Source: an uncultured Bacteroidota bacterium
GTDB taxonomy: Bacteria > Bacteroidota > Bacteroidia > Chitinophagales > Chitinophagaceae
Direction of reading: 5' to 3'
Assembly (NCBI GenBank): GCA_903926605.1
Contig: CAIYJV010000163.1
Location: 1 to 41,330, forward strand
Length of the DNA stretch: 41,330 nucleotides
Under the pieces are notes generated by a model, which saw only the letters and a list, made by a program, of their open reading frames with translations, was not told the DNA's origin and ran no database searches. The translations under genes were made by a program, and so were the position numbers. This document shows positions 1-41,330 of this stretch, piece after piece; the stretch's first letter is position 1; the number at the start of each line of letters is the position of its first letter.

Positions 1-601
1 ACACAAAACGATCTTCATCGAAATAAATAACGCCGCAGTCCGGAGTTGACGCCCAATAAAGCCCAATCTCCGACAATGCGTTTGGAGTCAGTATGTCGGA
101 TGCCGAAAGGAACAGAAAATGATCTCCTTTCGCTGCTTGTGTCCAGGAACCAACACCTTCTTTTCCTACGAAAACCAATTTTGAGGGATCGGCTGCAATA
201 AATTTTTGCAGGCTTTCCTTATTGAGTGCTTCTGCTTCACTGATAAAAAGAACCGCCTCCCAGGTTTGATAAGGCTGATTTACAACGGATTCCAAAGTCT
301 GGGAAATGTCCGTCACGTCATCCGGGGCGCTTATTACTATAGTTAGGAGTGGCAATTGTGCAGCATCGGCTGTAGACAAAAAATCAGAGAATCGCTGCAG
401 ATCAGCCTGAATTTGCGCTTCAAGCCAACGGACATAATTGATTGCAGTCGTTTTTATGATGCCTTTGGACACCAATTTTTTACGAAGCAGACGGACCGCA
501 AGCGCCATACCCGGAGGGGAAAAGAGAAAAAGAACAAACTTTAATATACTGGCCACGCTGCCCTCTCCGGACGCAGTGACTTTCTTAAAGTTCTGTTTCA
601 T
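1..601 (-). CDS. GT2 family glycosyltransferase, N-terminal part (cut by the left window edge)
   Basis: An open frame starts with ATG at 601 and runs off the left edge with no stop, giving about 200 residues. After a basic, hydrophobic N-terminal stretch comes a GT-A fold start resembling PLISIVMPVYN (here PLLTIVISAPDD, about residues 98-109). It is followed by SVVNQPYQTWEAVLF and by LFLSASDILTPNALSEI, which matches the LDADDxLxPxAL pattern, with Ser-Ala-Ser-Asp in place of the usual DxDD. The last visible motif, IYFDED, corresponds to the YSDED of large O-antigen GT2 enzymes. The start lies 35 nt after the ABC ATPase stop on the same strand, so it probably belongs to that operon and extends the exported glycan. 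Donor and acceptor cannot be read from the sequence, and the catalytic half lies outside the window. Confidence 0.8.
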   Translation of the reverse strand, partial: MKQNFKKVTASGEGSVASILKFVLFLFSPPGMALAVRLLRKKLVSKGIIKTTAINYVRWLEAQIQADLQRFSDFLSTADAAQLPLLTIVISAPDDVTDISQTLESVVNQPYQTWEAVLFISEAEALNKESLQKFIAADPSKLVFVGKEGVGSWTQAAKGDHFLFLSASDILTPNALSEIGLYWASTPDCGVIYFDEDRFV

Positions 602-636
602 GCTTGCCATTTGAACTGAAATTACAGGCGCACGGA

Positions 637-1365
637 CTAAAAAAGTTGCTCGTACTGGGCACAAATATCTTTCGCGGTACCCTGCGCTATCAACTTGCCG
701 CCATCCAGCAAAATTGCGGTATCGCAAACTTTCAACACCTCGGCAGGGGCATGCGAAACAAAAAGAATGGTTTTGCCATCTGCTTTTATCTGAAAAATCT
801 TGTCCATGCACTTGGCCTGGAATCCCTGATCGCCCACGGCAAGCACCTCATCTATTATCAGTATGTCCGCATCGTTGGCTATAGAGATGGAAAACGCCAG
901 ACGTGCAAGCATGCCGGAAGAGTATCTTTTGGCTGGCATCCGCAGCACTTCATCGCTCAACTCCGAGAAATCCACGATGTTCCGCACTGCGTTGGTGTCT
1001 TTTCGAGACTTACCGTAAAGCGAAAGCAGTAACTCCATATTTTCGTAGCCATTCAGCTCCAGCTCCAACCCGGCACCTATGGCCAGGATGGGTGCGAACG
1101 TTCCGTTGATGGTTATAGTGCCTTCCTGTGGTTTTACAAGACCCGCTATGGTACGCAGCAATGTGCTTTTTCCAGAACCATTTCTGCCCAGCACACCCAT
1201 GCTCTGTCCCCTGCTCACGTCGAAACTGATATCGCGCAAAATGGGTTTACTCTGAAACGGATTCCGGCGTTGAGTCACCAGATCCTTAATGGAATGTATG
1301 CCAACATTGTTCTGCCAGTAACTCACCGACACATTCCGAAAAGAAATAAGGTTTCCCGAGCTCAT
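637..1365 (-). CDS. Polysaccharide ABC exporter ATPase (Wzt/KpsT/TagH type)
   Basis: This 242-residue ABC ATPase shows Walker A GRNGSGKST (residues 60-68), the YSSGM variant of the ABC signature (148-152) that is typical of polysaccharide and teichoic-acid exporters, Walker B ILIIDE (168-173) and a switch His in VSHAP (205). It ends soon after the nucleotide-binding domain, so it lacks the extra C-terminal sugar-binding domain of long Wzt proteins. The ATG at 1365 directly abuts the TAA of the permease gene (1366-1368), showing translational coupling. It should power export of a lipid-linked glycan across the inner membrane with that permease. The exported polymer is unknown. Confidence 0.92.
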   Translation of the reverse strand: MSSGNLISFRNVSVSYWQNNVGIHSIKDLVTQRRNPFQSKPILRDISFDVSRGQSMGVLGRNGSGKSTLLRTIAGLVKPQEGTITINGTFAPILAIGAGLELELNGYENMELLLSLYGKSRKDTNAVRNIVDFSELSDEVLRMPAKRYSSGMLARLAFSISIANDADILIIDEVLAVGDQGFQAKCMDKIFQIKADGKTILFVSHAPAEVLKVCDTAILLDGGKLIAQGTAKDICAQYEQLF

Positions 1366-2109
1366 TTAGATGGTAGAAATAAATTGATTCTTTAGCTTGT
1401 TGAACACAAAAATACCAAACAGAAAAGTGCCCACCGCAATGGCAGTACACTGCATCCAAAGGTCCAAAGGAGGCAACTGGGGTTCGTGAAAAATCCCCCT
1501 GCCTAACTTTATAAAATAGTAAATGGGATTTCCCCTTGCTATAATAGTCGGTACAAATTTCTCATCATAGCCAATGGGTGTTAGGTAAAAAATAGCAGGT
1601 TGAATGGTGGTCCAGAGGATGCCTACGTCTCTAAAAAAAACATTGATAGACGAAAGAAATATCGTGACCCCGAAGGAGAACAAACTGAACAACAACAGGC
1701 AAGGAATTATCATGAGCAGTCGCGGACTATAAGATATCCCGAACCAATACATGATGATAAGAAAAACCACAATTGTGAGCACGAAATTGAACAATTCACC
1801 AATGATCTCTGACAATGGAAAAAAGATGACCGGAATATTCAATGACTTGATCAGGCCCGACGAACCAATGATACTGCCTACAGACTGATTGGTGACATTG
1901 GAAAAGAAAAACCAAAATATAAGTCCCGACGTAACGTAAAGGATGTAATTGTCTATATGGTTGGATGGGATCTTGCTGAAGACCGCGATAAAGATCATCA
2001 GATACAGCAATGGCTTGAAAAACCCCCAGAAAAACCCAACGAGCGAATTTTTGTACCGTAAAATAATGTTTCGCTTGCTTAATGCATATATACGGGAGAT
2101 ATTTTGCAC
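1366..2109 (-). CDS. Polysaccharide ABC-2 type permease (Wzm/TagG-like)
   Basis: The product is 247 residues with about six hydrophobic segments. The amphipathic N-terminus (ALSKRNIILRYKNSLVGFFWG) matches the RDIKxRYKxSxLGxxW signature of ABC-2 polysaccharide permeases. It forms the membrane channel for the ATPase encoded immediately downstream. The frame begins with GTG at 2109 and I see no in-frame ATG just upstream; the start is therefore plausible but not certain. The gene is divergent from the GT4 gene at 2168, and the 58-nt gap must hold both upstream regions, although no clear TAnnTTTG element is visible there. Confidence 0.9.
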   Translation of the reverse strand: MQNISRIYALSKRNIILRYKNSLVGFFWGFFKPLLYLMIFIAVFSKIPSNHIDNYILYVTSGLIFWFFFSNVTNQSVGSIIGSSGLIKSLNIPVIFFPLSEIIGELFNFVLTIVVFLIIMYWFGISYSPRLLMIIPCLLLFSLFSFGVTIFLSSINVFFRDVGILWTTIQPAIFYLTPIGYDEKFVPTIIARGNPIYYFIKLGRGIFHEPQLPPLDLWMQCTAIAVGTFLFGIFVFNKLKNQFISTI

Positions 2110-2167
2110 GTTATGGTTTTTATTGATATTTTGCGGCCTGAGGTTGTTCCCGCCGCTATATTATTAA

Positions 2168-3256
2168 ATGAGAATTTATGTAAATGCACGTTTTCTAACC
2201 CAACCCGTTACAGGCGTACAAAGGTATGGAATAGAATGCAGCAGACAAATAAAAAAATTATACCCTGAGACCATTTTTGTATGCCCGGCAGATGTGCTGG
2301 ATCATGAAACCGCAAAGGAACTTTGCGCCATAGAATTTGGAAGAAGCAAGGGTCATGTATGGGAACAAACAGACCTGCCCGTGTACCTGAAATCTCAGGG
2401 CAACCCACCATTGATAAACCTGGCCAACACGGCTCCTCTGTTTTACCGAAACAACTACCTTACCCTGCACGACCTTGCCTTTTACCTCCATCCCGAATGG
2501 AACTCAAGGCCATTTGCGCTTTGGTATAACTACCTTATTCCAAGGATCGCGAAACGGGCTAAACATCTGTTCACGGTAAGCGAAACCGTAAAACAGGAAA
2601 TTGAAAATGCTTACGGCATACCGGAAAATGGGATAACCGTAACCTACAACGGACTTTCACAACACATTAGAGAAACGATTCCGCAGGGTTTAAACATGCC
2701 TAAGGAAAAAGTGATATTGGCTGTGGGGACCTTTAACGCACGAAAAAATCAGGGTGCGCTTGTAAAAGCGTTTCTAAACAGCAATGTAAAAGACCAATAC
2801 GAACTGGTATTGGTGGGTGATAAAAACAAGGTGTTCCGGGATTCGGGCTTACCGCAGGATGACAAGAAGTTGGCGGAACAGCACATTAAAATACTCGAAC
2901 ACATTTCTGAAACAGACCTAATTGAGCAATACCGGAAGGCGGAGGCGATTGTCTCGGTGTCGCAATATGAAGGGTTCGGCATTCCGGTGCTGGAAGGTTT
3001 GTACGCAGGTTGCAAGGCGCTGTGTTCGGATATTCCGGTATACAGGGAGTTGTTCGGTGAGGATGCACTCTTTTGTAACCCCGGGAGCGTTGAAAGTATA
3101 GCGAACGGACTTACCAAACTGATTCAGGAAGGCACGCCCGCACCTACGGCAAATCTCGATAAAATGTTGAATGTATATAATTACGAGCGCGCAGCTACCC
3201 TCATATTGCAAGCCGTGACGAAGATCAATTTAGGCTGCACAAATTTGGATATTTGA
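2168..3256 (+). CDS. GT4 family glycosyltransferase
   Basis: This 362-residue protein has the GT-B layout. The N-terminal half starts MRIYVNARFLTQPVTGVQRY, with the glycine-containing loop TGVQRY near the acceptor site. The donor half contains ILAVGTFNARKN (about 183-194) and EGFGIPVLE (268-276), the EX7E motif of GT4 enzymes that binds the nucleotide sugar. The overall pattern resembles mannosyl- and rhamnosyltransferases of O-antigen loci, but sugar specificity cannot be assigned. It is the first gene of a plus-strand trio with the next GT4 and the O-antigen ligase-like protein, and is divergent from the ABC exporter genes. It presumably assembles part of the same surface glycan. Confidence 0.9.
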   Translation: MRIYVNARFLTQPVTGVQRYGIECSRQIKKLYPETIFVCPADVLDHETAKELCAIEFGRSKGHVWEQTDLPVYLKSQGNPPLINLANTAPLFYRNNYLTLHDLAFYLHPEWNSRPFALWYNYLIPRIAKRAKHLFTVSETVKQEIENAYGIPENGITVTYNGLSQHIRETIPQGLNMPKEKVILAVGTFNARKNQGALVKAFLNSNVKDQYELVLVGDKNKVFRDSGLPQDDKKLAEQHIKILEHISETDLIEQYRKAEAIVSVSQYEGFGIPVLEGLYAGCKALCSDIPVYRELFGEDALFCNPGSVESIANGLTKLIQEGTPAPTANLDKMLNVYNYERAATLILQAVTKINLGCTNLDI

Positions 3257-3282
3257 AAAAAGGCAAAAACTAATACCCGATG

Positions 3283-3290
3283 TATCTTTG
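3283..3290 (+). promoter_or_regulatory. Candidate Bacteroidota -7 promoter element before the second GT4 gene
   Basis: TATCTTTG at 3283-3290 fits the TAnnTTTG -7 consensus exactly and lies 14 nt before the ATG at 3305. The only upstream TTTG (3252-3255) is 27 nt away, longer than the usual 19-23 nt, so this is a half-supported promoter that would give a very short leader. Confidence 0.35.
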
Positions 3291-3304
3291 CGGGCAATCT
3301 CGAA

Positions 3305-4420
3305 ATGAAATTAGCTTTTGTACATGACTGGTTCCGGGCAAATGGCGGCGCTGAAAAAGTGGCCGGAGAGATTCTGGATATGTACTCGAGCGAGGATGTG
3401 ACAGTATATACTTTGTTTGATAAGTTCTCGCCGGCAGACCATGAAGAGATCCTTAAGCACTATCCCATCAGGACATCGGTTTTGCAGCGAATACCCAATA
3501 TTGACAAGATATATCGCTTCTTGTTGCCAGTAATGCCGCAAATCATGAGGAGTTTTAACCTGATCGGTTATGACGTGATCATTTCTACCTCTCATGCCGT
3601 GGCCAAAGGATTCAGAAGCGACGGGGCGCTGCACGTATGTTATTGCCATACCCCCATGCGGTATGTGTGGGATATGTATGATGACTATGCTGCATCGCAC
3701 AAAATGGGGCGGTCTTTTCTCTACAAGTCATTTATTAATTATATACGCCGCTGGGACCTGAGATCTGCCGACAATGTGCACTATTTTATCGCAAATTCGG
3801 TTCATGTTCAAAAGAGAATCAAAGCATCCTATGGCCGGGATTCGGTGGTAATATACCCACCGGTGAGGGTGGACAAATTCGGCTTGTCAGAGAGCGCAAG
3901 GAAGGATTTCTATTTGTGTTTGGGTCGTTTTGTACCCTATAAAAAAACAGATCTGGTGATCCGTGCCTTTAAAAAAATGCCAGACAAGAAATTGGTTTTA
4001 ATAGGGGCGGGTTACGGCACTAAGGAATTTAAGGAATTGTTGCAGGATGCACCTAATATAGAATGGCTGGGATACAGGAAAGACGAGGAAATGATAAGGT
4101 ATATGCAGGAGGCCAAAGCCTGTATTTTCGCCGCCAAGGAAGATTTTGGCATTATGTGTGTAGAGGCGCAAGCCTGCGGTACTCCTGTGCTGGCAATGGA
4201 CTATGGGGGCTATCGTGAGACGGTGGTGGACGGCAAGACCGGGTATTTTTTTAATGAGCAAACAGAAGCAAGCATAATTGCCGCAGTGAGGCAACTTGAA
4301 AAAGTGCCGCTTACCGATCATGAAGGCATAAGGCGGCATGCACTAAAGTTCTCGGATGCACGCTTCCGGAAGGAAATGGGAGATTTTGTAGCACAATGCA
4401 GGCAAGTATTCCGCAAATAA
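3305..4420 (+). CDS. GT4 family glycosyltransferase (WbaZ-like)
   Basis: This 371-residue GT-B enzyme opens with KLAFVHDWFRANGGAEKV (donor/acceptor loop GGAEK), contains YCHTPMRYVWD (about 113-123), which is characteristic of WbaZ-like O-antigen mannosyltransferases, and has CLGRFVPYKKTDL (205-217) and the EX7E motif EDFGIMCVE (279-287). It is probably a hexosyl, perhaps mannosyl, transferase acting on a lipid-linked acceptor at the cytoplasmic face. The gene is 48 nt after the preceding GT4 and 3 nt before the ligase-like gene, consistent with one operon. Specificity is inferred from motif resemblance only. Confidence 0.9.
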   Translation: MKLAFVHDWFRANGGAEKVAGEILDMYSSEDVTVYTLFDKFSPADHEEILKHYPIRTSVLQRIPNIDKIYRFLLPVMPQIMRSFNLIGYDVIISTSHAVAKGFRSDGALHVCYCHTPMRYVWDMYDDYAASHKMGRSFLYKSFINYIRRWDLRSADNVHYFIANSVHVQKRIKASYGRDSVVIYPPVRVDKFGLSESARKDFYLCLGRFVPYKKTDLVIRAFKKMPDKKLVLIGAGYGTKEFKELLQDAPNIEWLGYRKDEEMIRYMQEAKACIFAAKEDFGIMCVEAQACGTPVLAMDYGGYRETVVDGKTGYFFNEQTEASIIAAVRQLEKVPLTDHEGIRRHALKFSDARFRKEMGDFVAQCRQVFRK

Positions 4421-4423
4421 ACG

Positions 4424-5659
4424 ATGGTTCAGAAGGAACAAATACAGGGTTACGCGGCGAGGTTACTCATGGTATCCTTTTTCCTGCCTATGCAGTGGCA
4501 GGTGCTGGTGCTATTGGCCTGTATGCTGGTGTTTTTGGTACTAGGCGAAAAGGGCGGGTTCACATTAAACAGGGAAAAGGCTTTTCAGGTTCTAATACTG
4601 GCGGGCGGGCTGTTACTTTGCGTGGCGGGCTTACTGATGACACAGCCGGGGTATAGAAAAATAGCCGGTGGTATTTGCGAACGAAAATTGTCATTGTTGG
4701 CGATACCGCTGCTGCTGGCGTTGATCTCGCCGGAATGCAGGAAAATTATTTTGCGTGAACAGGGCTATTTTGTGTTTGGAGCCGCTGCACTCATTGCAAT
4801 TGCCAACATCAGGGTAATGTGGCATTTCGGCATGTGGAGCGGTACACGATCGCCCGTGAATCACGTGGACTACAGGCAATATCTGGAATGGGTGACCGGG
4901 ATTCACCCCACCTATCTGGGAATGTACTTGTGCTTCGCACTCTGCCTGATCCTGTGCAACACCGGAAATCTGGCGCAATTGCCGGGGTATTTAAAAAACG
5001 GTCTTTTTTATTTCCTGCTGCTGTGCTTGCTGGCACTGTTGGCGAAGTCACCAATGGCGGCTTTGGTTCTGATCATGATACATTCGGGATGGGTGAACCG
5101 GCATAAACTCGCCTCCTTAAAATATCATTTTGCAGGTGGGCTGGCGCTGCTCATCGGAGCCTATATGTTTGTGCCTTTTTTCGGCCAGCGGCTGGGGGAA
5201 ATGGTCCACATAGGGCGAAGCGGCGGGGCGGCCGAGGTGCATGCCAATTCCATTAACGAAAGAAAATTGATTCTTCATACAGACATGTCAGTATTGAAAA
5301 CCTACTGGATAACAGGGACCGGGCCGGGAAAACTGCAGCAAGTGCTGAACGCACATTATCTGATGTACTCCATACACAATGACGTGAATACAGGTTTTTA
5401 TGATCCGCATAGCGAATACCTCTGGCAATGGCTGACGTTCGGAATCGTAGGCATCCTGGTTTTTGTATCGCTGTTAGTGTATCTGATCTACCATTCTATT
5501 CGCCGGAACGACAGGATGTTTATGTATCTGATGACATTGGTCGTAATCACGTTTTTTACGGAAAGTGTTTTAGCCAGACAACACGGGGTTGTTTTCTTTG
5601 CGTTGTTTGCCGGACTGTATCTGTTTGGTACGGAGCGGAAGAGCAAAGGAATAATATGA
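4424..5659 (+). CDS. O-antigen ligase / Wzy-like polymerase membrane protein
   Basis: The product is 411 residues, mostly hydrophobic, with around ten likely membrane spans. Near the C-terminus, TGTGPGKLQQVL is followed by DPHSEYLWQWLTFGIVGIL. This is the GxGxG...HNxxLxxLxexGiiG pattern of the Wzy_C (O-antigen ligase/polymerase) family, with His in DPHSEY being the residue usually essential. A long hydrophilic loop (about 245-330) sits between late spans, as expected for the periplasmic catalytic loop. The ATG is 3 nt after the stop of the upstream GT4. It would polymerise or ligate the glycan made by the neighbouring transferases. Ligase and polymerase cannot be separated by sequence here. 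Confidence 0.85.
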   Translation: MVQKEQIQGYAARLLMVSFFLPMQWQVLVLLACMLVFLVLGEKGGFTLNREKAFQVLILAGGLLLCVAGLLMTQPGYRKIAGGICERKLSLLAIPLLLALISPECRKIILREQGYFVFGAAALIAIANIRVMWHFGMWSGTRSPVNHVDYRQYLEWVTGIHPTYLGMYLCFALCLILCNTGNLAQLPGYLKNGLFYFLLLCLLALLAKSPMAALVLIMIHSGWVNRHKLASLKYHFAGGLALLIGAYMFVPFFGQRLGEMVHIGRSGGAAEVHANSINERKLILHTDMSVLKTYWITGTGPGKLQQVLNAHYLMYSIHNDVNTGFYDPHSEYLWQWLTFGIVGILVFVSLLVYLIYHSIRRNDRMFMYLMTLVVITFFTESVLARQHGVVFFALFAGLYLFGTERKSKGII

Positions 5660-5706
5660 CACTCCGGAATCCGGGTGTCTGCAAAAAACAAAAATCAGAC
5701 TTTAAC

Positions 5707-6477
5707 TTACTTTGCTTTCGCCTTGAACTTATTGATCGCGTTGCGTGAAAACTCGCTCAGGATGAGGCGGCCACTTATGGCAGCGCGCTCGGGGAGCAAG
5801 GTATCCCAGTGTTCGGTGCCATGCCAGAATACTTTCTTCAATTCGGCCATAGCCTCCGGATTGCTGTGAGACAATGTCTCTGCCAGACGACCCACGGCAT
5901 CATCCACTTCTGTAATTGTCTTGTACAATTCAGAATACAGGCCATGACGTTTGGCCCAATCGGCAGAACGCCATTGAGTGGCGTCTATGGACAACTGAGA
6001 AAAACAGGACGTTCCCACCTTGCGCTCTACCGCAGGCCCAACCACGAACGGACCAATACCTACAGCCAGTTCACTGAGCTTTACCGAACAATCTTCTGTG
6101 GCTATGGCATAATCGGTAGCAGCGATCAGGCCTACACCTCCGCCTACTGCCTTGCCCTGAACCCTGCCTATGATGAGCTTATGGCATTTGCGCATAGCAT
6201 TGATAACGTGCGCAAAACCGCTGAAGAACTTAAGACCATCCTCCATATTATCGAGGGCAATCAGCTCATCGAACGAAGCGCCGGCACAGAAGGTCTTTTC
6301 CCCACCACTGCGCAGAATGATGACCTTGACGCGGCTGTCTACTGCCACATCGTTTATGGTCTTAGCAAGGTCGGTAAGAATAGCGCCCGGAAGTGAATTT
6401 CCGGATGGATGAAAAAATTCTATTGTGGCTATTCCGTGTTCAATTTCATGATTTACATAGCCTTCAGTATGTTGCAT
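5707..6477 (-). CDS. Enoyl-CoA hydratase/isomerase (crotonase) family protein
   Basis: The 256-residue product has the crotonase core: FCAGASFDEL (63-72), supplying an oxyanion-hole amide and CoA contact, and GKAVGGGVGL (108-117) with the second oxyanion Gly. The Glu of the common GGGxEL motif (rat ECH Glu144) is Gly116 here, whereas the second catalytic Glu is kept as Glu136 in KLSELAVGIGP. That arrangement and the following AVGIGP resemble methylglutaconyl-CoA hydratase-like members, but activity cannot be assigned. It is isolated from other acyl-CoA genes, convergent with the ligase-like gene (48 nt apart) and 50 nt downstream of the Wzt-type ATPase on the same strand, so it may be co-transcribed with that gene. 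Confidence 0.88.
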   Translation of the reverse strand: MQHTEGYVNHEIEHGIATIEFFHPSGNSLPGAILTDLAKTINDVAVDSRVKVIILRSGGEKTFCAGASFDELIALDNMEDGLKFFSGFAHVINAMRKCHKLIIGRVQGKAVGGGVGLIAATDYAIATEDCSVKLSELAVGIGPFVVGPAVERKVGTSCFSQLSIDATQWRSADWAKRHGLYSELYKTITEVDDAVGRLAETLSHSNPEAMAELKKVFWHGTEHWDTLLPERAAISGRLILSEFSRNAINKFKAKAK

Positions 6478-6527
6478 GGATATTCTTTTTAGTTCAATAA
6501 CGTAACAAAATTACAAAAACAACCGCC

Positions 6528-7751
6528 TCACACCACATGCCCTGTGGTAAGATTGTGTATCTGTATACGTGGCGCAATTATACCCAGATCATATTTTACC
6601 GTGTCCTCTTTCACATACATTATGGGTACGTAGTCGCTGTGTATCGCGATCCGGTTCTTCAAGTCTTCTAAACGGGACCCCATGTAGCGGGCCTGAATGG
6701 TATAGTAACCTCCTTTGAGCGAGGAAACATCAATTTTAACAATCAGTTCGTCGCCATCACTGAGCACAAGACCTTTTTCGCGATAAAATACAAGTTCGGA
6801 ATTCGATCCGTCGTAAATACGGATGTAAAACACATTATCTTGAAAATTTTTCACTTTAATATGAATCCTTGCCCGAACCACAAGCTCCTCTGCATTCAGT
6901 TCCTCTACCTGCAGGCTGATGTGGTTCCCCAGATCGGTGTCAAGACCCTGATCAGTAATATTTTTGGTGTACTTATGTACCACACTTGCCGTATCCCCGA
7001 TCATATCTACCTGCCCACGTTCAAGGAGCAGGCAATTCCTGCAGATAGCTCCGATAGCCGACATATCATGGCTTACGAACAAAACCGTGCGGCCTTCTTC
7101 CTGGCTTATTCCCTGCATTTTGCCAATGCACTTTTTTTGAAAATCAGCGTCACCAACTGCCAGCACTTCATCCACGATCAGAATTTCCGGCTCCAGATGG
7201 GCAGCAACTGCGAAACCCAAACGCACTTTCATGCCGCTCGAATATCGCTTTACAGGTGTGTCAATAAACTTCTCGACCCCCGAAAAAGCAACGATCTCAT
7301 CAAATTTTTTGCTCACTTCTTTCCTGGTCATCCCCAGTATGGTCCCGTTGAGAAACGTATTTTCCCGGCCTGTAAGTTCCGGATTGAACCCGGTGCCCAC
7401 TTCCAGCAGGGATGCTACCCTACCCCTGATACGTATTTCGCCGTAAGTAGGATCAGTGATCTTAGAAAGCACCTTCAGCAAGGTACTCTTGCCAGCTCCG
7501 TTCCTGCCTATGATGCCCAGGATATCGCCACCGTTCAGGGTGAAAGAAATATCGCGGAGCGCCCAGAAAGTATCCGGATCATCCGGCTTATTCAGATCAA
7601 ATCTGGAAAGGTTGCGCAAACGCTTGAAATTGGCAGCCGGACTTTTCATCCAGGTGGCAACCGCCGCGCCCATTGTATCATTACGTTCTTGCTTCAGACC
7701 TATCCTGTAAGCTTTAGACAAGCCATTTACCTGTATCGCGAAATCGCTCAT
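6528..7751 (-). CDS. Long Wzt-type ABC exporter ATPase with C-terminal glycan-binding-like domain
   Basis: The product has 407 residues when started at the ATG at 7751 (MSDFAIQV). The frame can be extended ten codons upstream to an ATG at 7781, but the shorter start fits ABC N-termini better. It shows Walker A GRNGAGKST (82-90), signature YSSGM (170-174), Walker B ILIVDE (190-195) and the switch His in VSHDM (228). After the nucleotide-binding domain, residues about 275-407 form a beta-rich domain like the Wzt C-terminal domain that recognises the terminal modification of the glycan before export. No permease gene is adjacent, since the neighbours are a crotonase and a secreted hydrolase. It may serve the orphan permease at 26453-27283, though this is inference. 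Confidence 0.9.
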   Translation of the reverse strand: MSDFAIQVNGLSKAYRIGLKQERNDTMGAAVATWMKSPAANFKRLRNLSRFDLNKPDDPDTFWALRDISFTLNGGDILGIIGRNGAGKSTLLKVLSKITDPTYGEIRIRGRVASLLEVGTGFNPELTGRENTFLNGTILGMTRKEVSKKFDEIVAFSGVEKFIDTPVKRYSSGMKVRLGFAVAAHLEPEILIVDEVLAVGDADFQKKCIGKMQGISQEEGRTVLFVSHDMSAIGAICRNCLLLERGQVDMIGDTASVVHKYTKNITDQGLDTDLGNHISLQVEELNAEELVVRARIHIKVKNFQDNVFYIRIYDGSNSELVFYREKGLVLSDGDELIVKIDVSSLKGGYYTIQARYMGSRLEDLKNRIAIHSDYVPIMYVKEDTVKYDLGIIAPRIQIHNLTTGHVV

Positions 7752-7911
7752 AAACCCTTTTGTATTTCCGCCAATTTCCATTGCTTGTCGATCTGACCGG
7801 CGGGATCCGCTAAAATCGTTTCAGCGGCCCGGAATCCTGCAGTCGAGAGCTTGTAAGAAGGTAATTAGCTATCTGAAAATTTTGAATCAAACCATTTAAT
7901 TAACAATATCG

Positions 7912-7946
7912 CAAATCTAAATTATTTCGGGCAGTACGCCAACAAA
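7912..7946 (-). promoter_or_regulatory. Candidate promoter of the Wzt-type ATPase gene
   Basis: On the minus strand TAGATTTG (7919-7912) fits the TAnnTTTG -7 element. TTTG at 7946-7943 gives a 23-nt spacer, and TTG at 7942-7940 gives a 20-nt spacer; both match the Bacteroidota -33/-7 arrangement. The leader to the ATG at 7751 would be about 150 nt. The rest of 7752-8023 is AT-rich with no gene or other signal that I can support. Confidence 0.5.
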
Positions 7947-8023
7947 AGAATACCCGTCAAATATTGAAAAGCCAACCGGGTAGGACTTCAAAATTATCGC
8001 TGTCAATTCAGGAAGCAAATTAC

Positions 8024-10303
8024 TTAGTGTTGAATTGCCAACTTTGCGCGAAAAAGTGTCCCGTCTTCCGACGATATCATCACTCCATAAAAACCATTAG
8101 GCAACCCAGCCGGCAAAGCGATGTAACCGCTGCCAGCTGCGATCTCGTAAACCGCGCGGCCCACCGCATCGGTAAGGCGGAACAAATCGCCCGGCATGGA
8201 ACCGGACAGGAATAAATAACCACCAGCAGGGTTGGGCCGTATAGATAGCATTCTCCCGGTTTGAGACTCCACGATTGCTGGTGGAGCCACATTTATAGTT
8301 TGACAAATGGTATCGTAGCAAACAGTGCCATTCCTGCGTAATGATCGCGCAAAGAGGCACACCGTGTACGAGCCGGCACCTGAAAATGTATGGGTCGGAT
8401 TGGTCACGGTCGAGGTATCGCCGGTACCTGAAATCGGATCTCCGAAACTCCACAAACGACTGAGCGTATCTCCGTAATTAAACACAGTGGAGTCTGTGAA
8501 CGAATAAGTGTATCCCGTTGTTGCCGAAAAATTAAATGCCGGGTTGAGGCGTCCGCATGTCTTTCCAAGAAATGCAAGATCGCTCACCAGTACTGCACCA
8601 GCCACCGACTGATCGAAGAGGAATTTTATGGCTACTATTTTGGTAAGGTCTACACCAGCGAATCCGGAAAGTGGGATACGTACTGTATTAAAAATATCCT
8701 TGGGCAGATCGCCGGTTTGTGTGCCGGGCTGGTGAAAAAGCACAGCACTGAAGGCACCCACTGTCTGCCCCGAAACATTGCCGAAAGTGTCTGTCAGCTG
8801 AACCGAAAAATTCAGTGGAGCCGTGCCGGTATAATTGCGGTAGTTGACCGTGGCACGGAATAACACACTTTCATAGCCCGAAAGGTCGTGGTAAGCAGCA
8901 GGCAAATTGTTCTTTGCCCATGCGCCGCCGGCAGTCCATTGCAGCGCCATTTCAGAAAGACCCGCCTGACTGGTGGTACCCTTGTGCGGTTCTTTAGCAC
9001 CGAAAGAACTCAGACCACAGGCGGTTTCCGTGAGCCCGCCTCCACAGATCTGGTATACCGCAAGTGCCGAATCGGAAGCAGCACCCGCGACCGTATTGGT
9101 TGTCAGATCGGCCACCACATCGGTTTTGTTGATATCTTGTCTCAGCGTACGCCCCGGATGATAGGAGACGAATACCTGGGATGAGTCCAGCATGGACGAA
9201 AGTGGAGGTGTGATGTTGTTTACTTCAAGTATGGATGAGAACCCAGTTTCCAGACCCACGTAGGTGCGGAAAAACGCAGCCGAATAGGCATTGTAGGCAG
9301 CCTTTTGCGTCGTGGTGTCGAACCGGCCGGTACCCGTAGCCCCGGCACCGCACCATGCGGCTGTATTACTGTATCCATACAACCAATCGTCTTCGCCACC
9401 TGCGATATAAGATCCCGGTGTCCAAACAGTGTTAAAGAAATCGTGGTTGGCACCCATCATAAGCAACAAATGCTTGGGAGCCTCATCCGTTGTGTCGGAA
9501 TAGCGGCTATCGTCGTAATAATGCACGCCTTGCAGGTCATTTACGTCTCCGTCGCAATAAGGAGCAAGATTCAGCAACGGAATGTGGTTAATGTAGTGGC
9601 GGTAAAAATCGGTTGGCGCAAGCGTGAGCACGGCTTTGATACCATACGGGCTACCTAGTGCCAGATTTTGCTGGGCGTTGTAGATCACTCCTTCGCCCCC
9701 TCTGGAATGGCCCATAGTACCAATTCGCTGCATGTCCAGCGCACCGACAAACAGAGTCGAATCGCCGGGAAAGCCTCCTGTTGTGTTCCAGGTATTCCAA
9801 AGGTCCATGTGGTGCTGCAGCAAATCTCCCCGTGCGGGCATCCCATCCTGAAAAGATGCGGGTGCACTTCCGTCGAATGCATTTATTGAATTGGCGGAAA
9901 CCGAGATCACAATATATCCATGACTGGCCATAGTCTGTGCGGCGTAGTCATAACCTTCATAGCTCACTATGGGCTTTTTAGTTCCCGTGCAGGGCCAGAC
10001 CGACGAGGTCACCAACGTCACACTATCATAACAGGTCTCGTGACGGCCATGTAGAAAAAAGAGTACAGGATACGGGCCGGCCGTAATATCCGACGGATAG
10101 TGGACAGAACCCTGCACCTCCGACGGATTGGGAAATACAGATGCCGGATGGGTGTAGGCCGCCGTACCCAGATTGTATTCTGACTTAATAACCGTATGAG
10201 GGCCGGGAAGGCCCGGGTCTGTTTGCCCATGCACCCCATAAATCCCGGGCAAGCCACCGCACAATGCCAAAAACAGACATACAAATTTTGAAAAACTACC
10301 CAT
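8024..10303 (-). CDS. Secreted alpha/beta-hydrolase with PKD domain and type IX secretion C-terminal domain
   Basis: The product has 759 residues from the ATG at 10303; the frame also has a TTG three codons upstream. Order: a Sec signal peptide (about 1-27); an alpha/beta-hydrolase domain (about 60-350) with oxyanion-loop LHGRHE (84-89), nucleophile elbow GHSRGG with Ser200, likely acid Asp251 in YCDGD and His287 in GANHDF; a beta-rich region (about 365-580); a PKD-like domain (about 587-672, ending THTFSGAGSYTVCLFA); and a T9SS type A sorting domain (about 685-759, beginning SIRPNPAGG). The last should send it across the outer membrane to the cell surface or medium. The fold resembles dienelactone- or cutinase-like esterases, but the substrate is unknown. 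It follows the small secreted protein gene by 33 nt on the same strand and may be co-transcribed. Confidence 0.88.
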   Translation of the reverse strand: MGSFSKFVCLFLALCGGLPGIYGVHGQTDPGLPGPHTVIKSEYNLGTAAYTHPASVFPNPSEVQGSVHYPSDITAGPYPVLFFLHGRHETCYDSVTLVTSSVWPCTGTKKPIVSYEGYDYAAQTMASHGYIVISVSANSINAFDGSAPASFQDGMPARGDLLQHHMDLWNTWNTTGGFPGDSTLFVGALDMQRIGTMGHSRGGEGVIYNAQQNLALGSPYGIKAVLTLAPTDFYRHYINHIPLLNLAPYCDGDVNDLQGVHYYDDSRYSDTTDEAPKHLLLMMGANHDFFNTVWTPGSYIAGGEDDWLYGYSNTAAWCGAGATGTGRFDTTTQKAAYNAYSAAFFRTYVGLETGFSSILEVNNITPPLSSMLDSSQVFVSYHPGRTLRQDINKTDVVADLTTNTVAGAASDSALAVYQICGGGLTETACGLSSFGAKEPHKGTTSQAGLSEMALQWTAGGAWAKNNLPAAYHDLSGYESVLFRATVNYRNYTGTAPLNFSVQLTDTFGNVSGQTVGAFSAVLFHQPGTQTGDLPKDIFNTVRIPLSGFAGVDLTKIVAIKFLFDQSVAGAVLVSDLAFLGKTCGRLNPAFNFSATTGYTYSFTDSTVFNYGDTLSRLWSFGDPISGTGDTSTVTNPTHTFSGAGSYTVCLFARSLRRNGTVCYDTICQTINVAPPAIVESQTGRMLSIRPNPAGGYLFLSGSMPGDLFRLTDAVGRAVYEIAAGSGYIALPAGLPNGFYGVMISSEDGTLFRAKLAIQH

Positions 10304-10336
10304 GGAAATCAACTTTTTAAATCGTTATTGCATTGA

Positions 10337-10750
10337 CTATTTCCGGATCATTGACGCTTTGTATTCACCCAGCGACCAGCAGGACACCGACTCGTCCTTG
10401 CTCATTATGTCCAACCCCGTGCCGTCGCGTGATACCCGACCGTATGTAAGGTAAACTGGTGAATTGTCCGGTATTTTCCCCAACGTACCGGATGGAATGA
10501 TAAACCTGATCTGTCCGCCGGTCCCCACCTTACTTTGTTCATACCTGCTGCATTCGTAGGTGCCAATGTGGAGATAATATTTGTTGTTGGCGAAAATAAA
10601 ATGTCTGGTGCTGTGAAGTGTAATGATATCCTCCCCGCTTTTTTGCTTTATCCCTACCAGATTTATTTTGGCCTTGACCTGCCCTATGGCTTGCCCAGAC
10701 AAAATCATAAGCAACAGCAACCCAGTCACAGAGAAAATATAACGCCCCAT
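10337..10750 (-). CDS. Small secreted protein of unknown function
   Basis: The product has 137 residues. A clear signal peptide (about residues 1-23, hydrophobic core FSVTGLLLLMILSGQAIG) is followed by a short beta-rich mature domain with two cysteines (in YECSRY and SCWSLG) that could form a disulfide. I recognise no family. It lies directly upstream of the T9SS hydrolase gene on the same strand, so the two may be co-transcribed. The 106 nt upstream (10751-10856) are very AT-rich with poly-A runs, and I find no convincing promoter there. Confidence 0.7.
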   Translation of the reverse strand: MGRYIFSVTGLLLLMILSGQAIGQVKAKINLVGIKQKSGEDIITLHSTRHFIFANNKYYLHIGTYECSRYEQSKVGTGGQIRFIIPSGTLGKIPDNSPVYLTYGRVSRDGTGLDIMSKDESVSCWSLGEYKASMIRK

Positions 10751-10856
10751 AAAACTATTTTTTTACTTAGTAAATGTAAATAAAAATTATAAAAAATAAA
10801 ATAAAAAAAACAGGACTTAGATTTATGCCCGGTAAGGAATGCAGGGTACAACGGAA

Positions 10857-12395
10857 TTAAAACCTGGCGTTCATGGCGTACGGAAATACCAGAACCTCAT
10901 ACTGGCGACTGTCCGCAGGCTGTAGCGTGTTCAGGTCGTACACTGAGTACCAACCCGGCCTCCCACCTCCGGGGATGGGGTGATGTATGGGTATGCCGTT
11001 GGGATTGCTGTTGGTACTGGCAATAAAAATATAGCCGTCCTGCTCGTCCACACACATATCATGCGGCTGGTAAAAATTGCCATTCAACACTTTAACCACC
11101 TGGTAGGTATTATAGTCAATAACATAAACCGAGCCTAAACGCCCTGGAAGGGTATTGGCATTGACATCCTGCATACAGGTAACAAACAGATAATTTTTAG
11201 ATTCGCACAACGTCATCTCCTGCGGATATGTGCCCACTGGTATTACCTTAATCAGCGTGTCGGCATATGCATCCATTACCCGCACATCGTTGGTACCCTG
11301 ACAGGCCACAAAGTAGCGACTGTTGTCTGGCAACATCTCTATCTGGTGCGGGTTGGGTGAGGTCTTATCTCCTGTATCCGTGATTCTGGGTGCCTGACCA
11401 TCAAGCGACACCGCCTTCAGAAATGGGTGCGGCTTTGTATGCGGGCCGAACTTCCTGATCATATTGCCGTATTGCAAGGTGATTAAAAAAGTATCGAACG
11501 TGGGCACATGAGTGATACCGTGCGCATAAGAAAGGTAGGAGCCCCCATCTACGTAGTTTGATTGCGAAATAGTCATATTGGTCGCATTGATGATCCCCAT
11601 GGAATTGGCCAGATAGTTGGTAACGGCCACATTGGTGTCTTCAGGCGACACATCTACGATACTCCAGCCGCCGGCAGCTTTCTGGGTCACATCAAACATG
11701 TTTACACCGCTTATCACCCTGTCTGAGGCTACATCGATTTTCTGCACATAACTACCATTGTAGAAACACACAAATGCATAATTTCCGTCTGACGAAAACT
11801 CTACTTCATGGGCGTTCTCGATCTGACCGGAGTCTGCGCCAATTGAAAAATAACGCATCACCATTTTGGACTTTCCGTCAATTACCGCCATCAGGTCGCT
11901 GCCGGATTGCGTAAGATATATTTTCTGCCGTGTGTCGGGATTCGAGGCAAAAGGAACATTCCCGTTTTTGTCGGGTGCGCCTGCTGCTATCCAGTTGTAT
12001 AGTGTAAGGTATTCACTGCGCGAAAGCGGACTCATGGTTCGTCCGCTGGTACTGTATGGCATGGTAGGTTTCAGCACCAGTCCAAGCGTGGAGTCCGTAT
12101 TGGTGGCATACAACAGCGGACTGTACTGCGGACTATATGCAACGACCATTGCGCCATTGTCGCCGCCGGCAAACAAATGGTCCCATGTATCCAGCAGCAG
12201 TCCATTTGCGTTTTGGTAGCTTTTTGAGTCGTGACAACCGCTCACCGCACACTTGTTTATGATGATGTTGCCTATGGCCGGCGGATAATTACCGTCAACC
12301 ACAACCTGCAATTGTGACGAATGAACGCATGACGATAAGTAAATGACAACAACTGCCACCAGCACAAACAGACTGATCAGTACATTCCTTCTCAC
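10857..12395 (-). CDS. Lipoprotein with cytochrome c-like domain and YVTN/YncE-type beta-propeller
   Basis: The product has 512 residues and starts with GTG at 12395, because the nearby ATG is out of frame. A lipobox YLSSC places the lipidated Cys at residue 23. Residues about 37-145 resemble the planctomycete-type cytochrome c domain: INKCAVSGCHDS carries a CX4CH haem-binding-like motif (Cys49, Cys54, His55), TMPYSTSG supplies a possible distal Met112, and the domain closes with LYNWIAAGAP. The remaining 360 residues contain repeated blades (for example DLMAVIDGKSKMVMRYFSI, DVRVMDAYADTLIKVIPVG, SVYVIDYNTYQVVKVLNG) typical of a YVTN/YncE seven-bladed propeller. It is probably an envelope protein on the periplasmic or outer-membrane side. 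The function, perhaps redox-linked, is not known. It is divergent from NAD kinase. Confidence 0.8.
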   Translation of the reverse strand: MRRNVLISLFVLVAVVVIYLSSCVHSSQLQVVVDGNYPPAIGNIIINKCAVSGCHDSKSYQNANGLLLDTWDHLFAGGDNGAMVVAYSPQYSPLLYATNTDSTLGLVLKPTMPYSTSGRTMSPLSRSEYLTLYNWIAAGAPDKNGNVPFASNPDTRQKIYLTQSGSDLMAVIDGKSKMVMRYFSIGADSGQIENAHEVEFSSDGNYAFVCFYNGSYVQKIDVASDRVISGVNMFDVTQKAAGGWSIVDVSPEDTNVAVTNYLANSMGIINATNMTISQSNYVDGGSYLSYAHGITHVPTFDTFLITLQYGNMIRKFGPHTKPHPFLKAVSLDGQAPRITDTGDKTSPNPHQIEMLPDNSRYFVACQGTNDVRVMDAYADTLIKVIPVGTYPQEMTLCESKNYLFVTCMQDVNANTLPGRLGSVYVIDYNTYQVVKVLNGNFYQPHDMCVDEQDGYIFIASTNSNPNGIPIHHPIPGGGRPGWYSVYDLNTLQPADSRQYEVLVFPYAMNARF

Positions 12396-12449
12396 TATTA
12401 TTATGGTTTTCCAATAATAAAGTTAAACAAATTTCCAGTCCCGGAGTTA

Positions 12450-12478
12450 CGACAATACCGTCAGAGCCGCGACAATAC
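12450..12478. repeat. 9-bp direct repeat in the divergent lipoprotein/nadK intergenic region
   Basis: CGACAATAC occurs at 12450-12458 and again at 12470-12478, a 20-bp period close to two helical turns. It lies in the 179-nt gap between the divergent lipoprotein gene and NAD kinase, a typical place for a dimeric or tandem regulator site. No protein can be assigned. Confidence 0.4.
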
Positions 12479-12574
12479 AATATTTAACAGCACATCACAA
12501 TGCAAACACTATTTATGTAACACTTATCGCCATAAATGGATTATTTTTACGCATCTTTTAAAGCAAAAGTCAAT

Positions 12575-13453
12575 ATGCTGATCGCCATTTATAACCGGAT
12601 ATTCGACCCTATAGACCTGCCCGTAATATCCAGGTTGATTGATCTGCTTGATCTACATAAACTGCAACCGGTGTTTTACCTCGATTTCTATGAGCGTATC
12701 AGACATCATTATCCATTTAAGGAAACACCACGTTTGTTTACGGGCAAAAAAGATTTGCCCCGCAATACAGACATGCTGCTAAGTCTGGGTGGCGATGGCA
12801 CCATACTCGATTCCGTGTGTTTTGTCGGCAATTCAGGCATTCCGCTGATCGGAATCAATACCGGAAGACTGGGCTTTCTGGCCGCCATACCCGAAGATGA
12901 GGTAGAAGAGGCCATTCTGTCATTGGTAAGAGGCTCTTATACACTAGAAAAAAGAAGCCTGATACATCTGGACTCCAGCATTCCATTGTTCGACGGCTCA
13001 CCCTTTGCACTCAACGAATTTACACTGCACCGTCAGGACACTTCCTCCATGATCAAGATACACACCTATCTCAACGGAGAGTTTCTGAATACCTATTGGG
13101 CCGATGGACTGATTGTATCCACACCTACAGGATCTACAGGTTATTCGCTCAGTTGCGGTGGCCCTGTCGTATTTCCCCAGACTTCCAGCTTCCTCATCAC
13201 GCCTGTGGCTCCGCACAATCTGAACACCCGCCCCATTCTGGTGCCAGACGACGTGGTAGTGAGTTTTGAGATCGAAGGCCGATCAGAACAATTTTTGTGC
13301 ACGCTGGACGCACGCACCGAAACCATACGCAGTTCGGTACAACTGGCTGTAAAAAAAGAGAATTTCATGATCTCGCTGGTAAGACCCGACGAACACAATT
13401 TCCTGAAAACCATTCGCCAGAAACTTTACTGGGGTATTGACAAACGAAATTGA
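12575..13453 (+). CDS. nadK: NAD kinase
   Basis: The product has 292 residues from the ATG at 12575 (MLIAIYNR). An upstream in-frame ATG at 12536 would add 13 residues with no resemblance to the family. It phosphorylates NAD to NADP in the cytoplasm. Visible signatures are GGDGT (72-76), the catalytic and ATP-binding loop, NEF (147-149), and TPTGSTGYSLSCGGP (183-197), the NAD-binding segment of all bacterial NAD kinases. It is followed after 3 nt by a secreted-protein gene and is probably co-transcribed with it. The length is normal for Bacteroidota homologues. Confidence 0.95.
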   Translation: MLIAIYNRIFDPIDLPVISRLIDLLDLHKLQPVFYLDFYERIRHHYPFKETPRLFTGKKDLPRNTDMLLSLGGDGTILDSVCFVGNSGIPLIGINTGRLGFLAAIPEDEVEEAILSLVRGSYTLEKRSLIHLDSSIPLFDGSPFALNEFTLHRQDTSSMIKIHTYLNGEFLNTYWADGLIVSTPTGSTGYSLSCGGPVVFPQTSSFLITPVAPHNLNTRPILVPDDVVVSFEIEGRSEQFLCTLDARTETIRSSVQLAVKKENFMISLVRPDEHNFLKTIRQKLYWGIDKRN

Positions 13454-13456
13454 CCG

Positions 13457-13972
13457 ATGTACCGGATCGCGCTTATAATAATATTGTTGATTTTGCCCTT
13501 TGCCGTACCGGCACAAACGACCGCGGCTTACAAAACGTTTTCAGACCCCAAAAAAGGATTGTCCATACAATATCCGGCAAACTGGGAATCAAGAAAAATA
13601 AAGGGCACCGTGTTTTTCCTGATACGTCCCAAAGAAGAAGCCGGACAGAAATTTGCGGAAAACGTGAATCTGATGATTGATCCGCCGGATGACCTGTCCC
13701 TGCTCGAATATGGCGACGTAGCGCGCGACAAGTTAAAAAAACAACTACCCAACTACCAGGAATTAAAATGGGACGTCGTGAAACTGGGCGGTAGGGATTA
13801 TTTCAGACTCTTTTACACTTTCACCTACAACAACCTGAACATGCACGATGTGTACTATGTCACGGTCTATAAAGACCAAAGCTATAGTTTCAGCTGTTCG
13901 GCTATCGAGACGACATTTGCCAAATACGCCCCCGTTTTTGAGAAAATGATTACGAGTTTTAAGGTAAAGTGA
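13457..13972 (+). CDS. Secreted PsbP/DcrB-like protein
   Basis: The 171-residue protein has a signal peptide (hydrophobic stretch ALIIILLILPFAVPA, cleavage near residue 19). The mature domain begins with YKTFSDPKKGLSIQYPANWE and ends with EKMITSFKVK. This matches the small alpha/beta PsbP/DcrB-type fold (GhsihYPxdWe at the start, ximxSfk at the end), found in many secreted proteins of unknown role. The ATG is 3 nt after the NAD kinase stop, so the two genes probably form an operon, although a functional link is not evident. Confidence 0.75.
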   Translation: MYRIALIIILLILPFAVPAQTTAAYKTFSDPKKGLSIQYPANWESRKIKGTVFFLIRPKEEAGQKFAENVNLMIDPPDDLSLLEYGDVARDKLKKQLPNYQELKWDVVKLGGRDYFRLFYTFTYNNLNMHDVYYVTVYKDQSYSFSCSAIETTFAKYAPVFEKMITSFKVK

Positions 13973-14023
13973 CGCTCGCTTTAGGCAAACTTTTTGAAGG
14001 GCGACGCAGTGGAACTATTGGGC

Positions 14024-14545
14024 CTAAAACTCTACTTTCAAAATTATTAATAGCAAATATGAAATTGTTGCCATAGGCAAGACCATCTTACCGCTTGTAG
14101 GTAGCAGAATAAATCCATGTTTTTCATAAAATTTCACTGCGGATTCATCAATCGGGTCAACCACGACCGCCAAAGAGCCGACCTGATCAATCGCACCATG
14201 ACTTCTTTTCAAGGCATCAAACAACAGCGCTGCCCCAAAGCCTTGACCTTTATATAAATTATCCACTGCAAGACGTCCTAAAAGCGTTACTGGCAGGTAA
14301 TTGTATGCCGGCGGCAATTTTGCAATTACCGATTCAGGGAGATCGCCCCTCAGAATAGAAGACGCGGAAAGCGTATAATATCCCTGGACATTACTATCAG
14401 CAGTTACCAACACAAAACATGCCGATAATTTCCGCTTTACGTCCTGCTTTGCCTGTGAATGAAGGTAATTGTCCAGCATGACGTTTCCGCAACTGAAATC
14501 TTTCTTCTTGTGGGAAGGTTGTAAAGGAACGGTTACCCAGCTCAT
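14024..14545 (-). CDS. GNAT acetyltransferase toxin of a DUF1778-GNAT toxin-antitoxin pair
   Basis: The 173-residue GNAT protein shows YYTLSASSI, LPVTLLGRLAVDNLYKGQGFG (acetyl-CoA pyrophosphate loop GQGFGAALL) and VDPIDESAVKFYEKHGF. This order is characteristic of TacT/AtaT-type toxins that acetylate the amino group of charged aminoacyl-tRNA and stop translation. Its ATG overlaps the antitoxin stop by 4 nt (ATGA), so it is translationally coupled to it. The C-terminal tail after GKMVLPM is slightly longer and more hydrophobic than usual. The tRNA target cannot be predicted. Confidence 0.88.
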   Translation of the reverse strand: MSWVTVPLQPSHKKKDFSCGNVMLDNYLHSQAKQDVKRKLSACFVLVTADSNVQGYYTLSASSILRGDLPESVIAKLPPAYNYLPVTLLGRLAVDNLYKGQGFGAALLFDALKRSHGAIDQVGSLAVVVDPIDESAVKFYEKHGFILLPTSGKMVLPMATISYLLLIILKVEF

Positions 14546-14826
14546 TTGTGTGCATTGAGCAATTCGGCATGTTTTTGAGCCGCCTTCAACAGGCTTTTAT
14601 TCGGCTTCGGAGGGTTCATGATCACATCAAAAAACACTTCTTTGTCTTTCTCAGACCTCAGAATAGCCTTATGTTTTTCCACAATCTTGCTAGCCTCTGC
14701 TTCTGCTGCCTGAAAGATAAATGCCGCAAGGGATTTATACCCGCCTAATGCAGCAGCATATTCAAAAAAACTTTTCTGCTTTTCAGTTATTCTGGCATCA
14801 AATCGTGCCAGTTGTGCCTCTTTCAT
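14542..14826 (-). CDS. DUF1778 antitoxin (TacA/AtaR-like)
   Basis: The 94-residue protein has an N-terminal ribbon-helix-helix-type segment (ARFDARITEKQKSFFEYAAALGGYKSLAAFIFQ) and a charged C-terminal region, FFDVIMNPPKPNKSLLKAA, that resembles the toxin-wrapping tail of DUF1778 antitoxins. It neutralises the GNAT toxin encoded downstream with a 4-nt overlap and should bind its own promoter DNA with the toxin. The tandem repeat at 14870-14890 is the likely operator. The start is the only ATG with a matching family N-terminus. Confidence 0.85.
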   Translation of the reverse strand: MKEAQLARFDARITEKQKSFFEYAAALGGYKSLAAFIFQAAEAEASKIVEKHKAILRSEKDKEVFFDVIMNPPKPNKSLLKAAQKHAELLNAHK

Positions 14827-14861
14827 AAATTTTATTTTTTGAATAATGAACTATCTCTCAA

Positions 14862-14890
14862 TACAAATGTACGTACAAAATACGTACAAA
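14862..14890 (-). promoter_or_regulatory. Candidate promoter/operator of the toxin-antitoxin operon
   Basis: TACGTACAAA occurs twice in tandem (14870-14879 and 14881-14890) with an 11-bp period, and a third TACAAA lies at 14862-14867. Read on the minus strand, TACATTTG (14871-14864) fits the TAnnTTTG -7 element 38 nt upstream of the antitoxin ATG. Helically phased repeats over a -7 box are what a ribbon-helix-helix autorepressor would bind. Confidence 0.5.
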
Positions 14891-15060
14891 TAATAACACG
14901 CCCATTTCTATCCTCACGTTACAAAGTATCCATGATTAGACAATGCCCAAAAACAATTTTAGATTCTGGCAAAAAAAAGAATTCACCTATTGCTTATTTA
15001 CGCTTCTAGCACCTATCTATTTTAACTATCTTAGCTTCCGCGTATATTTTACTAAAAGTG

Positions 15061-15744
15061 ATGAAAAAACTGGTCGTACTCACGGGTGCCGGCATAAGCG
15101 CTGAAAGCGGTCTGAAAACCTTTAGGGATATGGATGGCTTGTGGTCGGGATACCGGATCGAGGATGTGGCGACGCCGCGGGCATGGACGAGAAATCCCGC
15201 CATGGTGCTGGATTTCTACAATATGCGCAGGCGCGAGGCGATCAGGGCGCAACCTAATGAGGCACATAAAATACTGGCCCGGCTTCAACAGCATTTCGAA
15301 GTACAGATCATTACCCAGAATGTAGACGACCTGCACGAGCGGGCCGGATCTGAGAACGTACTGCATTTGCATGGAGAACTGAGAAAAATGCGGAGTGTAA
15401 AAAATCCTTTTCGTACCTACCCCATCGACGGCGACATCAGTCTGGGCGACCGGGCCGAAGACGGCAGTCAGCTACGTCCACACATCGTGTGGTTCGAGGA
15501 GCCAGTACCCATGATGGAGTATGCCGCGCCTATGGCAGAAGCCGCCGACATTTTTGTGGTGGTCGGCACATCCCTTGCCGTATATCCCGCGGCAGGACTT
15601 GCCGATTTCCCCGACCAGAACGTACCGCATTATATCGTAGACAAGCACATACCTCCATTAACGGGCAACCGTTCTGGTTTCGTACGGATAGAAAAACCTG
15701 CCACATTGGGTATGCAGGAATTATGGGATATTCTGGTGCATTAA
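15061..15744 (+). CDS. cobB: Sirtuin-type NAD-dependent protein deacylase, zinc-less class III form
   Basis: The product has 227 residues from the ATG at 15061; a GTG one codon upstream is less likely. It removes acyl groups from lysines using NAD. Visible are GAGIS (9-13), FRD (21-23), TQNVDDLHERAG (85-96), the catalytic His104 in HLHGE, and GTSLAVYPA (about 170-178). Tyr53 and Arg56 in FYNMRR correspond to the Tyr/Arg pair that gives class III sirtuins (SIRT5, CobB) affinity for succinyl and malonyl lysine. The protein contains no cysteine, so the usual Cys4 zinc site is absent. It is convergent with ccmF with 11 nt between them. Confidence 0.92.
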   Translation: MKKLVVLTGAGISAESGLKTFRDMDGLWSGYRIEDVATPRAWTRNPAMVLDFYNMRRREAIRAQPNEAHKILARLQQHFEVQIITQNVDDLHERAGSENVLHLHGELRKMRSVKNPFRTYPIDGDISLGDRAEDGSQLRPHIVWFEEPVPMMEYAAPMAEAADIFVVVGTSLAVYPAAGLADFPDQNVPHYIVDKHIPPLTGNRSGFVRIEKPATLGMQELWDILVH

Positions 15745-15755
15745 GCAAATAAGAC

Positions 15756-18224
15756 TCAAAGCGTCCTGAGTCTGGAGAAAAGACTGACGAAGAATCCGAA
15801 CACCATCAGTATCACACCAAGCCAAAGTACGTTGATGTAAGGGAACACAATTGCTTTCAGAACAATGTAGTTGTCCATTGGATCTTGCTGCTGGATCATA
15901 ACGTCCGCAAGGGGACGCTGGTCATCTGCAATAGACAAATTAAACCGTACATTCAGACCAATTTCTATAAGCGAATCGGGATTCATTTGCGGTGTCTTGC
16001 CATTTAGAAGTACATAGACAGGTTCCAGATCCTTCATCCGTTTCCCGCCCGTGCCATACACCTGAAATGTAGCGGCTACGCCCAGGTCCGAATCGCCAGC
16101 GGCAACCCGCGAGTCCCGACCCAGCTTTCGGAAACCCTTAAATATCATAAAAGCACCGTTCTGCAATTGCACCGAATCACCGTCATTTCTGACTACCGCC
16201 TTTTTTACCGACGAAGGGTCGTCGGCTTTTGTCGTCTGCACTGCATTGATAAAAGTAAAAATATCCCTGTCCCAGTAATGCTTGGTAGAAGGATTGGCAC
16301 TCAGACCTTGCTGGCCCTTTGGATTGATAAAGGCATCAGGATACAAAGTAAATTGTTCTGTTATTTTTTTACTTGCAGTATCGGTGCGTTCGAAATCCAC
16401 TTTATAGTACACCCTCTTGTCTTTGCCCTCAACAGCGCTGTCTCCGGTATAGGTGGCCAGGTACTCGCCCAGCTTCACCGCTTTGTTGCGGAAAAGGATC
16501 ACATTTTCCATCCCCTCCCGGATATTTTCTTTCTCTGACTTGTTTCCAAACCTGAATATCTCGCCCGTGTTGTTTGAGATCACATGCTTGTTGAACGACG
16601 ATAGCAAGATACCCAATAGTACCATTGCAAATCCAAAATGCGCGATTGCGGGACCCGATTTGGGCAAATTGCATTTTTGGATCGTAACAGCATAAGCAAC
16701 ACTGCACACCATGCCATATACAGCAGCAAAAAGCATGAGGTCGTATTGAAATAGATTGATAGACTGAAAAGCCGCAATGGCAGCCGAAAGAACGAGCGCT
16801 ATTACTGCAGGAACCGCCAACTGGCGCAGGAGCGTTTTGTTGTCCGTGTGCCGGTATTTCATGTAGAGCGTGGATGCAGACAACGATCCTATCAGGACAG
16901 CGATCCAAACCTCAACGGAGTTATAATGGCTCATGGGGTCCAGCAGTGAAAAATCTTTGTTAGTTATCCATTTCAATGCAGGCGACCAAACCGGAATAGA
17001 CGTCATGACCACGATATGCGTGGCCGAAATGAACAAAATGGCCGAACCTATAAATAGCCAGAACTCTCTGGTAAACGTCTCTTCTTCCTGCACCACAGCG
17101 GGCATGGTTTTCCAACGATACACGAGGAGGAATACAGACAAAAGCAACAATACTGCCAGCACTGCGATCAGATGGTAGAACATGGCAGAACCGTCGCCGG
17201 TGAAGGCGTGTACCGAGGTGGTGCCGAGTATACCGGTGCGCGTAAGAAAAGTAGAGTACCAGACCAATAAATGAGACAGCAGCAGCAGAATGAATGTGAG
17301 CCTGAGTGCACGCCCCGTGCTCTTGTATTCCAACAGCGTATGAAGTCCGGCAATCAATGTCAGCCAGGGTACAAGCGACGAATTTTCTACCGGATCCCAA
17401 GCCCAGTAACCACCAAAATTGAGCGACTCGTAGGCCCACGCGCCACCCATCATGATACCCGTACCCAGCACCGCACCGTTAAAAAGACTCCATGACAACA
17501 CCGGCTTTACAAACAACTTATATTCGCCCGCCCATAGTGCGGCAAGGCAAAATGCAAAAGGAACCAGCGTTGTGCCAAACCCAAGGAATAAAACAGGAGG
17601 ATGTATCACCATCCAGTAATTCTGGAGCAGCACGTTCAGTCCGTTACCGTCTTTTATAAAGGTGAGATAGTTGGGGTTCTTAAAAATTGGCGCATTCTGC
17701 ATAGCATCGCGTAGCATGTCAAAAGGCGTAACACCGATATGAATATTATCTCCGAAATAAAAACCCAGCAACATGGTACCCAGCAATACCTGAACGAGCG
17801 AAATGATCGTCATTACACGTGCTTCAAGCTTGCCGGAAGTATACATTACCACCAGTCCCAGTAGTGCCTGCCAGAAGGTCCAAAGCATAAAACTGCCTTG
17901 CTGCCCTTCCCAGAAGCACGACAAAAGGTACTTACCCGGCATGGAGAAACTGGAATGTTCCCACGCATAGTGATACTCAAAAAGGTGGCACTCGATAATA
18001 TAATACAGGACACTGAACACAGCCAGCACCAGAAGGAAATGTATCCAGAAACCAACCCGCCCCATCTTAAGCCAGGTGGCAGATATTGCGGGTCCGGCCG
18101 ATTCTGATCGTGCCGAACTAAAATAACTGAACGAACTGAAAATCGTGGCTACAAAACTGGCAATGACAAAAAAATGCCCCAGTCGCCCCGGCAACAAATG
18201 CTCTCCTATAAACTGCTGATCCAT
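15756..18224 (-). CDS. ccmF: Cytochrome c haem lyase subunit CcmF
   Basis: The product has 822 residues from the ATG at 18224; a TTG precedes it. It is a multi-span membrane protein that transfers haem from CcmE to apocytochrome c in the periplasm. The tryptophan-rich WWD motif is visible as GGYWAWDPVENSSLVPWL (about 271-288). Family histidines occur in NYWMVIHPPVLFLGFG (about 202-217), and further spans are followed by a large periplasmic C-terminal domain and a last span. It is longer than typical proteobacterial CcmF (about 650) because of the extended soluble region at 540-780, which is common in Bacteroidota. It lies 36 nt downstream of ccmE on the same strand, giving a ccmE-ccmF order. 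Confidence 0.93.
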   Translation of the reverse strand: MDQQFIGEHLLPGRLGHFFVIASFVATIFSSFSYFSSARSESAGPAISATWLKMGRVGFWIHFLLVLAVFSVLYYIIECHLFEYHYAWEHSSFSMPGKYLLSCFWEGQQGSFMLWTFWQALLGLVVMYTSGKLEARVMTIISLVQVLLGTMLLGFYFGDNIHIGVTPFDMLRDAMQNAPIFKNPNYLTFIKDGNGLNVLLQNYWMVIHPPVLFLGFGTTLVPFAFCLAALWAGEYKLFVKPVLSWSLFNGAVLGTGIMMGGAWAYESLNFGGYWAWDPVENSSLVPWLTLIAGLHTLLEYKSTGRALRLTFILLLLSHLLVWYSTFLTRTGILGTTSVHAFTGDGSAMFYHLIAVLAVLLLLSVFLLVYRWKTMPAVVQEEETFTREFWLFIGSAILFISATHIVVMTSIPVWSPALKWITNKDFSLLDPMSHYNSVEVWIAVLIGSLSASTLYMKYRHTDNKTLLRQLAVPAVIALVLSAAIAAFQSINLFQYDLMLFAAVYGMVCSVAYAVTIQKCNLPKSGPAIAHFGFAMVLLGILLSSFNKHVISNNTGEIFRFGNKSEKENIREGMENVILFRNKAVKLGEYLATYTGDSAVEGKDKRVYYKVDFERTDTASKKITEQFTLYPDAFINPKGQQGLSANPSTKHYWDRDIFTFINAVQTTKADDPSSVKKAVVRNDGDSVQLQNGAFMIFKGFRKLGRDSRVAAGDSDLGVAATFQVYGTGGKRMKDLEPVYVLLNGKTPQMNPDSLIEIGLNVRFNLSIADDQRPLADVMIQQQDPMDNYIVLKAIVFPYINVLWLGVILMVFGFFVSLFSRLRTL

Positions 18225-18260
18225 CAATATGTGGGATTCAATTCAAAAAGCTTCAGCCGC

Positions 18261-18653
18261 TTAGCCCTTGCCAGCGGTAACCATCTCTTTTTTATACTTG
18301 GACGGGCATTTCATATTCACCCTTGAACAATGAAAAACGCCATTTTCTTCATAACCGGTCATCACGATCCACTCCGACTTCTCAATGTCCCTTGGTTTCG
18401 CGTCATTTAATATCACCTGTTTTATGTTGCCGGCTTTATCTTTTGCAAAAAAAGCAAAATGGTTGGGGTCCTGTACCGGATCATACTTCATATCCATTTC
18501 CTTCTGAACAAACCCGTATACTTGAAACTTTTTGCCGGGTTTTGCCGCCGCCGATGAAAATGTCTCATAAGTACTAAAGTCAACAAAGGTACTTGCGATA
18601 GCAGAAATACCCACCACTACCAATATGAGCATAATAATATGACTCTTCTTCAT
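18261..18653 (-). CDS. ccmE: Haem chaperone CcmE, CxxxY variant
   Basis: The product has 130 residues from the ATG at 18653 (MKKSHIIML); an upstream TTG would add four. A single N-terminal membrane anchor (about 7-25) precedes an OB-fold beta domain (FQVYGFVQKE through VMTGYEENGVFHCS). CcmE carries haem covalently from CcmC to CcmF. The haem-binding His of the E. coli HxxxY motif is Cys116 here, in CPSKY (116-120), that is, the CxxxY form described for archaea and some sulfate reducers. It is directly upstream of ccmF. The substitution is read directly; its chemistry is inferred from family knowledge. Confidence 0.9.
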   Translation of the reverse strand: MKKSHIIMLILVVVGISAIASTFVDFSTYETFSSAAAKPGKKFQVYGFVQKEMDMKYDPVQDPNHFAFFAKDKAGNIKQVILNDAKPRDIEKSEWIVMTGYEENGVFHCSRVNMKCPSKYKKEMVTAGKG

Positions 18654-18772
18654 ATCGCGATTCAAAAATTAAAAACAAAAACTGATTCCGGCAAAGTTAG
18701 GATTGTTTATCGAAACCGAAAACAGAAACAGTGAGTTGCCAACAAGGAGGAAACGAATATAACTGAATAACA

Positions 18773-18797
18773 ACTGCCCGGCTTGGGGCCGGGCAGT
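18773..18797 (-). terminator. Hairpin terminator after the repeat protein gene
   Basis: A perfect 10-bp stem (ACTGCCCGGC / GCCGGGCAGT) with a 5-nt loop lies 20 nt beyond the stop of the minus-strand gene at 18818. It is flanked on the exit side by T-rich sequence (TTGTTATTC). It separates that gene from ccmE. Confidence 0.75.
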
Positions 18798-18817
18798 GCA
18801 AAATAAAAATAGGAAAA

Positions 18818-19357
18818 TTAAAGCTGGTCGTATATCGGTGCGTCCACATTGCGCTGAATACCGAAATACTGATAGTATTTGTGCCTGTAGCCTTTTTTGA
18901 TATACACATCTGTGTCGGTATCTTCCGGGATAGTTACCCATGCATGATGCTTGGGCAGTAACCACCTGTACACACATACCGTATTGGGTCCGCGGCGCGT
19001 AAGTGCATAATACTGGAGGTGCTTGTGGGTGTATCCGGTCTTAAGCATTTCGTCATCGGTAAATTCGTCTTCACAAACAGAAATGTGAGCCTTGGTTACG
19101 GGGTTTTCCCAACCATAAACGGCAACCCTTCCGGGACCGGGTGTACGGTATGCAAAGAAAATGAGTGTTTTATCAGTCCATCCCCAGTTAATAAGCTGTC
19201 CGTCCTGAAATTCACCTTCTGCTTCATTCACATATTGGTTATCTTCCGGTACATACCAGCGAAACACACGCACAAGATCTTCCTGTGCATAGCTTTTCGT
19301 ACCTGTCAAAAATGTGGCCAATAATACCGTTGTTAAAAGGATGATGGTTCTTTTCAT
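18818..19357 (-). CDS. Secreted protein with three internal repeats (DUF5648-like)
   Basis: The product has 179 residues from the ATG at 19357 (MKRTIILLTTVLL); the open frame extends further upstream but only from a GTG before non-coding-like, AT-rich sequence. A signal peptide ends near SYA. The mature part consists of about three repeats of roughly 45 residues with the pattern V-x-V-Y/F-R/G-W ... D/E-x-L/Y ... GY/W-T/R-H/D-K ... YY/FF-A (for example VRVFRWYVPED, VAVYGWENPV, VCVYRWLLPKH; GWTDK, GYTHK, GYRHK). This resembles the short lectin-like DUF5648 repeats. The function is unknown. It lies downstream of ric on the same strand with its own terminator. Confidence 0.7.
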   Translation of the reverse strand: MKRTIILLTTVLLATFLTGTKSYAQEDLVRVFRWYVPEDNQYVNEAEGEFQDGQLINWGWTDKTLIFFAYRTPGPGRVAVYGWENPVTKAHISVCEDEFTDDEMLKTGYTHKHLQYYALTRRGPNTVCVYRWLLPKHHAWVTIPEDTDTDVYIKKGYRHKYYQYFGIQRNVDAPIYDQL

Positions 19358-19635
19358 GTTTGTCTTTATTTTCAAAATTGCATCCAAAATACATAAAAAT
19401 TTCTTTGCCTTGCAAATTATTACTTCAGATTTTTTTTTTTGCGCTACAAAGATGTTTACAGAATTGCAAATGTAAATAAGAATACCACAACTTTTACAAT
19501 AACGCACTTTAAAATTTCAGGTTTCTTTCAACGGCACTTTTAGTCAGCGTTTTCAGTTCGGCCAAAAGGCACCAACTACAACTGCAAACAACATCCTGCA
19601 TGCGGTTTTTCGCGTAATTACTACTTTGTTTCTTG

Positions 19636-20574
19636 CTACATTGCTATAGCCTTGGGGAACAGGATATTGTTTTCGAGGTGGATGTGCAGCACCAGATCTG
19701 CATAAAAGGCTTTCAGTTTTTTGAAAAACAATGCATAGCTATTACAGGAATCGGCTGGCAATGAGTAGTTTCCGGTTAGAGACTCGATGTCGCGAAACAA
19801 GGTGGCTACCACCTCGTGATCCTGCTCCATAACGGATATAGGACTTTTTACTGACGGGAAACAGGCCCCGGTGTCGCCACCCTGACCCTTGGCTGCTTCT
19901 ATCTGCCGGATATAGGGAAACAGAACCTGTTCTTCCTTTTTCATGTGTATCACCAGTTCGTTTATTATTTCCTGCACTTTTTCATAGATCATGTTCAACT
20001 CAGGATGTGCCGCACCGTGATGAGTCGTCACACTTTTGGCCAATTCCCGCAAACCGGAAACATTATTACGCACATACACATGGTGGACATTTTCAATATA
20101 GTCGGCCAAAAAGGTGCTTGACCAGTTGTTGTAATCCAGTACAGCCACGTAGTCGTCATGCTGAATTTGCGGCTTGCTGAGTTCTTCCCGTATCCGGACA
20201 ACGTCCAGGCCCTTTTCCCGGCATGCATCCTCCAGCGTTTTTTTACCACCACAGCAAAAATCGAGACCGTACTTTTTAAAGATTTCCGCTTTTGCAAGAT
20301 CCTTTGCAGCGATCTCTCCCAGTGTCTCCGGTACTTTACCGGCTTCGTGTTTGCGAATCTCTACCTCCCATATCTGCGGCCCCGATTGCAGGTAACTCCA
20401 GGAAAAAATATTGCCTCTTTCGCCCAGAAGCTGGTAGTATAGCGGCTTTGGATCGTGGTCATTGTGCAGCACAAACGCCTGTCCACCTTCCAGACCATCG
20501 AATGCCTGAAACACGGTTGGGTGCTTTAACCTTGGTTCTAATACCGTAACATCAATCTTTTCTAACTGTTGCAT
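19636..20574 (-). CDS. ric: RIC/ScdA/YtfE-type di-iron protein for repair of iron-sulfur clusters, with DUF2249 domain
   Basis: The 312-residue protein has three parts: a DUF2249 domain (about 1-75, with HNDHDPKPLYYQL), an ScdA_N domain (about 80-135, with the FCCGG motif at 106-110), and a hemerythrin-like four-helix domain (about 150-310). The latter carries di-iron ligands in VHHVYV (164-165), THHG (185-186), HMKKEEQ (210-214), QDHE (253) and HIHLENN (297-301). RIC proteins supply iron to, or repair, clusters damaged by NO. Its place next to norBC and an Rrf2 regulator supports a nitrosative-stress role. A motif shared with the rrf2 operator lies 36-58 nt upstream. The DUF2249 fusion is longer than plain YtfE (about 220). 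Confidence 0.93.
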   Translation of the reverse strand: MQQLEKIDVTVLEPRLKHPTVFQAFDGLEGGQAFVLHNDHDPKPLYYQLLGERGNIFSWSYLQSGPQIWEVEIRKHEAGKVPETLGEIAAKDLAKAEIFKKYGLDFCCGGKKTLEDACREKGLDVVRIREELSKPQIQHDDYVAVLDYNNWSSTFLADYIENVHHVYVRNNVSGLRELAKSVTTHHGAAHPELNMIYEKVQEIINELVIHMKKEEQVLFPYIRQIEAAKGQGGDTGACFPSVKSPISVMEQDHEVVATLFRDIESLTGNYSLPADSCNSYALFFKKLKAFYADLVLHIHLENNILFPKAIAM

Positions 20575-20609
20575 AACTATTTGTTTTTATGGTGCGAAAT
20601 ATTAAATAC

Positions 20610-20632
20610 TTAAAGACCTTTTTATCCTTTAA
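20610..20632. promoter_or_regulatory. Candidate Rrf2-type operator before ric
   Basis: TTAAAGAC (20610-20617) and TCCTTTAA (20625-20632) form an imperfect inverted repeat with a 7-nt spacer. The plus-strand core (TAAAG-AC, then TTTATCCTTTA) closely matches the core of the perfect repeat before rrf2 (TAAAGGAC, then TTTATCTTTTA), with one base missing. I see no clean TAnnTTTG for ric. Confidence 0.5.
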
Positions 20633-20645
20633 CGATACAAAAAAA

Positions 20646-21083
20646 TCAGGATTTTTTCAGAAAGCTGCTTCCGGATTCCAGCGAATGTGCAAGGGAACCA
20701 ATTGTTGATTCGGTAAGCAACTGCGTAAGACCGCTGCGCACAGCCAGAAATTTGTGATGCAACGGGCACGGCTCTTTTTCCGAACACTCCCGCAAGCCAA
20801 GTCCGCACCCTTTAAAAATATTGTCACCGTCTATAGCGATCACAATATCAATTACCGGTCTGCCTTTTTGTACCGCGTCCAGATAAAATCCGCCGTTCAC
20901 GCCCTTTTGAGAACTCACCAATCGCTTACGTGTAAGGACCTGGAGAATCTTGGCTGTAAAATGTTTGGGTGCACCTATTTCCGAGCTGATATCACTTATG
21001 CCTACCAGCACCCCATCACCACTGTTTGCCGACAAGAAAATTGCCGCCCTTATTGCATATTCACAAGCCTTGGAAAACATCAT
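20646..21083 (-). CDS. Rrf2 family regulator, probably NO-sensing (NsrR-like)
   Basis: The 145-residue protein has the Rrf2 winged-helix domain (FSKACEYAIRAAIFLS; then KHFTAKILQVLTRKRLVSSQKGVNGGF, where the recognition helix and wing sit). Three cysteines, Cys93, Cys100 and Cys106 (CX6CX5C), match the [Fe-S] ligands of NsrR/IscR-type proteins. It lies between norCB and ric on the same strand, so NO sensing is the likely role rather than IscR-like housekeeping. Either of two adjacent ATGs (21083 or 21080) can start it. It has its own promoter, overlapped by a long inverted repeat, which indicates autoregulation. It is not proven to bind NO. Confidence 0.88.
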   Translation of the reverse strand: MMFSKACEYAIRAAIFLSANSGDGVLVGISDISSEIGAPKHFTAKILQVLTRKRLVSSQKGVNGGFYLDAVQKGRPVIDIVIAIDGDNIFKGCGLGLRECSEKEPCPLHHKFLAVRSGLTQLLTESTIGSLAHSLESGSSFLKKS

Positions 21084-21123
21084 CCGTATGTTTAGGAATA
21101 AAAATCAATGCCGTATAACGACG

Positions 21124-21155
21124 CAAAGATAAGCAGCTTTTCAATAAAGGACAAA
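21124..21155 (-). promoter_or_regulatory. Promoter of the Rrf2 regulator gene
   Basis: On the minus strand TTTG (21155-21152), a 20-nt spacer and TATCTTTG (21131-21124) match the Bacteroidota -33/-7 promoter exactly. Initiation near 21116 gives a leader of about 33 nt to the ATG at 21083. Confidence 0.7.
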
Positions 21156-21173
21156 TTTATCTTTTATTGAAAA
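21138..21173. promoter_or_regulatory. 36-bp inverted repeat, candidate Rrf2 operator
   Basis: TTTTCAATAAAGGA (21138-21151) and TCTTTTATTGAAAA (21160-21173) are inverted copies matching at 13 of 14 positions, with an 8-nt spacer. The repeat covers the -33 element and spacer of the rrf2 promoter. It is not followed by a T-run in the norB direction, so an operator is more likely than a norB terminator. Confidence 0.65.
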
Positions 21174-21195
21174 AATCGCCTTTTTGAAATACGGC

Positions 21196-22506
21196 TTATC
21201 TGTCGTTCAGTACTTTGAAATAGGAAAATACGATGAGCCCAAAACCGATCGCCACTCCAATACCCGCGACAGCCGCAACCGTCAGTATAGAATTTACAGG
21301 CTGCATTATGGTCTGAAAATCGGGTATGTCCAGTACAGCGGTACGATAGCCCTTAAGCAAACCCGCAACAATGAGCGCCACCCAGAACACAACAAGGCTA
21401 TACTGGCCGATGTTATAACCTTTGTTGATCAGGTTACGGACACCGCCTGTATACTTGTCTACATTCAGTATATAGCCCAAGCTACCCAGAAGAATCATGG
21501 TATTGATGCCGATGGTGGTTCCCATGGCATGGGCAACCGTTATATGGGTACCATGTGTATATCTGTTCACTGCAGGAATAGACATAAGTAGCGCGAGCAG
21601 CAAATTTGCCATGACCCAGAACTCGGATGCAACAACAAACCTGTAGGACACAAAATTGAGCGCCTTCTTGTATTCATCAACCCGTTTCCTAAAATCGCGC
21701 ATGATGCTGATAAACACCACCCATTCCGTCATACTTACTATATAAGACACGTTTCTTACCCATCCTGCCGAGGGTACATTGTATATATGGTGCCCCCAAT
21801 TGAGCATCAGGTTCGCAAAGCCGATAAAATAAAACATATAGGATTTCCGGCTGTGGGCCATTGACTCATCACCACTTATTTTCACCATAATATACAGCGA
21901 GGTGCCATAGATCATCTGGTTCCAGGCACCTACCATAGCCCCGTTCGCCTTCCATTGAATTGTGAGCTCCCTCACGTAAGACTCTCTGAACCAGGGAATA
22001 TTCCATAAGTTCTGCTCGATAAAAGTGAGCAGGAAAAAGAAAATTCCTGTAGACCACATCCACACATACTGTGGAATGGGATGAATGGGACTGCGCACAG
22101 GCAAAAAATAGGATGCCATAAATGCCAGCCAGCAAATGAGCAGCGGTATACTGAGCACCGAAGGAAACTCCCAATATTCCCGCCCGCCAAAAATGCGGAA
22201 ACTATAGCAAAAGAAAATGGCGAGAATAGAAAGTATCCATAATATTATAAAAACCTGCTTGTATTTTGTTTTCAGCGGATGATGCGAAAGCACTTCACGC
22301 TTATAATACAGTATCCCTGCCGACGCACCTGTAATAATCCAGAATATAGCAGCCGAAACATGAAAAGGGCGCAACTGATAAAAAGGGAAATATCTGGAAA
22401 ATAACTCAGGCATCACAAAAGCCCAGGCTGCCAACACACCGAATACCAAAGTGACCAGCAGGAGCAAAAGCGCAAATCGAAAATATAATTTCAGGAATGG
22501 AGACAT
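21196..22506 (-). CDS. norB: NorB-like haem-copper nitric oxide reductase subunit with altered active site
   Basis: The 436-residue protein has about twelve membrane spans and is paired with a NorC cytochrome. Conserved residues are His49 (RPFHVSA, low-spin haem), His239-His240 (NWGHH, FeB) and His326 (VAHAMG, high-spin haem proximal ligand). By hand alignment to Pseudomonas NorB, anchored on the G-x-W and VKI(T/S)G motifs, the FeB ligand His207 is Asn188, Glu211 is Val192 and Glu215 is Asn196. The second His of the helix-X HxH motif is Met328. The substitutions resemble those reported for divergent NOR families and NO dismutase rather than canonical cNOR. It starts 3 nt after norC and precedes rrf2 and ric, supporting NO turnover. 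The exact reaction is not certain. Confidence 0.82.
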   Translation of the reverse strand: MSPFLKLYFRFALLLLLVTLVFGVLAAWAFVMPELFSRYFPFYQLRPFHVSAAIFWIITGASAGILYYKREVLSHHPLKTKYKQVFIILWILSILAIFFCYSFRIFGGREYWEFPSVLSIPLLICWLAFMASYFLPVRSPIHPIPQYVWMWSTGIFFFLLTFIEQNLWNIPWFRESYVRELTIQWKANGAMVGAWNQMIYGTSLYIMVKISGDESMAHSRKSYMFYFIGFANLMLNWGHHIYNVPSAGWVRNVSYIVSMTEWVVFISIMRDFRKRVDEYKKALNFVSYRFVVASEFWVMANLLLALLMSIPAVNRYTHGTHITVAHAMGTTIGINTMILLGSLGYILNVDKYTGGVRNLINKGYNIGQYSLVVFWVALIVAGLLKGYRTAVLDIPDFQTIMQPVNSILTVAAVAGIGVAIGFGLIVFSYFKVLNDR

Positions 22507-22509
22507 GAA

Positions 22510-22914
22510 CTAATGATCTAATGAATAAGAACCCGACCAATTAACGGCACCGCCGGGAACACGGCTTTTCCCGCTCTTGTCTACCCAGACCAGAAACCGG
22601 ACAAGGTGACTGATTTCTGAGTCATTCAAATGAAAGTCAGGCATCTTGGCGGTGCCTTTTCTGATAAAAACGTCCATATATACCTGCCCTTTGCCGGGTG
22701 CAGATGCAATGTTGGTAAGGTCGGGGCCCATATATCCTCCCAAACCATATAATTGATGACACGCCTGGCAGTTTTTGCTCTGCCAGGTATGCCACCCGTC
22801 CAGTACGACAGCATCTGGTTTTCCTTCCAGATTCCCGTCATCTGCTTGAAAGTAAATTAGTAACGAGTATGCAAAAAAAACAATAACAAATCCTATCCAG
22901 ATTCTTACAATCAT
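22510..22914 (-). CDS. norC: NorC-like membrane-anchored cytochrome c subunit
   Basis: The product has 134 residues from the ATG at 22914 (MIVRIWIGFVIVFF). The open frame reaches a TTG at 22956, but its extra residues (LKRTNYAPLFW) are less convincing. One N-terminal anchor (3-22) is followed by a periplasmic cytochrome c domain with CQACH (Cys49, Cys52, His53), GGYMGPDLTNI, and a likely distal Met91 in KMPDF. The layout is that of NorC, which passes electrons to NorB. It is 3 nt upstream of norB. A Dnr/FNR-like box lies 74-85 nt upstream of the ATG. Confidence 0.88.
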   Translation of the reverse strand: MIVRIWIGFVIVFFAYSLLIYFQADDGNLEGKPDAVVLDGWHTWQSKNCQACHQLYGLGGYMGPDLTNIASAPGKGQVYMDVFIRKGTAKMPDFHLNDSEISHLVRFLVWVDKSGKSRVPGGAVNWSGSYSLDH

Positions 22915-22987
22915 CACACACCAAAATAATGGTGCATAATTAGTGCGTTTTAGCAAAAACAGTTGTGAGTACAGTCATGTCAAAAAA

Positions 22988-22999
22988 TGACCTATATCA
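22988..22999. promoter_or_regulatory. Dnr/FNR-like box upstream of norC
   Basis: TGACCTATATCA (22988-22999) matches the FNR/Dnr half-sites TGAT-N4-ATCA with one mismatch. It is centred about 80 nt upstream of the norC ATG. A weak -7-like TTATTTTG lies downstream of it on the minus strand, placing the box roughly where class I activators bind. Confidence 0.4.
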
Positions 23000-23243
23000 C
23001 CGACACTGCCAGATTGAAAATCCACCAACAAACAAGCCGAAACAGGCCATAAAAACAACAAATTAAAAACAAATCTGCGTACGAACGCAAACAGCGTCAG
23101 CAAACCCTTTTTAGGCAAAACATAGAAGAGTTTTTTAGCAAAAAAAATTACAATATAAACATATTAATACAGCCTCTATATCAACGGTATCACATGGAAT
23201 AAAATTGCTTAAAAATGCTGCCAGCCAATACAATTATTAGCTG

Positions 23244-23274
23244 TTGCAGGAATACGATTTTATTTGTAGTTTTG
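23244..23274 (+). promoter_or_regulatory. Promoter of the exopolysaccharide operon
   Basis: TTG (23244-23246), a 20-nt spacer and TAGTTTTG (23267-23274) fit the Bacteroidota -33/-7 consensus. Initiation near 23281 would give a leader of about 170 nt before the UpxY-like gene at 23454, long enough for regulation by attenuation. Confidence 0.65.
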
Positions 23275-23284
23275 TCCAATACCG

Positions 23285-23437
23285 GTCAAGTTTTTAGCAA
23301 ACGATTTTTTAAACCTTGACACGGATTTTATTTTTTTTAGAATTATATTTTGTTGATCCTGGGTTCGTTTTCACACCCGCATTGGGACTGACAGCGGCGA
23401 AGCTATATTATACAGATTCATTTGCCGCCTGCGGCAA
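23285..23437 (+). promoter_or_regulatory. Structured operon leader with terminator-like element and start-proximal hairpin
   Basis: GTCAAG (23285-23290) can pair with CTTGAC (23315-23320) and is followed by a T-rich run (23326-23338), so it looks like a weak intrinsic terminator. A compact 6-bp hairpin, TTGCCG-CCTG-CGGCAA (23422-23437), sits 16 nt before the GTG start of the UpxY-like gene. Leaders of UpxY-controlled capsule operons are where the antiterminator acts. Confidence 0.45.
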
Positions 23438-23453
23438 TTAAAAAATACAACAG

Positions 23454-23957
23454 GTGCCCTGGTATGTAATATATACGAAGCCTAACAATGAGAAGAAAAT
23501 TAGCCAAAAATTAATTGAGCTTAACATTAATGCATATTGTCCCCTCATTGAGGAATACAGGCAATGGAGTGATCGAAAAAAAAGGATACAACGGCCGTTA
23601 TTCAAGTCTTACATTTTTGTATTGCTGACAGACTATAGTGCCGAGAGTGCCAGAGTGCTTAGCATTCCGGGTGTAGTAAGATTTATCTGGTGGCTTGGGA
23701 AACCCGGTTTGGTAAAAGAAAAAGAAATAGAGCAGATAAAAAACTTCTTAAAGGAACATAAAAACTCCAGAATTTTTGTGGAAACAAATGTAAGCAAGGG
23801 CGACTCAGTAGATATAAAAACAGGTCCGCTTACCGGATTGTCTGGCAAATTTGTTTCGTTCAGAGGGAAAAAAATTGTATTGGAACTAGACGCACTCCGG
23901 TGCCGTTTGGTGGCGCTTGCCGAAGTTAGCAACAGTTGCAACGATACTGAAGCATAA
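23454..23957 (+). CDS. UpxY-like NusG paralogue, operon-specific transcription antiterminator
   Basis: The 167-residue protein starts with GTG at 23454 (MPWYVIYTKPNNEKKI). The NGN domain (about 1-100) shows WYVIYTKPNNEKK, FKSYIFVLL and VRFIWWLGKPG; a KOW-like segment (about 113-140) reads VSKGDSVDIKTGPLTGLSGKF. This is the pattern of UpxY and RfaH-type NusG paralogues, which bind paused RNA polymerase in the leader and let it pass terminators in long polysaccharide operons. It is the first gene after the operon promoter and lies 37 nt before wzc. It probably regulates only this locus, since such proteins are usually locus-specific. Confidence 0.9.
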   Translation: MPWYVIYTKPNNEKKISQKLIELNINAYCPLIEEYRQWSDRKKRIQRPLFKSYIFVLLTDYSAESARVLSIPGVVRFIWWLGKPGLVKEKEIEQIKNFLKEHKNSRIFVETNVSKGDSVDIKTGPLTGLSGKFVSFRGKKIVLELDALRCRLVALAEVSNSCNDTEA

Positions 23958-23994
23958 CCAGAAATAAGCGTGAATTTCTGAAAAAAAGAATATT

Positions 23995-26433
23995 ATGAAA
24001 GAAAGCGAAAAGGAGCTCGCAGTAGATTTTGGATCGAAAGAATCTGGTGAGAGTTCATCTTTTGAATATGGACGTATTTTCCAGATTATCCTGTCCAGGT
24101 GGTATATCTTCCTGTTTTGCGTTATTCTGAGCATTGCACTTTCCAAGGTGTTTATCAGATACCTTACCCCGATATACAATGTGTCTGCAAAATTGCTGAT
24201 TAAAGAAACAAGCAGCACGTCCGGGGATAAACTGAAAGATGAAGTAATGCAGGCCATAACCGACGAAACATCGGTGAGCAGTGTAGACAACGAAGTAGAA
24301 ATACTAAAGACCTATACGCTGGCTAATGAAGTAGTGCGCTCCATGCAACTGAACATAAAGTACTTTATGAAGGCTAAGTTTAAGCCGACAGAATTGTACG
24401 GTTCCACCCAACCATTCAAAATCGTTTTTACAAATTTCAGAAACGATGCAGTTGAAAATGTGCAGGACTTCGACATTTTTTGCAATAACGACAATACCTT
24501 TTACCTGACGCAAGGAAAGAAGACATGGAAAGGCAAATGGGGCGATATGGTAAAATTGCCTATAGGGGATGCCATTATGACCCGGAACTTTGACTGCAAA
24601 CTCAATCCCCACGGGAGGTATACGATTACCATAACAAATTACGAATTGGCCGCGGAAGAGTATATGCGAAAAATCGAGTCTTCCACTCCCAACAAACAAA
24701 TTACGATAATTTACCTTGGACTAAAAACCAATATCCCCCAAAAGGGAAAAGATGTGATGAACAGGTATATGCAGATGTATATACAGGATAAGATTGACGA
24801 TCAGAATGCAATAGCAGACAGCACCATTCAATTTATTCACGAGCGCCTGGCATCTATAAGCCAGGATCTAAAGACTAAGGAAGGAGAGATCGAGACTTTT
24901 AAAAAAGAAAACGGACTAGTGGAAATTGAAGAACAAGGCCAGCTTCTGATAACCAATTCAAATGAAAAAATAAATGCGTTGAACGAAAAAGAAGTTGAAT
25001 ACAATATTCTGTCTTCGATAGAAAAGTTTATTACAGACCATACCAAGTCTATTGTCCCCTCCAGTTTGTTATTTAAGGAGAATCCCGGGTTTTCAAATAT
25101 CATCACCAGTTATAACGACTTACAGTCTACAAGAACAAAATTGCTCACTGTATCTACCGAAAAGAACCCGCTACTCAATGACATAGACCGACAAATAGAA
25201 AATGTAAGAGAACAACTGGCAACTTTGCTGGCATCTACGAAACACGAAATGGAACTGGGTATCAGCGCTTTGAAAAAAGACAATGAAGCGCTAAACAGTG
25301 AAATGTATAAAGCCCCATCCAAGCAACGCATTTTTCTGGAGTACACCCGACAGCAAGCAGTATTGCAGGAATTGTACCTGTTCCTACTTAAAACGCAGGA
25401 ACAAACCAGTATTTCAAAATCGGCAAATCTCGCGAATGTACGCATCATAGACGCTGCCAGAGCCGACAGGGCGCCCGTATACCCCAACAAACAACTGATA
25501 ATAATGGCTGCCATTATTATCGGCATCCTTTTACCCCTCACGTGGCTATACCTTTCCACGCTGTTCAATAACAAGATCCAAAGCAAAGCAGACATTCAAA
25601 GTTTTACCAAGGTACCCGTCATAGGAGAAATTGGGCATAACAACATTAAAACCACCGTAGTTATTCAGGCAGGGGCCAAAAGTATTATTGCCGAACAGTT
25701 GCGTTCGCTGCGAACCAACCTGCAATTCTATCTTTCGCGCAAAGACGATAAAATTATCATGCTTACATCGAGCATGAGTAAAGAGGGAAAGTCGTTTATC
25801 ACTACAAATCTGGCCTGTAGTCTGGCCATTTCGGGCAAAAAAGTTGTAGTGGTTGAACTTGACCTTCGCAAACCCAGGATTTCAAAAAACCTGGGATTGG
25901 AAAACAGCTATGGTTTCTCGAACTATGTGATCGGGCAGATCACCCTCGACGAAACCATCCAGCCTTCTGGAGTGAATGAAAACTTTTTCCTGATTCCCAG
26001 TGGCCCGGTTCCTCCCAACCCGGCCGAGTTGATCATATTACCTCAAACCAAGGAGTTGTTCAACTTATTGCGGGAGCGGTTTGACTACATCATAATAGAT
26101 ACGCCACCTATCGGCTTCGTGACCGATGCTCAATTGGCCAGCCAGTTTGCAGACATCACTTTATTCGTGGTACGTAATATGTACACCCACAAAGCCCAGT
26201 TAAAAATCGTGAACAATCTGTATACCGATGGGAAAATCAACAGAATCGGTATTATCATCAATGATATTGACTTCAATGACGGTCAGGGATATGGATATGG
26301 TTATGGTTACGGCTATGGTTACGGCTACGGCTATGGTTATGGCTATGGCGACGGTGACGGAGAAGGTGGCTACTTTGACAATGAAAAGTCAAAAGGACTA
26401 TTTTCTAAAATAGCAGGGTTCTTTAAATTTTAA
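23995..26433 (+). CDS. wzc: Wzc-like polysaccharide co-polymerase and tyrosine autokinase
   Basis: The product has 812 residues. The N-terminal part contains a first membrane span (WYIFLFCVILSIALSKVF) and a Wzz domain. A long coiled-coil-rich periplasmic region follows (about 240-480), then a second span (IIMAAIIIGILLPLTWLYL) and a cytoplasmic BY-kinase domain with Walker A SSMSKEGKS (592-600), Walker A' ELDLRKP (about 621-627, Glu where Asp is usual) and Walker B IIIDTPP (about 700-706). The C-terminus carries ten Gly-Tyr repeats (codons 765-784), providing the tyrosine cluster that is autophosphorylated to control chain length and export. No Wza-like outer-membrane gene lies next to it in this window. 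Confidence 0.93.
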   Translation: MKESEKELAVDFGSKESGESSSFEYGRIFQIILSRWYIFLFCVILSIALSKVFIRYLTPIYNVSAKLLIKETSSTSGDKLKDEVMQAITDETSVSSVDNEVEILKTYTLANEVVRSMQLNIKYFMKAKFKPTELYGSTQPFKIVFTNFRNDAVENVQDFDIFCNNDNTFYLTQGKKTWKGKWGDMVKLPIGDAIMTRNFDCKLNPHGRYTITITNYELAAEEYMRKIESSTPNKQITIIYLGLKTNIPQKGKDVMNRYMQMYIQDKIDDQNAIADSTIQFIHERLASISQDLKTKEGEIETFKKENGLVEIEEQGQLLITNSNEKINALNEKEVEYNILSSIEKFITDHTKSIVPSSLLFKENPGFSNIITSYNDLQSTRTKLLTVSTEKNPLLNDIDRQIENVREQLATLLASTKHEMELGISALKKDNEALNSEMYKAPSKQRIFLEYTRQQAVLQELYLFLLKTQEQTSISKSANLANVRIIDAARADRAPVYPNKQLIIMAAIIIGILLPLTWLYLSTLFNNKIQSKADIQSFTKVPVIGEIGHNNIKTTVVIQAGAKSIIAEQLRSLRTNLQFYLSRKDDKIIMLTSSMSKEGKSFITTNLACSLAISGKKVVVVELDLRKPRISKNLGLENSYGFSNYVIGQITLDETIQPSGVNENFFLIPSGPVPPNPAELIILPQTKELFNLLRERFDYIIIDTPPIGFVTDAQLASQFADITLFVVRNMYTHKAQLKIVNNLYTDGKINRIGIIINDIDFNDGQGYGYGYGYGYGYGYGYGYGYGDGDGEGGYFDNEKSKGLFSKIAGFFKF
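26287..26346 (+). repeat. Ten-unit hexanucleotide repeat encoding (Gly-Tyr)10 in wzc
   Basis: Ten consecutive GGN-TAY codon pairs (60 nt) encode ten GY dipeptides, followed by GDGDGEGGY. Third positions vary (GGA/GGT/GGC, TAT/TAC), so the array is degenerate. Unit changes of 6 nt would keep the frame and alter the number of phosphorylatable tyrosines. Confidence 0.9.
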
Positions 26434-26452
26434 ATTGTAACACAAACGCATT

Positions 26453-27283
26453 TTGGAAGAAACGATAATAAAATCACATAAGGGGATAAAACCCATCAAC
26501 TGGCAGGAGCTGAAGCAGTACAAGGATCTGCTCTATTTCATGGTACTGCGCGACATAACGGTAATTTATAAGCAGACGATCATGGGGTTTGCATGGGCAA
26601 TCGTAAACCCTCTGGTCTCGATGGTTATCTTCACATTTGTGTTCGGCAAATTGGCCCGTATTACGTCCGACGGCGTACCCTATCCACTTTTTAGCTTTTG
26701 CGCCCTCGTACCGTGGACCTATTTTGCAAACTCAATGAACGCATCCGGGCAAAGTCTGATACAATCGTCCAACCTTTTTACAAAAGTGTACTTCCCCAGG
26801 ATCCTGATACCAATGACACCTGTATTGTCTAAACTGGCGGACTTCTCTATTTCGTTCGTGATTCTGATATTTTTCCTGTTTGCTTACAAGGCTGTCCCCA
26901 CAGCAGAAATTCTGGCACTGCCGGTATTAATAATTATCATGCTCACTACCGTGGCCGGCTTCGGGTTTTGGTTGTCTGCACTGGCTATTCAGTACAGAGA
27001 CGTAAAATTCGCGATCACATTTATTACACCCCTTATGATGTACGCCGCTCCGGTGGTATTCCCGTCATCACTGATACTGGAACGTTTTGGCCATACTGGG
27101 TATGTGTTCTACGGATTATATCCAATGGTTGGTGTAATTGAGGGTTTTAGAGGTGCATTGTTACCACAGTTGCCAATACCATGGGAATTGGTGGGTATGG
27201 GAGCTTGTAGCGCCTTGTTCTTTTTCGTTACAGGCTGGAGATTTTTCAGACGCACCGAACGTTACTTCGCCGATATTGCATAG
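26453..27283 (+). CDS. Polysaccharide ABC-2 type permease without adjacent ATPase
   Basis: The 276-residue protein has about six membrane spans. Its N-terminus, YFMVLRDITVIYKQTIMGFAWAIVNP, is the ABC-2 polysaccharide permease signature (RDIxVxYKQTxLGxxWA). The frame begins with TTG at 26453; the next ATG would remove about 30 conserved residues, so the TTG is preferred although an unusual start. No nucleotide-binding subunit is encoded nearby; downstream is neuB. A long Wzt-type ATPase lacking a permease lies at 6528-7751, so the two may form one exporter. It closely follows wzc (19 nt). Confidence 0.9.
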   Translation: MEETIIKSHKGIKPINWQELKQYKDLLYFMVLRDITVIYKQTIMGFAWAIVNPLVSMVIFTFVFGKLARITSDGVPYPLFSFCALVPWTYFANSMNASGQSLIQSSNLFTKVYFPRILIPMTPVLSKLADFSISFVILIFFLFAYKAVPTAEILALPVLIIIMLTTVAGFGFWLSALAIQYRDVKFAITFITPLMMYAAPVVFPSSLILERFGHTGYVFYGLYPMVGVIEGFRGALLPQLPIPWELVGMGACSALFFFVTGWRFFRRTERYFADIA

Positions 27284-27330
27284 TGTACGTCACCCGAAAT
27301 AATACCGGGGTTTCAAAAAACAGGCATAAT

Positions 27331-28335
27331 ATGACACCCGAGCCTTACATAATCGCGGAGATCGCTCAGGCCCACGACGGTAGTTTGGGCACGGCGCATT
27401 CTTATATAGATGCCGTGGCAGGAACAGGTGCCAATGCAATTAAGTTTCAAACACACATTGCACAAGCGGAGAGTTCGCCGCACGAACCCTTCCGTGTGAA
27501 ATTCAGCTATGTCGACGCAACCCGTTATGACTACTGGAAGCGAATGGAATTTTCGGAACAACAATGGAAAGAAATAAAGCGCCATTGCGACGATGCCGGA
27601 ATAGATTTTATCTCATCGCCCTTCTCCAACCAAGCTGTGGACCTTTTGGAGTCAATTGGCGTATCGCAATACAAAATTGGGTCTGGAGAGGTGAGTAATT
27701 TTCTTTTACTTGAAAAAATTGCATCCACCGGCAAACCAGTGATACTCTCCTCCGGCATGAGCAATCTGACGGAACTGGATGAGGCGGTAGCCTTGCTTCA
27801 ATCAAGAGGATGTAGATTGTCACTGCTTCAATGTACTACTGCCTACCCGACAAAACCTGAACAATGGGGTCTGAATGTACTAAGCGTTTTGAAACAACGG
27901 TACGGACTGCCGGTTGGGTTTTCCGACCATAGTGCAACCATTTACGCCCCACTTGCCGCTACCGCACTTGGAGCTGAACTTCTCGAATTTCATGTGGTCT
28001 TCGACCGGCGCATGTTTGGGCCGGATGCCAAAGCGTCGCTGACAATAGACGAAACTACTGAACTGGTGCGCGGCGCGCGAATGATAAGGAAATCGCTGAA
28101 CCACGACATAGATAAGAACGACAACAGTAGTTTTAAGGAACTAAAAAATATTTTTGAAAAGTCGCTGGCCGTAAACAAGTCCCTTCCCAAGGGACACGTA
28201 TTGAAATTTGAAGATCTGGAGGCGAAAAAACCAAAAGAATACGGCATTGACGCACGAAATTTTAAGTCTGTGATAGGGAAATCACTGAAGAACGAACTAA
28301 ATGCTTTTGATTTTCTAAATGAACACGACATCTAA
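27331..28335 (+). CDS. neuB: Nonulosonic (sialic) acid synthase NeuB-like
   Basis: The product has 334 residues from the ATG at 27331 (MTPEPYIIAEI), preferred because family members start just before YIIAEI. A GTG at 27283, overlapping the permease stop by one base, would add 16 residues. It condenses phosphoenolpyruvate with N-acetylmannosamine or a related hexosamine. Visible are IIAEIAQAHDGSLG, KFQTH, SSPFSN, KIGSGE, SSGMSN, QCTTAYP and GFSDHS, and a C-terminal SAF antifreeze-like domain (about 265-334, SLPKGHVLKFEDL). The lysines and histidines of the barrel are intact. It overlaps neuC by 17 nt. Whether the product is Neu5Ac, legionaminic or pseudaminic acid is open. Confidence 0.9.
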   Translation: MTPEPYIIAEIAQAHDGSLGTAHSYIDAVAGTGANAIKFQTHIAQAESSPHEPFRVKFSYVDATRYDYWKRMEFSEQQWKEIKRHCDDAGIDFISSPFSNQAVDLLESIGVSQYKIGSGEVSNFLLLEKIASTGKPVILSSGMSNLTELDEAVALLQSRGCRLSLLQCTTAYPTKPEQWGLNVLSVLKQRYGLPVGFSDHSATIYAPLAATALGAELLEFHVVFDRRMFGPDAKASLTIDETTELVRGARMIRKSLNHDIDKNDNSSFKELKNIFEKSLAVNKSLPKGHVLKFEDLEAKKPKEYGIDARNFKSVIGKSLKNELNAFDFLNEHDI

Positions 28336-29485
28336 GAAAAAAATCTGTGTGGTCGTAACGGCCCGGCCTAGCTACAGCAGGGTAAAAACAGCGTTGCAGG
28401 CAATAGACAACCATCCCAAACTGGAACTGCAACTCGTTGTGGCAGCATCTGCCCTGCTTGACAGATACGGATCGGCAGTAAATTATATGGAGAAAGACGG
28501 GTTTTCTATTGCCGCCCGAGTCTTTAACGTATTGGAAGGTGAAAACCTGACAGCTGCAGCAAAGACTACAGGAATTGGCATACTGGAGCTTTCATCGGTT
28601 TTCGACAACCTGAAACCGGATGTGGTAGTAACTATAGCCGACCGCTTTGAGACAATGTCTACTGCCATAGCAGCCACATATATGAACATTCCGCTCGCCC
28701 ATATTCAAGGTGGCGAAGTGACTGGGAATATTGACGAAAAAGTACGGCATGCGGTAACTAAACTTGCCGATCTGCACTTTGTGGCATCGGAGGGAGCCCG
28801 TGAAAGAGTGCTGAAACTGGGCGAAGAGCCAATTTATGTATTTAACACCGGCTGCCCCTCGATAGACCTGGCTGCCGAAATATTGAAAGACCCTGGCATG
28901 ACCTTCGACCCTTACAAAAAGTATGGCGGTGTAGGTAATTTCCCGGATCTGGGAAACGGATATATTGTTGTCATGCAACACCCGGTAACCAGCGAATATA
29001 AAGATTCAAGAACGCATATCGAAGAAACGCTGAACGCAATCAGCAATTTGGAAATCCCAGTGCTTTGGTTTTGGCCGAATGTGGACGCCGGCGCCGATGG
29101 CACATCCTCTGGCATCCGCTCCTTCAGGGAAAAAAACAAAGAATCCAAGATTCATTTCTTTAAGAACATGGAACCCGACGATTTTCTGCGCCTGCTGTGT
29201 AATTCCAGTTGTTTGGTTGGCAATTCAAGTGTAGGCATACGCGAATGCGCTTTCCTTGGCGTGCCTGTAGTAAATATCGGAACAAGGCAAAACAGACGCG
29301 ACCGGGGCAACAATATAATAGACGTGGGTTACAAAGCAGAAGAAATAGCAGGCGCTATTAACTATTGGCTTTCGCACGACCGACCCGCATCAAGCGACAT
29401 TTACGGTGGCGGCGACGCAGGCTTGAAAATCGCCGAATTGCTGCACACTATAAGCCCGGTGATACAAAAAACAATTACATTCTGA
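28319..29485 (+). CDS. neuC: Hydrolysing UDP-N-acetylglucosamine 2-epimerase, NeuC/LegG-like
   Basis: The 388-residue GT-B-fold epimerase begins with KKICVVVTARPSYSRVK. It has VVTIADRFETM and HIQGGEVTGNIDEKVRHAVTKLADLHF, the conserved catalytic region of the WecB/NeuC family, and VGNSSVGIRECAFLGVPVVNIGTRQNRR near the C-terminus for nucleotide binding. Hydrolysing members release N-acetylmannosamine (NeuC) or a diacetamido sugar (LegG) for the synthase encoded just upstream. The absence of bacillosamine-type genes next to it makes the NeuC reading slightly more likely. The ATG overlaps the neuB end by 17 nt. Confidence 0.9.
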   Translation: MNTTSKKKICVVVTARPSYSRVKTALQAIDNHPKLELQLVVAASALLDRYGSAVNYMEKDGFSIAARVFNVLEGENLTAAAKTTGIGILELSSVFDNLKPDVVVTIADRFETMSTAIAATYMNIPLAHIQGGEVTGNIDEKVRHAVTKLADLHFVASEGARERVLKLGEEPIYVFNTGCPSIDLAAEILKDPGMTFDPYKKYGGVGNFPDLGNGYIVVMQHPVTSEYKDSRTHIEETLNAISNLEIPVLWFWPNVDAGADGTSSGIRSFREKNKESKIHFFKNMEPDDFLRLLCNSSCLVGNSSVGIRECAFLGVPVVNIGTRQNRRDRGNNIIDVGYKAEEIAGAINYWLSHDRPASSDIYGGGDAGLKIAELLHTISPVIQKTITF

Positions 29486-29521
29486 CGGGAACGAAAAATA
29501 CCAGGCAAATAACACTGAATT

Positions 29522-30226
29522 ATGATGAAGGTATTGGGGCTCGTTCCTGCACGTGGAGGATCTAAAGGAGTACCGGGTAAAAATATTAAGTTATTAGCCG
29601 GCGCACCCTTGATAGGCTATACGGCATATGCTGCAATACATGCCGGGTTACTCGTAAAGACTATCTTGAGCACAGACGACCCCGCCATTGCCGAGGTGGG
29701 CCGCAGTTTGGGATTGGAAGTACCTTTTTTGCGTCCCGCAGAACTGGCCGCCGACACTACACCTACGCTGCCTGTAATACAACATGCACTGAGATTCCTT
29801 GAAAGCCTTGGCGAACATTATGATGCAGTTTGCCTGTTGCAGGCTACTGCGCCGTTTCGGCCCATGGGTTTTATAGACAATGCAATAAGAAAATTTTCGG
29901 AAGAAGGCACAGACTCGCTGATGTCTGTGCTGCCAGTACCTCATGAATACAACCCTCACTGGACTTTCGAACCGGGAACAGATGGACGATTGCGGATCGC
30001 TACCGGCGAAGAAAAGATAATTAAACGCAGGCAGGATTTGCCCAAATGCTACTATAGAAGCGGTTCTCTATATCTAACCCGGACAGAAGTGATCATGAAC
30101 CAGAATTCTGTGTATGGCAAGTCAGTGAGTTTTGTCGAGTCTGACCCCGCTTATCATTGCAATATCGACACTTTGCAGGACTGGGCGATCGCAGAACAAA
30201 AGGTTGAACACCTGAAATTTCAATAA
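29522..30226 (+). CDS. neuA: CMP-nonulosonic acid cytidylyltransferase, NeuA-like
   Basis: The 234-residue protein has the activated-sugar nucleotidyltransferase signature LVPARGGSKGVPGKN (about 7-21). It continues with LLQATAPFR and VPHEYNPHW and ends with the IDTLQDWAIAE metal and product-site segment. It activates the nonulosonic acid with CTP, the substrate needed by the glycosyltransferases downstream. Two adjacent ATGs (29522 and 29525) are possible starts. It follows neuC by 36 nt in neuB-neuC-neuA order. After it comes a 119-nt structured gap before the first glycosyltransferase. Confidence 0.92.
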   Translation: MMKVLGLVPARGGSKGVPGKNIKLLAGAPLIGYTAYAAIHAGLLVKTILSTDDPAIAEVGRSLGLEVPFLRPAELAADTTPTLPVIQHALRFLESLGEHYDAVCLLQATAPFRPMGFIDNAIRKFSEEGTDSLMSVLPVPHEYNPHWTFEPGTDGRLRIATGEEKIIKRRQDLPKCYYRSGSLYLTRTEVIMNQNSVYGKSVSFVESDPAYHCNIDTLQDWAIAEQKVEHLKFQ

Positions 30227-30345
30227 AGCAGGGCCGGACCTACCATAGGCGGCCTGGATCAATAACCCTCACGTTTCCCGGTGGTCGGCTGGTTACCGGA
30301 TAACGGGAATTAACAAATGTGCCAGGTCAAAGGCCTGGCAAAAAA
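30227..30345 (+). other. Structured intergenic segment between neuA and the glycosyltransferase block
   Basis: No gene. Three possible stem-loops are visible: a bulged hairpin with CAGGGCCG pairing to CGGCCTG and an inner CCTA/TAGG stem (about 30229-30260); CCGGT pairing to ACCGG (about 30278-30299); and a perfect 7-bp hairpin TGCCAGG / CCTGGCA (30320-30326 and 30334-30340) five nt before the next ATG. It could be a processing or attenuation element. Confidence 0.45.
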
Positions 30346-31491
30346 ATGAACTTAGCCTTTCTTTCTTTAGAATATCCTCACCCGTCTGTAGGTTCATCGG
30401 GTGGTATTGGCACCTCAATCAGAAATCTTGCGCAGGCCTATGTAAAAGACGGTCACAGGGTATTTGCATTTGTAATGCAAAGAAATTTTGAGCGATTTGA
30501 CGACTGTGGCATAGACGTGATTCCCGTACCCACCAAAGTAAAACTAGGTGGAATTATAGGTGTGTACCTAAAAAGCAGAGAAATCGCTAAACAGGTAAAC
30601 CAATATATACGGGAGTACGATATAAAGTACCTGGAAGTCCCCGACTGGTGTGGATCTCCTGCCTTTATGAGTTTCGATTGCCCCGTGGTTGTTAAGTTCC
30701 ACGGCTCAGATGCCTATTTCTGCCATCTCGACGGACGCAAACAAAAATTAAAAAATTACTGCTACGAATACCTCAACATAAAACGCTCACAGATCTATAT
30801 TTCGGTGAGTCAGTATACTGCAGACTTATCAAAGATGATCTTTCACACCGGACGAAAAGCCTTTTATGTGCTACCGAACGGCGTGAACCTGGAAAATTTC
30901 AAACTAGGGACCGCACGCGTCACCAATAGCGCGCCATTGGTTTTGTACCTGGGATCGGTAGTACGCAAAAAAGGCTGTCTGCAGATTCCACATATATTCA
31001 ATGAGCTACAAAAAACAATTCCAGACGCCCAACTATTACTGGCAGGCAACGATGTACCCGATATTTTGTCTGGCAGAAAAAGCACATGGGAATTAATGTA
31101 CCCATTGTTTCATCACCCGGAAACGGTACAATGGGCAGGCCCAAAACCCTATCATGAAGTACGCGAGATATTGTTAAAAGCCGATGTCTGCATTTTCCCC
31201 TCCTATGCTGAAGCGTTGCCAATGTCCTGGCTGGAAGCGATGGCCATGCAAAAACCCATCGTGGTCTCAAATATAGGCTGGGCAAACGAAATTGCGGAAG
31301 ATGGGAAGGAAGCTTTCCTGGTAGACCCTGCCGACACAGTAGCTTATGCTGCAAGAATAGTTACTCTATTGAAAGACGCTGACCTTAGAGAAAAAATGGG
31401 CAAATTGGCCAGAATACGGATTGAAGAACAGTTTGACATTCAGATAGTAGCCCGCAAACACATAAAACTTTACGAAGACCTATTGAAATGA
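30346..31491 (+). CDS. GT4 family glycosyltransferase
   Basis: The product has 381 residues from the ATG at 30346 (MNLAFLSLEYP); a GTG nine codons upstream lies inside a hairpin and is unlikely. It has GT-B architecture: an N-terminal glycine-rich loop in SVGSSGGIGTSIRNLA, VVKFHGSDAY (typical of GT4), the donor-domain entry LYLGSVVRKKG and the EX7E motif EALPMSWLE in SYAEALPMSWLEAM. It is likely to add a hexose or rhamnose to the growing lipid-linked glycan in the cytoplasm. It overlaps the next GT2 gene by 4 nt. Donor specificity is not predictable. Confidence 0.9.
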   Translation: MNLAFLSLEYPHPSVGSSGGIGTSIRNLAQAYVKDGHRVFAFVMQRNFERFDDCGIDVIPVPTKVKLGGIIGVYLKSREIAKQVNQYIREYDIKYLEVPDWCGSPAFMSFDCPVVVKFHGSDAYFCHLDGRKQKLKNYCYEYLNIKRSQIYISVSQYTADLSKMIFHTGRKAFYVLPNGVNLENFKLGTARVTNSAPLVLYLGSVVRKKGCLQIPHIFNELQKTIPDAQLLLAGNDVPDILSGRKSTWELMYPLFHHPETVQWAGPKPYHEVREILLKADVCIFPSYAEALPMSWLEAMAMQKPIVVSNIGWANEIAEDGKEAFLVDPADTVAYAARIVTLLKDADLREKMGKLARIRIEEQFDIQIVARKHIKLYEDLLK

Positions 31492-32471
31492 TCAGTGTTG
31501 TAATCTGTACCTATAAAAGGGCGGACTCCCTAAAGATTCTGCTAGAGAATCTGGAACACCAGTCGCTGTCGGCAGGTGAAGTACTGATAATAGACGGATC
31601 GCCGGACGACGAAACCGCCAAAATGATCAATTCGCTCCACAGTAGTTTACCTTTGACTTATTTCCTAGTGCCGCCAGAACACCGCGGCCTTACCCGGCAG
31701 CGAAATTTTGGCATACTGAAAGTAAATCCGGCTACTGATGTCGTATGTTTCCTGGATGACGATGTAGTACTTGATGACCAGTATCTAAAAATACTGCAAG
31801 AAACTTTTACACAGAACCCGGACTGCGTAGGTGCGAGTGGATACCTTACGAACGGGCGTACCTGGGAAGTTTACGACCCCGCCAGACACAATGGCCTGAA
31901 ATGGTTTGTGCTGGATGGATTTGCCCTGGAGCTCGGCCAAAGAAATTATGTGCGCCGGGCGCTGGGTCTGTTTCCCGATGTACCTCCGGGATTTATTCCC
32001 CCTTACGGACATGGCTACGACGTGGTACCTCCGAGCGGCAAAAGTTATGAAGCCGACCATATCATCGGCTGTAATATGAGCTTCAGGTACTCTGTTTTCA
32101 AAACATTGCGGTTCTCAGACTATTTTATCGGTTACGGCTTGTACGAAGACTGCGACTTTTCTTATCGCACTACCCGATTCGGGAAATTGCTGGTAAACAC
32201 ACGTTTGAAACTAGAACACCATCTGGCGCCATCCGGGAGGCCTGACACCTTTAAATACGGGAAAATGGTAACCCGCAATGGTTGGTTTGTATGGCGAACC
32301 AAGTACAAAAACCCAGGTCTTTTTAATATTCTGAAGTGGTACACTATTAGCGTTTTGTTTGCACTGCTGCTGATAAAATCATTCCGCCAGAAGGCCGCCG
32401 TGCATGAGTTTGCCGGACGCGTGGCCGGACTTTTCAGTGTCATGTTCAACGCACCGAAACTAGAAAATTAA
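31488..32471 (+). CDS. GT2 family glycosyltransferase
   Basis: The 327-residue GT-A enzyme opens with ISVVICTYKRADSL. It has IIDGSPDDET, the metal-binding FLDDDVVLDD (about 84-93) and the acceptor-side YGLYEDCDFSYR (about 214-225), where the ED pair provides the catalytic base. A C-terminal hydrophobic stretch (TISVLFALLLIKSF) suggests membrane association. The start ATG overlaps the upstream GT4 stop (ATGA), so translation is coupled. Glycans from such clusters use these enzymes for non-initiating steps. The sugar is not assigned. Confidence 0.9.
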   Translation: MISVVICTYKRADSLKILLENLEHQSLSAGEVLIIDGSPDDETAKMINSLHSSLPLTYFLVPPEHRGLTRQRNFGILKVNPATDVVCFLDDDVVLDDQYLKILQETFTQNPDCVGASGYLTNGRTWEVYDPARHNGLKWFVLDGFALELGQRNYVRRALGLFPDVPPGFIPPYGHGYDVVPPSGKSYEADHIIGCNMSFRYSVFKTLRFSDYFIGYGLYEDCDFSYRTTRFGKLLVNTRLKLEHHLAPSGRPDTFKYGKMVTRNGWFVWRTKYKNPGLFNILKWYTISVLFALLLIKSFRQKAAVHEFAGRVAGLFSVMFNAPKLEN

Positions 32472-32493
32472 AATTTTTTTAGTAGACAAACCG

Positions 32494-33618
32494 ATGAAAT
32501 TCCTTGTTGTAACACATGTGACGCATAAAAAAACCGCCGACGGATATTACGCCGCATACGGTCCTTATGTAAAAGAAATGAACCTTTGGTTCAAAAATGT
32601 GGACGACATTACTATCATAGCACCTTTTTCCGATTCCACACCCGACAAAATAGACCTGCCCTACAACCGGCATATAAAACTGATTCAGGTCCCGGAAATA
32701 AACCTGACTACGATACCCACTTTAGCCAAATCATTTTTGCATATGCCTGCTACGTTTTTAAAAATCGCATCAGGCATTGCCCACACAGATCACTTGCACT
32801 TACGCTGCCCCGGCAACATGGGTTTGCTGGGCTGTGTGGCACAAATCATGTTTCCCGGAAAGCGTAAAACCGCAAAGTACGCGGGCAACTGGGACAAAAA
32901 CAGTGGTCAGCCTTTCACATACCGACTACAACGACGTTTGCTGAACAGCGAATTGCTCACAAAAAATATGCAGGTAATGGTGTATGGGAACTGGCCAGAC
33001 AGTTCCCCACGCAACATCAAACCGTTTTTTACAGCCAGCTATACCAACGCCCAACGGAATACCATCACACCTCGTCTTCTGAACACCGGAGATGAAATTA
33101 GATTGATGTATACCGGCGCGCTCATTGCCTCCAAACGCCCGCTGCTGTCAATAGAAATTGCACAGCAACTTTTGGCAACAGGGTTAAAAGTACGGCTTGA
33201 CATGTTTGGCAACGGACCACTTATGTCTGAGTTACAGGACTTTGTCCGGGAAAACAAGCTTGACAATAACGTTGTTCTCCATGGCAACCAACCGGGAGAA
33301 ACTGTTAAAAATTATTACAGTAATGCACACTTCCTGATCTTTCTTTCCCGTACAGAAGGATGGCCAAAGGTAGTGGCCGAGGCTATGTGGTGGGGCTGTC
33401 TGCCAGTGACCACGGCTGTGTCGTGTGTACCAGAAATGGTTGGTCAGGGCACCCGCGGTTCCATTATTACAGCGGATAAAGAAACCGCATGCGAACGTAT
33501 CAGGTACTATTTGGATCATCCCAACGAATATGAAAAACAAGTGGCCGCCGCTTCCGGATGGTCGCAACAGTTTACACTCGAAAAATTTGAAGAGGCTATA
33601 AGCCAATTACTGAATTGA
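32494..33618 (+). CDS. GT4 family glycosyltransferase
   Basis: The 374-residue GT-B protein has a YYAAYGPYVKEM N-terminal loop, the donor domain entry LMYTGALIASKRP, the helical segment YYSNAHFLIFLSRTEGWPKVVAEAMWWG, and an EX7E motif in EGWPKVVAE. It is near the start of a run of glycosyltransferases in one operon: 22 nt after the GT2 gene and 1 nt before the next GT4. Its N-terminal domain differs from that of the neighbouring GT4 proteins, so it probably has a different acceptor. No substrate can be named from sequence. Confidence 0.88.
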   Translation: MKFLVVTHVTHKKTADGYYAAYGPYVKEMNLWFKNVDDITIIAPFSDSTPDKIDLPYNRHIKLIQVPEINLTTIPTLAKSFLHMPATFLKIASGIAHTDHLHLRCPGNMGLLGCVAQIMFPGKRKTAKYAGNWDKNSGQPFTYRLQRRLLNSELLTKNMQVMVYGNWPDSSPRNIKPFFTASYTNAQRNTITPRLLNTGDEIRLMYTGALIASKRPLLSIEIAQQLLATGLKVRLDMFGNGPLMSELQDFVRENKLDNNVVLHGNQPGETVKNYYSNAHFLIFLSRTEGWPKVVAEAMWWGCLPVTTAVSCVPEMVGQGTRGSIITADKETACERIRYYLDHPNEYEKQVAAASGWSQQFTLEKFEEAISQLLN

Positions 33619-33619
33619 T

Positions 33620-34720
33620 ATGCTGCGACCCGAAGAAATACGCGTAATGCACATCATAGATTCACTGTCTCCTGGTGGGTCAGAGCAAATGGCTGTAAAC
33701 ATGGCCAACGGACTGGTGGCTAAGCATATACACACATCGTTACTTGTGACCCACGGTGAAGGACTCTTATCTGAGAAACTAAGCGCCGAGGTAGACCTTA
33801 CTATTCTGAACAAAAAAAGCACTTTTGACTTCGGGGCATTTCGCCGAATGGCCAAAACAATAAAAAATCAAAAAATCAATGTGTTGCATGCACATTCGTC
33901 TTCCATATTCTGGGCTTCCGCTATCAAGCTGTTCCACCCAAACATCAGATTGATCTGGCACGACCACTATGGCAATAGCGAAATGGTTGCAAACCGACCA
34001 GGGGTGGCGCTTAAAATGTGCGCCCCCCTGTGGTTTCATGTAATTTCGGTGAATGAAAAGCTAAGTGTTTGGGCCGCGGAGCGGCTTAGTGTACCAACAC
34101 GGAAAATTACTTTTCTAAACAATTTCGCTGTATTGCAAAAAGACGACAACGAAGTAACTGATTTCCCGGAAGGACTAAATAGATATATAAACCTGGTAAA
34201 TGTGGCCAATCTCCGGCCACAAAAAGACCATGACAATCTGCTAAAGGCTTTTGAAATAATTGCAGAAACCAGAAAAGACGTGGTACTGCATCTGCTGGGA
34301 GCCAATCCCGGCAACGAATATGCTACGGCTCTACTTGAAAAAATTAAGACGCACCGCTTTGCCGACCGAATTTACTATTGGGGCGCGAGAAAAAACGTGA
34401 GTGCATGGCTGCGGTCCATGCAAATAGGTATCCTGGCATCGGTATCCGAAGGGTTGCCAGTCTCTTTGCTCGAATATGGAATGGCAGGACTGCAAGTAGT
34501 AGCCACCAATGTTGGACAAGTTGCCGATGTACTGGATCATGGCCGATTGGGGCGCCTTGTTCCTTCTTCCGCTCCCGTACAACTGGCAAACGCCGTGATG
34601 GAAACTATATCGCACAAAAATGATTGGCCTGCCAATTGCAGGGATCTACAAAACTTCCTGAACAAGAACTATTCAGAAGACGCTACGATAAATAAACTCA
34701 TCCAAATCTATTGCGCGTAA
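33620..34720 (+). CDS. GT4 family glycosyltransferase
   Basis: The 366-residue GT-B protein begins IRVMHIIDSLSPGGSEQMAVNMANGL, with the glycine-rich PGGSEQ loop found in many capsule GT4 enzymes. It continues with VLHAHSSSIFWA, LVNVANLRPQKDHDNLL (donor domain entry) and the EX7E motif EGLPVSLLE in SVSEGLPVSLLEYG. One base separates its ATG from the preceding stop, showing tight operon packing. The sugar is unassigned. The C-terminus is standard. Confidence 0.9.
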   Translation: MLRPEEIRVMHIIDSLSPGGSEQMAVNMANGLVAKHIHTSLLVTHGEGLLSEKLSAEVDLTILNKKSTFDFGAFRRMAKTIKNQKINVLHAHSSSIFWASAIKLFHPNIRLIWHDHYGNSEMVANRPGVALKMCAPLWFHVISVNEKLSVWAAERLSVPTRKITFLNNFAVLQKDDNEVTDFPEGLNRYINLVNVANLRPQKDHDNLLKAFEIIAETRKDVVLHLLGANPGNEYATALLEKIKTHRFADRIYYWGARKNVSAWLRSMQIGILASVSEGLPVSLLEYGMAGLQVVATNVGQVADVLDHGRLGRLVPSSAPVQLANAVMETISHKNDWPANCRDLQNFLNKNYSEDATINKLIQIYCA

Positions 34721-34754
34721 AGCAATAGAAAATTAATGTCCAGAGACAGTAAAA

Positions 34755-36200
34755 ATGAACAGAGATCTTAACAAAAATCAGGGAATCTTAAAGGAGCCCT
34801 GGACTTTAAATACGTTCATTTTTATTTTGGCATGTGCTGTAGGCGTTATGGTGTTGGTATCTCCAAGCTATATAATGTTGGTATGGGCATTTATGATTGG
34901 CATGTGCATCTACGGGTTATTTACCGCCAATCCTAAAATGATTTGGTACGCAATAGCAATGACACCCGGGTGGGAAATTCTCACTAAAATGTGCTTTGTA
35001 AAACTCATGCCTTATGAAACAGCAAAGTACTTTTACTTTTTGTGCTTGGTCATGCTGGCAGCAACCACCATAGACAAAAGAATTCCGCCCAAACCACCAG
35101 CCCGGTATCACGCAGGTCAGTTTTTACTTTTCGCGATCACACCCAGTTTGGTGTATCACCTTTTTGACAAAAACCTTGACCCAAAACTCTGGGTATTCAA
35201 TGTTACTGCGATCCTGCAAATTGGCATATTGCTCATTTTCGCTTCCAAAGAACGATGGGTAGAATACGATTACTATAAGCTGTTGAAAATATGTGTCATA
35301 CCCTTTGTTTCAGTGCTGGTTTTCTTGTCAGACAAATCGCCGAAGTTTGACGAGGATTCTTACAGGAACGCGGCAAACTTCGCATCATCAGGCAACTTTG
35401 GACCCAATCAGGTTTCTACCTGTATCGGATTGGTTTTTTTCCTGGTCGCAGGGCTGCTGATCGTAAACAAACCCCCCTTTAAGTACAAAATACTAAATTT
35501 TGGATTGGTCGCCCTAGCGCTTTTCCGTGGTTTGATTACTTTTTCAAGGGGTGGCATGATAGTGGCTTTTTTGGCGGTTTTGGCAACCTTTTTTTCCATT
35601 GCCTTCAGCGAAAAAGCAAATCGCAAAAAATACATGGGCATTGTTGTCATTGCCGGTACAATTATTGTCATTGCGCTGATAGCGATAAACAATTACACCA
35701 AGAACACCCTGCTTGCCCGATATGAAGCAAAATCTGTAACAGACAGCCGCGCCAATGAGGAAACGGACATCAATAAACTTACTGCAAACCGAACTACGAT
35801 CGCATATACAGACTTGCTCATATTTTTGGACTATCCCGTTTTTGGTGTCGGGCCGGGTCAGGCAAAATTCTTTAGAAAAAATTATGGCGGTTTCGAAATT
35901 ATCGCACACACAGAGTATTCCCGCCTGCTGAGCGAACACGGGCTTGGAGGAATTCTGGCTATAGTCATCCTTACCGGATTCCCTTTGTGGTGGATAAAAA
36001 AAACAAAGGATAGAAAACTAAAGGCAGTCGTAATAGGCCTCTACCTGGTAGGTTTGGGCAACACATTTCACGCAGCCACCCGCACCAACGTGACCACCCT
36101 GTGTGTGGTGCTGGCATCGTTGCCCGTAGTTTACAGAAAAAAGGATGACGCGCTACCCCCAAAAGAACAGGAAAAAACGGACGCAGCCAGAATCGTCTGA
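34755..36200 (+). CDS. O-antigen ligase / Wzy-like polymerase membrane protein
   Basis: The 481-residue hydrophobic protein has roughly eleven to twelve membrane spans. The family motif lies near the end: VGPGQAKFF, then IIAHTEYSRLLSEHGLGGIL, with the conserved His in AHTEY and the GxxGxL turn. A long hydrophilic loop (around 315-380) precedes it, as expected for the periplasmic catalytic loop of Wzy_C proteins. A soluble charged tail ends the protein. In this operon it probably polymerises the repeat unit. A second member of the same family is at 4424-5659, so one may be a polymerase and the other a ligase. Confidence 0.87.
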   Translation: MNRDLNKNQGILKEPWTLNTFIFILACAVGVMVLVSPSYIMLVWAFMIGMCIYGLFTANPKMIWYAIAMTPGWEILTKMCFVKLMPYETAKYFYFLCLVMLAATTIDKRIPPKPPARYHAGQFLLFAITPSLVYHLFDKNLDPKLWVFNVTAILQIGILLIFASKERWVEYDYYKLLKICVIPFVSVLVFLSDKSPKFDEDSYRNAANFASSGNFGPNQVSTCIGLVFFLVAGLLIVNKPPFKYKILNFGLVALALFRGLITFSRGGMIVAFLAVLATFFSIAFSEKANRKKYMGIVVIAGTIIVIALIAINNYTKNTLLARYEAKSVTDSRANEETDINKLTANRTTIAYTDLLIFLDYPVFGVGPGQAKFFRKNYGGFEIIAHTEYSRLLSEHGLGGILAIVILTGFPLWWIKKTKDRKLKAVVIGLYLVGLGNTFHAATRTNVTTLCVVLASLPVVYRKKDDALPPKEQEKTDAARIV

Positions 36201-36244
36201 GCAGACAACCTTATACAAATGAAGCACAGCTATATTTTCAGGGT

Positions 36245-37285
36245 ATGAAGAGCGTAATTTACATAGGCAATAAACTGGCTGTCCATGGAAATACACCCAC
36301 CAATATAGATACACTGGGTCCTTTGCTGGAACGAGAAGGATATGGTTTGATATACGCAAGCAGCAAAAAAAAATTATTCTCCCGAATGCTGGATATGGTA
36401 AGTACCATCCTAAAAAACCGGCATCGGGCCGGAGTGGTGCTAATAGACACTTACTCCACAACGGCTTTCTATTACGCGGTATTGTGCGGTATCACCGCCA
36501 GGTTTTGCCGCCTCCCATATATGCCCATTTTGCATGGAGGGAATTTACCAGAGCGTATCCGGAAGTCGCCAGCAATAGCCGCCGGGTATTTTGGCAAAAG
36601 CGCAAACAACATCGTGATTTCCGAATACCTTCAAAAATTGGTGTCAGAACAGGGCTTGGCCAGTGTACTTATTCCCAACAACATAGACCTCAATACATAC
36701 CCGTTTATACACAGAAGCAACCTTCGCCCCCGACTGTTGTGGGTACGGTCGTTTCACGAAATTTATAATCCGGAAATGGCCATTGAGGTATTGGCAAAAT
36801 TGAGGACTGACGATACAAACTTCCGTTTGCTCATGGTAGGACCGGATAAAGACGGATCTCTGCATAAATGCAAGGCTACCGCTGCCTCACTGGGGGTTGC
36901 TGACCATGTGGAATTTACCGGACGACTTTCGAGGTCGGAATGGGTAGAACGTTCCGGAGACTGCGATTTTTTTCTCAACACCACTCACCTCGACAATCTG
37001 CCTGTGAGTCTTATAGAAGCGATGGCATTGGGTATGGTCGTCGTATCCACCAACGTGGGCGGAATTCCTTACCTTGTTAAGGACGGAGATAACGGCGTTC
37101 TGGTGCCAGACAATAGTGCGGATCAAATGGCTGAAGAAATACGAAAACTTAGCCGGGATGCAACCCGGGCAGCGCACCTGTCTGAACAAGCAAGGGAAAC
37201 CGCCGCGACATTTGACTGGAATCGAATAAAAACACAATGGAATCAAGTCTTGCGCCCTTTTACAGATACTTACAACCAGTCTTAG
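36245..37285 (+). CDS. GT4 family glycosyltransferase
   Basis: The 346-residue GT-B protein opens with KSVIYIGNKLAVHGNTPTN, contains MPILHGGNLPERI, LLWVRSFHEIYNPEMAI and LLMVGPDKDG, and has the nucleotide-sugar motif in NTTHLDNLPVSLIEAMALG. There the first Glu of the EX7E pair is Asp (DX7E), a conservative but unusual change. It is 44 nt after the polymerase-like gene and 28 nt before the CapK-like gene on the same strand. The specific sugar is not predictable. Confidence 0.88.
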   Translation: MKSVIYIGNKLAVHGNTPTNIDTLGPLLEREGYGLIYASSKKKLFSRMLDMVSTILKNRHRAGVVLIDTYSTTAFYYAVLCGITARFCRLPYMPILHGGNLPERIRKSPAIAAGYFGKSANNIVISEYLQKLVSEQGLASVLIPNNIDLNTYPFIHRSNLRPRLLWVRSFHEIYNPEMAIEVLAKLRTDDTNFRLLMVGPDKDGSLHKCKATAASLGVADHVEFTGRLSRSEWVERSGDCDFFLNTTHLDNLPVSLIEAMALGMVVVSTNVGGIPYLVKDGDNGVLVPDNSADQMAEEIRKLSRDATRAAHLSEQARETAATFDWNRIKTQWNQVLRPFTDTYNQS

Positions 37286-37313
37286 GAATTAAAGCTGATA
37301 ATACGATCTTGAT

Positions 37314-38591
37314 TTGAACCTTTTTTCGCTCATACTCAAATTGCAGGGCTACGACCTGGCTGCTGCCGGGCAGGAACTGCATCGACTGCACAAAATGTCG
37401 CCAACTCAGTATCACGCATTTCAGGAAAAAATGCGGTGGGATATAGTCCGGCACCACCACCAAAACAATCCGTTTTACAGGTCGCTTGTGGGTGAAAAAC
37501 TGCCTACAGACTGGGCAGACCTTCCCGTACTCACGAAGGGTCAGTACCAGCGCCAACTTCCGCAATTGATATCGTCTGGCTACGACCCTAAAAATCTTTA
37601 TGTAGCCAATACTTCGGGCTCAACCGGCAATCCCTTTTATTTCGCAAAAGACAAGTTTGCCCATTCCATGACTTGGGCCAACATCTTTTTTTACTACCTA
37701 TCGGTAGGAATAAGCGACGACGATCTTCAGGCGCGCTTTTTTGGCATTCCGCTTTCGGGCAAAAGCCTGGTGGTAGAACGCATAAAGGACTTCGCAATGT
37801 CCAGAGTGCGATTCCCGGTTTTCTACCTTGGAAGTGATTCTTTGGCTCAATATCTGGAGACGTTCAAAAAAAATAAGTTTGGCTACATATACGGTTACAC
37901 CAATGCCATACGGCATTTTGCAGCTTTTGTTAAAAACAAGGGCATTGTGCTGCGCGACCTTTGCCCTACCCTCAAGGCCGTAATTGTAACAGCCGAAATG
38001 TGCACCGACCAAGACCGCCGTTTTATCGCCACGGCAACGGGGGTACCTGTATACATAGAATACGGAGCTAGTGAAACTGGACTGATCGCATTTACGGACT
38101 CCGACGGAGACCTCCGCGTGTGCGACGAAACCCTGTTCGTAGAAACAAACGCAGAAAACGAAATTCTGGTCACCACGTTTTACAATAAGGCATTCCCTGT
38201 TATCAGGTACAAAATAGGTGATATGGGTACGCTGGCTATCAAAAATGGACACACCATAATTCAATCGCTGATTGGCCGGTCCGACGACCTTGTAAAACTG
38301 CCCAATGGCAACGAAGCTGCCGGCCTTACTTTTTACTACTGCACCAGAGCCATCCTCGAAAAATCGGCGAACATCAGAGAAATATATTTTACACAAAAAT
38401 CCTTGTCCACATTCTTGATAAACTACGTGGCCGAACATGACCTTTCTGAAGCCGACAGGCAGACCATCGTTTCCAACATAGACAAAATGCTGCAACCGGG
38501 TCTTGATCTGATTTTTGAACGCACCACTGAAATTCGAAGAAAAAGCAACGGAAAATTCCAGGTTTTCACCAGTGAACTCCATAAAAAATGA
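37314..38591 (+). CDS. CapK/PaaK-like adenylate-forming enzyme
   Basis: The 425-residue product has the phenylacetate-CoA ligase/CapK fold. Visible are NTSGSTGNPFYFAKDK (ATP phosphate loop, about 100-115), IEYGASETGLIAF (adenine and carboxylate site), IRYKIGDMGTL (hinge region) and a small C-terminal lid. CapK-like proteins are common in capsule loci, where they are thought to activate a carboxylate for attachment to a sugar, but the substrate is rarely known. The only start consistent with the full-length N-terminus is TTG at 37314; the next ATG (about codon 28) would remove conserved sequence. It overlaps the next GT2 gene by 4 nt. Confidence 0.87.
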   Translation: MNLFSLILKLQGYDLAAAGQELHRLHKMSPTQYHAFQEKMRWDIVRHHHQNNPFYRSLVGEKLPTDWADLPVLTKGQYQRQLPQLISSGYDPKNLYVANTSGSTGNPFYFAKDKFAHSMTWANIFFYYLSVGISDDDLQARFFGIPLSGKSLVVERIKDFAMSRVRFPVFYLGSDSLAQYLETFKKNKFGYIYGYTNAIRHFAAFVKNKGIVLRDLCPTLKAVIVTAEMCTDQDRRFIATATGVPVYIEYGASETGLIAFTDSDGDLRVCDETLFVETNAENEILVTTFYNKAFPVIRYKIGDMGTLAIKNGHTIIQSLIGRSDDLVKLPNGNEAAGLTFYYCTRAILEKSANIREIYFTQKSLSTFLINYVAEHDLSEADRQTIVSNIDKMLQPGLDLIFERTTEIRRKSNGKFQVFTSELHKK

Positions 38592-39538
38592 TATCAGTTG
38601 TTTGCCCCATATACAATGAGATCCACTATATAGATAAGGTGATCGATTTCTGCCAGAATGCTTTGCCAGCGGATAAAGAAGTGTTCCTGGTAGATGGTGG
38701 ATCTACAGATGGCACCATAGAAAAAATAAAGTCGCGTATATCTGGCGACTCCAGATTCAAGCTGCTTGATAACCCCGACAAGTATGTGCCGTCTGCGCTG
38801 AACCAAGCCATAAGACTGGCCAAAGGCGACATCATAGTGCGTCTCGATGCCCATTCAGAGTATGCACCAGACTATTTTACGGCAATAATCCATACCTTTT
38901 CCCAGGTGGAAGCAGACATTGTGGGCGGCAGTATGCGAATAGCAAAGGGTACGCCACTGCAGGATGCTATAGGATATGCAACATCTACCGCATTCGGAGT
39001 AGGCAACAGTTCTTTTCACTACGATAACTTTGAGGGATATACAGACTCGGTATACCTTGGGTCGTGGAAACGGAAAATATTTGAAACAACAGGTCTTTTT
39101 GACGAGGCAATGAAACGCAACCAGGATGATGAATTTCATTACAGGGCAAAAAGTAAGGGATTCAAATTGTACCAGTCTCCTGACATAAAAGTTTATTACC
39201 ATCCCCGAAATTCTTACCGCAAACTGTTCAGCCAATACTACCAATATGGACTTTTTAAACCCATGGTACTCAGAAAAGTGAGATCAGAAATAAAAATCAG
39301 ACATTTAATCCCAACCACGTTCGCACTTTACTTTGCAAGTCTGATCCCCTTTGCACTGGCTAAATTTTACTACCCCTTCGTTTTTTTACTAATCTACATC
39401 GTTCTTGACCTGCTATTTTGTATGCGGAGTAAAAAAAACGCCGCTACATTTTTTTTAATATTTTTTGATTACCCAGTTTTGCACTTCGGATACGGACTGG
39501 GTTTTCTTGCAGGACTGTTCAGAACTGGCAAAAAGTAG
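38588..39538 (+). CDS. GT2 family glycosyltransferase (ExoA-like)
   Basis: The 316-residue protein is a GT-A glycosyltransferase with VVCPIYNE at the start, LVDGGSTDGT (about 33-42), the metal-binding variant RLDAHSEYAPDYF (about 80-92, DAH instead of DxD) and RNQDDEFHYRAKSKGF. Two or three C-terminal hydrophobic segments suggest membrane association. The pattern resembles ExoA-type transferases from succinoglycan operons. The ATG overlaps the CapK stop by 4 nt. It is the last gene before a 181-nt gap with a new candidate promoter. Confidence 0.9.
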   Translation: MISVVCPIYNEIHYIDKVIDFCQNALPADKEVFLVDGGSTDGTIEKIKSRISGDSRFKLLDNPDKYVPSALNQAIRLAKGDIIVRLDAHSEYAPDYFTAIIHTFSQVEADIVGGSMRIAKGTPLQDAIGYATSTAFGVGNSSFHYDNFEGYTDSVYLGSWKRKIFETTGLFDEAMKRNQDDEFHYRAKSKGFKLYQSPDIKVYYHPRNSYRKLFSQYYQYGLFKPMVLRKVRSEIKIRHLIPTTFALYFASLIPFALAKFYYPFVFLLIYIVLDLLFCMRSKKNAATFFLIFFDYPVLHFGYGLGFLAGLFRTGKK

Positions 39539-39609
39539 CTAGAATATACGCTTTACCCAAGCGGTGTATGTTTCACCCAAAGTATGCATCTGTTAAATAA
39601 GCTAATTAT

Positions 39610-39640
39610 TTTGCGAATTAACGTTTGCACATTAACTTTA
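39610..39640 (+). promoter_or_regulatory. Candidate internal promoter before the aminotransferase gene
   Basis: TTTG (39610-39613), a 19-nt spacer and TAACTTTA (39633-39640) match the Bacteroidota -33/-7 pattern with one mismatch at the final base. Transcription from near 39647 would allow the aminotransferase to be made apart from the upstream operon. The rest of 39539-39719 shows no gene. Confidence 0.5.
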
Positions 39641-39719
39641 CACTTCACCGATATTAACCGGAACGGTTATTTCAGAGGGGCATAACGATTTGTTTAGCCA
39701 AAACTGACATTAAGACACA

Positions 39720-40940
39720 ATGAAGATATTATTTTCTCCACCATATATAGACGATGATATTTCTCAGGAGATTATAGAGACTCTGAAAAGCGGCTGGATA
39801 ACTACCGGACCGAAAGTACGGGATTTGGAACTGCTGTCAGCCCAATACGTTGGGTTGGAAAAAACAATCTGCGTCAACTCATGGACCTCTGGGGCTGCTC
39901 TGGTCTTTAAGTGGCTGGGTATTGGTGCCGGAGACGAAGTGATCATTCCCGCATACACCTATTCTGCTACTGCACTAGCTGTAATGCATGCCGGAGCCAA
40001 AATAGTAATGGTTGACGTGCTGGATGATTTCACCATTGACCCGGAAGAAATAAGAAAAAAAATAACCCCAAATACCAAGGCCGTAGTGGCCGTGGACATA
40101 GCTGGCTGGCCTTGCGATTATAATGCAATAAACGCTGTGCTTAATACTTCCGATGTGCGGAAAAATTTTAAACCCGGAAGCGAAGTACAACAACAGTTTG
40201 GGCGCCCCATTCTGATATCCGACGCTGCACACTCGCTCGGTGCCGAATTCAATGGCAAACCCGCTGCTCAGGCTTCCGATATCACCATATTTTCACTTCA
40301 TGCTGTAAAAAACGTGACCACGGCAGAAGGCGGAATTATCTGTCTCAACCTCCCCGATCCGTTTTCAGACGCCGAAGTCTGGAAATGGATGAAGCTAAAC
40401 TCCCTGAACGGACAAACCAAGGATGCATTTACCAAGACACAACTGGGTGGCTGGAAGTATGATATTGTTTCCGACGGACTAAAAATAAATATGCCGGACT
40501 TGTGCGCTGCGCTTGGACTGGCTCAGTTGCGAAAATACCCTGAATTGCTGCTACCCGAACGTCACCGTGTACTGAATATCTACATGGACTTCTTCAGCAA
40601 GAAAGAATGGGCCGTCCTGCCGCCTGTAGAAGACGCAGTACGCAAATCGTCTTATCACCTTTTCCCCTTGCGGATAAAAGACATTACAGAAGAACAACGC
40701 GACCTGATCATACACAAAGTGGCCCTTTCAGGGGTTGCCACAAATGTGCATTTTATTCCGCTGCCCATGCTCACATTGTTCAAAAACATGGGTTTTCAAA
40801 TTGACGACTTCCCCAAGACTTATCACAATTATTCCCACGAAATATCACTTCCTATATACCCTCAGTTGGAGGACGAAGAATGTTTTTACGTCGTGAACCA
40901 AATTGAAAAGGCATACAGAGAAATAAAAAATCTAGACTGA
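39720..40940 (+). CDS. DegT/DnrJ/EryC1/StrS family PLP aminotransferase
   Basis: The 406-residue PLP enzyme has the sugar aminotransferase signatures: the PLP phosphate loop GAALVFKWL, IPAYTYSATA, the cofactor Asp in ISDAAHSLGA (Asp168), and the Schiff-base Lys197 in FSLHAVKNVTTAEGG. These enzymes aminate a 4-keto-6-deoxy or 3-keto nucleotide sugar. Followed by a PglC-type transferase, a PglE-like role making an N-acylated dideoxyamino sugar for the initiating step is plausible. The dehydratase and acetyltransferase expected for that pathway are not in the window. It has its own candidate promoter and is followed by a hairpin with a T-run. Confidence 0.9.
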   Translation: MKILFSPPYIDDDISQEIIETLKSGWITTGPKVRDLELLSAQYVGLEKTICVNSWTSGAALVFKWLGIGAGDEVIIPAYTYSATALAVMHAGAKIVMVDVLDDFTIDPEEIRKKITPNTKAVVAVDIAGWPCDYNAINAVLNTSDVRKNFKPGSEVQQQFGRPILISDAAHSLGAEFNGKPAAQASDITIFSLHAVKNVTTAEGGIICLNLPDPFSDAEVWKWMKLNSLNGQTKDAFTKTQLGGWKYDIVSDGLKINMPDLCAALGLAQLRKYPELLLPERHRVLNIYMDFFSKKEWAVLPPVEDAVRKSSYHLFPLRIKDITEEQRDLIIHKVALSGVATNVHFIPLPMLTLFKNMGFQIDDFPKTYHNYSHEISLPIYPQLEDEECFYVVNQIEKAYREIKNLD

Positions 40941-40976
40941 GTTTATTCCCTATTCGGAATTTATCATTAATTTGGT

Positions 40977-41029
40977 TGCGCACCCGACGGGCAGTTTTTC
41001 CCCTGTCTGAAGTGCGCAGCTGTTTTTTT
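40977..41029 (+). terminator. Intrinsic terminator-like hairpin between aminotransferase and sugar transferase
   Basis: TGCGCAC (40977-40983) pairs perfectly with GTGCGCA (41012-41018) and is followed by a T7 run (41023-41029). The 28-nt loop is long, so strength is uncertain. It ends 17 nt before the ATG of the initiating transferase gene, which would then need its own promoter or read-through. Confidence 0.5.
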
Positions 41030-41045
41030 AACGCAATCGATCGAC

Positions 41046-41330
41046 ATGTATCAATATTTTGGGAAACGAATATTCGACATTGCCTTTTCTCTTTTGGCAC
41101 TGGTAATTTTGTTTCCTGTTTTTATTATTGTTGCGCTCCTGATAAAAATAGACTCTAAGGGTCCGGTATTTTATTCACAGAAACGGGTAAAAAAAGGCAA
41201 TTTCGATTTTGATATTTTCAAGTTCCGGACCATGAAAGTAAACGCAGACAAGCAAGGTCTGCTTACGACATCAAACAAAGATTCTCGCATTACACCGCTG
41301 GGATACTACCTCCGGAAATACAAAGTAGAC
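41046..41330 (+). CDS. Initiating sugar phosphotransferase (PglC/WcaJ family), N-terminal part, cut by the right edge
   Basis: The frame starts with ATG at 41046 and runs past the window end with 95 codons and no stop. One hydrophobic hairpin helix (FDIAFSLLALVILFPVFI) is followed by KIDSKGPVFYSQKRVKKG, KFRTM (about 60-64) and DSRITPLGYYLRKYKVD, the hallmark order of bacterial monotopic phosphoglycosyl transferases. No large N-terminal domain is present, so it is of the short PglC type. It transfers a sugar-1-phosphate to undecaprenyl phosphate and thus starts glycan assembly. It fits the upstream aminotransferase, which would help make its donor. The catalytic Asp-Glu pair should lie just beyond the edge. 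Confidence 0.88.
   Translation, partial: MYQYFGKRIFDIAFSLLALVILFPVFIIVALLIKIDSKGPVFYSQKRVKKGNFDFDIFKFRTMKVNADKQGLLTTSNKDSRITPLGYYLRKYKVD

Follow-up and report, generated by a model that had tools for sequence, protein, structure and literature searches.

The active sites of eNOR, sNOR, gNOR and nNOR are unusual, and these enzymes have been proposed, or in some cases shown, to reduce NO; in cNOR (NorCB; 3o0r, 4xyd) two glutamates are reportedly essential for activity (Butland 2001). A sextet of histidines is a signature of the haem–copper oxidoreductase superfamily; qNOR has an extra N-terminal helix and a long periplasmic stretch, and in the putative NO dismutase (NOD) an Asn stands for one FeB histidine and a Gln for the Glu near the site (excerpt of PMC3413370). 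In cNOR, insertion of FeB requires NorQ and NorD (excerpt of PMC9976466).

Here we describe a norB-like gene of an uncultured Bacteroidota bacterium (Chitinophagaceae; contig CAIYJV010000163.1), the product of which matches the superfamily in profile and fold and departs from the histidine sextet. The titles and abstract openings of the open-licence literature covered describe neither a haem–copper protein with HxM nor this family, and as far as checked the protein belongs to a new family-level variant of a known superfamily.

The norCB-like locus and its distribution

The window, the whole stretch of 41,330 nucleotides, carries on its minus strand a compact run of norC-like, norB-like, Rrf2 and RIC/ScdA genes. 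The variant NorB-like catalytic subunit (positions 21196–22506) comprises 436 residues from an ATG start and scores 89.6 bits against PF00115 (cut-off 34.8) in a profile search. Upstream of it, across a gap of three bases, lies the gene for a NorC-like membrane-anchored cytochrome c (22510–22914; 134 residues, with CxxCH and Met91), for which an inner ATG was picked as the start because relatives begin at the same place; its product matches canonical NorC by blastp with E values of 1e-13 to 1e-7. On the same strand follow genes for an Rrf2-family regulator (20646–21083) and a RIC/ScdA-type di-iron iron–sulfur repair protein with DUF2249 (19636–20574; TIGR03652, 210.9 bits, cut-off 204.7). The norC partner and the RIC and Rrf2 neighbours from which the earlier note had drawn a link to NO are thus all found at the locus. 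A promoter and terminator scan of 19400–23400 gave nine promoter-like sites versus 8.2 in shuffled sequence, i.e. the shuffled level. The genome of the window contains NosZ, and its only other PF00115 proteins are one A-type and one CcoN; searches of this genome for NirK, and for qNOR at E 1e-10, gave no match.

A search with short peptide patterns, a method that may miss other phyla, covered 84,980 species with a single genome per species and returned 45 loci, 44 of which have Bacteroidota titles. The remaining one, titled Azovibrio (L054), is probably a binning error because its protein shares 98.4% identity with its counterpart in a Bacteroidota MAG (L029). In a sample of 396 genomes of the order, 35 carry the variant (each above 460 bits, save one split gene) and at least 24 a cNOR-like frame (at 50–64 bits; the six that were read are all canonical), with the two together in none among the matches listed. 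The same cNOR query that matched in 24/24 cNOR genomes had no match in 37 variant genomes (0/37), an absence that is not significant alone (p = 0.15). The class sample shows the variant in 77 of 395 genomes and 49 of 197 genera.

Of 83 variant genes examined, some of them from overlapping loci, 80 have a co-directional NorC-like gene immediately upstream; at 20 further class-level loci such a partner is adjacent in 18, two genes away in one and absent from one. Among 67 distinct partner rows, CxxCH is present in all 66 that are readable and Met91 in all 67. Matches to norQ were found at 8/12 canonical loci and beside none of the variant genes, in a search in which many flanks were short and the annotated NorQ of one locus (L065) was missed. 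Since a canonical cNOR stretch from Thermus (L067) likewise has no annotated NorQ, these points weaken the absence of NorQ/NorD as a difference from cNOR.

Residues at the haem and metal sites

The variant protein was aligned with NorB of 3o0r and 4xyd (partial) and with the cNOR sequences from four further genomes in the order; for Pseudomonas NorB we take the relevant positions to be His207, Glu211 and Glu215. In the cNOR register, Asn188 (codon 21943–21945; this and all codons below are on the minus strand) aligns with the FeB ligand His207, Val192 (21931–21933) with Glu211 and Asn196 (21919–21921) with Glu215, all three as the earlier note had read them. The CcoN alignment has its helix VI register off by one, placing the lost histidine at the invariant Gly189 instead of position 188; in neither register is there a histidine at this site. 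On helix X, Met328 (21523–21525) aligns with the second histidine of HxH, the position that the second ligand of the low-spin haem normally occupies, and the cNOR and CcoN profile alignments concur.

In a family alignment of 98 rows, or 95 after removal of near-copies, with identities of 34–100%, four of the six histidines are kept. These are His49 (22360–22362), the first ligand of the low-spin haem b, in 94/94 readable rows with one gap; His239 and His240 (21787–21792), the two remaining FeB-site histidines, in 95/95 each; and His326 (21529–21531), the proximal ligand of the high-spin haem, in 95/95. The third metal histidine and the second low-spin histidine are lost in all 95 sequences, none of which retains His207, Glu211, Glu215 or the second histidine of HxH. 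Position 188 is Asn in 52, Tyr in 30, Leu in nine, Met in two, and Ser and Gly in one each, and is His in 0/95; position 192 is Val in 94 and Ile in one. Asn196 and Met328 are invariant (95/95), as are Gly189, Gly193, Glu261 and the family-specific Lys186 (21949–21951), while His321 (21544–21546), another family-specific residue within the THGTH of helix X, is kept in 91/95 (Tyr in two, Arg in one, one masked).

The HxM reading of the earlier note therefore extends to the whole alignment and, with Met in 95/95 sequences down to 34% identity, the Met328 pattern lies far beyond chance. Its claim that Asn replaces the FeB histidine stands for the window protein in these alignments and fails family-wide: because position 188 varies, with Asn in only 52/95, the fixed family traits on this alignment are the lost histidine and the Met, Asn188 is incidental, and the idea of Asn as a replacing ligand was set aside. 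A conserved histidine was also looked for between residues 176 and 215 in the 95 rows and none was found (stray histidines occur in 9/95), such that, judged by sequence, helix VI offers no conserved histidine elsewhere as a third FeB ligand, the outcome that the earlier note had named as one refuting its reading. His321 was considered as a replacement metal ligand. It precedes Met328 by seven residues, or about two helical turns, on the same face of helix X; by the geometry that we assume, this position would favour the propionate side over the second metal. Lys186 and Asn196 are possible metal ligands, and the two of them, together with the nearly invariant His321, are candidates for new roles.

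The place and invariance of Met328, along with the retention of His49, make a low-spin haem b with His/Met ligation probable, as the earlier note had supposed. Among terminal respiratory enzymes, cytochrome bd offers a counterpart of unrelated fold: its haem b558 is a low-spin haem b with His/Met ligands.

An AlphaFold2 model of the NorB-like protein (mean pLDDT 85.6, pTM 0.89) has its first helix starting at residue 3; the HH segment 239–243 is the sole segment with a pLDDT below 50. Comparison with VIA-align gave a Z score of 41.0 to 4xyd (417 residues), 8smr (427 residues) and 3mk7, and with Z about 41 for both types the fold comparison cannot separate cNOR from cbb3. By sequence, the only solved relatives up to E 1 are the cNOR NorB chains of 4xyd (E 1e-8) and 3o0r (E 0.0018).

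Relationship to known haem–copper families

A tree of 59 rows, 21 of them from the variant family, was computed with cNOR, qNOR, NOD, CcoN and A-type sequences and without B-family rows. The variant forms one clade (support 100/99), cNOR forms another that excludes it (95/94), CcoN is recovered at 100/100, and cNOR, qNOR and NOD group together at 100/100, with NOD as its own clade (100/100) on the qNOR side. In this tree without B-family rows the variant groups with CcoN and the NORs against the A-type. A tree forced to unite the variant with cNOR is worse by 40.8 log units and is rejected (p-AU 0.013); the nesting within canonical cNOR against which the earlier note had asked for a test is thus not seen, and its description of the protein as NorB-like and non-canonical agrees with the PF00115 match, the residues and the separate clade. 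Because joining the variant to all NORs is not rejected (p = 0.47) and the best tree, in which it sits beside CcoN, gives this position no support (64/81), the family is best described, on its sequences, as a separate deep branch outside the cNOR, qNOR, NOD and cbb3 clades with no definite sister.

With cNOR the variant shares the fold, His49, His326, the HH pair, Glu261, a GRExxE-like motif and a NorC partner with CxxCH and Met; it differs in the missing third FeB histidine, the missing Glu211 and Glu215, HxM in place of HxH and the separate clade. From cbb3 CcoN (C family), with which it has in common the fold, QW on helix VI, H318 and a weakly nearest branch, it is set apart by the three CuB histidines and HxH that CcoN retains. 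The qNOR frames run to 737–802 residues, whereas the variant has 436 and begins its first helix at residue 3. Two further proteins, L126:418-2685 and L127:469-2703, are qNOR-like (about 32% identity to qNOR), stand apart from qNOR and NOD at 100/100 and are possibly another NOR type, going by their place in the tree.

The likeness to eNOR and nNOR drawn in the earlier note was dropped because an excerpt of PMC11388526 relates eNOR, sNOR, gNOR and nNOR to B-family oxidases, whereas in the tree, which covered A-type, CcoN and NOR rows, the variant sides with CcoN and the NORs. Its likeness to NOD fares no better. One FeB-site histidine is lost in both and some Bacteroidota NOD-type genes adjoin variant genes, but the NOD-type proteins have HN and retain the histidine of helix VI, the Glu and HxH, whereas the variant has HH; Glu261, kept in the variant in 95/95, is Gln in NOD; and the variant lies outside the NOD clade. 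The NOD-type frames are also long and qNOR-like (750–958 residues from stop to stop), in contrast to the 436 residues of the variant. Of the NOD-type proteins fetched, 12/12 have HN in place of HH, and in 11/12 the first match to FSxx[EQ] ends in Gln, the twelfth being a case of the pattern matching elsewhere.

In NCBIfam the variant protein obtains a sub-threshold ccoN match and no other. This result does not decide whether annotation overlooks the family, and was dropped as evidence to that effect, because three canonical cNORs are likewise below threshold or without a match.

Gene neighbourhoods and proposed function

The 45 variant loci include norC in 40, Rrf2 in 23, a conserved membrane protein (c4) in 22, RIC in 21, hemerythrin in 18, nosF-like ABC genes in 15 (a generic label), nosY-like genes in 15 and nosD in 11; the labelling caught 43/45 of the variant genes themselves, and one NosD was checked at 331 bits. 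Co-directional nosZ–nosD–nosF–nosY–norC–norB runs occur in four genomes (L137, L139, L140 and L141). NosZ exceeds its cut-off in 29/35 variant genomes and lies within 12 kb of the variant on one contig in 9/29, for which the chance is about 3e-13 in a 3.5 Mb genome with a 12 kb limit that was chosen after seeing the data. NirK is above cut-off in 10/35 and within 10 kb in 3/10, in one case as norC–norB–X–nirK on a single strand. Against 21 comparison genomes having neither variant nor cNOR (qNOR was not sought in all 21), enrichment in the variant genomes is not significant for NosZ (29/35 versus 13/21, p = 0.11) or for NirK (10/35 versus 3/21, p = 0.33); the cNOR genomes have NosZ in 18/24 and NirK in 14/24, the latter with p = 0.005. 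Physical closeness is significant, and genome-level co-occurrence of the variant with NosZ and NirK is not. For part of the family the link to NO is strong; in its distant members such neighbours are rare, 20 more distant class-level loci showing NosZ in view once and RIC and Rrf2 five times each.

NOD-type genes, defined by at least 54% identity to the L122 protein, occur in 10/37 variant genomes, 3/24 cNOR genomes and 0/19 others, one of these 19 having a 36% match. Two of the 37 variant genomes, one of them with NOD, had been added by hand; without them the count is 9/35 versus 0/19 (p = 0.019). A divergent NOD-type gene lies 0.5 kb from the variant in three genomes (G153, G216 and G021) and another 1.7 kb away in a fourth (G393). 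NOD-type genes that adjoin the variant gene or lie within about 3 kb of it are seen in several Bacteroidota, at L122:6375-8678, L158, L159, L161, L043:9811-12465 and L044:9810-12683.

Several other proteins recur in these clusters. The c4 protein, with a LHAHSHFAFGGW motif, is encoded near nosZ in variant-gene clusters (L042:8320-9582 on the plus strand and 38 more ORFs, the copy of the window's own genome being L146:10024-11238, plus strand) and also beside 8/20 fetched qNOR genes (L106, L109–L113, L115 and L121). The single copy scanned has no Pfam match; its AlphaFold2 model has a haem–copper fold (8smr_E, E 6.7e-8; 3o0r_B, E 1e-6), and on this model c4 looks like a reduced protein of that fold belonging to NO-related loci. 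Another protein, c13 (L042:11371-12624, plus strand), matches PF00115 weakly (17.9 bits, cut-off 34.8) and is found at 8/45 variant loci. A fasciclin-domain protein recurs in nos/nor clusters (13/45 loci; for example, L038:2119-2676 and L146:1795-2349, both on the plus strand), and an alginate-export-like porin is encoded beside NirK in L134 and L135.

We favour the view that the variant supplies the catalytic subunit of a cytochrome c-fed NO reductase with two subunits, which would belong to a separate haem–copper family, a reading that we hold with some, though far from full, confidence. Electrons from the periplasmic cytochrome c pool would enter at haem c of the NorC-like subunit, pass to a low-spin haem b with His49 and Met328 as its ligands, and reach haem b3 (on His326) and a second metal bound through His239 and His240, at a site that would have neither a third histidine nor the glutamates of cNOR. 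There, two molecules of NO would be joined to N2O, which NosZ can then take on. The full chemical picture, in which a separate Bacteroidota family outside cNOR/qNOR and the B family, fed through a His/Met haem, converts NO to N2O at haem b3 and a two-histidine metal (or another metal, or none) with no Glu ligand, is put forward more tentatively. In favour of an NO reductase stand the fold, the upstream NorC-like gene, the nos runs, the nearness of NosZ and NirK in some genomes, the lack of a cNOR match in 37 variant genomes, the NosZ and the absence of a qNOR match in the window's own genome with its two other PF00115 proteins, and the position of c4 beside qNOR genes as well. The absence from the variant of residues that are important in cNOR counts against it, as do the non-significant genome-level enrichment of NosZ and NirK, the want of a NirK match in the window's own genome, the few NO-related neighbours at distant loci and the low pLDDT of the HH segment.

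That the protein is instead non-catalytic or auxiliary, serving to sense or buffer NO or to carry electrons to NosZ, is unlikely. Such a role would suit the loss of metal-site ligands and the freedom of position 188 to vary, and c4, apparently a second and more reduced protein of the same fold in the same clusters, indicates that such proteins exist there; however, HH, His326, Glu261, Lys186 and Asn196 are fixed over 95 sequences as in a working active site, and the haem c donor is nearly always paired with the protein.

A heavy-metal P-type ATPase, which we take to be CcoI-like, is encoded directly after the variant gene in two genomes (L137:11496-13889, plus strand; L140:1467-3869, minus strand), in the second of which a CcoN frame comes after it. 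This arrangement counts against an NO reductase, as it would also suit a cytochrome c oxidase reducing O2, perhaps at low O2 or with O2 made by NOD. The C-branch fold, the weak placement next to CcoN, the QW and H318 held in common with CcoN and the NOD-type genes of 10/37 variant genomes speak for the same idea. We nevertheless consider an oxidase quite improbable, given that only two of the three CuB-type histidines are present, that the fixed partner is NorC-like, that genes for RIC, Rrf2 and hemerythrin and the nos genes are often found nearby, and that an A-type and a cbb3 oxidase are already encoded in the genome of the window.

An NO dismutase-like enzyme, which would turn NO into N2 and O2 with no outside electrons, could be suspected from the loss of an FeB-site histidine, as in the putative NOD (excerpt of PMC3413370), and from the variant genes that stand beside NOD-type genes. 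It is, however, a different histidine that is lost, with HN in the NOD-type proteins and HH plus Glu261 in the variant; the tree sets NOD apart as a clade on the side of qNOR, a conserved NorC-like partner and a place in nosZ runs would not be needed, and genomes with a NOD-type gene retain the variant too (10/37). We regard dismutation as highly unlikely. The view of the earlier note that reduction and dismutation could not be told apart from sequence seems too cautious, because the nosZ/nirK runs and the side-by-side NOD-type genes favour reduction. An ordinary cNOR with tolerated substitutions, to which the nearest solved sequences and the NorC-like partner might point, is hardly credible and is refuted on the features tested, since the AU test rejects a shared clade and none of the four cNOR residues is kept in any of the 95 sequences.

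The six-histidine signature is a main rule for recognising haem–copper enzymes, and this large natural family departs from it consistently at two positions. The set of variants allows questions to be asked about the roles of the third metal histidine, the glutamates of cNOR and the His/His low-spin haem. If the family reduces NO, some of the organisms that host it would make N2O besides using it.
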